The notes below the pieces were generated by a model. That model did no database searches and was not told where the DNA came from. It saw nothing but the letters and a program-made list of their open reading frames with translations. DNA of 40,453 bases from Bacteroidota bacterium. GTDB lineage: Bacteria > Bacteroidota > Bacteroidia > Bacteroidales > JAADGE01. Position numbers and translations under genes: made by a program. How positions within the stretch are numbered: the stretch's first letter is position 1; each line of letters starts with the position of its first letter. This document shows, in pieces, positions 1-40,453 of the stretch. The stretch lies in the NCBI GenBank assembly GCA_024277895.1, contig JAJRUH010000129.1:1-40453 (forward strand), written 5' to 3'.

Positions 1-297
1 GGATATACCGAGAATCAACTGTGAAAAAAAAACAACGGAAAACAAACCCCAGGTATATTTTCGCCACTTGGCTACATTAGCCGGATTATGCATAAAATAT
101 ACAACAACTGCACCATACAGCGAAATAATAAAAATTTCAATCCAAGCTCCTGTTTCTCCGAAAAAACGTTCGGCTAATATCATTTTTTTTGCAACTTTCA
201 GATGAACCATCGATAAGTTTATTGCCGTAAAAACAAAAACCGACAAAGCTAATAAATACTTTGATTTGTTATCTCGATTTAAAATAGTAATATTCAT
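1..297 (-). CDS. 4Fe-4S polyferredoxin-type membrane protein, N-terminal part
   Basis: Leftward reading frame starting at the ATG at 297 and open to the window edge, so only the first 99 residues are present. It begins MNITILNRDNKSKYLLAL, has a hydrophobic segment at about residues 14-30, then an AERFFGETGAWIEIFIISLY segment and a KWRKYTWGLFSVVFF segment with a further membrane helix. This arrangement matches the N-terminus of NapH/NosR/YccM-like 4Fe-4S binding membrane proteins, where a periplasm-facing stretch with AERF and WIEIF is followed by SARWRR and LFSIVFF. The cysteine clusters that would bind the Fe-S centres should lie beyond the edge, so the assignment rests on the N-terminal pattern only. 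Known members pass electrons from quinols to periplasmic partners; the partner here is unknown. Confidence 0.6.
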   Translation of the reverse strand, partial: MNITILNRDNKSKYLLALSVFVFTAINLSMVHLKVAKKMILAERFFGETGAWIEIFIISLYGAVVVYFMHNPANVAKWRKYTWGLFSVVFFSQLILGIS

Positions 298-398
298 TTC
301 TGCTGTTTCCCTTTAAAAGTTTGCAAATTTAAATAAAAGCCGGATAAGATAAAAAGATATTAAAATATTTTTTAATTTATTTCAAATCTGTGCCAAAT

Positions 399-429
399 AA
401 AAAAGACAGCCGAAAGACTGTCTTTTTTG
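399..429. terminator. Rho-independent terminator, works on either strand
   Basis: Perfect 11-bp stem AAAAAAGACAG / CTGTCTTTTTT with an 8-base loop and T-runs on both sides. No gene visibly ends here: the gene at 297 starts to its left and perR starts to its right. It may insulate the two, or be left from a lost gene. The remaining stretch from 430 to 604 shows no convincing gene. Confidence 0.7.
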
Positions 430-604
430 TGAGCGGTACAGGACCATAGAAATTTACAATAATTTAAGACCGCATTTAAGCTTAGATATGCGAAAACCAA
501 GCGAAGTACACTTAAACCAAAATATTAAATATAAATCCTATAAAAAAAGAGTTAACCTATTTCAGTATAAGACACAACGACACCCTGAATTTAAAAAATA
601 TTTT

Positions 605-635
605 TTTGTTATTACAAAATTAAATTGTAAATTTG
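605..635 (+). promoter_or_regulatory. Bacteroidota-type promoter of the perR-katA operon
   Basis: TTTG at 605-608, a 19-base spacer, then TAAATTTG at 628-635, a full match to the TTTG / TAnnTTTG consensus of Bacteroidota housekeeping promoters. Transcription would begin near 641, giving a leader of about 45 bases before the perR ATG at 688. No other good promoter is seen before katA, so both genes are probably expressed from here. Confidence 0.7.
612..630. promoter_or_regulatory. Candidate Fur/PerR operator in the promoter spacer
   Basis: Inverted repeat TTACAA-N7-TTGTAA, 19 bp overall, filling the spacer and overlapping the first bases of the -7 element. Fur-family boxes are typically AT-rich dyads of 15-19 bp. 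A repressor bound here would block RNA polymerase, which fits autoregulation by the PerR-like protein encoded just downstream. Assignment to PerR is inference from position and symmetry. Confidence 0.5.
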
Positions 636-649
636 TATTATTCCTAAAA

Positions 650-662
650 GAGAACAGTTCTC
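650..662. promoter_or_regulatory. Perfect 13-bp palindrome in the perR leader
   Basis: GAGAAC-A-GTTCTC, 6-bp arms around one base, about 10-20 bases after the predicted transcription start and 26 bases before the perR ATG. It could be a second operator or a small RNA hairpin. It is notably GC-richer than its surroundings. Confidence 0.4.
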
Positions 663-687
663 ATATAAGGATAATTTAACATAGAAT

Positions 688-1095
688 ATGGCTAATATAA
701 AAAATAAATTATCTGAAAAAGGATTAAAAATAACACCACAACGATTGAGTATTTTGGAGGCTGTTTATAATTTAAGCCATCCCACTGCGGATGATATAAT
801 TAAATATATAAGACAAAAACACTCAAATATTGCAACCGGAACTGTGTATAAAGTTCTTGATACATTTATTCAAAAGGGGTTAATTAAAAAAGTAACAACT
901 GATAAAGATGTTATTCGATACGATGGATTATTGATTCATCATCATCATTTACACAGTTCAAAGGATATTTTGATTAAAGATTATATAGATGAAGAACTTG
1001 ATAAAATACTGAATGATTATTTTCAGAAAAAGAAAATAAAAAACTTTAAAATTGAAGAAATAACTCTTCAAATAAGAGGAAAATTTAAAAAATAA
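688..1095 (+). CDS. perR: Fur-family peroxide-responsive repressor (PerR-like)
   Basis: A 135-residue protein of normal Fur-family length. The N-terminal winged helix shows [28 protein letters not shown] and the recognition-helix stretch [16 protein letters not shown]. The centre has a histidine-rich IHHHHLH segment at about residues 83-89, which in this family carries metal ligands (H-x-H-H-x-H type). The C-terminus has no CxxC pairs, so there is no structural zinc site of the usual Bacillus kind; C-terminal zinc cysteines are also absent from some Bacteroidota members. PerR proteins sense H2O2 by metal-catalysed oxidation of ligand histidines. The catalase gene follows 13 bases downstream, which favours PerR over Fur or Zur. 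A promoter with an internal inverted repeat lies upstream and suggests autorepression. Confidence 0.8.
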
Positions 1096-1108
1096 AAGGA
1101 GAAATATT

Positions 1109-2566
1109 ATGAGTAAAAAACAAAAATTAACAAACAATGTCGGAATACCTATTCCTGACAATCAGAATGTTTTAACAGCGCGTAAAAGAGGACCGATGTT
1201 ATTGCAAGATACTTGGTTTTTAGAAAAATTAGCCCATTTCGACAGAGAAGTAATTCCGGAAAGAAGAATGCACGCCAAAGGCTCCGGAGCTTTTGGCAGT
1301 TTTACAGTAACTCACAACATTAGTAAATATACCAAAGCAAAAATATTTTCAGAAATCGGTAAAAAGACTGATGTTTTCGTTCGATTCTCAACTGTTGCAG
1401 GTGAAAGAGGTGCAGCGGATGCAGAACGAGACATTAGAGGTTTTGCTATTAAATTTTATACCGAAGAAGGTAACTGGGACTTAGCAGGAAATAACACACC
1501 TGTATTTTTTCTTAGAGACCCTTTGAAATTTCCCGACCTTAACCACGCAGTAAAAAGAGACCCAAAAACAAATATGCGAAGTGCAAAAAATAATTGGGAT
1601 TTTTGGTCTTCTCTACCCGAAGCCATACATCAAATTACTATTACCATGAGCGATAGAGGTATTCCATATTCTTATCGTCATATGGACGGTTTTGGTAGTC
1701 ATACTTATAGTCTCATCAATGCTGACAATGAACGTATTTGGGTTAAATTTCATTTCAAGAGCCAACAAGGAATTAAAAATTTGACTGACCAAGAAGCCGA
1801 AATGATAATTGCCAAAGACAGAGAAAGTCATCAACGTGATTTATTTGAAAGTATTGAAAAAGGTAATTTTCCAAAATGGAATATGAAAATTCAGGTAATG
1901 ACTGATAAGCAAGCAAAAGAATGCAGTTTTAATCCATTTGACTTAACAAAAGTATGGTCACATAAAGATTATCCGTTAATGGATGTTGGCGTTCTTGAAC
2001 TTAACAGAAATCCTGAAAACTATTTTGCAGATGTAGAACAAGCAGCATTTAATCCGGCAAATATTGTCCCCGGAATAGGTTTTTCACCTGACAAGATGCT
2101 TCAAGGCAGACTATTTTCTTATGGAGATGCACAACGTTATCGCTTGGGTGTAAATCATAATCACATACCTGTTAATAAAGCAAAATGTCCTGTTACTGAT
2201 TACCATCGTGATGGACTTATGCGTACAGATAGAAATCATGGCACTACAATTGGGTATGAACCTAACAGTTACGGTGCTTGGCAAGAACAACAGGAATACA
2301 AGGAGCCACCCTTAGAATTAGAAGGTGCGGCTGACCATTGGAACCACAGAGAAGACAATGATTATTATACGCAAACAAGAAATTTATTCAATTTAATGAG
2401 CAGGGAGCAACGACAGGTTCTTTTTGAAAACACCGCACGCAATATGAGTGATGCACCCAAAGAGATTAAAATAAGGCATATTAAAAATTGTTTAAAAGTG
2501 GATAAAGCATACGGTGAAGGTGTTGCCAAAGCGGCAGAGATCCCAATGTCTGAAATAAATATCTAA
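1109..2566 (+). CDS. katA: Monofunctional heme catalase
   Basis: A 485-residue small-subunit catalase that converts H2O2 to water and oxygen. The distal catalytic histidine is H55 in [12 protein letters not shown], the distal asparagine is N128 in GNNTPVFF, and the heme proximal tyrosine is Y338 in [14 protein letters not shown]. The heme-binding [20 protein letters not shown] stretch is intact. Length and the lack of a C-terminal flavodoxin-like extension place it with clade 3 small-subunit enzymes. The ATG at 1109 is preceded by AAAGGAG, a strong ribosome binding site, 13 bases after perR, so the two form an operon. Expression is probably raised by peroxide through the PerR-like repressor. 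No signal peptide, so cytoplasmic. Confidence 0.96.
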
Positions 2567-2609
2567 TCAAAACAAGGAGTATATTAGGAAAGAGAAAAGT
2601 ATTTAAAGC

Positions 2610-2847
2610 ACTATCCTGAAAACTGTATAAAGTTTTTTCTGAATATGCCTTTGCCTGCAATTATATGGTCTGAATATAAATCTCCTGTAATATTTTTCAG
2701 TGTTGTTTTTATTCTGCCATTCGGATTGTATGAAAGAGTATATTTTTGGATTGTTTTTGATATGTCAAATATTCTATTTTCTCCTTTTTTAATTTTGAAA
2801 GTAAAAGGTAATTTTTCAATTTGTTCCGTTATTATTAATTTAAATTT
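2610..2847 (-). pseudogene. Possible relic of an unidentified gene, no start codon
   Basis: On the minus strand a frame stays open for about 78 codons between two stops and reads like protein (for example KKGENRIFDISKTIQKYTLS then NGRIKTTLKNITGDLYSD), but it has no ATG, GTG or TTG start. It ends at TAG 2610-2612, 44 bases beyond the katA stop. The composition resembles the C-terminal part of a secreted or surface protein, but I recognise no family. Most likely a decayed fragment; chance is possible in DNA this AT-rich. The rest of the 2567-2885 gap shows nothing else. Confidence 0.3.
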
Positions 2848-2885
2848 TTACAAATAAAAAAAATCACAAAAGGGGTAAGTATTTT

Positions 2886-4022
2886 TTATTTTAACGTGCG
2901 GTTAATATCAGCTTTCAAATCTTCGATATCTTCAATCCCCACAGAAAAACGTACTAAGCCGTCGGATAAACCAATTTTTTTTCTTTCTTCTGCCGGAATA
3001 GAAGCATGCGTCATGCTCGCAGGGTGGTCAACAAGAGATTCTATTCCTCCTAAACTCTCTGCCAACGAGAAATATTTAAAAGAGCTCATTATTTTTTTTG
3101 TTTCTTCTAATGTCATATCAAATTCCACGGAAACAATTCCGCTGAAACCGCTCATTTGTTTTTTTGCAATAACATAATTAGGGTGCGATTCTAAACCCGG
3201 GTAATAGACCTTCCTAACTTTTGGATGGCTTTTAAAGAAATTTGCCAGAGCAAGGGCATTTTGTCCGTGTTTTTCCATTCTTACACCCAAGGTTTTTATT
3301 CCTCTGCTTCCGAGCCAAACATCAAACGGGCTCGGGTTAAGTCCGATTGCCATTCTTGCAAAGTCTATTTTTTCTTTAAATTCAGGATTATTAGTAATAA
3401 CAACCCCGCCAACTATATCAGAATGCCCGCCTATATACTTAGTTGTGCTGTGTAATACAATATCTGCTCCTAAATCCAGCGGATTCTGAAAGTACGGAGT
3501 AGCAAAAGTGTTATCTACCACACTTATTACACCATATTTTCTTGCCGTTTCTGTTACTTTTTCAATATCTGTTATTTTCAGAAGAGGGTTTGTGGGAGAT
3601 TCAATAAAAACCATTTTCGGTTTTAATTTTAAGGCGTTGTTTACCTCCTGTAAATCTTGGGTATTAATAGTTTTAAAACTAATGCTGTAGTTCGAGAAAA
3701 TCCGTTTAAATAAACGATAAGAACCACCGTATATGTCGGCTGTTCCTATTACAGAATCTCCGGCTTTCAGCATTGATATAATTCCGGTTAAACCTCCCAA
3801 CCCTGAGGAAAAGACAGTTGCAAATTTACCGTTTTCTAAAGAACCCAAAGTTGCTTCAATATTTGAAAAATTAGGATTTCCGGCACGAGTGTAGTCATAT
3901 CCTTTGTGTTGTGCAGGAGCGTCTTGAATATATGTAGAAGTCATATAAATAGGCGGAATAATCGCTCCTGTTGCTTCATCGGGTTTTTGCCCTATATGTA
4001 TTGATTTTGTTGAAAATTTCAT
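2886..4022 (-). CDS. Cystathionine gamma-lyase/synthase family PLP enzyme
   Basis: A 378-residue Cys/Met-metabolism PLP enzyme of full family length. The PLP lysine is K195 in HSTTKYIGGHSD, the PLP phosphate site includes SSGLGGLTG, and the VVDNTFATPYFQNPL and SLGGIESLVDHPASMTH motifs are intact. The family contains cystathionine gamma-synthase, gamma-lyase and O-acetylhomoserine lyases, which sequence alone separates poorly. It lies 55 bases downstream of a cystathionine beta-synthase-like gene on the same strand. That pairing points to the reverse transsulfuration route: CBS makes cystathionine from homocysteine and serine, and this enzyme cleaves it to cysteine, 2-oxobutyrate and ammonia. 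Cytosolic. I infer gamma-lyase from context; metB is the main alternative name. Confidence 0.85.
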   Translation of the reverse strand: MKFSTKSIHIGQKPDEATGAIIPPIYMTSTYIQDAPAQHKGYDYTRAGNPNFSNIEATLGSLENGKFATVFSSGLGGLTGIISMLKAGDSVIGTADIYGGSYRLFKRIFSNYSISFKTINTQDLQEVNNALKLKPKMVFIESPTNPLLKITDIEKVTETARKYGVISVVDNTFATPYFQNPLDLGADIVLHSTTKYIGGHSDIVGGVVITNNPEFKEKIDFARMAIGLNPSPFDVWLGSRGIKTLGVRMEKHGQNALALANFFKSHPKVRKVYYPGLESHPNYVIAKKQMSGFSGIVSVEFDMTLEETKKIMSSFKYFSLAESLGGIESLVDHPASMTHASIPAEERKKIGLSDGLVRFSVGIEDIEDLKADINRTLK

Positions 4023-4077
4023 TTTCCTATACTAAAAAGTTATTGTAAATAAATAGTTGTGTATTTTTATTGGCAAA

Positions 4078-5046
4078 TTACAGTTTAAATCCGTTTTTAA
4101 CCATCCATTCATCATTGTAAAATTTACTCAGGTATTTAACTCCGTTATCCGGAATAATTGTAACAATTACAGACGGAACAGTTAAGCTTGCTGCTAACTT
4201 AAGGGCAGCCCATACATTTGCTCCGCCGGTTCCGCCTCCTAATATTCCTTCTTTTCGGGCTAACAGGCGTGCTGTTTCAAAAGCATCTTGGTCGGTAAAT
4301 TGAATCATTTCATCAACTAAACTAAAATCCATTGCTTTAGCAATATGATCTTCTCCCACACCTTCAACAAAATAAGTTCCGATTGCATCATTATTAATTT
4401 TCTTTGTTTTAAAATAATCGTAGTATATCGAACCTGCCGGATCGGGCATTAAAGAAAAAACCTCAGGTTTCTTTTCTTTTAAAAAACGACTGACTCCGCT
4501 TATTGTTCCTCCGGTGCTTCCTGATGCCACATAATGTGTAATTTTTCCTCCGGTTTGCTCCCATATTTCCGGTCCTGTCGTTAAATAATGTGCTTCAGGG
4601 TTTAATAAATTATCATACTGATTAATTCTGAAGCTGCCTTTTATTTCTTCAGAAATTCGCTTTGCGGTATTTACATAATGTTCCGGCGAATTAGGAGCCG
4701 CCGATGTAGGAGTTACAACAATTTCTGCCCCTAAAGCTTTTAATGTGTTTTGTTTTTCTGTACTGACTTTATCCGGCATAGTTAATATGGCTCTGTAACC
4801 CTTTATTGCAGCAATTGTTGCAACAGCAGCTCCGGTATTTCCTGATGTGTTCTCAACAATTGTTCCTCCTTTTTTTAACAGCCCGCGATTTTCGGCATCT
4901 TCAATAATATGTTTAACTATTCTGTCTTTAATACTTCCGCTAGGGTTGAAGAACTCCAGTTTAGCATAAATCTCAATATGCTTATAAGGGTTTATGTTAA
5001 TTAATTTTACTAATGGTGTATTTCCTACCGTGTTTTCTATATTCAT
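4078..5046 (-). CDS. Cystathionine beta-synthase / cysteine synthase (PLP fold II)
   Basis: A fold-type II PLP enzyme of 322 residues when started at the ATG at 5046 (MNIENTVGNTPLVK). An upstream in-frame ATG would add 11 residues with no family counterpart. The PLP lysine is K40 in NPSGSIKDR, the substrate loop is ENTSGNTGAA, and the PLP phosphate loop is SGSTGGTISG. The stretch GPEIWEQTGGKITHYVASG is closer to cystathionine beta-synthases than to CysK/CysM. There are no C-terminal CBS regulatory domains. Together with the following gamma-lyase-like gene it would convert homocysteine plus serine to cysteine. A cysteine synthase using O-acetylserine remains possible. A TACCTTTG -7 element lies on the minus strand at 5068-5075, just upstream of the chosen start. 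Confidence 0.85.
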   Translation of the reverse strand: MNIENTVGNTPLVKLININPYKHIEIYAKLEFFNPSGSIKDRIVKHIIEDAENRGLLKKGGTIVENTSGNTGAAVATIAAIKGYRAILTMPDKVSTEKQNTLKALGAEIVVTPTSAAPNSPEHYVNTAKRISEEIKGSFRINQYDNLLNPEAHYLTTGPEIWEQTGGKITHYVASGSTGGTISGVSRFLKEKKPEVFSLMPDPAGSIYYDYFKTKKINNDAIGTYFVEGVGEDHIAKAMDFSLVDEMIQFTDQDAFETARLLARKEGILGGGTGGANVWAALKLAASLTVPSVIVTIIPDNGVKYLSKFYNDEWMVKNGFKL

Positions 5047-5067
5047 TTGTATATAATTTAAAAAGTA

Positions 5068-5075
5068 CAAAGGTA
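5068..5075 (-). promoter_or_regulatory. Likely -7 element for the transsulfuration pair
   Basis: TACCTTTG on the minus strand matches TAnnTTTG and sits 21 bases before the preferred start at 5046. No clear TTTG is seen at the expected -33 position, so the promoter may be weak or need an activator. Confidence 0.4.
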
Positions 5076-5222
5076 ACAATTATCTTGTTTTTATTTAAAG
5101 TATGTTAATTTATTGTTCCGAAAATATAATATAAGTTTTCAAACTGTTTAAATGAAATAATCAGGAAAAATTTGTTCAATCAGGGACATAAATTAACCTA
5201 TTTAAAATCGACTTTACACACT

Positions 5223-5390
5223 TTACAGGACAGTGTTTAAACGATTTGGAACCCAAGAGTCTAAATCTCTCAGCTTTCCTGCAATATCGGCAAATCTGTA
5301 ATAGTTTGCACAAGCTCGTTTTACTTGTACTGATTTTATTAGTCTCTCAGTAAAAGGTATGGGGAAGATTTTGTGCATGATTTCCTTCAT
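5223..5390 (-). pseudogene. Group II intron maturase C-terminal relic
   Basis: A 55-codon minus-strand frame contains CANYYRFADIAGKLRDLDSW followed by VPNRL. This resembles the maturase-specific (GIIM) segment of group II intron reverse transcriptases, typically NYYR...A+...+LD.W+RRRLR. The reverse transcriptase domains are absent and the expected basic RRRLR and tryptophan-rich tail is replaced by PNRLNTVL and a stop, so it is a truncated remnant. Its upstream end abuts a shortened miniature-element copy at 5401-5505, which may have broken it. No intron domain V could be recognised nearby. Confidence is moderate because the match is short. Confidence 0.45.
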
Positions 5391-5400
5391 TTTATGTTTC

Positions 5401-5505
5401 CAGGCACATCATCTTTCAAATTTCTCTTATTTCGCAGTATTTATATACGACTTCAAACGAGAGACTTGAAATCTAATGCACCTGTGAGCTTTTCAGCAAG
5501 CCCTA
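5401..5505 (+). mobile_element. Shortened copy of the TAGGGCTTGCTGAAAA miniature element
   Basis: Matches the right half of the full element at 13872-14189: the left end carries CAGGCACATCATCTTT, the right end runs from TATTTATA through GACTTCAAACGA and CTAATGCACCTGTGAG to the terminal TTTTCAGCAAGCCCTA at 5490-5505. The left half with its terminal repeat, and the roughly 110-base middle part with the second internal hairpin, are missing. It cannot be mobilised as it stands. The gap 5506-5668 that follows has a short open frame continuing out of the element, but I recognise nothing in it. Confidence 0.7.
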
Positions 5506-5668
5506 AGATAATATTGAACAGTAAAAAGCTAAGAAAACTTCCCGGAGGTGTCCCCTACTCTCTTTGTTTCATCAGACCGTTAAACAATATGCCCGATTGT
5601 AAATATTACGGTATTAATTTCATTAAGAACCTGTCCTTAATTTTACGATTCTGCAAACTCATCAAATC

Positions 5669-6892
5669 TCAGCTTTTATTCCAATCCAATAATCGTTGTT
5701 CTCCCGACAACTTTCTGATTTCTGTTATATCCTGACTGACTTCTATTGTGCCTTTATAATTACCTTTTTTGTCGTACAAAGCATAATAATCAATCAAAAT
5801 AAAAGAGTTTTTCATTTGTATCCAAAATCGTGCTTTATCTTTTTCTTTATTTTTGAATGATTGCAAAATTTCTTCAACAATATGAACACTTTCGTGAGGA
5901 TGACAATTTTGAACCGTCCGACCGATAATTGCTTTTGAGCGCATAAAAAAACGATGTTTGGGATTTGAAAAAAATTTCACTGTATCATTCTCGTCAACAA
6001 AAGTAATATCAACAGGCAAATTATTGAGCAATAATACAATTTGTTCGGGCAACAGTTCTCCGGTTTCTAAATTTACGAATAAATTACCCAAAGAAGAGTA
6101 TTTTTTTTGTTGTTTAATGTTTTTAGAAAAGTCAGGTTCCGGCGGTGTTTTTATAAAGGCAAATCCTATTTCAAAACTTTCTGCCGACATTCGGTCAAAA
6201 TCATTTTTACCTAAAACATCAAGTGCAACAGGATGCAAAATATATTCTTCGCGAAAAATAACAGGAACAACGGCAAAGAAAAAATGTCCGGTTACTTCAT
6301 TCAAGTCATCAAGTTCAGGTTTATTTTTTTCTAAAAGTAACATAATTGCTTTCAGGTCATTTCTGTAATCATCATGAAAAGCCCACATTACTTTTAGACA
6401 AGAATTATTGTCATTTGATTTTTCTAAATACGGAAAAAGAATATTTTCTTTTTTAAAATAGTGTTTTTCAAACTCTTTTATGTTACGAAAAAGAGAAAGT
6501 AACTTTTCTTGGTTTTCTTTTGAAATATTTTTTTCCTTATTTACGAATTTCAATAAATCTTTAATTTTCTGTAAACGAATTTTTAATTCGCGATTTTCTT
6601 CTTCTAAATAATATAAAAAGGTATTCTTTTCAGGATTTCTTTTCGGATAATTTTTCAAAGGTTCAAAAAATATATTCAGGATTTTGCCTACTTGCTGCTT
6701 TACCTGATATACTGAAAAATCTTCTTCAACAAGCCTGTGAACGATATTATAAACATCTGCCGGAGTTAAATTATCCAAAACATCCTGATATTTTTCAATA
6801 AATTCTTTTCGTTTACCGCCGTTAAAAATTCCGACAGAAAAATCGTATAATTTATCTCTCCGCAAAGAAATATTATTAATAAATTCTGACAT
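5669..6892 (-). CDS. DUF438, hemerythrin and PAS domain sensor protein
   Basis: A 407-residue cytosolic protein with three parts. Residues about 15-85 match DUF438 (YQDVLDNLTPADVYNIVHRL). Residues about 95-235 form a hemerythrin-like four-helix bundle with candidate iron ligands H144 with E148/E149 (EKHYFKKENILFPYL), H173 (WAFHDDYRNDL), H203, E215 and H220 (FREEYILHPVALDVL). Residues about 285-400 form a PAS domain (VDITFVDENDTVKFFSN, IGRTVQNCHPHESVHIVEEI, TIEVSQDITEIRKLSG). Proteins of this layout are thought to sense O2 or NO through the di-iron site and ligand or redox state through PAS. There is no output domain, so it probably acts through a partner. It has AGGAG before the ATG and a TACTTTTG -7 element at 6915-6922, divergent from the next gene. 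Confidence 0.85.
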   Translation of the reverse strand: MSEFINNISLRRDKLYDFSVGIFNGGKRKEFIEKYQDVLDNLTPADVYNIVHRLVEEDFSVYQVKQQVGKILNIFFEPLKNYPKRNPEKNTFLYYLEEENRELKIRLQKIKDLLKFVNKEKNISKENQEKLLSLFRNIKEFEKHYFKKENILFPYLEKSNDNNSCLKVMWAFHDDYRNDLKAIMLLLEKNKPELDDLNEVTGHFFFAVVPVIFREEYILHPVALDVLGKNDFDRMSAESFEIGFAFIKTPPEPDFSKNIKQQKKYSSLGNLFVNLETGELLPEQIVLLLNNLPVDITFVDENDTVKFFSNPKHRFFMRSKAIIGRTVQNCHPHESVHIVEEILQSFKNKEKDKARFWIQMKNSFILIDYYALYDKKGNYKGTIEVSQDITEIRKLSGEQRLLDWNKS

Positions 6893-6914
6893 TCTCCTAA
6901 TTTTAAAATCTTCA

Positions 6915-6922
6915 CAAAAGTA
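6915..6922 (-). promoter_or_regulatory. -7 element of the DUF438/hemerythrin/PAS gene
   Basis: TACTTTTG on the minus strand, 22 bases before the ATG at 6892, matches TAnnTTTG. A -33 TTTG is not evident. Confidence 0.4.
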
Positions 6923-6972
6923 AAAATAATTGCTAAAATTTGTGTTAATTTATAATTTAGCAAAAAAAAGAA

Positions 6973-7638
6973 ATGAGTATTACGGATAATATTAATAAGA
7001 TAAAAGCGGGATTGCCTGACGAGGTTCTGCTTGTTGCAGTTTCCAAAACAAAACCGAATGAAGATATTATGCAGGCATATAACGGCGGACACAAAATTTT
7101 CGGTGAAAATAAGGTTCAGGATTTAGTTAAAAAATATGAAAGTTTGCCGAAAGATATTGAATGGCATTTTATCGGTCATTTGCAAAGCAATAAAGTAAAA
7201 TATATTGTTCCGTTTGTTTCTCTAATACATGCCGTTGACAGTTTTAAACTGCTGAAAACAATTGATAAAGAGGCAAATAAGATTGATATTAGAGTATCCT
7301 GTTTACTACAAATGCACATTGCCGAGGAAGAAACAAAATTCGGTATGTCTTTTGAGGAAATTACGGACATTTTAAACTCTGTTGACTTCAAACAACTGAA
7401 ACATATTAAAATTGCAGGTTTAATGGGAATGGCGACAAACACGAAAGATACTGCCCGAGTTCACAAAGAATTTGCTTATTTAAAATCATGTTTTAATTCA
7501 TTAAAGAATGATTTTTATAATAACAATAACAGTTTCAAATATATGTCTATGGGAATGTCGAGTGATTATAAAATTGCCGTTGATGAAGGATCGAATATGG
7601 TAAGGATAGGAAGTTTAATTTTCGGAGCCAGAACTTAG
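6973..7638 (+). CDS. YggS/PLPBP family pyridoxal phosphate homeostasis protein
   Basis: A 221-residue single-domain alanine-racemase-fold PLP protein without the racemase C-terminal domain. The PLP lysine is K25 in VAVSKTKP; GENKVQD, WHFIGHLQSNKVKYI, EEETKFGM, GLMGMAT and SMGMSSDYKIAVDEGSNMVRIGSLIFG are all hallmark segments, the last binding the PLP phosphate. The family has no clear catalytic activity and keeps cellular PLP and amino acid pools balanced. Length is normal. It lies between a divergent hemerythrin-domain gene and a convergent anti-sigma gene, so it is probably transcribed alone. Confidence 0.93.
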   Translation: MSITDNINKIKAGLPDEVLLVAVSKTKPNEDIMQAYNGGHKIFGENKVQDLVKKYESLPKDIEWHFIGHLQSNKVKYIVPFVSLIHAVDSFKLLKTIDKEANKIDIRVSCLLQMHIAEEETKFGMSFEEITDILNSVDFKQLKHIKIAGLMGMATNTKDTARVHKEFAYLKSCFNSLKNDFYNNNNSFKYMSMGMSSDYKIAVDEGSNMVRIGSLIFGART

Positions 7639-7668
7639 CAGAAAATTGAAAGAAAAATAATTACAAGT

Positions 7669-8856
7669 TTAGTTTAAAGTATTTAATAAATCCAATGCTT
7701 TATTCTGATATTTACCGTTTTCAGCAATAATCTCATTCAAAATTATTTTTGCATTTTCTTTTTTGCCGAGGTTTATTAATGATTTTGCTTTATACCATCG
7801 GGCATCTTCAACATATTTATTAACACCTTCAAAAATTACTTTATCAAAATCGGAAATTGCTTTGTCATAATTTCTCAATTTATAATATGAAAATCCGGTT
7901 TTATACAAAATTTCGTAATCGGCAGGTTTATATTTCAAATAATAGTTAAAATCTTTTAATGCTTCATCGTAAATTTTCATACTGTATGACAACAAAGCAC
8001 TTTCGCGCATACTTTTATATTTCTCAATTTCTTTTGTATTAACGGTTTTGCTGTTAAATCTTGCCCCGCGTGTTGTTTTGAAAGAAAAATTTTGGGCAGT
8101 TTTTTTATTTTCTTCCCCAACTGTTTTGTTAACATTAATATTATTTTCTACGGGAGCTAAAGAACTAATTGTAATATCTTCTGAAATTTCATCTGAAGAT
8201 TTTATATCATCAACTGATGCAATCTCTTTTTTATTATTTTTATTTTCCGAAACCGTATTTTTTTTATTAAAATTATTTTCTTGAATCTTAATCGTTTTTT
8301 GTTCTGTGACTTTTTTATTTCCGGGTTTTTCCGGTTTTTCTAAACCATTAATAGTTTTTACATCGTTATTTATTTTTTCTTCGAGAATAATATTATCTGA
8401 ATCAGTTTCCTTTATATTTTTATTTTTGGTTACTAATGAATTTTCTTTCAATACTGTTTTTTCAACAGAAGACGTTTCGGCTAAATTTTCATCGTCGGAA
8501 TTCATATAAAAATTAATAATATATCCGGCACCGAGCAACAAAATAAGAGATGCAGCAATCGAAATAATACGTTTTGCAATTGATTTTTTATGAGAAGAAT
8601 GAAGCGGAATTACTTTGGCAGCACTTACTTTTTTATCAATTTTATTGTTAATATTCTTGACAACAACAGGTAATTTATTTTTGTCAGAAAGTAAAATATA
8701 CCCGTCAATCTCATCGCTGCACATAGGACAATCGGCAAGATGTAGTTCTACTCGGCGAATTTCTTCTTTACTTAAACTTCCGGAAATATATTGTTCAATT
8801 TCACGAGAAGTGAGACAAGAACTTTGATTAAATATGTTGTTTATTTCCGAATTCAT
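7669..8856 (-). CDS. Zinc-finger anti-sigma factor with TPR C-terminus
   Basis: A 395-residue membrane protein. The N-terminus holds a ZAS-type anti-sigma zinc motif H39-x3-C43-x2-C46 (ELHLADCPMCSDEI). A transmembrane helix follows at about residues 97-116 (IISIAASLILLLGAGYII). A long Asn/Lys/Glu-rich periplasmic linker, about residues 120-270, precedes two tetratricopeptide-like repeats (YDEALKDFNYYLKYKPADYE, then YDKAISDFDKVIFEGVNKYVEDARWYKAKSLINLGKKENA). Its ATG overlaps the stop of the upstream ECF sigma gene by 4 bases, so the two are translationally coupled and it very likely holds that sigma factor inactive at the membrane. The TPR part presumably senses or binds an envelope partner. 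The signal and mode of release are unknown. Confidence 0.85.
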   Translation of the reverse strand: MNSEINNIFNQSSCLTSREIEQYISGSLSKEEIRRVELHLADCPMCSDEIDGYILLSDKNKLPVVVKNINNKIDKKVSAAKVIPLHSSHKKSIAKRIISIAASLILLLGAGYIINFYMNSDDENLAETSSVEKTVLKENSLVTKNKNIKETDSDNIILEEKINNDVKTINGLEKPEKPGNKKVTEQKTIKIQENNFNKKNTVSENKNNKKEIASVDDIKSSDEISEDITISSLAPVENNINVNKTVGEENKKTAQNFSFKTTRGARFNSKTVNTKEIEKYKSMRESALLSYSMKIYDEALKDFNYYLKYKPADYEILYKTGFSYYKLRNYDKAISDFDKVIFEGVNKYVEDARWYKAKSLINLGKKENAKIILNEIIAENGKYQNKALDLLNTLN

Positions 8857-9461
8857 GAGAATAATTGTATAAAAATAAAAAATAAAGTCGTAATTCCTTC
8901 TTTGGTCAAAATATTTTTTAAATTTCTTTTACCGTTTTGAATATAACTTTTAACTTTTTTTTCCGGAAAAGTTGTTAATTCTGCAATTTCCGAGTAAGAT
9001 TTTCCTTCAAAATAGAATAAAGCGATACATTCTTTTTGCTCTTTATTAAGCTGATTTACGGCATTTTGAACTGTTTTCTCTTTTAATTCTCTGACTTCAT
9101 TTACTTTTAGATGCAAGTTAAAGTCATTTTCCATAAAATTTTCATTATCTTTTTTATATTCCAGTTTTTTTCTTAAATCGAATTGTTGTTTGCGTAACTT
9201 CATCAAACAATGATTACGAGTTACCATATATAACCAAGATTTAAAAATTTCAACTTTATGATTTAACAAATCCTCAAAAAGTTTCTCAAAAATCTGCATA
9301 ACAACATCATTTGCCTCATCTTCATTTTTGAGATATTTAAGAGAAACAAGAAAAACAAATTGAGTATAGCGTTTAAATAATTCACCTACAATTTCTTTAT
9401 CAAGATTTTCTTTATAAAGAAGAACTAATTCATTATCTGATATTTGCCGGTAATTACTCAC
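8853..9461 (-). CDS. ECF-type RNA polymerase sigma factor
   Basis: A 202-residue sigma-70 family ECF factor. Region 2 is at about residues 20-95 (LFKRYTQFVFLVSLKYLKNEDEANDVVMQIFEKL and FKSWLYMVTRNHCLMKLRK). Region 4 is at about residues 130-185 (LNKEQKECIALFYFEGKSYSEIAELTTFPEKKVKSYIQNGKRNLK), including the DNA-binding helix-turn-helix. The last dozen residues (ITTLFFIFIQLFS) are unusually hydrophobic for this family. The gene overlaps the following anti-sigma gene by ATGA. A TAAATTTG -7 element lies at 9487-9494 on the minus strand, in the divergent region shared with ubiA. Its target genes cannot be told from this window. Confidence 0.92.
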   Translation of the reverse strand: MSNYRQISDNELVLLYKENLDKEIVGELFKRYTQFVFLVSLKYLKNEDEANDVVMQIFEKLFEDLLNHKVEIFKSWLYMVTRNHCLMKLRKQQFDLRKKLEYKKDNENFMENDFNLHLKVNEVRELKEKTVQNAVNQLNKEQKECIALFYFEGKSYSEIAELTTFPEKKVKSYIQNGKRNLKNILTKEGITTLFFIFIQLFS

Positions 9462-9486
9462 TTTTTATACGGGAATTTTATATTGA

Positions 9487-9494
9487 CAAATTTA
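9487..9494 (-). promoter_or_regulatory. -7 element of the ECF sigma/anti-sigma operon
   Basis: TAAATTTG on the minus strand, 26 bases before the sigma-factor ATG at 9461. Only a weak ATTG is found upstream at about 22 bases, so the -33 element is imperfect. Confidence 0.4.
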
Positions 9495-9500
9495 GAAATT

Positions 9501-9533
9501 TTTGTTTAAAATCGAACAATTAATGTATTTTTG
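9501..9533 (+). promoter_or_regulatory. Promoter of the ubiA-like gene
   Basis: TTTG at 9501-9504, 21-base spacer, TATTTTTG at 9526-9533. This fits the Bacteroidota consensus and would start transcription about 25 bases before the ATG at 9565. It overlaps the divergent sigma-factor promoter region. Confidence 0.55.
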
Positions 9534-9564
9534 TTCAATTATTTACACAAACAGAAATATTTGA

Positions 9565-10434
9565 ATGATAAAGAAATACTTATCTCTGGTTAAATTCAGT
9601 CATACAATTTTTGCAATGCCGTTTGCATTAATAGGTTTTTTTTTGGCAGTAAAAATTTCGAATAAAGAAATTTTAAGTTCAGAAAATTTACAACTTTTGG
9701 TCTTAGTTATTTTAGATATGATTTTTGCCAGGAATGCAGCAATGGGATTTAATCGGTGGCTTGATCGTATGATTGACAAAAAAAATCCGCGAACGGCAGT
9801 AAGAGAAATTCCTTCCGGAAAAATAAAATCAAAATATGCACTTTGGTTTGTTATTATAAATTCCTTATTGTTTTTACTTGCAACATATTTTATAAATACT
9901 CTTGTTTTTATTCTTGCTCCCGTTGCATTAGCCGTAGTTTTAGGTTACAGTTATACGAAACGTTTTACTTGGTTTTGCCATTTTATTCTGGGTTTGGGAT
10001 TATCTTTGGCTCCGGTTGGTGCTTATTTAGCAGTTACGGGAACTTTTTCCCTTTTACCTGTTTTGTTTTCACTTACCGTATTATTTTGGACTGCCGGTTT
10101 TGATATTATCTATTCGCTTCAAGACGAAGAATTTGATAAAGAAAATAATTTGAAATCTATCCCTACACTACTCGGCAAAAAAAACGCATTGCATTTATCA
10201 ACTTTGTCACATATTATTACAACTGTTTTTATTATTTGGGCAGGCATAAGAGGAGCTGAAATTCTGGGAATTTGGTATTGGGCAGGTGCATTCTTTTTCG
10301 GATTTTCATTAATATATCAGCACTTACTTGTAAAACCAAACGATTTAAGTAGAGTAAACTTGGCATTTTTTACTACTAACGGGATTGCAAGTATCGTTTT
10401 TGCAGTTTTTACTTTAATAAGTTTATATGTTTGA
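9565..10434 (+). CDS. UbiA-family prenyltransferase (menaquinone/MqnP type)
   Basis: A 289-residue integral membrane protein with about eight hydrophobic helices. The first Asp-rich prenyl-diphosphate motif is N63-R-x2-D67-x3-D71 (NRWLDRMID), followed by NPRTAVREIPSGKI. The second is SLQDEEFDKENNLKSIPTLLGKK. These are the UbiA hallmarks for Mg-diphosphate binding. The LVKFSHTIFAMPFALIGF N-terminus and length are typical of 4-hydroxybenzoate-type enzymes. Bacteroidota make menaquinone rather than ubiquinone, so this is probably the futalosine-pathway prenyltransferase MqnP, or MenA-like; no other quinone gene is nearby to decide. Transcribed alone, with a terminator after it. Confidence 0.85.
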   Translation: MIKKYLSLVKFSHTIFAMPFALIGFFLAVKISNKEILSSENLQLLVLVILDMIFARNAAMGFNRWLDRMIDKKNPRTAVREIPSGKIKSKYALWFVIINSLLFLLATYFINTLVFILAPVALAVVLGYSYTKRFTWFCHFILGLGLSLAPVGAYLAVTGTFSLLPVLFSLTVLFWTAGFDIIYSLQDEEFDKENNLKSIPTLLGKKNALHLSTLSHIITTVFIIWAGIRGAEILGIWYWAGAFFFGFSLIYQHLLVKPNDLSRVNLAFFTTNGIASIVFAVFTLISLYV

Positions 10435-10518
10435 AACATTTTGTCGCCTTAAAAAGACGACTTACATTTGCTGCTTTCAGAAAAACAATTTACAATTATC
10501 ATCTCAAAAATAACATAC

Positions 10519-10551
10519 AAAAAAGGGCTCCCAAAATGAGAACCCTTTTTT
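10519..10551. terminator. Terminator between ubiA-like and peroxiredoxin genes
   Basis: AAAAAAGGG pairs with CCCTTTTTT, with an inner CTC/GAG and a 2-base bulge, loop CCAAAAT. T-runs on both strands let it end both converging genes. Confidence 0.75.
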
Positions 10552-10570
10552 AATAATAATGAAAAAGGAA

Positions 10571-11203
10571 CTATTTTTTTGCAAGATATTCTGCAATTCC
10601 TTCTTGTGTTGCAACCAAAGCTTTTTCGCCTTCGTGCCAATCAGCAGGACAAACTTCTCCGTGTTTTTCAAAATATTGCAAAGCATCAATCATTCTTAAA
10701 GTTTCTGTAATGCTTCTTCCGAGAGGCATATTGTTTACAACCTGATGTTGAACGGTTCCTTCTTTGTCAATTAAGAACAAACCTCTGTAAGCCATAGGTG
10801 TCCCTTCAAAAATAAAGTCCCCCTCTTCGTCAAAATCATATTCCCCGGCAAGCACATCGTAGTCCATAGAAATTGTTTTAGATTGATCAGCAACCAACGG
10901 ATATTGCACTCCTTTAATTCCGCCGTCGTTTAATTCTGTTTGTAACCATTTCCAATGTGAAAATTGTGAATCGGTTGAAACACCTATTACCTGAACATTT
11001 CTTTTATCAAACTCGTCCATTTTGTCCTGAAAAGCTAAAATTTCGGTAGGACATACAAAAGTAAAATCGGCAGGATAGAAAAATAATACTACATATTTTT
11101 TTCCGATATAATCTGCCAATTTGAATTCGTTAATCATTTCTCCGCCTTTCGATACTGCCGGAGCAGTGAATAAAGGTGCCTTTTTTCCTGTTAATACAGC
11201 CAT
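10571..11203 (-). CDS. Typical 2-Cys peroxiredoxin (AhpC/TSA family)
   Basis: A 210-residue thiol peroxidase. The peroxidatic cysteine is C51 in FYPADFTFVCPTEI and the resolving cysteine is C185 in HGEVCPADWHEG, as in typical 2-Cys enzymes. The conserved arginine lies in the AYRGLFLID strand. It reduces H2O2, organic hydroperoxides or peroxynitrite using thioredoxin or AhpF; no reductase gene is adjacent. Compared with short AhpC proteins it has an acidic insertion, AGEYDFDEEGDFIFEGTPMA, at about residues 119-138. Cytosolic. A TATCTTTG -7 element on the minus strand lies at 11252-11259, giving a leader of about 40 bases. Confidence 0.95.
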   Translation of the reverse strand: MAVLTGKKAPLFTAPAVSKGGEMINEFKLADYIGKKYVVLFFYPADFTFVCPTEILAFQDKMDEFDKRNVQVIGVSTDSQFSHWKWLQTELNDGGIKGVQYPLVADQSKTISMDYDVLAGEYDFDEEGDFIFEGTPMAYRGLFLIDKEGTVQHQVVNNMPLGRSITETLRMIDALQYFEKHGEVCPADWHEGEKALVATQEGIAEYLAKK

Positions 11204-11251
11204 TTTCTATAATTTTTTATTGTTAATAATTCTATTTAATATTTTCGGATA

Positions 11252-11259
11252 CAAAGATA
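11252..11259 (-). promoter_or_regulatory. -7 element of the peroxiredoxin gene
   Basis: TATCTTTG on the minus strand, about 49 bases before the ATG at 11203. No convincing TTTG at -33. No Fur/PerR-like dyad resembling the one before perR is evident. Confidence 0.4.
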
Positions 11260-11330
11260 CTAATATATTCTTATTTAGAAAAAATATAAATAAGAAATTT
11301 TGAAAAAATTTTTAATAAAATAATAATCAA

Positions 11331-11338
11331 TAAATTTG
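11331..11338 (+). promoter_or_regulatory. -7 element of the wbqC-like gene
   Basis: TAAATTTG only 11 bases before the ATG at 11350, so the transcript would be nearly leaderless. The nearest upstream TTTG (11299-11302) is 28 bases away, too far to be a good -33. Confidence 0.35.
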
Positions 11339-11349
11339 CAAAAAAAAGT

Positions 11350-11991
11350 ATGACAGATAAAAGAAAAGCAATTTTTTCAACGGCATATTTCCCGCCTATA
11401 AATTATATTTCTGAAATATTAAAATGCGAAACAATTATTATTGAAAGATTTGAAAATTACTCTAAACAATCCTATCGAAATCGTTGCGAAATTCTGTCGC
11501 CTAACGGAAAACTGGCATTAAGTGTTCCGATAGTAAAAACCGTGAAACCGAAACAATTAATTAAAGACGTAAAAATTGATTACAAAAACAATTGGCAGGC
11601 ATTGCATTTAAAAAGTTTAAAGACAGCTTATCTCTCCTCTCCTTTTTTTGAATTTTATATTGACGCTTTTTTATCTTTTTTTGAAAAAAAATATACTTTT
11701 CTGTTTGATTATAATATTGAAATTTTACAAAAACTGTTTTCGGAATTAGAAATTAACAAAAAAATTATCTTTACCGAAGAATATTATACTGAATACTTTC
11801 TTCCTGATTTCAGAAATTCGATACACCCTAAAAAGCAATTACAACAATCTGAAAATAAAACATATTCAAAAAAATACACACAAGTTTTCTTCAATAAATT
11901 TGATTTTATTTCCGATTTATCAATTTTAGATTTACTGTTTAATGAAGGACCGAATGCTGTTGAGATTTGTAATAATTTTATATCAGATTAA
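11350..11991 (+). CDS. WbqC-like family protein
   Basis: A 213-residue protein with the WbqC-like N-terminus: IFSTAYFPPINYISEILKCETIIIERFENYSKQSYRNRC, then ILSPNGKLALSVPIVK. The family occurs in polysaccharide biosynthesis loci and in many Bacteroidota genomes, but its biochemical function is not established. No signal peptide or membrane segment. Length is normal. It stands alone here; the 166 bases before the next gene show no clear feature. Confidence 0.85.
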   Translation: MTDKRKAIFSTAYFPPINYISEILKCETIIIERFENYSKQSYRNRCEILSPNGKLALSVPIVKTVKPKQLIKDVKIDYKNNWQALHLKSLKTAYLSSPFFEFYIDAFLSFFEKKYTFLFDYNIEILQKLFSELEINKKIIFTEEYYTEYFLPDFRNSIHPKKQLQQSENKTYSKKYTQVFFNKFDFISDLSILDLLFNEGPNAVEICNNFISD

Positions 11992-12157
11992 CGAAACTGT
12001 CTTAAAATATTAAAAATATGTTCACACAAAGCCGGTAAAAGAAATGCAAAGTTCACATAATTAACGAGACACACGTAATGTCTTTCAACGAAATAAATTT
12101 CATTCTGCAAACGAGTATTTTTTTATTAATTTTAGGATTTTTAAAACAAAATAAATA

Positions 12158-13789
12158 ATGGATATTGAATTCAACAAAAACGAAGATTTTAATAAACTTG
12201 CCGTTTCAGAAATAAAACACAAATTAGACAAAATATATCCGGGCGGAGGGAAAAAGAAGATTGAAAAACAACACGCCAAAGGTAAAATGACGGCTCGCGA
12301 ACGTATTGATTATTTGGTAGATAAAGGCAGTAAAATTACAGAAATAGGTGCTTTTGCAGGCGAAGGGATGTATGAAGAATACGGCGGTTGTCCTTCCGGC
12401 GGTGTAGTTGTTGTGCTCGGTTACGTAGAAAAAAGATTGTGTGTAATTGTTGCCAACGATGCAACGGTAAAAGCAGGTGCATGGTTTCCGATTACGGCAA
12501 AAAAGAATTTGCGGGCACAGGAAATAGCTATGGAAAACCGAATTCCTATAATTTACCTGGTGGACAGTGCAGGAGTTTTTCTGCCTATGCAAGACGAAAT
12601 TTTTCCCGATAAAGAACATTTCGGGCGTATTTTTCGGAATAATGCAAAAATGTCGGCAGCGGGTATTATCCAAATTTCTGCTATTATGGGAAGTTGTGTT
12701 GCCGGCGGTGCTTATTTGCCCATTATGTCCGACGAAGCCATTATCGTAAATAAAACAGGCTCTATTTTTCTTGCAGGTTCGTATTTGGTAAAATCGGCCG
12801 TAGGCGAGGAAATTGATAATGAAACTCTGGGCGGCGCAACAACACAAACTGAAATTTCCGGAATATTAGATTATAAAGTTGAAAACGATAAAGAAGCTCT
12901 TGATTTAATACGAAAATTGATTGATAAAACTTGTGTTAACGAAACAAAATGTTGTCTTGACAGGAAAAAACCTTCAGCACCTAAAAAAGATCCTAAAGAA
13001 ATTTACGGTATATTACCTGCAACTCGTGAGAAACCATATGAAATAAAAGAAATCATAGAACGTATTATTGATAATTCGGACTTTACAGAATACAAACCTG
13101 CATACGGCAAGACTATTGTTTGCGGTTATGCAAGAATTGACGGCTGGCCCGTAGGCATTGTTGCCAATCAGCGAACTATTCAAAAAACGGCAAAAGGCGA
13201 AATGCAATTCGGCGGAGTTATTTATTCTGATTCGGCAGATAAAGCAGCTCATTTTGTAATGAACTGTAATCAGAAAAAATTACCGATTGTATTTTTTCAC
13301 GATGTAACAGGATTTATGGTCGGAAGCCGTTCGGAACAAGGCGGAATTATAAAAGACGGAGCAAAAATGGTAAATGCCGTAGCAAATTCGATTGTGCCTA
13401 AATTTTCGGTTATAATCGGAAATTCCTACGGTGCAGGAAATTATGCTATGAACGGAAAAGCTTATGATCCGCGCTTGATTGTTGCCTGGCCCTCGGCAAA
13501 AATTGCAGTAATGAGCGGTGCCAGTGCGGCAAAAACCTTATTGCAAATACAAGTTGCTTCGCTGAAAGCAAAAGGCGAAAAAATTACCAAAGAAGCCGAA
13601 GAAAAGATTTTAAAAGATATTCAAAAACGATATGACGAACAAACAACACCGGTTTATGCCGCAAGTCGCCTGTGGGTTGATGCCGTAATTGATCCGACAG
13701 AAACACGTGAAATTATTTCGAAAGGAATTGAAGCCGCATCTCATAATCCTATAAAAGAAGATTACAAAACAGGAGTTATCAGAACTTAA
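12158..13789 (+). CDS. Acyl-CoA carboxylase beta subunit (methylcrotonyl-CoA carboxylase-like)
   Basis: A 543-residue carboxyltransferase with two crotonase-fold halves. GKMTARERIDYLVDKGS starts the core; LVDSAGVFLPMQDEIFPDKEHFGRIF and GSCVAGGAYLPIMSDEAIIV form the acyl-CoA site; FFHDVTGFMVGSRSEQGGIIKDGAKM and GNSYGAGNYAMNGKAYDPRLIVAWPSAKIAVMSG form the biotin-binding half. DSAGVFLPMQDEIFPD is closest to methylcrotonyl-CoA carboxylase beta subunits (leucine catabolism) rather than propionyl-CoA carboxylase. It moves carboxyl from carboxybiotin to an acyl-CoA. The biotin carboxylase/carrier alpha subunit is not next to it, which is unusual. An acyl-CoA dehydrogenase near 32 kb could belong to the same kind of pathway but is not linked. 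Confidence 0.9.
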   Translation: MDIEFNKNEDFNKLAVSEIKHKLDKIYPGGGKKKIEKQHAKGKMTARERIDYLVDKGSKITEIGAFAGEGMYEEYGGCPSGGVVVVLGYVEKRLCVIVANDATVKAGAWFPITAKKNLRAQEIAMENRIPIIYLVDSAGVFLPMQDEIFPDKEHFGRIFRNNAKMSAAGIIQISAIMGSCVAGGAYLPIMSDEAIIVNKTGSIFLAGSYLVKSAVGEEIDNETLGGATTQTEISGILDYKVENDKEALDLIRKLIDKTCVNETKCCLDRKKPSAPKKDPKEIYGILPATREKPYEIKEIIERIIDNSDFTEYKPAYGKTIVCGYARIDGWPVGIVANQRTIQKTAKGEMQFGGVIYSDSADKAAHFVMNCNQKKLPIVFFHDVTGFMVGSRSEQGGIIKDGAKMVNAVANSIVPKFSVIIGNSYGAGNYAMNGKAYDPRLIVAWPSAKIAVMSGASAAKTLLQIQVASLKAKGEKITKEAEEKILKDIQKRYDEQTTPVYAASRLWVDAVIDPTETREIISKGIEAASHNPIKEDYKTGVIRT

Positions 13790-13871
13790 AACTTTGTATT
13801 GTGCAAAAAAAGATTGATGCCCGATTATACAAATAAGAAATGCAAAAAACACTAAACCGATTTTTTGTAAA

Positions 13872-14189
13872 TAGGGCGTGCTGAAAAGTGCTGACATATT
13901 TGTGTTTCAGCTATTTACAATACTATTTACATATACAAGTGCAAGGTTTTTAATTCATTTCACCCTATTTCCTTGCACTTGTGTAAAATATTTTAGCTGC
14001 CCACAGGCACATCATCTTTCTGTTGATAGTCATCGTATCACTATTTCAATTTAAGTAAAACAGGTTTAAACCTAACAGGCTGTTTGCTAACACATTGATA
14101 CGATGACTTGCGGATTTAAGGTATTTATACACGACTTCAAACGAAAAACTTGAAATCTAATGCACCTGTGAGCTTTTCAGCAAGCCCTA
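13872..14189 (+). mobile_element. Complete miniature inverted-repeat element (318 bp, MITE-like)
   Basis: Begins TAGGGCGTGCTGAAAA and ends TTTTCAGCAAGCCCTA, terminal inverted repeats of 16 bp with one mismatch. Inside are two further inverted repeats: ACAAGTGCAAGG (13935-13946) with CCTTGCACTTGT (13971-13982), and AGTCATCGTATCA (14028-14040) with TGATACGATGACT (14096-14108). It carries no transposase. Both ends are TA, so the true ends may be GGGC..GCCC flanked by a TA target duplication as in IS630/mariner elements; that is inference. Two more copies lie in this window (5401-5505 shortened, 40193 to the edge). A short direct continuation of the 3' end of the carboxylase gene separates it from that stop codon. 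Confidence 0.8.
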
Positions 14190-14210
14190 AATATCATTTC
14201 TCAAACAAAT

Positions 14211-14245
14211 AAAAAAGGGTCTCAAAATAAATGAAACCCTTAAAT
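14211..14245 (-). terminator. Terminator of the FadL-type porin gene
   Basis: On the minus strand AAGGGTTTCA...TGAGACCCTTTTTT forms a stem (AAGGGT/ACCCTT plus TCA/TGA) with a following T-run, 19 bases after the stop at 14264. Confidence 0.65.
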
Positions 14246-14263
14246 GTTTATATGAGGAACATT

Positions 14264-15817
14264 TTAAAATCGCAATCCAAATGTTACTTTAATAAATTGT
14301 TTTGCATTTTTAACAGTTGCCGTAGGTTCGGTTTTACCGCCCATCGGATCGTAGGGAAAAACATTTGTCGCATTATAAAGATACATTGTTTCGTTTGTTT
14401 GTGAATAAGAATATGAAAAATCTATAAATGAATTTTTTCCGGCAAATCCGATGCCTCCGGAATAAATAGATTTTGCACCGTCGAAGAAACCGGAGTTTCC
14501 TTTATACGGACTTGTATAAACTGCATAACCTCCTCGCAATTTCATAAACCCGAAATTAAATTCCGCTCCGGCTCTGATACTGTGAGTTGCCTGATACAAA
14601 TTTTTCACTGTAAAATTCTCATTATCACAAGAATAATCTGAAAAAGAATCGTGTTTTAATCGAGCTCTCGAATAATCAACATATTCATAATCAATACTGA
14701 AAGTCATAGGAACTGTATAAAAATTTCCGATTTGATGTGCATCAAAAATAAAAGCAGTACCAAAAGTTGCTCTGAAAGGTGTTTGTAAACGCCAAGTAAA
14801 AATATTTGCAGTATCAGGCTCATAATCATAATAACCGTTATCATCTGCCACAGGATAATCAATATACATTGATGTTTGATAATCATCACTAAATCGGTAA
14901 GCTGTTGAAGTATGTATTGCACCTCCAAACCTCAAAAATTTAAACGGCTGATAAATAAAACCGAATTTTCCGTTAATTCCGCTGCCTTCGGATACTAATG
15001 TTTGTTTGTAATCTAAGCGGTTTGGATTTACTAAAATGCTGTCACCCGGATTATTTTTATCTTCTGCATAAATATTCGGAAAATCAGATTCGGAATAAAC
15101 AGATTCTTCGCGGTAATTAATTGTAGTAAAACCTACACTCATTCCGAGATATAATTTATCGGCAATATTACCTCCTGCCGTAAGTACGAATTCGCCTCCT
15201 CCGCCTTTTGAAACTACGTTGTTTTTCTGAGTTTCACCGTAGCGTGCATCATCAGTTACATACGACCAGTATTCGTTACTTGTTGTATCATAATTCAATA
15301 ACCACCCTCTATAAGCTAAGTCTTCTCTGAAAGCACTGTATCTGTCAGAATTTGCATTATATACTATATAATCTAAAATTGATCCGTCCGGATTATTGCC
15401 GGAAACAATCGTTCGTTTTCTGTAATCGTTATAAGAATTATATGCTAATCCGAAATTTACGGATTTAAATATATTCTTCGGATGCATAACACCGACATAA
15501 GCAATATTTGAAAACGTAAAACCATATTTACTTTCAGTTCTCGAACTTCCGAAAAATGTTCCTTCAGCATTATTAATAATAAAATTAGGTGTTAATGTAA
15601 ATTGTGCACTTTTAAATACTGCAATACCGGCAGGATTTATTGAAAATGCTGACATATCCGCACCTAATGCCGATAAGGAATTACCCATAGCATCAGATTT
15701 GGCCGTTGTTGACCAAAATTGTTGACTGTATCGAAGTGCATCGATATGATTTTGTGCAAATGAAAAACTAAAATTCATTATCAGCACAATAAGGAAAATA
15801 TATTTTTTTGAAACCAT
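14264..15817 (-). CDS. OmpP1/FadL-type outer membrane porin
   Basis: A 517-residue beta-barrel protein with a signal peptide (MVSKKYIFLIVLIMNFSFSFAQ, cleavage after about residue 21). The N-terminal hatch reads ALRYSQQFWSTTAKSDAMGNSLSALGADMSAFSINPAGIAVFKSAQFTLTPNF, which is the FadL/TodX pattern with the conserved NPAG. The rest alternates aromatic strands and ends in FIKVTFGLRF with a terminal aromatic, as outer-membrane barrels do. FadL proteins carry long-chain fatty acids or other hydrophobic compounds across the outer membrane by lateral opening. Bacteroidota encode several copies of unknown cargo. It lies 94 bases downstream of the repeat-rich lipoprotein gene and may share its transcript. 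Confidence 0.85.
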   Translation of the reverse strand: MVSKKYIFLIVLIMNFSFSFAQNHIDALRYSQQFWSTTAKSDAMGNSLSALGADMSAFSINPAGIAVFKSAQFTLTPNFIINNAEGTFFGSSRTESKYGFTFSNIAYVGVMHPKNIFKSVNFGLAYNSYNDYRKRTIVSGNNPDGSILDYIVYNANSDRYSAFREDLAYRGWLLNYDTTSNEYWSYVTDDARYGETQKNNVVSKGGGGEFVLTAGGNIADKLYLGMSVGFTTINYREESVYSESDFPNIYAEDKNNPGDSILVNPNRLDYKQTLVSEGSGINGKFGFIYQPFKFLRFGGAIHTSTAYRFSDDYQTSMYIDYPVADDNGYYDYEPDTANIFTWRLQTPFRATFGTAFIFDAHQIGNFYTVPMTFSIDYEYVDYSRARLKHDSFSDYSCDNENFTVKNLYQATHSIRAGAEFNFGFMKLRGGYAVYTSPYKGNSGFFDGAKSIYSGGIGFAGKNSFIDFSYSYSQTNETMYLYNATNVFPYDPMGGKTEPTATVKNAKQFIKVTFGLRF

Positions 15818-15911
15818 TTTTGTGATTTTTTAGATTGTGATAAGAAGTCTGTTATTTCAAAAACTATAATTTTAAGTGCCGGATACCGAAAGACCCGGTA
15901 TTTAATTTATA

Positions 15912-17462
15912 TTATCTTCTTCCCGAACGTCCGCTTGAGTGAGAGCTGCCGGAACGACTTCCGCTTGAGCGAGAACTTCCGGAAGAACGTGAACCGCTGC
16001 TGTAACTTGAACCGGAACGACTTCCGCTGCTGAAATTAGAGCGTGAACTGCTCGAACGTGAACCACTGTTATAACTTGAACGATTTCCGGATGAATTTGA
16101 TCGTGAACTTTTATTATAAGTTCTTCTGTTTCCGGAATTTCTGCTGCTGTAATTTGAACTGTTATTTGTTTTCGGTCGAGTGTACGAACTGCGATTATTG
16201 GTTCTTGAGCGGCTGCTGTAATTCGAATCAGAACCGGTATTCGGTCTGTTATAATTTGTTCGGTTATTACCGGAAGTATGATTTCGGTTCGAGTTATACG
16301 TTCGGTTATTACCTGAATTATTAGTTCCTGGATTGTAACCTGTATTTCTGCCGGATGAAGTTCTGTTATAATTTCTGCTTGTACTTGACGAACTTCTTCT
16401 TACAGTTGTGTTATTTACGGTATTAACTCTGTTACCATTTGTTCTTGAGTTTACTCTTCCGGAATTTGTTCCGTGATTAACTCTGTTACCGTTTGTTCTT
16501 GAATCTACTCTTCCGGAATTTGTTCCGTGATTAACTCTGTTACCGTTTGTTCTTGAATCTACTCTTCCGGAATTTGTTCCGGTATTAACTCTGTTACCAT
16601 TTGTTCTTGAGTTTACTCTTCCGGAATTTGTTCCGGTATTAACTCTGTTTACGTTAGATCTTCTTACAGTTGTGTTTCTGTCAGAGCCGGTATTTCTTAC
16701 GGCATTATTTCTGATTGTATTTCTTTTATCTCCGGAAACAGATGTTACTCCGTTAGTGTGTCTTACAGTATTATTTCTTGTACCGCTGCTTCTTTCTCCG
16801 GCATTTGTTCTGTAACGATTGCCGTATGCAGAATTATTTCTGTAAAATCTGTCATTGTAATAGGAATTATTGTAATATCCGTAGTTATAATAACCGCCGT
16901 ATCCCCAATAATTACCATAATAGCCGTCATTGTATCCGTTCCAATAGCTTCCGTATCCCCAAGAATTATAGTAATACGGACTGTTCCATCGATACCAAGA
17001 TCGTCCGTAATATGGTCGGTAATAATATCCCGAGTTATAAAACGGAGAATAATAATCATACCAAGCTCCGTATAAATAATAATCATCATAATAATCAGAG
17101 ATTATGTATGTTGAGCCATAGAAACGTCTTATTCGTGAAGAATAGGACGGATAATTATTATATACATAAACATCTACATTGCTGTTTCTGTCATTATTAA
17201 TGACAACTGTATCCGAATAATTACCGGTATCATCTGAATAACTTGAAACATTATTTTCTGCTGAATTTTCATCAGCATAATTATCATACACATCGTTGTC
17301 GGTATCATTTTGAACTACAGTTGTATTATTTTTGTCTTTTACAACAACTGTGGTTGTTTTTGAAGACGGATAAGCATCGTCATAATAATGTACAACTCGA
17401 GTTGTGGTACACGAGCTCAGGATAAAAAGTGCCGATCCGATTAATAAAAATAATTTTTTCAT
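15912..17462 (-). CDS. Repeat-rich Asn/Tyr/Ser/Arg lipoprotein, unknown function
   Basis: A 516-residue predicted lipoprotein: MKKLFLLIGSALFILSSC gives a lipobox cysteine at residue 18. Residues about 110-210 are a Tyr/Gly-rich block (YYDDYYLYGAWYDYYSPFYN). Residues about 270-350 hold four copies of an 18-residue repeat GTNSGRV[ND]SRTNGNRVN[TH]. The C-terminal 150 residues are Ser/Arg/Asn/Gly-rich and strongly basic, ending SGRSGRR. Such tails suggest an extended or matrix-like surface or periplasmic protein that binds anionic partners; that is inference. No known enzymatic domain. The start has a near-perfect AAGGAGG ribosome site 8-9 bases upstream (17471-17477), uncommon in this phylum, and a TTGACT/TATAAT-like pair (17545-17550, 17520-17525, spacing 19) lies before it. 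Confidence 0.75.
   Translation of the reverse strand: MKKLFLLIGSALFILSSCTTTRVVHYYDDAYPSSKTTTVVVKDKNNTTVVQNDTDNDVYDNYADENSAENNVSSYSDDTGNYSDTVVINNDRNSNVDVYVYNNYPSYSSRIRRFYGSTYIISDYYDDYYLYGAWYDYYSPFYNSGYYYRPYYGRSWYRWNSPYYYNSWGYGSYWNGYNDGYYGNYWGYGGYYNYGYYNNSYYNDRFYRNNSAYGNRYRTNAGERSSGTRNNTVRHTNGVTSVSGDKRNTIRNNAVRNTGSDRNTTVRRSNVNRVNTGTNSGRVNSRTNGNRVNTGTNSGRVDSRTNGNRVNHGTNSGRVDSRTNGNRVNHGTNSGRVNSRTNGNRVNTVNNTTVRRSSSSTSRNYNRTSSGRNTGYNPGTNNSGNNRTYNSNRNHTSGNNRTNYNRPNTGSDSNYSSRSRTNNRSSYTRPKTNNSSNYSSRNSGNRRTYNKSSRSNSSGNRSSYNSGSRSSSSRSNFSSGSRSGSSYSSGSRSSGSSRSSGSRSGSSHSSGRSGRR
16420..16650. repeat. Four 54-bp tandem repeats within the lipoprotein gene
   Basis: Units at 16420-16473, 16474-16527, 16528-16581 and 16582-16635 plus a partial unit to about 16650. 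Period 54 keeps frame (18 residues). Copies 2 and 3 are alike and copies 1 and 4 share other variants (CATTTG..GAGTTT), an A-B-B-A order pointing to recent duplication or conversion. Confidence 0.85.
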
Positions 17463-17683
17463 TTTTTGTTCCTCCTTTAGTTTGATTTAAAATGTTTTTC
17501 CGATTAATATATTCCAAAAATTATACCGGAGTTCTGAATTTTCAAGTCAATAAAATACAGCGTAAACTTTACATAACATACATTTAGTCTGTTAAGAAAT
17601 GCAAAATGTCAAGGAGTCAATTTAAAAAGTATTACAAAGTTTACTATTTATGTTAATAAAATGTCAGTAATATTTTTTAAAAT

Positions 17684-17718
17684 AAAAAATCCTCTGATAA
17701 AGAATCGAGGATTTTTTT
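17684..17718 (-). terminator. Terminator of pnp
   Basis: AAAAAATCCTC / GAGGATTTTTT, an 11-bp perfect stem with a 12-base loop and T-run, 29 bases after the pnp stop on the minus strand. The remaining 17526-17683 shows no gene. Confidence 0.8.
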
Positions 17719-17746
17719 GAAATATTATAAAAATTCAGAACTAAAT

Positions 17747-19906
17747 CTATTTTTTATCATCTTTTTTTTCGTCTTTTTTTCGTTCCGGTTTCGGCAACAA
17801 AGCTTTTCGAGATAATTTTAATTTTTTTGTTCTTGAATCAATACCTATTAATTTAACTTCAATTTCCTGACCTTCTTTAAGCACATCTTCTACTTTATTT
17901 GTTCTTTCATAAGAAATTTCAGAAATATGCAGCAAGCCGTCTTTACCGGGCAAAATTTCGACAAAAGCACCGAAATCGACAATTTTTTTCACTTTTCCTG
18001 TATAAACCTGACCGATTTCCGGAACAGCTGTTAATCCTTTAATATAATCTTTTGCTTCATTAATAGAATCTTGTGTCGGACCCATAATTACAACATTTCC
18101 CAAACTGTCAATTTCTTCAATTGTAATAGTTGTTTGAGTATCTTTTTGAATTTGTTGTATCATTTTTCCTCCCGGTCCGATTACTGTTCCTATCAAATCT
18201 CCGGGAATAATTATTGAAGTAATTCCGGGAACATGCGATTTATATTCTGCTCTCGGTTCGGAAATTGTTTTCAACATTTCATTTAAAATATGTGCTCGTC
18301 CTTCTTTTGCCTGCATAAGTGCCTGAGACAAAATTTCATACGGAAGTCCGTCAACTTTAATATCCATTTGGCAAGCAGTTATTCCGTCGGTTGTTCCGGT
18401 AACTTTAAAATCCATATCTCCGAGATGATCTTCATCTCCGAGAATATCCGATAATACTGCAAAATTTCCTTTATCATCAGTAATTAAACCCATTGCAATT
18501 CCGGAAACCGGTTTTTTCATTTTCACGCCTGTATCCATCAACGCCAATGTTCCGGCACAAACTGTAGCCATTGATGACGAACCGTTCGATTCTAAAATAT
18601 CAGATACAATTCTTATTGTATAAGGATTATCTTCCTTTTCAGGTAACATAGAAGCAAGTGCTCTGTGAGCCAAATTTCCGTGTCCTATTTCTCGTCTTCC
18701 TGTTCCTCTGTACGGTCTTGCATCTCCTGTAGAGAACGGCAAGAAATTATAATGCAATAAAAAGTTCGATTTACTTTGATCTAAAGGTCTGTCAACAGTT
18801 TGAACATCAAGCGGAGAGCCGAGCGTTACTGTTGATAAAGATTGGGTTTCGCCTCTGGTGAATATTGCCGAACCGTGAGCACCCGGTAAATAATCAATTT
18901 CACACCAAATAGGTCTGATTTCATTTAATTTTCTTCCGTCAAGACGAATTCTGTCGTGTAAAACCATATTTCTCACAACTTTTTTTTCTTCTTCGTGAAA
19001 ATATTTATCAATAAGAACAGTATTTAGTTCTTCTTGCTCTTCTTCTGAAAAACCGTCGATAAATTCTTGTTTTATTTCAGAAAATTTTTGGGTACGTTCA
19101 TGCTTTGATAAAGCAGATTTTGCAACTTCATATATTTTTTGACTTACTGCTTCTTTCAGCTTTGCTCTTAGTTCTTCATCGTCATCTTGTTCGTGATGAT
19201 ATTCTCTTTTTTCTATTACGCCTTTTTCTTCAGCCATTTCAAGTTGAACTTTGCAGTGTTTCTTAATTTCTTCGTGTCCGAATTTCATTGCTTCCAGCAT
19301 TTCTTCTTCGGAAATTTCTTTCATATCACCTTCAACCATCAAAATATTATCTATAGTTGCAGCAAGCATTATGTCAATTTCCGTATTTTCAAGTTGTGAA
19401 AAAGTCGGATTTATAATTAATTCGCCGTCAATTTTTCCCACCCTGACTTCGGAAATCGGTCCGTGAAAAGGAATATCGCTCACGGCAAGAGCTGCTGATG
19501 CAGCTAATCCGGCTAAAGCATCGGGCATAACTTCTTTTTCTCTGTCTGCTGAAATTAATTCAACATTTACGAATGTATCTGCATGATAATCAGAAGGGAA
19601 TAAAGGTCTTAAAGCTCTGTCGATTAAACGTGCAACAAGAACTTCTTCATCAGAAGGTCTGCCTTCTCTTTTTCTGAAACCGCCGGGAAATCGTCCTGCG
19701 GCAGCAAATTTTTCGCGATAATCTACCGATAAAGGCATAAAGTCTACATTTTCTTTTGCTTCTTTAGAGGAAACAACTGTTGCCAAAAGCATTGTATCTC
19801 CCTGTCTTACAACGACAGATCCGTCTGCTTGCTTTGCTAATTTTCCGGTTTCAATTTCTACTGTTCTTCCGTTTCCTATATCAATTTTTCTTGTAATAAT
19901 ATTCAT
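17747..19906 (-). CDS. pnp: Polyribonucleotide nucleotidyltransferase (PNPase)
   Basis: A 719-residue 3'-5' phosphorolytic exoribonuclease that works as a trimer. Two RNase PH domains (about 10-140 and 325-460) flank the alpha-helical middle domain. [16 protein letters not shown] lies in the first; [29 protein letters not shown] and [16 protein letters not shown] with catalytic aspartates lie in the second. A KH domain ([22 protein letters not shown], about 555-615) and an S1 domain ([34 protein letters not shown], about 622-692) follow, then a Lys-rich tail. Full length. It follows rpsO, the classic rpsO-pnp order, with a hairpin between the two genes that may reduce read-through. Confidence 0.97.
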
Positions 19907-19966
19907 TTTTCATTATGTATTAATGTTAATGTGTTTAGTGTATTTTCCGCAAATTAAATAAAAGAA

Positions 19967-19991
19967 AAAGGCATATAATATTTATGCCTTT
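19967..19991 (-). terminator. Hairpin between rpsO and pnp, possible attenuator
   Basis: On the minus strand AAAGGCAT pairs with ATGCCTTT, followed by TTTCTTTT. It sits just after the rpsO stop and would partly end the rpsO transcript, as at the rpsO-pnp junction of other bacteria. Confidence 0.55.
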
Positions 19992-20007
19992 CTCTTTAGG
20001 GGAAGAA

Positions 20008-20277
20008 TTACTTACGTAATCCGAGAGCCTTTATTAAATTACGATATCTTTCAATATCATTATTTTGTAAATATTTAAGTAACTTTTTTCTTTTTCCTAC
20101 CAATTTTATTAGCGCTCTTCTTGTATGATGATCTTTTTTATTTTTTTTAAGATGCTCATTTAAGTGCGTAATACGGTAGGAAAATAATGCTACTTGGCTC
20201 TCTACAGAACCGGTGTCATTATTAGACTTCCCGTACTGTTGAAAAATCTCTTGTTTTTTTTCTGCGTCTAAATACAT
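20008..20277 (-). CDS. rpsO: 30S ribosomal protein S15
   Basis: An 89-residue protein, the exact usual length. GSVESQVALFSYRITHLNEHLK and HHTRRALIKLVGKRKKLLKYL are the S15 signature segments that bind the 16S rRNA central domain and help assemble the platform. Located directly upstream of pnp on the same strand with a hairpin between. In enteric bacteria S15 represses its own translation through its leader; no such pseudoknot could be judged here. Confidence 0.98.
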   Translation of the reverse strand: MYLDAEKKQEIFQQYGKSNNDTGSVESQVALFSYRITHLNEHLKKNKKDHHTRRALIKLVGKRKKLLKYLQNNDIERYRNLIKALGLRK

Positions 20278-20480
20278 GAGTTAAAATAATTTATTTTTGT
20301 TAATAATTTAAGCGTGCAAATATATAAACTTTTATTTAAAACGCATTTATACATTTATTTATATTAAGAAAAATATTTTACGGTAAAATTTTAACTTTTT
20401 TCATTATTCGTATAATTACAAATAAAAACAGATATTTGCAAAAATTTAATTTTATAATCAGAAGCAAAATCTTTGGTTAC

Positions 20481-21386
20481 ATGATCCTCAAATTACTACA
20501 AAACAGAAATGTCATTCTTATTTCGGCGTTAATATTTGCATTTTTATTACCCGAAGGTTCAAAATATATTTCAGACTACACCTTATATATATTGGCTCTT
20601 GTTATGATTTTTTCTTTAACGGGTGTCAAACTGAACTTATTAAAAGACTATAAATCAACATTAAAGGTTTCCGGAGAAGCAATCTTGTATAATTTTATTT
20701 TTCAAGGTATTCTGTTATTGGGAATTGCATATTTCTCTTTTGATAAATCTATTTTCAACGGGTTTGTTGTACTGGCAGCTACGCCACCCGGTGTTGCGGT
20801 TATTCCTTTTACATATACGTTTAAAGGAAATCAGGATTTTTCATTCAGAGGAATTTTGGGTGCATATTTAGCATCCGTTATTTTATCTCCTTTAATTATT
20901 TATGTTTTTTCCGAAGGAGTAGTTCTTAACCCTATGATAATAATCGGAGTAACCGTAAAAATTATTGTCATACCGTTAATTTTATCCAGATTTCTTCTTA
21001 TTAAAAAAATATATCCCGTTACGGAAAAAGTTCGCGGAAAAGTTATTGACTGGGGGTTTGCATTAATAATATACACTGCCGTTGCCGTAAACAGAGATTT
21101 AATTTTTAATGAATATATAACGGTTCTGAAATCTGTCGGTATTTTATTTTTAAGTACTTTCGGAACAGGTGTATTATTTTTATTTATTCACAGAAAAACT
21201 TCCGATAAAAAACTTATAATAAGTAAAAACTTGATGCTGACCGTAAAAAGTTCGGGTTTTGCAATTGCCGTTACGTTAATTTTGTTTGAAGAAAAATCGG
21301 CAATACCCGCTGCCGTTATGAGTATTTTTGTATTATTATGGTTAATTACACTTAATATTTACTATTCAAAAAATAATAAAAGTTAA
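20481..21386 (+). CDS. Bile acid:sodium symporter (BASS/SBF) family membrane protein
   Basis: A membrane protein of 301 residues from the ATG at 20481 (MILKLLQNRN). A longer frame would start with TTG at 20436 and add 15 residues without hydrophobic or family character, so I prefer the ATG. It has about ten hydrophobic helices. The AATPPGVAVIPFTYTFKGNQDFSFRGILGAYLASVILSPLI segment resembles the SBF-family core helices, in which broken helices with Pro/Gly bind sodium and substrate. The conserved LALVMIFSLTGVKLNL near residue 45 fits too. The substrate is unknown; family members carry organic anions. No operon partner on this strand. Confidence 0.65.
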   Translation: MILKLLQNRNVILISALIFAFLLPEGSKYISDYTLYILALVMIFSLTGVKLNLLKDYKSTLKVSGEAILYNFIFQGILLLGIAYFSFDKSIFNGFVVLAATPPGVAVIPFTYTFKGNQDFSFRGILGAYLASVILSPLIIYVFSEGVVLNPMIIIGVTVKIIVIPLILSRFLLIKKIYPVTEKVRGKVIDWGFALIIYTAVAVNRDLIFNEYITVLKSVGILFLSTFGTGVLFLFIHRKTSDKKLIISKNLMLTVKSSGFAIAVTLILFEEKSAIPAAVMSIFVLLWLITLNIYYSKNNKS

Positions 21387-21457
21387 ACAAATATATTTTC
21401 ATACAGATAACACTAATTTACACAGAACAATTTTATTTTTTTAAATAATATTCAAAA

Positions 21458-22270
21458 TTAACTATTTAAATTATTGTTTATGATTTCGGTTAAAGGGTTT
21501 TCATTATTACTTACGGAAATCGTATATTTTTCTTTTAATATTTCGGGGGCATTTGAAACAATAAAACTTTTGCCGATAATATTCAGAAATTCAATATCAT
21601 TATAATCATTACCCAATCCTAATGTTTCCGACATACTTATTTTCAGTTCATTGCAAAGAAACTTTAAAGAGCTGCCTTTATTGACATTTTTAGGATATAT
21701 TTCCATCCAAACCGATTTATTATCAATGGGCGAACTTGCTCTTATTATACTGTATTCGGTAAATTCTTCGGTAATAATTTTTACAATCTCATCCGTTGGT
21801 GAAATTGCTATAAACCTGGAAGCATCACATAACATATTGAAATCATTTAATTCCGTGCTGTAATTTTTATACAGCATATTTAATCTGTCAAAATCGGGAT
21901 TATAATCAGAAAATCTTCTGTAAAAATATCTGTGACTGTCCGGTATTACATCTCTTACCTGAAAATCAATTTTTAATTCACACAATTTATTTGCTATATA
22001 TTTTACATCTTCGGCAGGCAGAAAATTTGCCTTTATTATTTCTTTTGTTTTGAAATTAATAATACCTCCCCCGGCATCAAAAATCAAATAATCAATCGGA
22101 AAATCGTTGTAAATTACTTCATTAAAACTGAACAGAGATCTTCCGGTAGCAATTATTCGAACAATCTTTTTTTTACCTAATTCTCGTAAAGTTTGAAAAT
22201 CTTTTTTTCCTGTTTTTTTTTTGTCATTCAGTAAAGTTCCGTCTAAATCAATTACAACTGCTTTATACAT
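21458..22270 (-). CDS. HAD-superfamily hydrolase, Cof/sugar-phosphatase type
   Basis: About 270 residues from the ATG at 22270 (MYKAVVIDLDGTLLND). An upstream in-frame ATG would add 17 residues before the DxDGT motif, atypical for the family. Motif I is D8-x-D10-G-T, with the nucleophile first; motif II is IATGRS; motif III is the lysine in NKGSSLKFL; motif IV is GLGNDYNDIEFL. A large C2-type cap between motifs II and III marks the Cof-like phosphatases, which remove phosphate from sugar phosphates or cofactors such as FMN and PLP. Substrate unknown. The start overlaps the end of the DUF1858 gene by 8 bases, so the two are probably coupled. Confidence 0.88.
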   Translation of the reverse strand: MYKAVVIDLDGTLLNDKKKTGKKDFQTLRELGKKKIVRIIATGRSLFSFNEVIYNDFPIDYLIFDAGGGIINFKTKEIIKANFLPAEDVKYIANKLCELKIDFQVRDVIPDSHRYFYRRFSDYNPDFDRLNMLYKNYSTELNDFNMLCDASRFIAISPTDEIVKIITEEFTEYSIIRASSPIDNKSVWMEIYPKNVNKGSSLKFLCNELKISMSETLGLGNDYNDIEFLNIIGKSFIVSNAPEILKEKYTISVSNNENPLTEIINNNLNS

Positions 22271-22535
22271 CTGTTTTATCAGTATTAATTTCTCTGAAAT
22301 TATTATAAACTTTTGCTTCAAAGTTATTATTTAATTCGTTAAGTTCTTTAACAAATTCATCAATTGCATTATTGTTAAAACCTTTTTCTTTTGCTGCTTC
22401 CTCTAAAGTTCCCCAAAGCGGTTCTCCGCAAACTATACAACGAATACCTTTTCTTGCCAAATACTCAACCGAAAAAGGATATTGTTCAACTAAATCTTCA
22501 ATCATTATACTTTTTGTAATATTTTCTTTTTCCAT
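22263..22535 (-). CDS. DUF1858 domain protein
   Basis: A 90-residue small protein with the DUF1858 pattern: TKSIMIEDLVEQYPFSVEYLARKGIRCIVCGEPLWGTLEEAAKEKG. The CIVC pair (residues about 33-36) is the family's conserved disulfide-type CxxC in a helical fold. DUF1858 occurs alone or fused to hybrid-cluster and related redox proteins, with function unproven. It overlaps the following HAD hydrolase gene by 8 bases. A TAGTTTTG -7 element lies on the minus strand at 22555-22562. Confidence 0.8.
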   Translation of the reverse strand: MEKENITKSIMIEDLVEQYPFSVEYLARKGIRCIVCGEPLWGTLEEAAKEKGFNNNAIDEFVKELNELNNNFEAKVYNNFREINTDKTDV

Positions 22536-22554
22536 TTGCGTAATTATTAAAATA

Positions 22555-22562
22555 CAAAACTA
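22555..22562 (-). promoter_or_regulatory. -7 element of the DUF1858-HAD pair
   Basis: TAGTTTTG on the minus strand, 20 bases before the ATG at 22535. A TTTG lies upstream at 22580-22583 with a 17-base spacer, slightly short. Confidence 0.4.
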
Positions 22563-22615
22563 TTAAAGAATTGATTAATCAAAAATTCATACATAAATTT
22601 TATTATTTTTAGCCC

Positions 22616-23482
22616 GTGAAAATATTCCTGTTAACAATATCAATTTTTATCGCAACAGTATCTTTTTCTCAACCGAAAGAAGAACTTGATTTATATTTTG
22701 ATGCTGTTTTTTCCGGAAATTATCCTGATGCAAAAAATCAATTATTTAAAATTAAACAAAAATATCCGAAAAGCGTTAAAACAAAATTAATTGTTGCCGA
22801 TTATTACTCCGTATTATTTGAAACAACCGGAGGAGAAGATAAATATTATAAAATTTGCAAAAAATATTCGGATGCGGCTGTTACACAACTGAAAAAGAGA
22901 AAAATAAATACTGACAATGATGTTTTCAGGATTATTTCGGCAAAATCTGTTCTTTTAAAAATCAGTGTCAAAAGAAAGGAATATTTAACTGCTGCCAAAA
23001 ATATGCAATCAATCATAAAATATTTTGAATATGCAACAGAACATCAAGAAAATGAAAAAATGAAATATATTTCAGGTATGTATCATTATTATGTTGAAAC
23101 TGCAAAAGAAGATTATCCTATTATATATCCCATACTAATGTTTTACCCAAACGGAAATAAGACAAAAGGTCTTAACTTACTGAAAGAATGCACAAAATCA
23201 TCAGACAGAAATATGCAAACAAGAAGTTTACACCAACTTGCATTAATTTATTACAAAGACGAAAAAAATGCAGCACTTTCAAAGTATTATTTTAAAAAAC
23301 TTTTAAAATCTTATCCTAAAAACCTTATTTGGCAAACAGAATATTTAAACGCTTTGAAAAAGTTCAATTTAATTGATGATTATCAAAAACAGAAAAAAAT
23401 TATTAAAAATATATTAATTAAAAATACGTTTTTAACTGAAACCCAAAAAAAATATTTTTTACAAGAAGCAGAAATATCATAA
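22616..23482 (+). CDS. Secreted hypothetical protein, helical/TPR-like
   Basis: A 288-residue protein that starts with GTG at 22616; no in-frame ATG gives the signal peptide MKIFLLTISIFIATVSFSQ, so GTG is favoured. The mature part is alpha-helical with TPR-like helices (DLYFDAVFSGNYPDAKNQLFKIKQKYPKS, RSLHQLALIYYKDEKNAALSKYYFKKLLKSYPKN). Probably periplasmic and used for protein-protein contact. I recognise no named family. It is followed 63 bases later by an ECF sigma gene on the same strand and may belong to its regulon. Confidence 0.65.
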   Translation: MKIFLLTISIFIATVSFSQPKEELDLYFDAVFSGNYPDAKNQLFKIKQKYPKSVKTKLIVADYYSVLFETTGGEDKYYKICKKYSDAAVTQLKKRKINTDNDVFRIISAKSVLLKISVKRKEYLTAAKNMQSIIKYFEYATEHQENEKMKYISGMYHYYVETAKEDYPIIYPILMFYPNGNKTKGLNLLKECTKSSDRNMQTRSLHQLALIYYKDEKNAALSKYYFKKLLKSYPKNLIWQTEYLNALKKFNLIDDYQKQKKIIKNILIKNTFLTETQKKYFLQEAEIS

Positions 23483-23545
23483 GTACAATAGATTTCATTC
23501 TTAAACTGAAAAAAACACTAACTCCGTGCAACTTTTTCAAACAGT

Positions 23546-24127
23546 ATGCAGTCTGAAACACGAAAGCGAATGATCGACTTACATCAAATAGTAAAAAAAT
23601 GCAAGGCATACGACAAAAAAGCTCAGAAAGAACTATACGATGTATATTCTCCTGTGTTATACGGTATATGTCTGAGATACAGCAAGTCAGAAGCAGAAGC
23701 AGAAGATGTTTTACAGGAAGGATTTGTTAAAATATTAACAAAAATTAATGATTTTAAAGATATAGGTTCTTTTGAAGGCTGGATGAAAAGAATAATTGTA
23801 AATACTGCAATTTCTTTTTATCATAAAAATAAAAAATATAACGAAACTTATGATATTGATGAAATAACAGAAAAAAATACCGAAAATTATGTGTGGGGAA
23901 ACGAAGATTTTACAAAAGAGGAGTTGTTAAAGGTTATAAACGATTTACCCGAAGGTTACAGAGTAATTTTTAATATGTATGCAATTGAAGGGTACAAACA
24001 CAAAGAAATAGCAGAGAAATTAAACATAAGCCATAACACATCAAAATCACAATATTTAAGAGCAAAAGAAAGAATACGAGAAAAATTAGAACAATTATCA
24101 AAAATTAAGATAAAGAATGTCAAGTAA
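23546..24127 (+). CDS. ECF-type RNA polymerase sigma factor
   Basis: A 193-residue sigma factor. Region 2: AQKELYDVYSPVLYGICLRYSKSEAEAEDVLQEGFVKIL and FEGWMKRIIVNTAISFYHK. Region 4: LPEGYRVIFNMYAIEGYKHKEIAEKLNISHNTSKSQYLRAKERIREKL, with a full helix-turn-helix. A second ATG at 23570 would give a protein starting MIDLHQIVKKC, equally plausible. Its end overlaps the next gene by 11 bases, so the pair is coupled, as in sigma/anti-sigma operons of Bacteroidota. Confidence 0.93.
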   Translation: MQSETRKRMIDLHQIVKKCKAYDKKAQKELYDVYSPVLYGICLRYSKSEAEAEDVLQEGFVKILTKINDFKDIGSFEGWMKRIIVNTAISFYHKNKKYNETYDIDEITEKNTENYVWGNEDFTKEELLKVINDLPEGYRVIFNMYAIEGYKHKEIAEKLNISHNTSKSQYLRAKERIREKLEQLSKIKIKNVK

Positions 24128-25430
24128 AGAAAATACAGAAAAGTTATTCAAGAATCAATTTGAAGCATTCAAACAAACTCCTTCGAGTTCTGTATGGAAA
24201 AAGATTGAGAGAAAAATGATTTTTAAGCGTTTTTTAAAATATAAACCATTGAGTTTAAACTTATGGAATATTATTGCAGTAACTGCAATAATTACTTCTG
24301 CAATTTTAATTACGCAAAATACAACACATAAAATTACAAAAAACCTTTTAACTGAAAAAACAATTAACAATGTTGTTACAAACAATAACATCAGGAAAAA
24401 ATCAAATGTAATTACCGATTACAAAAAAGAAACTGCAGAAAAAAGAAAAATCGAAAAAAAGATAACTCAAATTAATAATACTTTTAATAAAAAATCAGAA
24501 AATCAAATTTCGGACAAAAACGAAATTGAAGTTATTACCGACAATCTTCTGAAAGAAAATTACACAAATTCAGAATTAAAATCAAACAAAGAGGGGAAAA
24601 TAAATGTGAAATTAGCCGAACCTCATTCCGAATTCTCGGTAAGTACAAAAAATGCTTGTGAACCCGTTACAATTACATTTTTAAATGCATCCGAAAATTG
24701 CGACTCGTTTCATTGGGATTTCGGAAACGGAAAAACTTCATCTCAAAAAAATCCGACTTTTGTGTTCAATACTGCCGGAACATTTACTGTTACGCTTACC
24801 GTAACTTCCGGCAGTGTTTCTGATTTTACAAGTAAAAAAATTACAATTTATCCTAAACCTAATGCCGATTTTGAAATAGGAAATAAGAATAAAAATTTGT
24901 TTAATAATGAGAAAATAAATTTATTAAATAACAGTTCGGGTTATTCCAAGTGCATTTGGAATTTCGGAGATAACAATACTTCGACATACACAAACCCGAC
25001 ACACACATACGAAAATCCCGGAAATTACAAAATCTCGTTGATTTGTATTTCAGATAACAGATGTGCAGATACAACATATTTGACTAACGTAAAAATACAA
25101 GATATAAAATATAAATTAAGTTTTCCTACGGCTTTCAGTCCGGATAAAAGCGGTCAAAATAACGGATATTGGAATAATTCCTCATATCCGAACACAATCT
25201 TTCACCCTGTTGTAAGTACTGAAATATCAGAATATCACTTGCGAATATACAATAAGTACGGGACTTTAGTTTTCCAAAGTAACGATTTTAATATTGGCTG
25301 GAACGGTTTTTACCAAAATAAACCGGCACCTTCGGAAGTATATGTTTGGGAGTGCAGCGGAAAATTTGAAGACGGTAAACTTTTTAAGAAAACCGGCAAT
25401 TTAACTTTATTATACCTTCGAAACCAATAA
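24117..25430 (+). CDS. Membrane protein: anti-sigma-like N-terminus, PKD domains and CHU_C
   Basis: A 437-residue protein. Residues 1-47 are cytosolic and resemble the N-terminus of Bacteroidota anti-sigma or regulator proteins (KNQFEAFKQTPSSSVWKKIERKM). A transmembrane helix follows at about 48-66. Residues 70-165 are a Lys/Asn-rich linker. Two PKD-like domains lie at about 172-245 (HWDFGNGKTSSQKNP) and 248-328 (IWNFGDNNTSTYTNP). The C-terminal 100 residues match the gliding-motility-type domain CHU_C (FPTAFSPDKSG...YHLRIYNKYGTLVFQ...WNGFYQNKPAPSEVYVWE). CHU_C usually ends type IX-secreted surface proteins, but here there is no cleavable signal peptide, only a membrane anchor. Overlap with the sigma gene suggests it controls that factor. 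No zinc-finger is present. Confidence 0.8.
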   Translation: MSSKENTEKLFKNQFEAFKQTPSSSVWKKIERKMIFKRFLKYKPLSLNLWNIIAVTAIITSAILITQNTTHKITKNLLTEKTINNVVTNNNIRKKSNVITDYKKETAEKRKIEKKITQINNTFNKKSENQISDKNEIEVITDNLLKENYTNSELKSNKEGKINVKLAEPHSEFSVSTKNACEPVTITFLNASENCDSFHWDFGNGKTSSQKNPTFVFNTAGTFTVTLTVTSGSVSDFTSKKITIYPKPNADFEIGNKNKNLFNNEKINLLNNSSGYSKCIWNFGDNNTSTYTNPTHTYENPGNYKISLICISDNRCADTTYLTNVKIQDIKYKLSFPTAFSPDKSGQNNGYWNNSSYPNTIFHPVVSTEISEYHLRIYNKYGTLVFQSNDFNIGWNGFYQNKPAPSEVYVWECSGKFEDGKLFKKTGNLTLLYLRNQ

Positions 25431-25451
25431 TTTTTTCAATACCTGTTTAAG

Positions 25452-25479
25452 AAGTCGCAATATTTTTGCGGCTTTTTTT
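25452..25479 (+). terminator. Terminator of the sigma/PKD operon
   Basis: AAGTCGCAA pairs with TTGCGGCTT (one G-U) around a 5-base loop, then seven T's. It touches the end of the convergent FNR-like gene. Confidence 0.75.
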
Positions 25480-26167
25480 ATCCTATATCACTCAATTTCT
25501 TTAAAATATCATATTGTAAAATAGTCATTCTTTTACCGTTTATTGAAATAACCTTGTCAGCTTTAAATTCAGATAAAATTCTTACGGCATTTTCCATTGA
25601 CATTGAAGAAAGTTCCGCTAACTCTTTACGCGTCATTCCGATATTAAATTCTTCAGAATGGTAAATCTCATCAGCTAAATAAAGCAAAGTATCTGCTAAT
25701 CTGCCTCTTAAATGTTTTCTGCTTATATCACTTATTTTTTTATAGAAATAATTTCCGGAATTACTTATTGTTTTAGTCAGTTCATATAAATAAGCAGAAT
25801 TTTTTTGTGCCAAACCCCTTAAATGCTCGGAATTTATCATACAAACCATAGTATCATCCATTGCTGCAATAGAATATTTATATGTTTTGTCTCCGAACAA
25901 TGTTTGCAAATCAATATATTCTCCTGCTTTTATTAACTTTAATATCAAATTTTTCTTCCCTTCGATATATAACTTAACCATACCTTTTGCAAGATATAAA
26001 GCATGTGTTGCATCTGTTCCCTGCTTGCAAATTGTTTCGCCTTTTTTAAAATTAATAATAGTACAATTAGTTTGAATTGATTCGATATCTGCATCTTCTA
26101 ACAAATTCAAATATTTCCATTTATACGGACATTGTAAACAACTTTGAGGTTTAGAAATTTTAGCCAT
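25478..26167 (-). CDS. Crp/Fnr-family transcriptional regulator
   Basis: A 229-residue regulator with an N-terminal cyclic-nucleotide-like beta-roll (about 22-145; FKKGETICKQGTDATHALYLAKGMVKLYIEG) and a C-terminal winged helix-turn-helix (about 165-225; MTRKELAELSSMSMENAVRILSEFKADKVI). Cysteines at residues 10, 13, 35, 47 and 109 include an N-terminal CLQC pair, as in FNR proteins that carry an oxygen-labile 4Fe-4S cluster. The spacing is not identical to E. coli FNR, so Fe-S binding is likely but unproven. It is divergent from the sulfur-relay operon and a perfect FNR-like dyad lies between them. Probably an oxygen, NO or sulfur-redox switch for that operon and itself. Confidence 0.88.
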   Translation of the reverse strand: MAKISKPQSCLQCPYKWKYLNLLEDADIESIQTNCTIINFKKGETICKQGTDATHALYLAKGMVKLYIEGKKNLILKLIKAGEYIDLQTLFGDKTYKYSIAAMDDTMVCMINSEHLRGLAQKNSAYLYELTKTISNSGNYFYKKISDISRKHLRGRLADTLLYLADEIYHSEEFNIGMTRKELAELSSMSMENAVRILSEFKADKVISINGKRMTILQYDILKKLSDIG

Positions 26168-26181
26168 TTTATTTTTTTCTG

Positions 26182-26189
26182 CAAATATA
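26182..26189 (-). promoter_or_regulatory. -7 element of the FNR-like gene
   Basis: TATATTTG on the minus strand, 15 bases before the ATG at 26167. The -33 region lacks TTTG; the dyad at 26219-26232 is centred about 50 bases upstream of the likely start site. Confidence 0.4.
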
Positions 26190-26218
26190 ATAATTTTTAT
26201 CTGCCGACATAACTTTTT

Positions 26219-26232
26219 TTGTTATATAACAA
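26219..26232. promoter_or_regulatory. FNR/CRP-type operator dyad
   Basis: TTGTTATATAACAA is a perfect 14-bp palindrome of the TTG...CAA form bound by Crp/Fnr proteins. It lies in the divergent region between the regulator gene and the SQR-like operon. Overlapping it is a weaker ATAAC-N3-GTTAT dyad at 26226-26238. Confidence 0.6.
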
Positions 26233-26287
26233 TGTTATTTATGCTATTAAAAACACATATAAATATCCGGACAGTTTTATTAATATA

Positions 26288-26295
26288 TACCTTTG
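26288..26295 (+). promoter_or_regulatory. -7 element of the sulfur-relay operon
   Basis: TACCTTTG, 33 bases before the ATG at 26328. No TTTG is seen at the expected -33 position, which suggests the promoter needs an activator; the FNR-type dyad is centred about 75 bases upstream of the likely transcription start. Confidence 0.5.
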
Positions 26296-26327
26296 CCGTG
26301 TATTAATTTTTAAAATAATAAATAAAG

Positions 26328-27557
26328 ATGAAAAAACTTCTGATATTAGGAGCCGGAACCGGCGGTACAATTATGGCAAACAAAATGCGTAAAATTCTGG
26401 AAAGAGACGAATGGGATATAACAATAATCGATCAATTTAAAACCCATTACTATCAACCGGGGTTTTTATTTATTCCTTTCGGCTTTTACACAAAAAAAGA
26501 TATTATTAAACCCAAATCTGATTTTATTCCGATTGGTGTTAATTTTATTCAATCCGAAATAGACAAAATTGACGGAAAAAACAATAAAGTACTCTTACAA
26601 GACGGCGAAATCCTGAATTATGATTATCTGATAATTTCTACCGGAGTTAAAACTGTTCCGGAAGAAACACCCGGATTAAAAGGCAAACTGTGGCATAAAA
26701 ACGTATTTGATTTTTATACTATTGAAGGTGCAACAGCATTAGCAAATTTTTTTAAAACTTGGGAAGGCGGAGAACTGGTTTTAAATATTGCGGATAACCC
26801 GATAAAATGTCCTGTTGCTCCGCTGGAATTTGTGATGTTTGCAGACTCATTTTTTATTGAAAGAGGAATGCGGGACAAAGTAAATATAACTTTCGTAACT
26901 CCGATGGAAGGAGCTTTTACAAAACCTCGTGCTTCAAAAGTACTCGGAAATATGTTAAAAGACAAAAACATTAATGTAGTTCCTGATTTTTATCTCGAAA
27001 GTGTTGATAATGATAAAAAAGTCATTCGTTCTTATGATGAAAAAGAAGTTCCGTTTGACTGCCTTATTACAATTCCGGTTCATATGGGAGACAGTATGAT
27101 TGAAAGAAGCGGTTTAGGAGATGATATGAATTTTGTTTTAACAGATAAATTTCATCTTAATTCAACAAAATTCGATAATATTTTTGTTATCGGAGATTCG
27201 GCAAACCTTCCTACCTCAAAGGCAGGTTCAGTAGTACATTTTGCAGCTGATGTAGTTACCGAAAATCTTATGTGTGCAATTGAAGGAAGACCGTTAACGG
27301 CAAAATTTGACGGACATTCAAACTGTTATATCGAAACAGGACACGGAAAAGGCGCATTAATTGATTTCAATTACGATACAGAACCGCTTCCCGGCTCATT
27401 TCCTTTTCCGGGCATAGGACCTTTCGGATTATTAAAAGAAACCAGAATGAACCACTACGGTAAGCTGATGTTCCGATGGATGTATTGGCACATACTATTG
27501 AAAGGAAAAGAAATGCCGATTCCTTCAGAAATGTATATGGCAGGAAAAGAAGTATAA
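26328..27557 (+). CDS. Sulfide:quinone oxidoreductase-like flavoprotein
   Basis: A 409-residue FAD-dependent oxidoreductase. The Rossmann FAD motif GAGTGGTIMA is at residues 8-17; a second FAD segment NIFVIGDSANLPTSKAG is at 284-300. C161 (IKCPVAPLEF) and C333 (HSNCYIETG) sit where SQR enzymes keep two redox cysteines; the third cysteine of some SQR types, near residue 128, is absent. The C-terminal RWMYWHILLKGKEMPIPSEM is amphipathic, suited to membrane contact. SQR oxidises sulfide to polysulfide or persulfide and reduces quinone. It is the first gene of an operon with DUF1641, TusE/DsrC-like and DsrE-like genes, so its product may be handed on as protein-bound sulfane sulfur. It could also run as a persulfide reductase or related flavoprotein. 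Confidence 0.82.
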   Translation: MKKLLILGAGTGGTIMANKMRKILERDEWDITIIDQFKTHYYQPGFLFIPFGFYTKKDIIKPKSDFIPIGVNFIQSEIDKIDGKNNKVLLQDGEILNYDYLIISTGVKTVPEETPGLKGKLWHKNVFDFYTIEGATALANFFKTWEGGELVLNIADNPIKCPVAPLEFVMFADSFFIERGMRDKVNITFVTPMEGAFTKPRASKVLGNMLKDKNINVVPDFYLESVDNDKKVIRSYDEKEVPFDCLITIPVHMGDSMIERSGLGDDMNFVLTDKFHLNSTKFDNIFVIGDSANLPTSKAGSVVHFAADVVTENLMCAIEGRPLTAKFDGHSNCYIETGHGKGALIDFNYDTEPLPGSFPFPGIGPFGLLKETRMNHYGKLMFRWMYWHILLKGKEMPIPSEMYMAGKEV

Positions 27558-27588
27558 ATCATTTATTTAATCTTAAACAAAAATAATT

Positions 27589-28272
27589 ATGTCAGATAAT
27601 AATATTCAAGGGCAAATAAATGATTTAAACCGCAAAATTGATATCATTCTTGAAGAAATGTTTGCTCAAAGAAACAGCAGAATTGAAAAAGAAGATTTGA
27701 TAAAAGATGTTTCAATTGTCGGTAAGGATATGTTTGCTCATACCGTAACTGTTTTAGACCAAGCCGGAGTTGATTTCGACGGAGAAGCTCTTACGGCACT
27801 GTTAATAAAACTTGTCAGAAATATCGGGACATTCAATCAAATGATGGATTCACTCGAAAGCCTTACGGATTTTATGAAAGATGTATCTCCGATTATAAAC
27901 CAAGTAGGACTTGATGCTATTGCAAAAGTTTCGGAATTTGAAGAAAAAGGTTATTTAGATTTCTTTAAAGAACTTATCAGTATCAGCGATAATATAGTAA
28001 CACACTTTTCGACAAAAGACGTAAGAGATTTGGCAGATAATATTGTTTCAATTCTCGAAACGGTTAAAAACCTGACACAACCGGATATGATGGGTGCAAT
28101 AAATAATGCGCTTACGGTATTTAAAAGCATGGATACCGAAAACATTCCGGAATATTCTATGTGGAAAGCATTCAGAACTATGCAAACTCCGGAGATGAAA
28201 AAAAGTATCGGCTTTATGATAACATTCTTAAAAAATATTACAACAACTATGAATAAAGAAAAAAGTAATTAA
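27589..28272 (+). CDS. DUF1641 family protein
   Basis: A 227-residue soluble, largely helical protein. DGEALTALLIKLVRNIGTFNQMMDSLESLTDFMKDVSPIINQVGLDAI is the DUF1641 core; the remainder contains helical repeats (LADNIVSILETVKNLTQP, PEYSMWKAFRTMQTPEMKKSIGFMITFLKNI). DUF1641 proteins are often encoded next to SQR-like flavoproteins, which suggests an accessory or scaffold role. No cysteines or transmembrane helices were seen. 31 bases after the flavoprotein gene and 25 before the DsrC-like gene, so same operon. Function is unproven. Confidence 0.82.
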   Translation: MSDNNIQGQINDLNRKIDIILEEMFAQRNSRIEKEDLIKDVSIVGKDMFAHTVTVLDQAGVDFDGEALTALLIKLVRNIGTFNQMMDSLESLTDFMKDVSPIINQVGLDAIAKVSEFEEKGYLDFFKELISISDNIVTHFSTKDVRDLADNIVSILETVKNLTQPDMMGAINNALTVFKSMDTENIPEYSMWKAFRTMQTPEMKKSIGFMITFLKNITTTMNKEKSN

Positions 28273-28297
28273 TTAATAACCAGTAAAATATAAAATT

Positions 28298-28609
28298 ATG
28301 GCACAAAAAGAATATGCAGGAAAAGTGATTGAATTAGACGATAACGGTTATTTTACAAATCCGGATCAATGGACTAAAGAAATGGCAAAAGAAATGGCAA
28401 AAGAAAATGGCGAAGAGCTTACAGATAAGCATTTTGAAATTTTAGAATTTATCAGAGAAAAAATAAAAAGCGGTCAAAGCTTAACCATTCGTTCTATCGG
28501 GAAATCGGGCATTACAGACATTAAAAGTTTTTATAAACTTTTCCCCGGCGCCCCTTTAAAAAAAGCAACATTATATGCCGGTGTTTCAAAACCGTCAAGT
28601 TGCGTATAA
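28298..28609 (+). CDS. TusE/DsrC-family sulfur carrier protein
   Basis: A 103-residue protein of family length. DDNGYFTNPDQWTKEMAKEMAKENGEELTDKHFEILEFIRE and SIGKSGITDIKSFYKLFPGAPLKKA are DsrC/TusE signatures. The flexible C-terminal arm ends KPSSCV with the essential penultimate cysteine C102. The second arm cysteine of true DsrC (in K-x-A-C) is replaced by threonine (KKATLYAGV), so it resembles TusE-like or single-cysteine DsrC-like carriers rather than the two-cysteine DsrC that makes a trisulfide with sulfite reductase. It probably receives sulfane sulfur on C102 from a DsrE-type partner encoded next to it. Confidence 0.9.
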   Translation: MAQKEYAGKVIELDDNGYFTNPDQWTKEMAKEMAKENGEELTDKHFEILEFIREKIKSGQSLTIRSIGKSGITDIKSFYKLFPGAPLKKATLYAGVSKPSSCV

Positions 28610-28637
28610 AACAAATATTAACTTAAATTCAATAATT

Positions 28638-29141
28638 ATGGCAGAAGAAGTTAAACACCCTTTAAAAAAGGTATTAATGATTTGTGCAAAAGGCTCTTTA
28701 GAAGATGTACTTGCAACATTAGTTATGGCAAACGGTGCCGTAATGGAAGGAATTGAAACAAAAGTTTTTTTTACTTTTTTCGGATTAGACGGAATTACTA
28801 AAAAACGTTTAAATAAATTACATACGGCAACTGTCGGTAATCCGGCAATGCGTATGCCCGGCGGACTTCCGTTTCCGACGTGGCTGGGAAGTATCCCCGG
28901 AGTTGAAGCCGGTGTATCGGCAATGATGAAAAAACAAATTGAAGATTTGGACATCCCTAAAGTTGATGAATTTTTAGAAATGATAGTTGCCGGAGGAGGC
29001 GAAATTTTTGCCTGCAAATTAGCTGCAGATATGTTTAAACTAAAAAAAGAAGATTTAATTGATGAAGTAAAAGATATTATAACCATCGGTGAATTTTACG
29101 AAATGGCCGACGGTCTGCAAACTCAAATTATTTTTACTTAA
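28638..29141 (+). CDS. DsrE/DsrF-like (DsrE2 type) sulfur transfer protein
   Basis: A 167-residue protein from the ATG at 28638 (MAEEVKHPLKKVLMIC). An earlier in-frame ATG at 28575 would overlap the DsrC-like gene and add 21 residues with no family match. It carries the DsrE fold start KKVLMICAKGSLEDVLATLVMANGAVMEGIETKVFFTFFG, with a loop GNPAMRMPGGLPFPTWLGSIPGVEA typical of DsrE2/DrsH-like proteins. The likely persulfide cysteine is C126 in GGGEIFACKLAADMF; C16 is an additional cysteine. DsrE2 proteins shuttle sulfane sulfur between donors and TusA/DsrC-type carriers. Here it ends the SQR operon and is followed by a terminator at 29282-29312. Confidence 0.87.
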   Translation: MAEEVKHPLKKVLMICAKGSLEDVLATLVMANGAVMEGIETKVFFTFFGLDGITKKRLNKLHTATVGNPAMRMPGGLPFPTWLGSIPGVEAGVSAMMKKQIEDLDIPKVDEFLEMIVAGGGEIFACKLAADMFKLKKEDLIDEVKDIITIGEFYEMADGLQTQIIFT

Positions 29142-29163
29142 AACACAATCTTTATTCCCGAAA

Positions 29164-29241
29164 GTCATCAGATGAATAACTTTACAAATATCGGAATTGA
29201 TTTAAACTCATAATCAGCCGGTTTAGAATTCATCTGATGAC
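29164..29241. repeat. 14-bp inverted repeat whose arms are themselves palindromes
   Basis: GTCATCAGATGAAT (29164-29177) and its exact reverse complement ATTCATCTGATGAC (29228-29241), 50 bases apart. Each arm contains TCATC-N-GATGA, an 11-bp dyad. Flanking CCGA and TCGG extend the symmetry. Too long a loop for a terminator; could be paired protein sites or a mobile repeat. Confidence 0.6.
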
Positions 29242-29281
29242 AGAATCGGTATTTTTTGCTTTTCGAAATTAACTCAATTTT

Positions 29282-29312
29282 AAAAGATTTTCATTCCTTG
29301 AAAGTCTTTTTT
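29282..29312 (+). terminator. Terminator of the sulfur-relay operon
   Basis: AAAAGATTTTCA pairs with TGAAAGTCTTTT (12 bp, one G-U) around a 5-base loop, then T's. 140 bases after the DsrE2 stop. The rest of 29313-29470 has only a 12-base match to the miniature-element arm at 29416-29427. Confidence 0.75.
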
Positions 29313-29476
29313 CACACATTCTATTTTATTATAGCTCACATCTGCAAGTTATTTTATCAATATACTAATAAACAAATAGTTAAACATAAATTAATTTCTC
29401 CCGAATTAAAATATCGATACGATGACTGTCAATAACAAGTAATTTATAAAGAATACTGATAATTAATTTTTATTTT

Positions 29477-29484
29477 TATTTTTG
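29477..29484 (+). promoter_or_regulatory. -7 element of the peptide transporter gene
   Basis: TATTTTTG, 38 bases before the ATG at 29522. No TTTG at the expected distance upstream. Confidence 0.4.
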
Positions 29485-29521
29485 TAAAGATAAATTTTTA
29501 TTCACCCTAAAATAAAATATT

Positions 29522-31162
29522 ATGTTTAAAGGTCACCCAAAAGGATTATATGTTGCATTTTTTGCAAATATGGGCGAGCGTTTCGGATTTTATACCATGA
29601 TGGGTATTTTGGTATATTATCTTACGGCAAAATACGGTTTAACACCCACAAAAGCCGGTATTATATACAGTATTTTTTATGCTTCAATCTATGGTCTCGC
29701 ACTTATAGGAGGAATTTTTGCAGATAAAACAAAAAATTATAAAGGTGTTATTTTTATCGGACTGATTACAATGCTTGCCGGTTATGTACTTATGTCGTTA
29801 CCGGGTTTGGGTTTGGCTTTTACAATTTTTGCACTTTTCGTTATAGCATTCGGAAACGGATTATTTAAAGGAAATCTTCAAGCTGTTGTCGGTCAACTTT
29901 ATGACAACGAAAAATACGGACATCTTCGTGATTCCGCATTCAGCGTATTTTATATGGGAATTAATATAGGTGCTTTATTTGCTCCGCACGCTGCTTCAGG
30001 CATTATCAATTGGTTCATTCACCGACAAGGATATGAAAGAAATGATTTACTGCCTTCCCTCATTCATAAATTTAATGAAGGAACTCTTACTGCTGTAGAA
30101 AAATTTGATTTACAGTCAATTGCAAATAAAGTATCTCATACTGCAATTACTGATTTAGCAACTTGGACACATCATTACTTAGATATTTACAGTACCGGTT
30201 TTAATTATGCTTTCGGAGTCGCCGGTTTAACAATGGTTTTTTCATTCCTTGTTTATGTCTTCTTTAAAAAGATGTTACCCGATGTTAAAAAAGAAATTGA
30301 AAGCGGTGAACGTGTTGTTGAAATTTCAAAAGAAGAAACCAAGCAACGTCTTACAGTCCTTTTCTTAGTATTTGCAGTTGTTATTTTCTTTTGGGTGTCA
30401 TTTCACCAAAACGGATTAACAATGACATTGTTTGCCAAAGATTATACAGTTCAGGAAGTCGGGAAAGGCCCATTTTTACTCTTTAATGTTTGGTCTCTGG
30501 TGTCTATGATTATAGGGTTTTACGGTCTTATTACACTTTTAGGCAAAAAAAACTCAAAAACAGGAAGAATTATCGGCGGATTATTTTTCATGGGCGGTAT
30601 TGCTGCAACCTATTATATGTACACTACATTTAAAGATATTAATCCGTTCTCACCGGAACTGTTTCAACCTTTTAATCCTGCATTTATTGTTATTTTAACA
30701 CCGATTGTAGTCGGATTATTTGCTTGGCAACGAAAACGCAAAAAAGAATCTTCCACACCTAAAAAAATCGGTATCGGAATGATACTTACATCGACAGCAT
30801 TTTTAGTTATGCTGATAGGTTCTTTAAGTTTACCGGCATTTAAAGATTTAACTCCGGAATCTCCGCGAGTAGGTGTACAATGGTTAATAAGCACTTATTT
30901 TATTTTAACCGTTGCCGAATTATTCCTGAGTCCTATGGGTTTATCTTTTGTTTCAAAAGTATCGCCGCCGAAATACCAAGGAATTATGCAAGGTGCATGG
31001 CTCGGAACCACGGCAGTAGGAAATTTATTCCTTTGGGTAGGAAGTTATTTCTACGAAAGAATACAAATTTGGCAAGTTTGGTTAATTTTTGTTATTCTTA
31101 CCTTAGTTGCTGCCGGTTTTATTTTCTCTATTATGAAAAAACTTGAAAAGGTAGCAAAATAA
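29522..31162 (+). CDS. Proton-dependent oligopeptide transporter (POT/PTR2, MFS)
   Basis: A 546-residue membrane protein with about 12-14 helices. The N-terminal GERFGFYTMMGILVYYL is the POT ExxERFxYY-like proton-coupling segment, and FYMGINIGALFAP is the PTR2 signature (usual FYxxINxGSL). GIFADKTKNYKGVIFIG gives the MFS loop 2-3 motif. It imports di- and tripeptides with protons across the inner membrane. An extra cytosolic stretch at about residues 160-265 is normal for Bacteroidota members. It is transcribed alone and followed by a strong terminator. Peptide uptake fits a proteolytic lifestyle. Confidence 0.92.
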   Translation: MFKGHPKGLYVAFFANMGERFGFYTMMGILVYYLTAKYGLTPTKAGIIYSIFYASIYGLALIGGIFADKTKNYKGVIFIGLITMLAGYVLMSLPGLGLAFTIFALFVIAFGNGLFKGNLQAVVGQLYDNEKYGHLRDSAFSVFYMGINIGALFAPHAASGIINWFIHRQGYERNDLLPSLIHKFNEGTLTAVEKFDLQSIANKVSHTAITDLATWTHHYLDIYSTGFNYAFGVAGLTMVFSFLVYVFFKKMLPDVKKEIESGERVVEISKEETKQRLTVLFLVFAVVIFFWVSFHQNGLTMTLFAKDYTVQEVGKGPFLLFNVWSLVSMIIGFYGLITLLGKKNSKTGRIIGGLFFMGGIAATYYMYTTFKDINPFSPELFQPFNPAFIVILTPIVVGLFAWQRKRKKESSTPKKIGIGMILTSTAFLVMLIGSLSLPAFKDLTPESPRVGVQWLISTYFILTVAELFLSPMGLSFVSKVSPPKYQGIMQGAWLGTTAVGNLFLWVGSYFYERIQIWQVWLIFVILTLVAAGFIFSIMKKLEKVAK

Positions 31163-31186
31163 ACTTTTATTAATTCATAAAATAAA

Positions 31187-31217
31187 AAAAGAGGGTGTTT
31201 TTCAAGCATCCTCTTTT
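31187..31217. terminator. Bidirectional terminator after the peptide transporter
   Basis: AAAAGAGGGTG / CATCCTCTTTT, 11 bp with one G-U, loop of 9 bases, A-run before and T-run after. It lies between converging genes and serves both. Confidence 0.8.
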
Positions 31218-31226
31218 CTTTTATTC

Positions 31227-31640
31227 TTACTTTGCTAATAAATTTTCCCTCCTCTCATATTCAGAATACAAACTTATTTCTTCTTTCATCATTCTTTGTC
31301 TGAGGTTCGAAAGTAATTTTGCCGTATCACCGGCAAAACTATCGTCAAATCTCCCTTCAGAATACTTTTCGATATAATAAATTGCAAAATCAGATGTAAC
31401 CTGCCAATCTTTTGCAAAAAAATCCAGTTTTGTTTTCAGAGCAGAATTGGTCTCTGCTTCTTTATTTAAAAAAGGATACAAATATGTATCTTCGCTTTCA
31501 ATATGCCTAAGTACTGCTGTCTTAAATTTATTAACAAATTCCGACTTCTTCTCATCAGAAACCAAATACTCATAAACATTTGCAAATAACTGATTTAATT
31601 CTTTGTGATCGTCTTTTAATTTTTCAATTAAATTTTCCAT
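31227..31640 (-). CDS. Hemerythrin-domain protein
   Basis: A 137-residue single-domain HHE-type protein. Likely iron ligands: H12 (DDHKELNQLF), H46 and E50 (RHIESEDTYLYPFL). The later histidines of the classical set are less clear: the expected HxxxxHxxEE region reads ESEISLYSEY-like with acidic residues, so iron coordination may be incomplete or different. Known members bind O2, NO or iron in the cytosol or protect against nitrosative stress. Separate from the larger hemerythrin-PAS protein earlier in the window. Transcribed toward the shared terminator. Confidence 0.82.
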   Translation of the reverse strand: MENLIEKLKDDHKELNQLFANVYEYLVSDEKKSEFVNKFKTAVLRHIESEDTYLYPFLNKEAETNSALKTKLDFFAKDWQVTSDFAIYYIEKYSEGRFDDSFAGDTAKLLSNLRQRMMKEEISLYSEYERRENLLAK

Positions 31641-31742
31641 ATATTACATTCAGATTACAAAATTAATTATTTTAAGAAAAAAAACGAAAAGACTTTATTT
31701 AGTAGCCTCTCCGCTTCTCTTAATTAATATAGGAATTATTAT

Positions 31743-32885
31743 TTATTTCAGAATTCCTTTTGAAATAACAAGTCGTTGTACTTGGTTTGTACCTTCATAA
31801 ATTTGACATAATTTAGCATCTCGCATCATTTTTTCAACACCGAAACTTCTCGTATAACCGTCACCGCCCATTACTTGTACGGCATCTGTAGTAACTTCCA
31901 TAGCAACATCCGAAGCATAATATTTTGCCATTGCCGAATATGTTCCGGGAGTTTTAAGACCTTGTTCGTAGTACCAAGCAGCTTTCCAAGTCATTAATCT
32001 GGCAAGCTCAACTTTGGTTGCCATTTCAGCCAACATAAAAGAAACTCCTTGATTTGCAGTTACCGGTTTCCCGAACTGAATTCTGTTTTTTGCCCAATCT
32101 CTTGAAATTTCATATGCCGAACGTGCAATACCTACACTTAATGCCGCAACTCCGGTTCTTGTTCTGTCAAAAGTTCTCATTCCGATTAAAAAGCCCTCTC
32201 CTTCTCTTCCGAGGATATTTCCTTTAGGTAATTCAACATCATGAAATTTAATTTCACTTTGTACGGAACCTCTTTGTCCCATTTTATCCAATCGAGAAAC
32301 AATTTCAACACCCGGAGCATCGGTAGGAACGATAAAACAGGAAAGACTTCTTGCTCCTCTTTCCGGGTCGGCTTGTGCAAAAACTGTCATATACGTAGAA
32401 ACTTCGCCGTTTGTAATAAAGCGTTTATGCCCGTTTAAAATATATTTATCACCTTTTAAAATTGCATTAGATTTTATTCCGGCAACATCCGAACCGGCAT
32501 TAGGTTCTGTTAAAGCATATGCAACAGCAGCTTTCTTTTCAACAATCTCGCCCATAAATTTCTTCAATTGATCATCGGTTGCAGCAATTACCCACGGAGT
32601 TAATGCAAGCATATTTGCATCGATGCTGATACCGATGCCGGCACAAGCCGCACCAAGTTCTTCGGAACCTAATTGAGCATCAAAAATATTTAATCCCTCT
32701 CCGCCGAATTTTTTCGGTATTTGAGAATTCATTAAACCGGCATCATATGCTTTTTTTACAACTTCCCACGGAAATTCACCGGATAAATCGTATTTTGCTC
32801 GTACGGGTTTAATAACATTTTCAGCAAAATCTCTGTATTTTTCAACTACTGCCTGTTGTTCTTTCGTTAATGAAAAATCTACCAT
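31743..32885 (-). CDS. Acyl-CoA dehydrogenase
   Basis: A 380-residue FAD enzyme. The two family signatures are AYALTEPNAGSDVAG (residues about 120-134) and QVMGGDGYTRSFGVEKMMRDAKLCQIYEGTNQVQRL. The catalytic base is probably E364 in IYEGTNQ, the position of short-chain (butyryl-CoA type) dehydrogenases. It oxidises acyl-CoA to enoyl-CoA and passes electrons to ETF. Substrate is not certain from sequence; short-chain is favoured, and an isovaleryl-type role would require a different base position. It follows the broken glycosyltransferase gene by 34 bases. The ETF genes are not in the window. Confidence 0.95.
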   Translation of the reverse strand: MVDFSLTKEQQAVVEKYRDFAENVIKPVRAKYDLSGEFPWEVVKKAYDAGLMNSQIPKKFGGEGLNIFDAQLGSEELGAACAGIGISIDANMLALTPWVIAATDDQLKKFMGEIVEKKAAVAYALTEPNAGSDVAGIKSNAILKGDKYILNGHKRFITNGEVSTYMTVFAQADPERGARSLSCFIVPTDAPGVEIVSRLDKMGQRGSVQSEIKFHDVELPKGNILGREGEGFLIGMRTFDRTRTGVAALSVGIARSAYEISRDWAKNRIQFGKPVTANQGVSFMLAEMATKVELARLMTWKAAWYYEQGLKTPGTYSAMAKYYASDVAMEVTTDAVQVMGGDGYTRSFGVEKMMRDAKLCQIYEGTNQVQRLVISKGILK

Positions 32886-32919
32886 AATAATCTGTTTTTT
32901 AGTAATTTATTTAATTTTA

Positions 32920-34176
32920 TTATCTGTTTTTTTCTATAATTTTTTGAAATACCGGAACTTTTATTTCATCATATTTATCATAATGAATTGCCGATTTAAT
33001 TAAAATGCCTTCAGGAACATGGTTAACAAGAATATCCCATTTTTCTTTGTTTAAAGATTTTACAAAGAAAGCAAAAGAATGCGAAAATGCGTTTGCAGAT
33101 AAATATTTAAAATACATATCTGCAATGGCTTTTAACATCTCAATGTATGGTTGCAAATCGGTTGTTGTCAATTCTGCTTCGCTGTCAATCCAAACAATTG
33201 CAACCTTAGCAATTGACTCTCTCTCAAGCATATCCGTTTTTATCAGCAACTCAATATCAAAAGCAAACTTTTTTTCAAAATTATTTAAAATTATTTTTTT
33301 TACAACATCAGCTCTGAAAGCTTTAAATCCGCATTGTGTGTCTGTAATGTAATTTAATCGGCGAATCATTCGCTTCCAAAGATAAATAAAAAGTTTTCCG
33401 CGTTTATCGCGTGTTCCTTTCTTAATCACAACCGACAAATCTTCTCTTCGAGAGGCAACAGCTGCAAATTTCCCTTCATTTATTAAGGGTTCTGCCAATA
33501 ACCCGATTTGTCCCAAATGTGTTGATAAATCAGCATCGGTATAAATAATAATATGATTTTTTATATTTCTTTCTGCTGCGTACCACATACCGTATTCCAC
33601 TGCACCGCCTTTCCTGCTGTCATCTGCGGATGTTAATCCTTTTGCAATTTTTAAATTATTATCAATTGCATCCTGTAAATATAATACCTTTACATTATTT
33701 TCAGAATATCTTTCTTTTAAAACTTTTTCTGCAATTTTACCGCTGTTCTCGGGGCATCCGTCATCTACAACCAACATGTCCCAAGAAATATTCGGAAACT
33801 TGCCGACAAGATTTTCTAATTGCTTAATTTTTCGAATTAAAAAATCTTCTCCGTTCGGATGTTCTTTTTTTGTTAAAATTCGAATATTTTCTTTATATAC
33901 AGCAAAAACAATCGTAAAATGGACTATTTTATTAATTTCTGAAAGATTTTTTTTTGATAATGCAATCTTAATTGCCGAGTAAACTAAAATACTGTGTGTT
34001 TTTTTCTTTTTTGCGGTTTCTTTTTAGAGATTTTTTAGTTCCTCGGAAGAAGCAGCTGTCAAAAATAATTCTTCAGCCAATTGTTCAATCTCCGAAGATT
34101 GAAATTCATCGGTTAAATCAATTTCCGTTGATTGATGTTTTTCTTCAAAAGCTTTTATTATATCTGAAAAATCCAT
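32920..34176 (-). pseudogene. Family 2 glycosyltransferase, interrupted by an in-frame TAA
   Basis: One minus-strand frame encodes a glycosyltransferase-like protein of about 418 residues but contains TAA at 34024-34026. The first part, from ATG 34176, is 50 residues (MDFSDIIKAFEEKH ... SSEELKNL). After the stop the same frame runs KKKKTHSILVYSAIKIALSKKNLSEINKIVHFTIVFAVYKENIRI, then WDMLVVDDGCPENSGKIAEKV, IIIYTDADLSTHLGQ and YITDTQCGFKAFRADVV. DDG and DADLS are the GT-A nucleotide-sugar and metal motifs. Between the TAA and the first later ATG (33777) lie 82 open codons with no ATG, GTG or TTG, and they carry the first beta-strand of the catalytic fold. So this is a single ancestral gene broken by a nonsense change, or a sequencing error. 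A restart at 33777 would lack that strand and is probably non-functional. Confidence 0.75.
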
Positions 34177-34197
34177 TTATGTAATTAGCGATGCTAA

Positions 34198-34239
34198 ATT
34201 AAAAAAAAATAATTTATTTATGCAAGCATAATTATTTTA
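34198..34239 (-). terminator. Weak terminator after yjbQ
   Basis: On the minus strand TTATGC-TT-GCATAA with AT-rich extension is followed by a run of T's, just after the stop at 34240. Confidence 0.4.
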
Positions 34240-34650
34240 TTAAGAATAAATTGTTAAAACCAATTTTCGTCTGCCCCCTGAATTTCGGAATTCACACAAA
34301 TAAATACCCTGCCATGTTCCGAGATTTAAAGAACTTTCAGTAATGGGAATTGTAACAGAATTACCTAACAGACTTGCTTTTATATGAGCAGGCATATCAT
34401 CGGCACCTTCAAAAGTATGTGAATAATAAGATTGATTTTCGGGAACAATTTTATTAAATACTTTTTCAAAATCTTCACGTACGGTATAATCAGCATTTTC
34501 GTTCAAAGTTAAACCTGCAGAAGTATGTTTTATAAAAATATGAAGTAAGCCTGTTCTCGGTAAATCCGGTAACTCTGAAATAATATTACTTGTTATTAAA
34601 TGATACCCTCTTTTTAAAGAAGGAACTGTAATTTCTTTTTGATAAATCAT
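34240..34650 (-). CDS. yjbQ: YjbQ family (UPF0047) protein
   Basis: A 136-residue protein of normal length. HIFIKHTSAGLTLNENADYTVREDF and YSHTFEGADDMPAHIKASLLGNSVTIPI are hallmark segments, with conserved histidines likely to bind metal or phosphate, ending GIYLCEFRNSGGRRKLVLTI. Some members have weak thiamine-phosphate synthase activity, but the true role of the family is unsettled. Soluble. Transcribed alone, divergent from the TonB receptor gene. Confidence 0.93.
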   Translation of the reverse strand: MIYQKEITVPSLKRGYHLITSNIISELPDLPRTGLLHIFIKHTSAGLTLNENADYTVREDFEKVFNKIVPENQSYYSHTFEGADDMPAHIKASLLGNSVTIPITESSLNLGTWQGIYLCEFRNSGGRRKLVLTIYS

Positions 34651-34723
34651 ATGTATGTTTTTTTAATATGTTTTGCAATAATTTAAAATTAAAACAGTTT
34701 ATTTAAATAACAAAATTCATAGC

Positions 34724-37159
34724 ATGTTTTTTAAAAAACTATTAATTTTAATTTTAATCTCTTTTTTTCCTCTCCTATTTTTTTCTCAAACCGTAAAAAT
34801 ACACGGAACTGTAAAAGATGAAAATAATATATACTTGCCGTATGTTAACATTTTCACAAAAGATAATAAAATTCAGGATGTATCAGACTCAACGGGCAGA
34901 TTTTCTGTTACAGTCCCTTCAAAATACAAATTCCTGTATTTTAAATTTCAGAATGACGAACCGGTACAAATTAAAATTCCTGCAAATGAAAGCAGTTTTA
35001 AAATGGACATTACACTCGGGACAACAAATAAAATTGAAAATGTTGTTGTAGAGGCTGATAAAGTAAATGCAACAGGTATCATTTACGTAGAAGCAAAAAT
35101 ATCCGAAGTATTACCGTCAATTTCCGGCGGCATTGAAAGTTTGATAAAAACAGAGCTGGGAGTTGCAGGTGCAAGAAATGAACTAAGTTCAAAATATTCG
35201 GTCAGAGGCGGAAGTTTTGACGAAAATTTGGTTTATGTAAACGGCATTGAAATATACAGACCGCAATTAATAAGAGCCGGACAACAGGAAGGATTAAGTT
35301 TTATAAATCCGTCGATGGTTTCGGAAGCAAAATTTTCATCAGGAGGTTTTGAGGCAAAATACGGAGGAAAATTATCTTCGGTACTGGATATCACATATAA
35401 ACATGCTTTAAAAAATGAGTTTTCGGCTTCGGCAAGCTTACTCGGAGGTTCATTATTCTGTCAAAGATTAAGCAAAAATAAAAAACTGAGTATTCTTTCC
35501 GGATTGCGCTATAAAACAACAAAATATTTACTTAATTCTTTGGAAACTTCCGGCGATTATAATCCCCGATTTACAGATTTTCAAACATACATCAGTTATA
35601 TTATTAACCGCAAATTTGATATTCGGTTTTTAGCAAATGTGTCAAACAGTAAATTTAATTTTATTCCGAAAAGCGGTGTTACTAATTTCGGAAGTATTGA
35701 GAAATTACTTTCTTTAAATGTCTATTATACCGGACAGGAAACAGACCGATTTTACTCAAATACAGCTGCGTTGTCTTTCAACTTTCATCCTGATAAGAAT
35801 CTGAATTATTCTTTCAATATATCGGCATATTCGGCTGACGAAAGTGAGAAATTTGATATTATAGGATTTTACGATTTAAACCAATTAAATAATGATATAG
35901 GAAGTGATAATGCCGGAGACAGCATACTTAATCTCGGAAACGGCGCATATATGCAACATGCACGTAATTATTTATTAATAAGCGGATTACAGGTAATACA
36001 TTCAGGTTATTTTAAAAAAGACAATCATTATTTTAATTGGGGTATTATTTACAAATTTGATAAAATAAACGACAAAATTGATGAATGGAGTTTATTGGAT
36101 TCGGCAAGTTATTCCGTTCCTAAAAATGAAGAAGAATTAATAGTGAATGAAAATATAAAATCCGAAAATCCGCTTGAAAACAATAGATTTACGACATATC
36201 TTCAAGATAAATATCTTATCCAGGATTATTTAATGCAATATGAATTTATCGGAGGTATGCGTTTTCATTACAATACATTAGGAGATGAATTTTTATGGAG
36301 TCCGCGTATTGCAATTGCCGCAAAATCTTTAGGAAAAAACAAGAATGTTATACGATTTTCGTCAGGCATTTATTACCAACCTGTTTTTTACAGAGAAATA
36401 AGAAAATTTGACGGCAGTATTGCTGCTGATAAAACCGCTCAAAAATCCGTTCATTTTGTTTTGGGTCATCAATTTCAGTTTTATGCATTAGGCAGAAATA
36501 TGAAACTTTATACCGAAATATATTATAAAAAGTTGAATAATATTATTCCGTTTGAAATGGATAATATTCGAGTTAAATATTATGCCGATGTAAGAACTTC
36601 CGGATATGTAAAAGGTATTGACACTAAACTTCGCGGAGATTTTGTTCCCGGAATTGATTCTTGGTTCAGTTTATCTTTTCTTAAAACAGAAGAGAAAATT
36701 TCTGATTCCGGGAACGATACATCTTTTTATATCCCTCGTCCGACCGATCAAAGAGTTACTGCAAATCTTTTTGTTCAGGACTATTTACCCGGTAACAAAC
36801 GCTTTAAAGCATTTATGAATTTTGTATTCGGCACAGGTTTTCCTTTCGGTGAACCTAAAAACATAGAAAAAAAAGCACAATACCGTTCTTTTTCATACCA
36901 AAGAGTTGATTTAGGTGCATCTGCCGTTCTGATAAATAAAAATAAAACATATAAAAATAAATTCTTTAATTATTTTAAATCCGTATGGCTTACAGCGGAA
37001 GTTTTCAATATGTTAGACATAAAAAATACCATCTCATATCGTTGGATACATGTTGTGCCTAATTCATCAATTGCCGTAAATAACATAAACAATAATTTTC
37101 CGGTGCCCTACAACTTAACGGGAAGACGTTTTAATTTAAAATTATCAATAAAAATTTAA
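34724..37159 (+). CDS. TonB-dependent outer membrane receptor with carboxypeptidase-like domain
   Basis: An 811-residue receptor. Signal peptide at residues 1-21 (MFFKKLLILILISFFPLLFFS). A carboxypeptidase-regulatory-like domain at about 24-100 (KIHGTVKDENNIYLPYVNIFTKD...STGRFSV) is typical of Bacteroidota receptors. The plug follows at about 115-225 (SLIKTELGVAGARNELSSKYSVRGGSFDENLVYVNGIEIYRP, SEAKFSSGGFEAKYGGKLSSVLDITYK), then a beta-barrel to the end (NLTGRRFNLKLSIKI). It takes up a ligand across the outer membrane using TonB energy. No SusD partner follows, so it is not a polysaccharide-utilisation SusC; ligand unknown. No recognised ligand-specific genes nearby. Confidence 0.9.
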   Translation: MFFKKLLILILISFFPLLFFSQTVKIHGTVKDENNIYLPYVNIFTKDNKIQDVSDSTGRFSVTVPSKYKFLYFKFQNDEPVQIKIPANESSFKMDITLGTTNKIENVVVEADKVNATGIIYVEAKISEVLPSISGGIESLIKTELGVAGARNELSSKYSVRGGSFDENLVYVNGIEIYRPQLIRAGQQEGLSFINPSMVSEAKFSSGGFEAKYGGKLSSVLDITYKHALKNEFSASASLLGGSLFCQRLSKNKKLSILSGLRYKTTKYLLNSLETSGDYNPRFTDFQTYISYIINRKFDIRFLANVSNSKFNFIPKSGVTNFGSIEKLLSLNVYYTGQETDRFYSNTAALSFNFHPDKNLNYSFNISAYSADESEKFDIIGFYDLNQLNNDIGSDNAGDSILNLGNGAYMQHARNYLLISGLQVIHSGYFKKDNHYFNWGIIYKFDKINDKIDEWSLLDSASYSVPKNEEELIVNENIKSENPLENNRFTTYLQDKYLIQDYLMQYEFIGGMRFHYNTLGDEFLWSPRIAIAAKSLGKNKNVIRFSSGIYYQPVFYREIRKFDGSIAADKTAQKSVHFVLGHQFQFYALGRNMKLYTEIYYKKLNNIIPFEMDNIRVKYYADVRTSGYVKGIDTKLRGDFVPGIDSWFSLSFLKTEEKISDSGNDTSFYIPRPTDQRVTANLFVQDYLPGNKRFKAFMNFVFGTGFPFGEPKNIEKKAQYRSFSYQRVDLGASAVLINKNKTYKNKFFNYFKSVWLTAEVFNMLDIKNTISYRWIHVVPNSSIAVNNINNNFPVPYNLTGRRFNLKLSIKI

Positions 37160-37237
37160 ACATTTCATTTGATTATATTTTCATATTTTTTTCTACTTTC
37201 GGGTTTTATAATTTATAAAAATTATTTCTGACAATCC

Positions 37238-39286
37238 ATGAGTTTTATATACCCGACATTTTTATTTGCACTGTTTGCCGTTTTGATTCCGGTAATCATT
37301 CACTTATTCAATTTCAGAACATATAAAACAGTATATTTCAGCAATGTTCGATTTTTGAAAAATGTAAAACAAGAAACAAAATCAAAATCTAATTTAAAAC
37401 ACCTGTTGATATTGCTGATGCGAATTCTTACAATTGCCGCATTGGTTTTTGCTTTTGCCCGACCTTATATTCCCGAAAAAAATCAGAATACAGATATTTC
37501 TGAAAACCGAATCGGAATTTACCTCGATAATTCATTTAGTACGGAAGCCGAAAACAAATACGGAAATATTCTTGAAATCGAAAAGAAAAAAGCAATTGAA
37601 ATTGCAAATGCTTACCCCGAAAATGTTAAAATTTTATTTCTGACAAATGATTTTAGTCTTAAGCATCAACATTTTGTGTCAAAAGAACAATTCAGAGATT
37701 TTATTAATGAAACAAAAGTAAGCCCTGTTGTTCGAAAAATAAGTTCCGTTACGAATAAAATCAATACAATTTTTAAAGAGATTAAGAAACCTCGTAAAAA
37801 TTATTCAATATACATTATTTCTGATTTTCAAAAAACAAGTTCCGATATTGAACAAATACAAAATGACAGTACTGAAAAAATTATCTTCGTTACGGTACCG
37901 GCTGAAAAAACAGCTAATCTTTTTATTGATTCTGTATGGTTTGCAAGCCCTAATCGACCTGTGAATCAAAATGATATATTAAATATACAAATTTCAAATA
38001 CCTCTGATGAAGCCTACCGACAAATACCGCTTAAATTATTTATTAATGACAGTTTAAAAGCAGCAGAAAGTTTTAATATTGATGCACATTCTAAAGAAAT
38101 AAAAACAATAAATTTTACGAATAACAAAACAGGAATTGTTAACGGAAGAGCAGAAATCACTGATTTTCCGGTAACTTATGATAATCGTTTTTATTTCAAC
38201 TATAATTTAACAGATACAAGTAAAATTCTGATTGTAAGAGAAAATAACAAACCTAACAAATATATAAATACTGTTTTTTCAGGTTTAAAGTATGCAACAC
38301 TAAAAACTGTTTCAGTAAAAAACACCCGATTAATAAATTTTAATAATTTTAATGTGATAATATCTGACGGTTTGCAGCAAATTCCTGACAAATTAAATGA
38401 GAATTATTTAAATTTTGTACAAGACGGCGGAATTTTAATTATTTTTCCGAAAATAAACTGTAATACAATTTCGTATAATAAATTCTTCAACGAAGCAAAC
38501 TTAAATTTCATTACCGGATTTGATACCGTAAAAATTTATGCCGATAAAATAAACTACAACAGTGATATTTTAAAAAATGTATTCAGGAAGAAAGAGAGAA
38601 ATACAGATATGCCTTATGTTAAGAAAAGAGTAATATACAGCAACTTAACAAACATTGACGAAGACGTTATTTTGTATTCCGAAAAAAACGACAAATTGAT
38701 AAGTTCTGCAAACTCAGGCAGCGGAAAGATATTTATTTTTGCACAAAGTGCTGATGAAAAAGCAGGAAATTTGGTTATGCACCCTCTGTGGGTTTCTTTA
38801 CTTTACAATATGGTTTTTTACAATACATCCGGGAAAAATATTTATTACACTATAGGAAATGACGTTGTTATTCCGATAAAAAATCAAAATAACAATACAG
38901 ATAATGTTTTTCATATTACAAACAACACGACAGATATTATCCCGCAAGTTATAAAGGCAGGAAATGCTTTCGGTAAAATATTCATTAACAACATGATAGA
39001 AACAGCCGGTCATTATAAAATACTGTATAACAACAAAGTTGTCAAAGGGATATCCCTAAATTACAATCGAAAAGAATCGGATTTATCGCATTTTACAAAC
39101 GATGAGTTAATAAAATTCTCTGCTGATTTTTCCGATAAAAATATTTTTGTTATTGATTCAAACAAGGGACTGTCGAAAGAAGCAATATTAAATAAAAACT
39201 ACGGCATTCGGTTATATAAATATTTTTTGCTTGCCGCATTATTATTTATTGCTTTAGAAATAATTTTTATTAAACTTTTAAAATAA
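37238..39286 (+). CDS. BatA/aerotolerance-type membrane protein with vWA-like domain
   Basis: A 682-residue inner-membrane protein. The N-terminus MSFIYPTFLFALFAVLIPVIIHLFNFRTYKTVYFSNVRFLKNV is the BatA aerotolerance regulator domain with a first helix, then a second helix at about 56-78 (LLILLMRILTIAALVFAFARPYIP). A vWA-like fold follows, with a MIDAS-like D97-N-S-F-S (DxSxS). A large periplasmic region and a C-terminal helix (YKYFLLAALLFIALEIIFIKLLK) end it. BatA-like proteins were named for oxygen tolerance and may act as MoxR-associated factors; no MoxR ATPase is next to this gene. Only 3 bases separate it from the phytase-like gene, so they share a transcript. Confidence 0.82.
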   Translation: MSFIYPTFLFALFAVLIPVIIHLFNFRTYKTVYFSNVRFLKNVKQETKSKSNLKHLLILLMRILTIAALVFAFARPYIPEKNQNTDISENRIGIYLDNSFSTEAENKYGNILEIEKKKAIEIANAYPENVKILFLTNDFSLKHQHFVSKEQFRDFINETKVSPVVRKISSVTNKINTIFKEIKKPRKNYSIYIISDFQKTSSDIEQIQNDSTEKIIFVTVPAEKTANLFIDSVWFASPNRPVNQNDILNIQISNTSDEAYRQIPLKLFINDSLKAAESFNIDAHSKEIKTINFTNNKTGIVNGRAEITDFPVTYDNRFYFNYNLTDTSKILIVRENNKPNKYINTVFSGLKYATLKTVSVKNTRLINFNNFNVIISDGLQQIPDKLNENYLNFVQDGGILIIFPKINCNTISYNKFFNEANLNFITGFDTVKIYADKINYNSDILKNVFRKKERNTDMPYVKKRVIYSNLTNIDEDVILYSEKNDKLISSANSGSGKIFIFAQSADEKAGNLVMHPLWVSLLYNMVFYNTSGKNIYYTIGNDVVIPIKNQNNNTDNVFHITNNTTDIIPQVIKAGNAFGKIFINNMIETAGHYKILYNNKVVKGISLNYNRKESDLSHFTNDELIKFSADFSDKNIFVIDSNKGLSKEAILNKNYGIRLYKYFLLAALLFIALEIIFIKLLK

Positions 39287-39289
39287 AAC

Positions 39290-40195
39290 ATGAACAAATA
39301 TTTTATACCGCTTATTCTGATTTTAAGCATTACGGTAAAATCATTTTCGCAAAATATTGACAGCTTAGTTTTTTTCGATTATAAAATTATTCCGCATCAA
39401 TATCAATATAAAGGAACAAAAGTTGAAGAAATTTCCGGAATCGAGTATTCGGGAACACCGGAAAAATATTATTTATTGCCGCAATCCGATTTTGCACCGC
39501 ATTACTTTCTTTGCACCATTGAAGAACACAACGATCAAATTTCATGGTATCTTGACAGTGTTATTAATCTCAACGCAAAAAATTTCGACGGCGAATCTGT
39601 AAGATTCAATAAAAAAGATAAATCAATTTATCTGTCAGAGGAACTTAAAAAACAATCATTTATTAAAAAAACAGATTCTTCGGGAAACTTAAAAACAATT
39701 TTACAATCGGACAGTATGCAAAAGTTTAACAGAGGTTGGGAAGGCATTTGTTTTGATACTAATTACAATAACCTTTTTATTTCTCTGGAACAGTCTTATA
39801 ATAAGCCGATTACCGATATTTTAAAATTTAATTTATCAACCGGAAAAATTGATACTTTTAAATATAAATTAGATGTTTTACCTAACGACACAAAAAATGA
39901 CAACGGCATTACAGAAATTTTATGTATAAATGACAGCACACTTATTGTTTTAGAACGTGATTGGCAAAAAAGCACAAAACACACTTCAGTAAGAGTTTAC
40001 AAAACTGAAATTAATTACAAAACAAAAAAAGCAGTTAAAACTAAATGCTTATTTAATTTTGACAATCTATATTTCAAACCGGATAATGTTGAGGGGATGA
40101 CTTTTAATGCCGACCGGTCAAAAATTATTTTTGTTACCGATGATAATAAAAGCAAACATCAGCAAACACAAATTATTTGTTTTACAATAAAATAG
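39290..40195 (+). CDS. Secreted phytase-like esterase family protein
   Basis: A 301-residue exported protein: signal peptide MNKYFIPLILILSITVKSFSQ. The beta-propeller-like mature part shows EEISGIEYSGTPEKYYLLPQSDFAPHYFLCTI, NFDGESVRFNKKDKSIYLSEEL, GWEGICFDTNYNNLFISLEQ, DNGITEILCINDSTLIVLERDW and DNVEGMTFNADRSKIIFVTDDN, matching the 'esterase-like activity of phytase' family. Activity on phytate is not shown for most members. It follows the BatA-like gene by 3 bases. The stop codon TAG (40193-40195) is formed by the first bases of a miniature element, so the original C-terminus may have been TAA-terminated or slightly longer; the family-like ending IICFTIK suggests the protein is essentially complete. 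Confidence 0.8.
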   Translation: MNKYFIPLILILSITVKSFSQNIDSLVFFDYKIIPHQYQYKGTKVEEISGIEYSGTPEKYYLLPQSDFAPHYFLCTIEEHNDQISWYLDSVINLNAKNFDGESVRFNKKDKSIYLSEELKKQSFIKKTDSSGNLKTILQSDSMQKFNRGWEGICFDTNYNNLFISLEQSYNKPITDILKFNLSTGKIDTFKYKLDVLPNDTKNDNGITEILCINDSTLIVLERDWQKSTKHTSVRVYKTEINYKTKKAVKTKCLFNFDNLYFKPDNVEGMTFNADRSKIIFVTDDNKSKHQQTQIICFTIK

Positions 40196-40453
40196 GGCTT
40201 GCTGAAAACGCTAATATATTTGTGTTTCAATTACTTATAAGATTATTTACATATACAAGTGCAAGGTTTTTAATTCATTTCACCCTATTTCCTTGCACTT
40301 GTATAAAATATTTTAGCTGCCCACAGGCACATCATCTTTTTTCTAGTTGATAGTCATCGTATCACTATTTCAATTTAATTAAAACAGGTTTAAACCTAAC
40401 AGGCTGTTTGCTGACACATTGATACGATGACTTGCGGATTTAAGGTATTTATA
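40193..40453 (+). mobile_element. Miniature inverted-repeat element, right end off the window
   Basis: Starts TAGGGCTTGCTGAAAA, then follows the 13872-14189 copy closely: TATACAAGTGCAAGG (40252-40266) with CCTTGCACTTGTATA (40291-40305), a 15-bp hairpin, and the AGTCATCGTATCA / TGATACGATGACT pair after it. Cut at TATTTATA, about 60 bases before the expected right end. Its left end is inside the stop codon of the phytase-like gene. Confidence 0.8.

Follow-up and report, generated by a model that had tools for sequence, protein, structure and literature searches.

Which way does sulfur move through a compact set of genes that joins a sulfide:quinone reductase (SQR)-type flavoprotein to a DUF1641 protein and two sulfur carriers of the DsrC and DsrE2 types, and where does it go? 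The set lies in a 40,453-nucleotide stretch of DNA from a Bacteroidota bacterium (hereafter the window), and in titles and abstract openings of the open-licence PMC literature we found no description of an SQR-DUF1641-DsrC-DsrE2 operon, nor any paper in that literature linking DUF1641 with sulfide quinone. The reading we favour, to which we assign a probability of roughly one half, is that the operon encodes a cytoplasmic persulfide relay that would oxidise sulfide independently of a sulfite reductase. On this reading the operon would probably rid the cytoplasm of toxic sulfide by oxidising it, with the sulfur stored on a small carrier.

The flavoprotein would oxidise sulfide using FAD and the cysteine pair C161/C333. 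Electrons would pass to menaquinone, and in this branch of the family a ForE-like DUF1641 protein may present or bind the quinone. The two carriers would take up the sulfane sulfur from an SQR cysteine. The likeliest order is first C126 of the DsrE2-like protein and then C102 of the DsrC-type carrier, which once loaded would deliver it to a downstream acceptor other than DsrAB and, in most examined genomes, other than TusA. A hydropathy scan revealed no membrane segment (highest 19-residue mean 1.55), which we count in favour of the relay.

A conserved three-gene core

The sequence-only reading had described four same-strand genes separated by 31, 25 and 28 bases, and the open reading frames bear this out (Table 1). 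The family names that it gave hold as well, with matches to Pyr_redox_2/NF049943, DUF1641, DsrC and DrsE_2 all above cut-off, and the cysteines that it singled out (C161/C333, C102 and C126) are all present and conserved in relatives.

Table 1. Features of the locus, in window coordinates
Feature	Position	Strand	Details
Crp/FNR-type regulator gene, divergent	25478-26167	-	PF00027 and PF13545 matches
Divergent promoter region	26168-26327		
SQR-type gene	26328-27557	+	409-aa ORF
DUF1641 gene	27589-28272	+	227-aa ORF; 25.8 bits to PF07849 (cut-off 21)
DsrC/TusE-family gene	28298-28609	+	103-aa ORF
DsrE2-like gene	28638-29141	+	167-aa ORF; 188 aa from upstream ATG at 28575
Hairpin, 3' of last gene	29164-29241	+	14-base arms 29164-29177 and 29228-29241; -26.2 kcal/mol, z -4.75
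Probable rho-independent terminator hairpin, G+C-poor	29282-29312	+	-11 kcal/mol, shuffle z -4.96

Among 80 near-relative loci chosen by SQR similarity alone, 74 carry the four genes in the same order, a recurrence that exceeds chance; five others stop inside the gene set. The last (L027) has no DsrC start within its final 289 bases, 3' of the DUF1641 gene, and counts against the relay reading. A separate phylum sample of 296 genomes gives the wider picture. It contains 28 genomes, the host included, with a close SQR (at least 53% identity) of non-Chlorobi type, outside family f18. SQR, DsrC and DsrE2 genes are adjacent on one strand in every one of the 28, whereas DUF1641 is present in only eight of these operons and missing from 20, so the invariant core is SQR-DsrC-DsrE2. 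Conservation of the four-gene set elsewhere, proposed as a check on the sequence-only reading, therefore holds for near relatives, but the wider unit has three genes. In the two Chlorobi-type loci inspected a related SQR lies one ORF from DsrC, and dsrA is the next gene on the opposite side of DsrC.

Sulfur genes in the host and its relatives

No dsrA above cut-off was found in any of 51 operon genomes or in any of the 28 phylum-sample operon genomes. Sub-threshold matches occur in 2/51 and 7/28, as they do in controls such as E. coli, and both Chlorobi-type genomes searched alongside were positive. The proposed independence from dissimilatory sulfite reductase is thus upheld. The earlier remark that dsrAB, rhodanese and tusA genes are not nearby needs qualification for the latter two: in the host genome tusA and rhodaneses lie on contigs other than that of the operon, with a TusA/Hdr operon outside this locus, and 17 of the 80 loci from relatives have rhodanese neighbours. 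TusA is encoded in 19/51 operon genomes and in 2/28 of the phylum-sample operon genomes, and no final acceptor common to all the genomes examined was found among them. Similarly, the description of the operon as an isolated unit is accurate within the window but not for its relatives, which often have PhsABC-like, YeeE, rhodanese or TatC genes alongside.

These reductive-looking PhsABC genes could mean that sulfur flows in the opposite direction. Sulfane sulfur generated or gathered outside the cell by PhsABC and rhodaneses would then enter by YeeE and pass to DsrE2 and DsrC. The SQR-like flavoprotein would release or re-oxidise the sulfide that results, balancing the quinone pool, and the set would serve as the cytoplasmic part of a pathway that respires or disproportionates thiosulfate, polysulfide or sulfur. 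A PhsA-PhsB-NrfD-YeeE-rhodanese cluster does adjoin the set in relatives, and the neighbours counted in the 80 loci, several of them on short contigs, include PhsA (25), YeeE halves (18 and 15), the rhodanese cluster (17) and TatC (20). A PhsA relative (E <= 1e-150) is also found in 38/51 operon genomes versus 34/296 of the phylum sample, and the host itself has, on another contig, a Phs-YeeE-rhodanese cluster that includes three rhodaneses; an octaheme tetrathionate-reductase-family cytochrome is encoded there divergently from the cluster. Nevertheless, 13 of the 51 operon genomes, although many are metagenome-assembled, are without such a PhsA, and it occurs in only three of the nine phylum-sample genomes with a DUF1641 match. 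Three-gene versions of the set moreover lie near SoxA- and SoxB-like genes (below equivalog cut-offs) with weakly YeeE-like halves in one locus (L129), and near a SorA/SoxC-like sulfite dehydrogenase (below curated equivalog cut-offs) in another (L130). Redox potentials also make SQR unfavourable in the reverse direction. We therefore regard import as unlikely, if worth keeping in view. The relatives resemble the YTD cluster of sulfur disproportionators (YeeE, TusA and DsrE) in combining YeeE and DsrE-type genes with genes for sulfur respiration, but differ from it in their PhsABC, GGC-tailed rhodaneses, SQR and DsrC.

The flavoprotein

Support for oxidation of sulfide by the relay comes from the flavoprotein, which matches the type III SQR family NF049943 over its full length at 646 bits (cut-off 525), in addition to Pyr_redox_2. 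In phmmer searches it aligned with mitochondrial SQOR chains at E of about 1e-45, and both C161 and C333 fell on SQOR cysteines in the two alignments shown. The SQOR cysteine pair is catalytic. Each of the two residues is conserved in 81/81 sequences of the window and its relatives.

Selenoprotein members of NF049943 are described as having Sec within an HxxU motif (PMC13188914), and H330-S-N-C333 of our flavoprotein is the HxxC that fits this motif. Selenocysteine was rejected for this gene and for its phylum-sample relatives, as the residue here is Cys and none of the 75 SQR matches in the sample contains an in-frame stop. The protein is thus the Cys form of a type III sulfide:quinone reductase-like family, with a predicted activity, and is set apart from the selenoprotein subtype also by its operon partners DsrC, DsrE2 and DUF1641.

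The strict pairing of SQR with DsrC (28/28) makes the carrier plausible as the direct substrate of the flavoprotein, which might then no longer be an SQR but oxidise another thiol or persulfide, for instance as a DsrC thiol/persulfide:menaquinone oxidoreductase that reoxidises DsrC. We consider this improbable given that both SQR cysteines are invariant and that the closest solved relatives are SQRs.

The two carriers

The DsrC-type carrier scores 82.5 bits against Pfam DsrC (cut-off 24.9) and 71.7 bits against TIGR03342 (cut-off 53.5). C102, the penultimate of its 103 residues, is its sole arm cysteine, and is kept in all 75 rows that reach this position in an alignment of 76 (window and relatives) and in 27 of the 28 carriers of phylum-sample operons. 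In the exception (L121) a Tyr replaces it, which counts against the relay reading. The second arm cysteine, CysB, is absent from the window carrier and from 27 sampled operon carriers, and the alignment of the window and its relatives contains no second conserved cysteine column; both arm cysteines are present in the Chlorobi-type DsrC of L137 and L138. The DsrE2-like protein matches PF13686 (DrsE_2) at 93.3 bits (cut-off 25) and misses the DsrE2 equivalog NF047629 (93.9 bits, cut-off 210). Its C126 is kept in 75/75 sequences of the window and relatives, whereas C16 is variable (59/75). Together with the catalytic pair, these conserved carrier cysteines support the original proposal that the operon is a sulfur relay that includes an SQR-type flavoprotein.

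Two known relays invite comparison. In the reverse-Dsr relay, sulfur passes from Rhd, TusA and DsrE2 to DsrC and then to DsrAB. Both systems have DsrE2-type and DsrC-type carriers, but here the host genome yields no dsrA above cut-off, the operon lacks TusA, and the carrier has one arm cysteine rather than two. The TusBCD-TusE relay serves tRNA thiolation; TusE has a single penultimate cysteine and in E. coli passes sulfur to MnmA. The locus likewise places a TusE/DsrC-family protein with a single penultimate cysteine beside a DsrE-family protein, with the difference that the partner is a predicted quinone-reducing flavoprotein. Biosynthetic donation, in which SQR would be the sulfur source and the carrier would feed a thiolation enzyme such as MnmA, has in its favour this TusE-like cysteine and the lack of the Chlorobi-type second one, but is highly improbable given the patchy occurrence of the close SQR-DsrC-DsrE2 set (28/296 phylum genomes), the missed TusE equivalog NF008562 (52.9 bits, cut-off 191) and recurrent named neighbours that are respiratory sulfur genes.

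The DUF1641 protein

DUF1641 was initially taken to have no established function, a view corrected by its relationship to ForE of B. subtilis. A profile of 46 operon DUF1641 proteins matches ForE1 (8rqz, 8rr0 and 9gzq) at E 5.9e-7 over 120 profile positions (104-223). ForE is reported to be needed for menaquinone reduction by formate dehydrogenase and is predicted to lack a cofactor; menadione reduction and most of the MK-7 binding are reported to depend on it (PMC8808070). The DUF1641 protein, which contains no cysteine, is thus likely ForE-like, a candidate menaquinone adaptor subunit. Because ForE is needed for menaquinone reduction, a quinone adaptor fits better than the scaffold between two halves that had been suggested with it. 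As in ForCE, the DUF1641 subunit is encoded next to a soluble dehydrogenase and is without a cofactor motif (PMC8808070); unlike in ForCE, no Mo catalytic subunit of the ForC type adjoins it, its partners being the SQR and DsrC genes, the former specifying an FAD enzyme, and quinone binding is a prediction.

DUF1641 also goes with another quinone-reducing flavoprotein, Ndh of B. subtilis, since yjlC is annotated as DUF1641 (PMC12020853) and together with ndh makes up an NADH dehydrogenase operon (PMC5355995). The substrate there is NADH rather than sulfide, and the link consists of annotation and text plus a non-significant structural match. AlphaFold models of our protein were poor (pTM 0.29 and 0.25 in two runs). 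With the first, Foldseek returned nothing below E 2.6; the top row, which we took to be YjlC, is chain A of a YjlC-YjlD model and is not significant. Against the second, this chain scored Z 3.6, lower than unrelated rows. ForE1 was not among the listed fold-search rows for either.

DUF1641 is missing from 20/28 homologous operons, and SQR C-termini look the same whether or not it is present, so the protein is not essential to the chemistry. Its absences rule out an obligate bridge between two halves, and the similar C-termini rule out a substitute for a lost SQR membrane tail. HucM, the menaquinone stalk of the Huc hydrogenase (PMC10017518), was rejected as a relative, as it is missing from the matches of the operon DUF1641 profile even up to E 10, so the likeness is an analogy only. 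The first listed gene of a Parageobacillus Huc-type operon is a DUF1641 gene (PMC12976888).

Implications

We tentatively suggest, as a possibility somewhat less probable than the relay itself, that the operon represents a widespread and distinct form of sulfide oxidation in which a type III SQR uses, via DsrE2, a dedicated single-cysteine DsrC acceptor, sulfite reductase being absent and TusA usually so. In one branch it would include a ForE-type subunit, which would make DUF1641 a general menaquinone adaptor that plugs into soluble dehydrogenases otherwise unrelated to one another, for formate, NADH and sulfide. If so, type III SQRs gain both a partner and an acceptor, a job is found for single-cysteine DsrC proteins that lie outside dsr pathways, and DUF1641 becomes a testable quinone-adaptor family rather than a mere name. 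The sqr-dsrC-dsrE2 set without dsrAB would also be a marker by which genomes of Bacteroidota, Ignavibacteriota and the Marinimicrobia type that handle sulfide could be recognised. For Marinimicrobia, sulfur metabolism is described as unspecified in one review (PMC8359478). A sulfur-signalling role for the operon is conceivable too.

Flanking elements and the regulator

The terminator proposed downstream of the operon is a hairpin (29282-29310) that leads into a run of T's, but its G+C content is low and a consensus terminator scan does not list it. The divergent FNR-type regulator gene was correctly called, and its counterpart is present in 53/80 relatives' loci. Of 55 upstream regions, the window's among them, 32 contain a TGATnnnnATCA box (shuffle mean 0.9, maximum 4), against none in a control stretch inside the gene. 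It was rejected as a common FNR box for this locus, being absent from the window promoter region and from those of L011 and L013. E. coli FNR uses four cysteine ligands for its [4Fe-4S] cluster. A check for such ligands found three conserved cysteines in the regulator, the N-terminal C10-x-x-C13 pair (55/55 in the alignment of the window and relatives) and C109 (53/55). By eye, the divergent promoter region contains two inverted repeats, ATAAC-N7-GTTAT at 26209-26225 and ATAAC-AAT-GTTAT at 26226-26238.

Results

On re-reading, the four open reading frames, their gaps and common strand, and the divergent Crp/FNR-type gene were all as the sequence-only reading had described them. The hairpin that it took for a terminator is also present, but the consensus scan did not list it as one. 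Profile matches bear out the family names (SQR-type flavoprotein, DUF1641, DsrC/TusE subfamily and DsrE2-like). The window DsrE2 protein falls under the NCBIfam DsrE2 equivalog cut-off (93.9 vs 210) and the carrier under that for TusE (52.9 vs 191), so the names stop at DsrE2-like and DsrC/TusE-family. A second, upstream ATG exists for DsrE2; the downstream start, giving a 167-residue form, fits the relatives better, as 49 of 74 are 167 residues long and all have 159-172. Elsewhere in the window, two adjacent genes resemble PLP enzymes of cysteine/methionine metabolism, and from this pair genes for sulfide assimilation may share the window with the operon.

Coordinates of features in the window, on other host contigs and in loci from relatives
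Feature	Sequence	Position	Remark
SQR gene	window	26328-27557 (+)	
DUF1641 gene	window	27589-28272 (+)	31-base gap before
dsrC gene	window	28298-28609 (+)	25-base gap before
DsrE2-like gene	window	28638-29141 (+)	28-base gap before
Upstream ATG for DsrE2	window	28575	overlaps dsrC gene end
Hairpin	window	29282-29312	
PLP-enzyme-like gene pair	window	2886-5079	from ORF list, by eye
Region 3' of DUF1641	L027, relative	3082-3373	no DsrC start within 289 bases
Three rhodanese genes	L107, host	6619-9098	all end in GGC
FNR-type box TGATnnnnATCA	L107, host	14229	5' of phsA
Second sulfur operon	L101, host (contig C164)	672-7864	unlinked to SQR operon
Rhodanese genes	L035, relative	5812-7123	K/R-rich tail, then -GGC
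Rhodanese genes	L028, relative	5820-7097	K/R-rich tail, then -GGC

The window flavoprotein scored 646 bits against NF049943 ("type III sulfide quinone reductase, selenoprotein subtype"; cut-off 525). Among solved proteins, mitochondrial SQOR chains, taken to be human, come closest to it by sequence (E about 1e-45), and its C161 and C333 align to SQOR cysteines that are presumably the catalytic pair. A review table attributes an HxxU motif to the selenoproteins of NF049943 (PMC13188914); this motif would fit H330-S-N-C333 of the window protein and mark C333 as a reactive position.

With the SQR protein as sole query against genome contigs, we found 148 relatives, Draconibacterium and Prolixibacter strains among them, and kept the best 80 loci; being the nearest, these cover the family unevenly. 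The four genes, predicted to occur together elsewhere, do so in order in 74 of these best 80 of 148, with median gaps of 16, 28 and 19 bases. The contig stops inside DUF1641 in four of the other six and inside DsrC in one (L083). The last, L027, differs from all other long-enough loci in the region following DUF1641; it may be a true exception to the gene order, and a rearrangement or a larger gap before DsrC is possible. A divergent FNR-type gene accompanies 53 of the 80 (52/73 where at least 700 bases upstream are present), and a MerR-type gene takes its place in six (L074, L077, L078, L080, L083 and L086). SQR C161 and C333 are kept in 81/81 rows, window included, DsrC C102 in the 75/75 rows having a residue there, and DsrE2 C126 in 75/75; DsrE2 C16 is kept in only 59/75.

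We looked for DUF1641, PhsA, SQR and DsrC in one and the same draw of 296 genomes from the phylum. SQR was found at E <= 1e-60 in 75 genomes. We set aside two f21 genomes at 32-34% identity and family f18 (45 genomes, 45-50%), which we infer to be Chlorobi because dsrA is present in its two members tested. This left 28 genomes including the host, with SQR identity of at least 53%, and we examined the SQR regions of the other 27. Here the four-gene proposal stood only in part: DsrC and DsrE2 adjoin SQR on the same strand in 27/27, but DUF1641 lies between SQR and DsrC in just 7/27 (8/28 with the host). The conserved unit is therefore SQR-DsrC-DsrE2, and DUF1641 is an addition. Mapped on the SQR tree, its presence needs two changes; the tree is also compatible with a single origin. 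SQR C-termini compared between operons with and without DUF1641 showed no difference.

Outside f18, DsrC without a close SQR occurred in this sample only in G160 and, below threshold, G259. The second arm cysteine of DsrC is missing from 27/27 operon carriers and present in both Chlorobi-type loci (L137 and L138). In these two loci a 49-50% identical SQR stands one ORF from dsrC, with dsrA on the far side of dsrC, which suggests that the SQR-DsrC partnership is old.

In the co-occurrence searches, dsrA exceeded the cut-off in 0/51 operon genomes and 0/28 phylum-sample genomes, and was positive in 2/2 Chlorobi-type genomes searched alongside; weak sub-threshold matches appeared in 2/51 and 7/28, and likewise in 8/14 control genomes. 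TusA was over its cut-off in 19/51 operon genomes, many of them MAGs of unstated completeness, and in 2/28 phylum-sample genomes, listed as 95.7-100% complete.

Discussion

The computation establishes the operon's parts, its cysteines, its linkage and the lack of dsrA; the operon is best read as an SQR relay linked to DsrC and lacking a sulfite reductase. As to the likely enzyme activity, relay order and direction of flow, sulfide would enter SQR, electrons would travel through FAD to menaquinone, DUF1641 acting as the adaptor, and sulfane sulfur would move to DsrE2 C126 and DsrC C102, to be handed on to a further acceptor. It had been said that neither tusA nor a rhodanese gene is nearby; the operon indeed has neither, but the host carries TusA (L101) and rhodaneses (L107) on other contigs. 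TusA could therefore take the sulfur in this species; it cannot be the general acceptor.

DUF1641, described as a domain without established function, does have a characterised relative: a profile from 46 operon proteins matches the solved ForE1 of B. subtilis (8rqz, 8rr0, 9gzq; E 5.9e-7, profile positions 104-223). Passages in PMC8808070 describe ForE as predicted to be cofactor-less, report that, in the absence of ForE1, ForC1 lost its formate:menadione activity and retained hardly any bound MK-7, and suggest that ForE couples quinone reduction to formate oxidation. A table row labels YjlC as DUF1641 (PMC12020853), and an NADH dehydrogenase operon is given as yjlC-ndh (PMC5355995). The window protein, which has no cysteines, would thus probably serve as a quinone adaptor; its single-chain AlphaFold models are too weak to bear on this role.

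The main rival is that sulfur runs inward, from PhsABC, rhodanese and YeeE. Among the best 80 of 148 loci, frequent neighbours are a PhsA-like molybdoenzyme (25), a PhsB-type Fe-S protein (19), NrfD (17), two YeeE halves (18 and 15), membrane-anchored rhodaneses (17), TatC (20) and a MobA-like protein (16), the fullest order being PhsA-PhsB-NrfD-YeeE-YeeE-Rhd-Rhd / FNR / SQR-DUF1641-DsrC-DsrE2-TatC (e.g. L028, L035). A PhsA relative (E <= 1e-150) occurs in 38/51 operon genomes vs 34/296 of the phylum sample, sets that differ beyond the operon; within the latter, only 3/9 genomes with a DUF1641 match have one. Two three-gene operons have oxidative-looking neighbours, SoxA- and SoxB-like with weakly YeeE-like halves at L129 and a SorA/SoxC-like sulfite dehydrogenase at L130. 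Alternatively, DsrC itself may be the substrate of the flavoprotein, for which their strict pairing speaks. One operon of the 27 (L121, genome G239) has the carrier's C-terminal cysteine replaced by Tyr (KPASYV), a natural test of the need for that residue. For the SQR relay that we prefer, each protein is of a known family; the open-licence PMC papers searched yielded neither the combination, nor its core of three genes, nor an SQR-DUF1641 pairing.

The membrane-anchored rhodaneses beside phsABC-yeeE have a K/R-rich tail that closes in -GGC in 25 of 29 cluster members (two more in -GGCG, two in -EGC), an ending seen in only 26/1122 ORFs of these loci and the window. The tail resembles a C-terminal swinging cysteine arm and could hand sulfur to YeeE. 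On host contig L107, an octaheme tetrathionate-reductase-family cytochrome diverges from a PhsA-PhsB-NrfD-YeeE-YeeE-rhodanese x3 cluster whose phsA is preceded by a TGATATATATCA box. The FNR-type box TGATnnnnATCA occurs in 32/55 divergent FNR-SQR regions of relatives (shuffle mean 0.9); the region in the window lacks it and carries ATAAC/GTTAT inverted repeats in its place. The second host operon, L101, has an FNR-type gene facing DsrE-family, DsrE2-like, TusA, FlpD/MvhD-like, two HdrA-like and one QmoC-like gene; the operon may pass electrons from sulfur bound to a carrier on to quinone.
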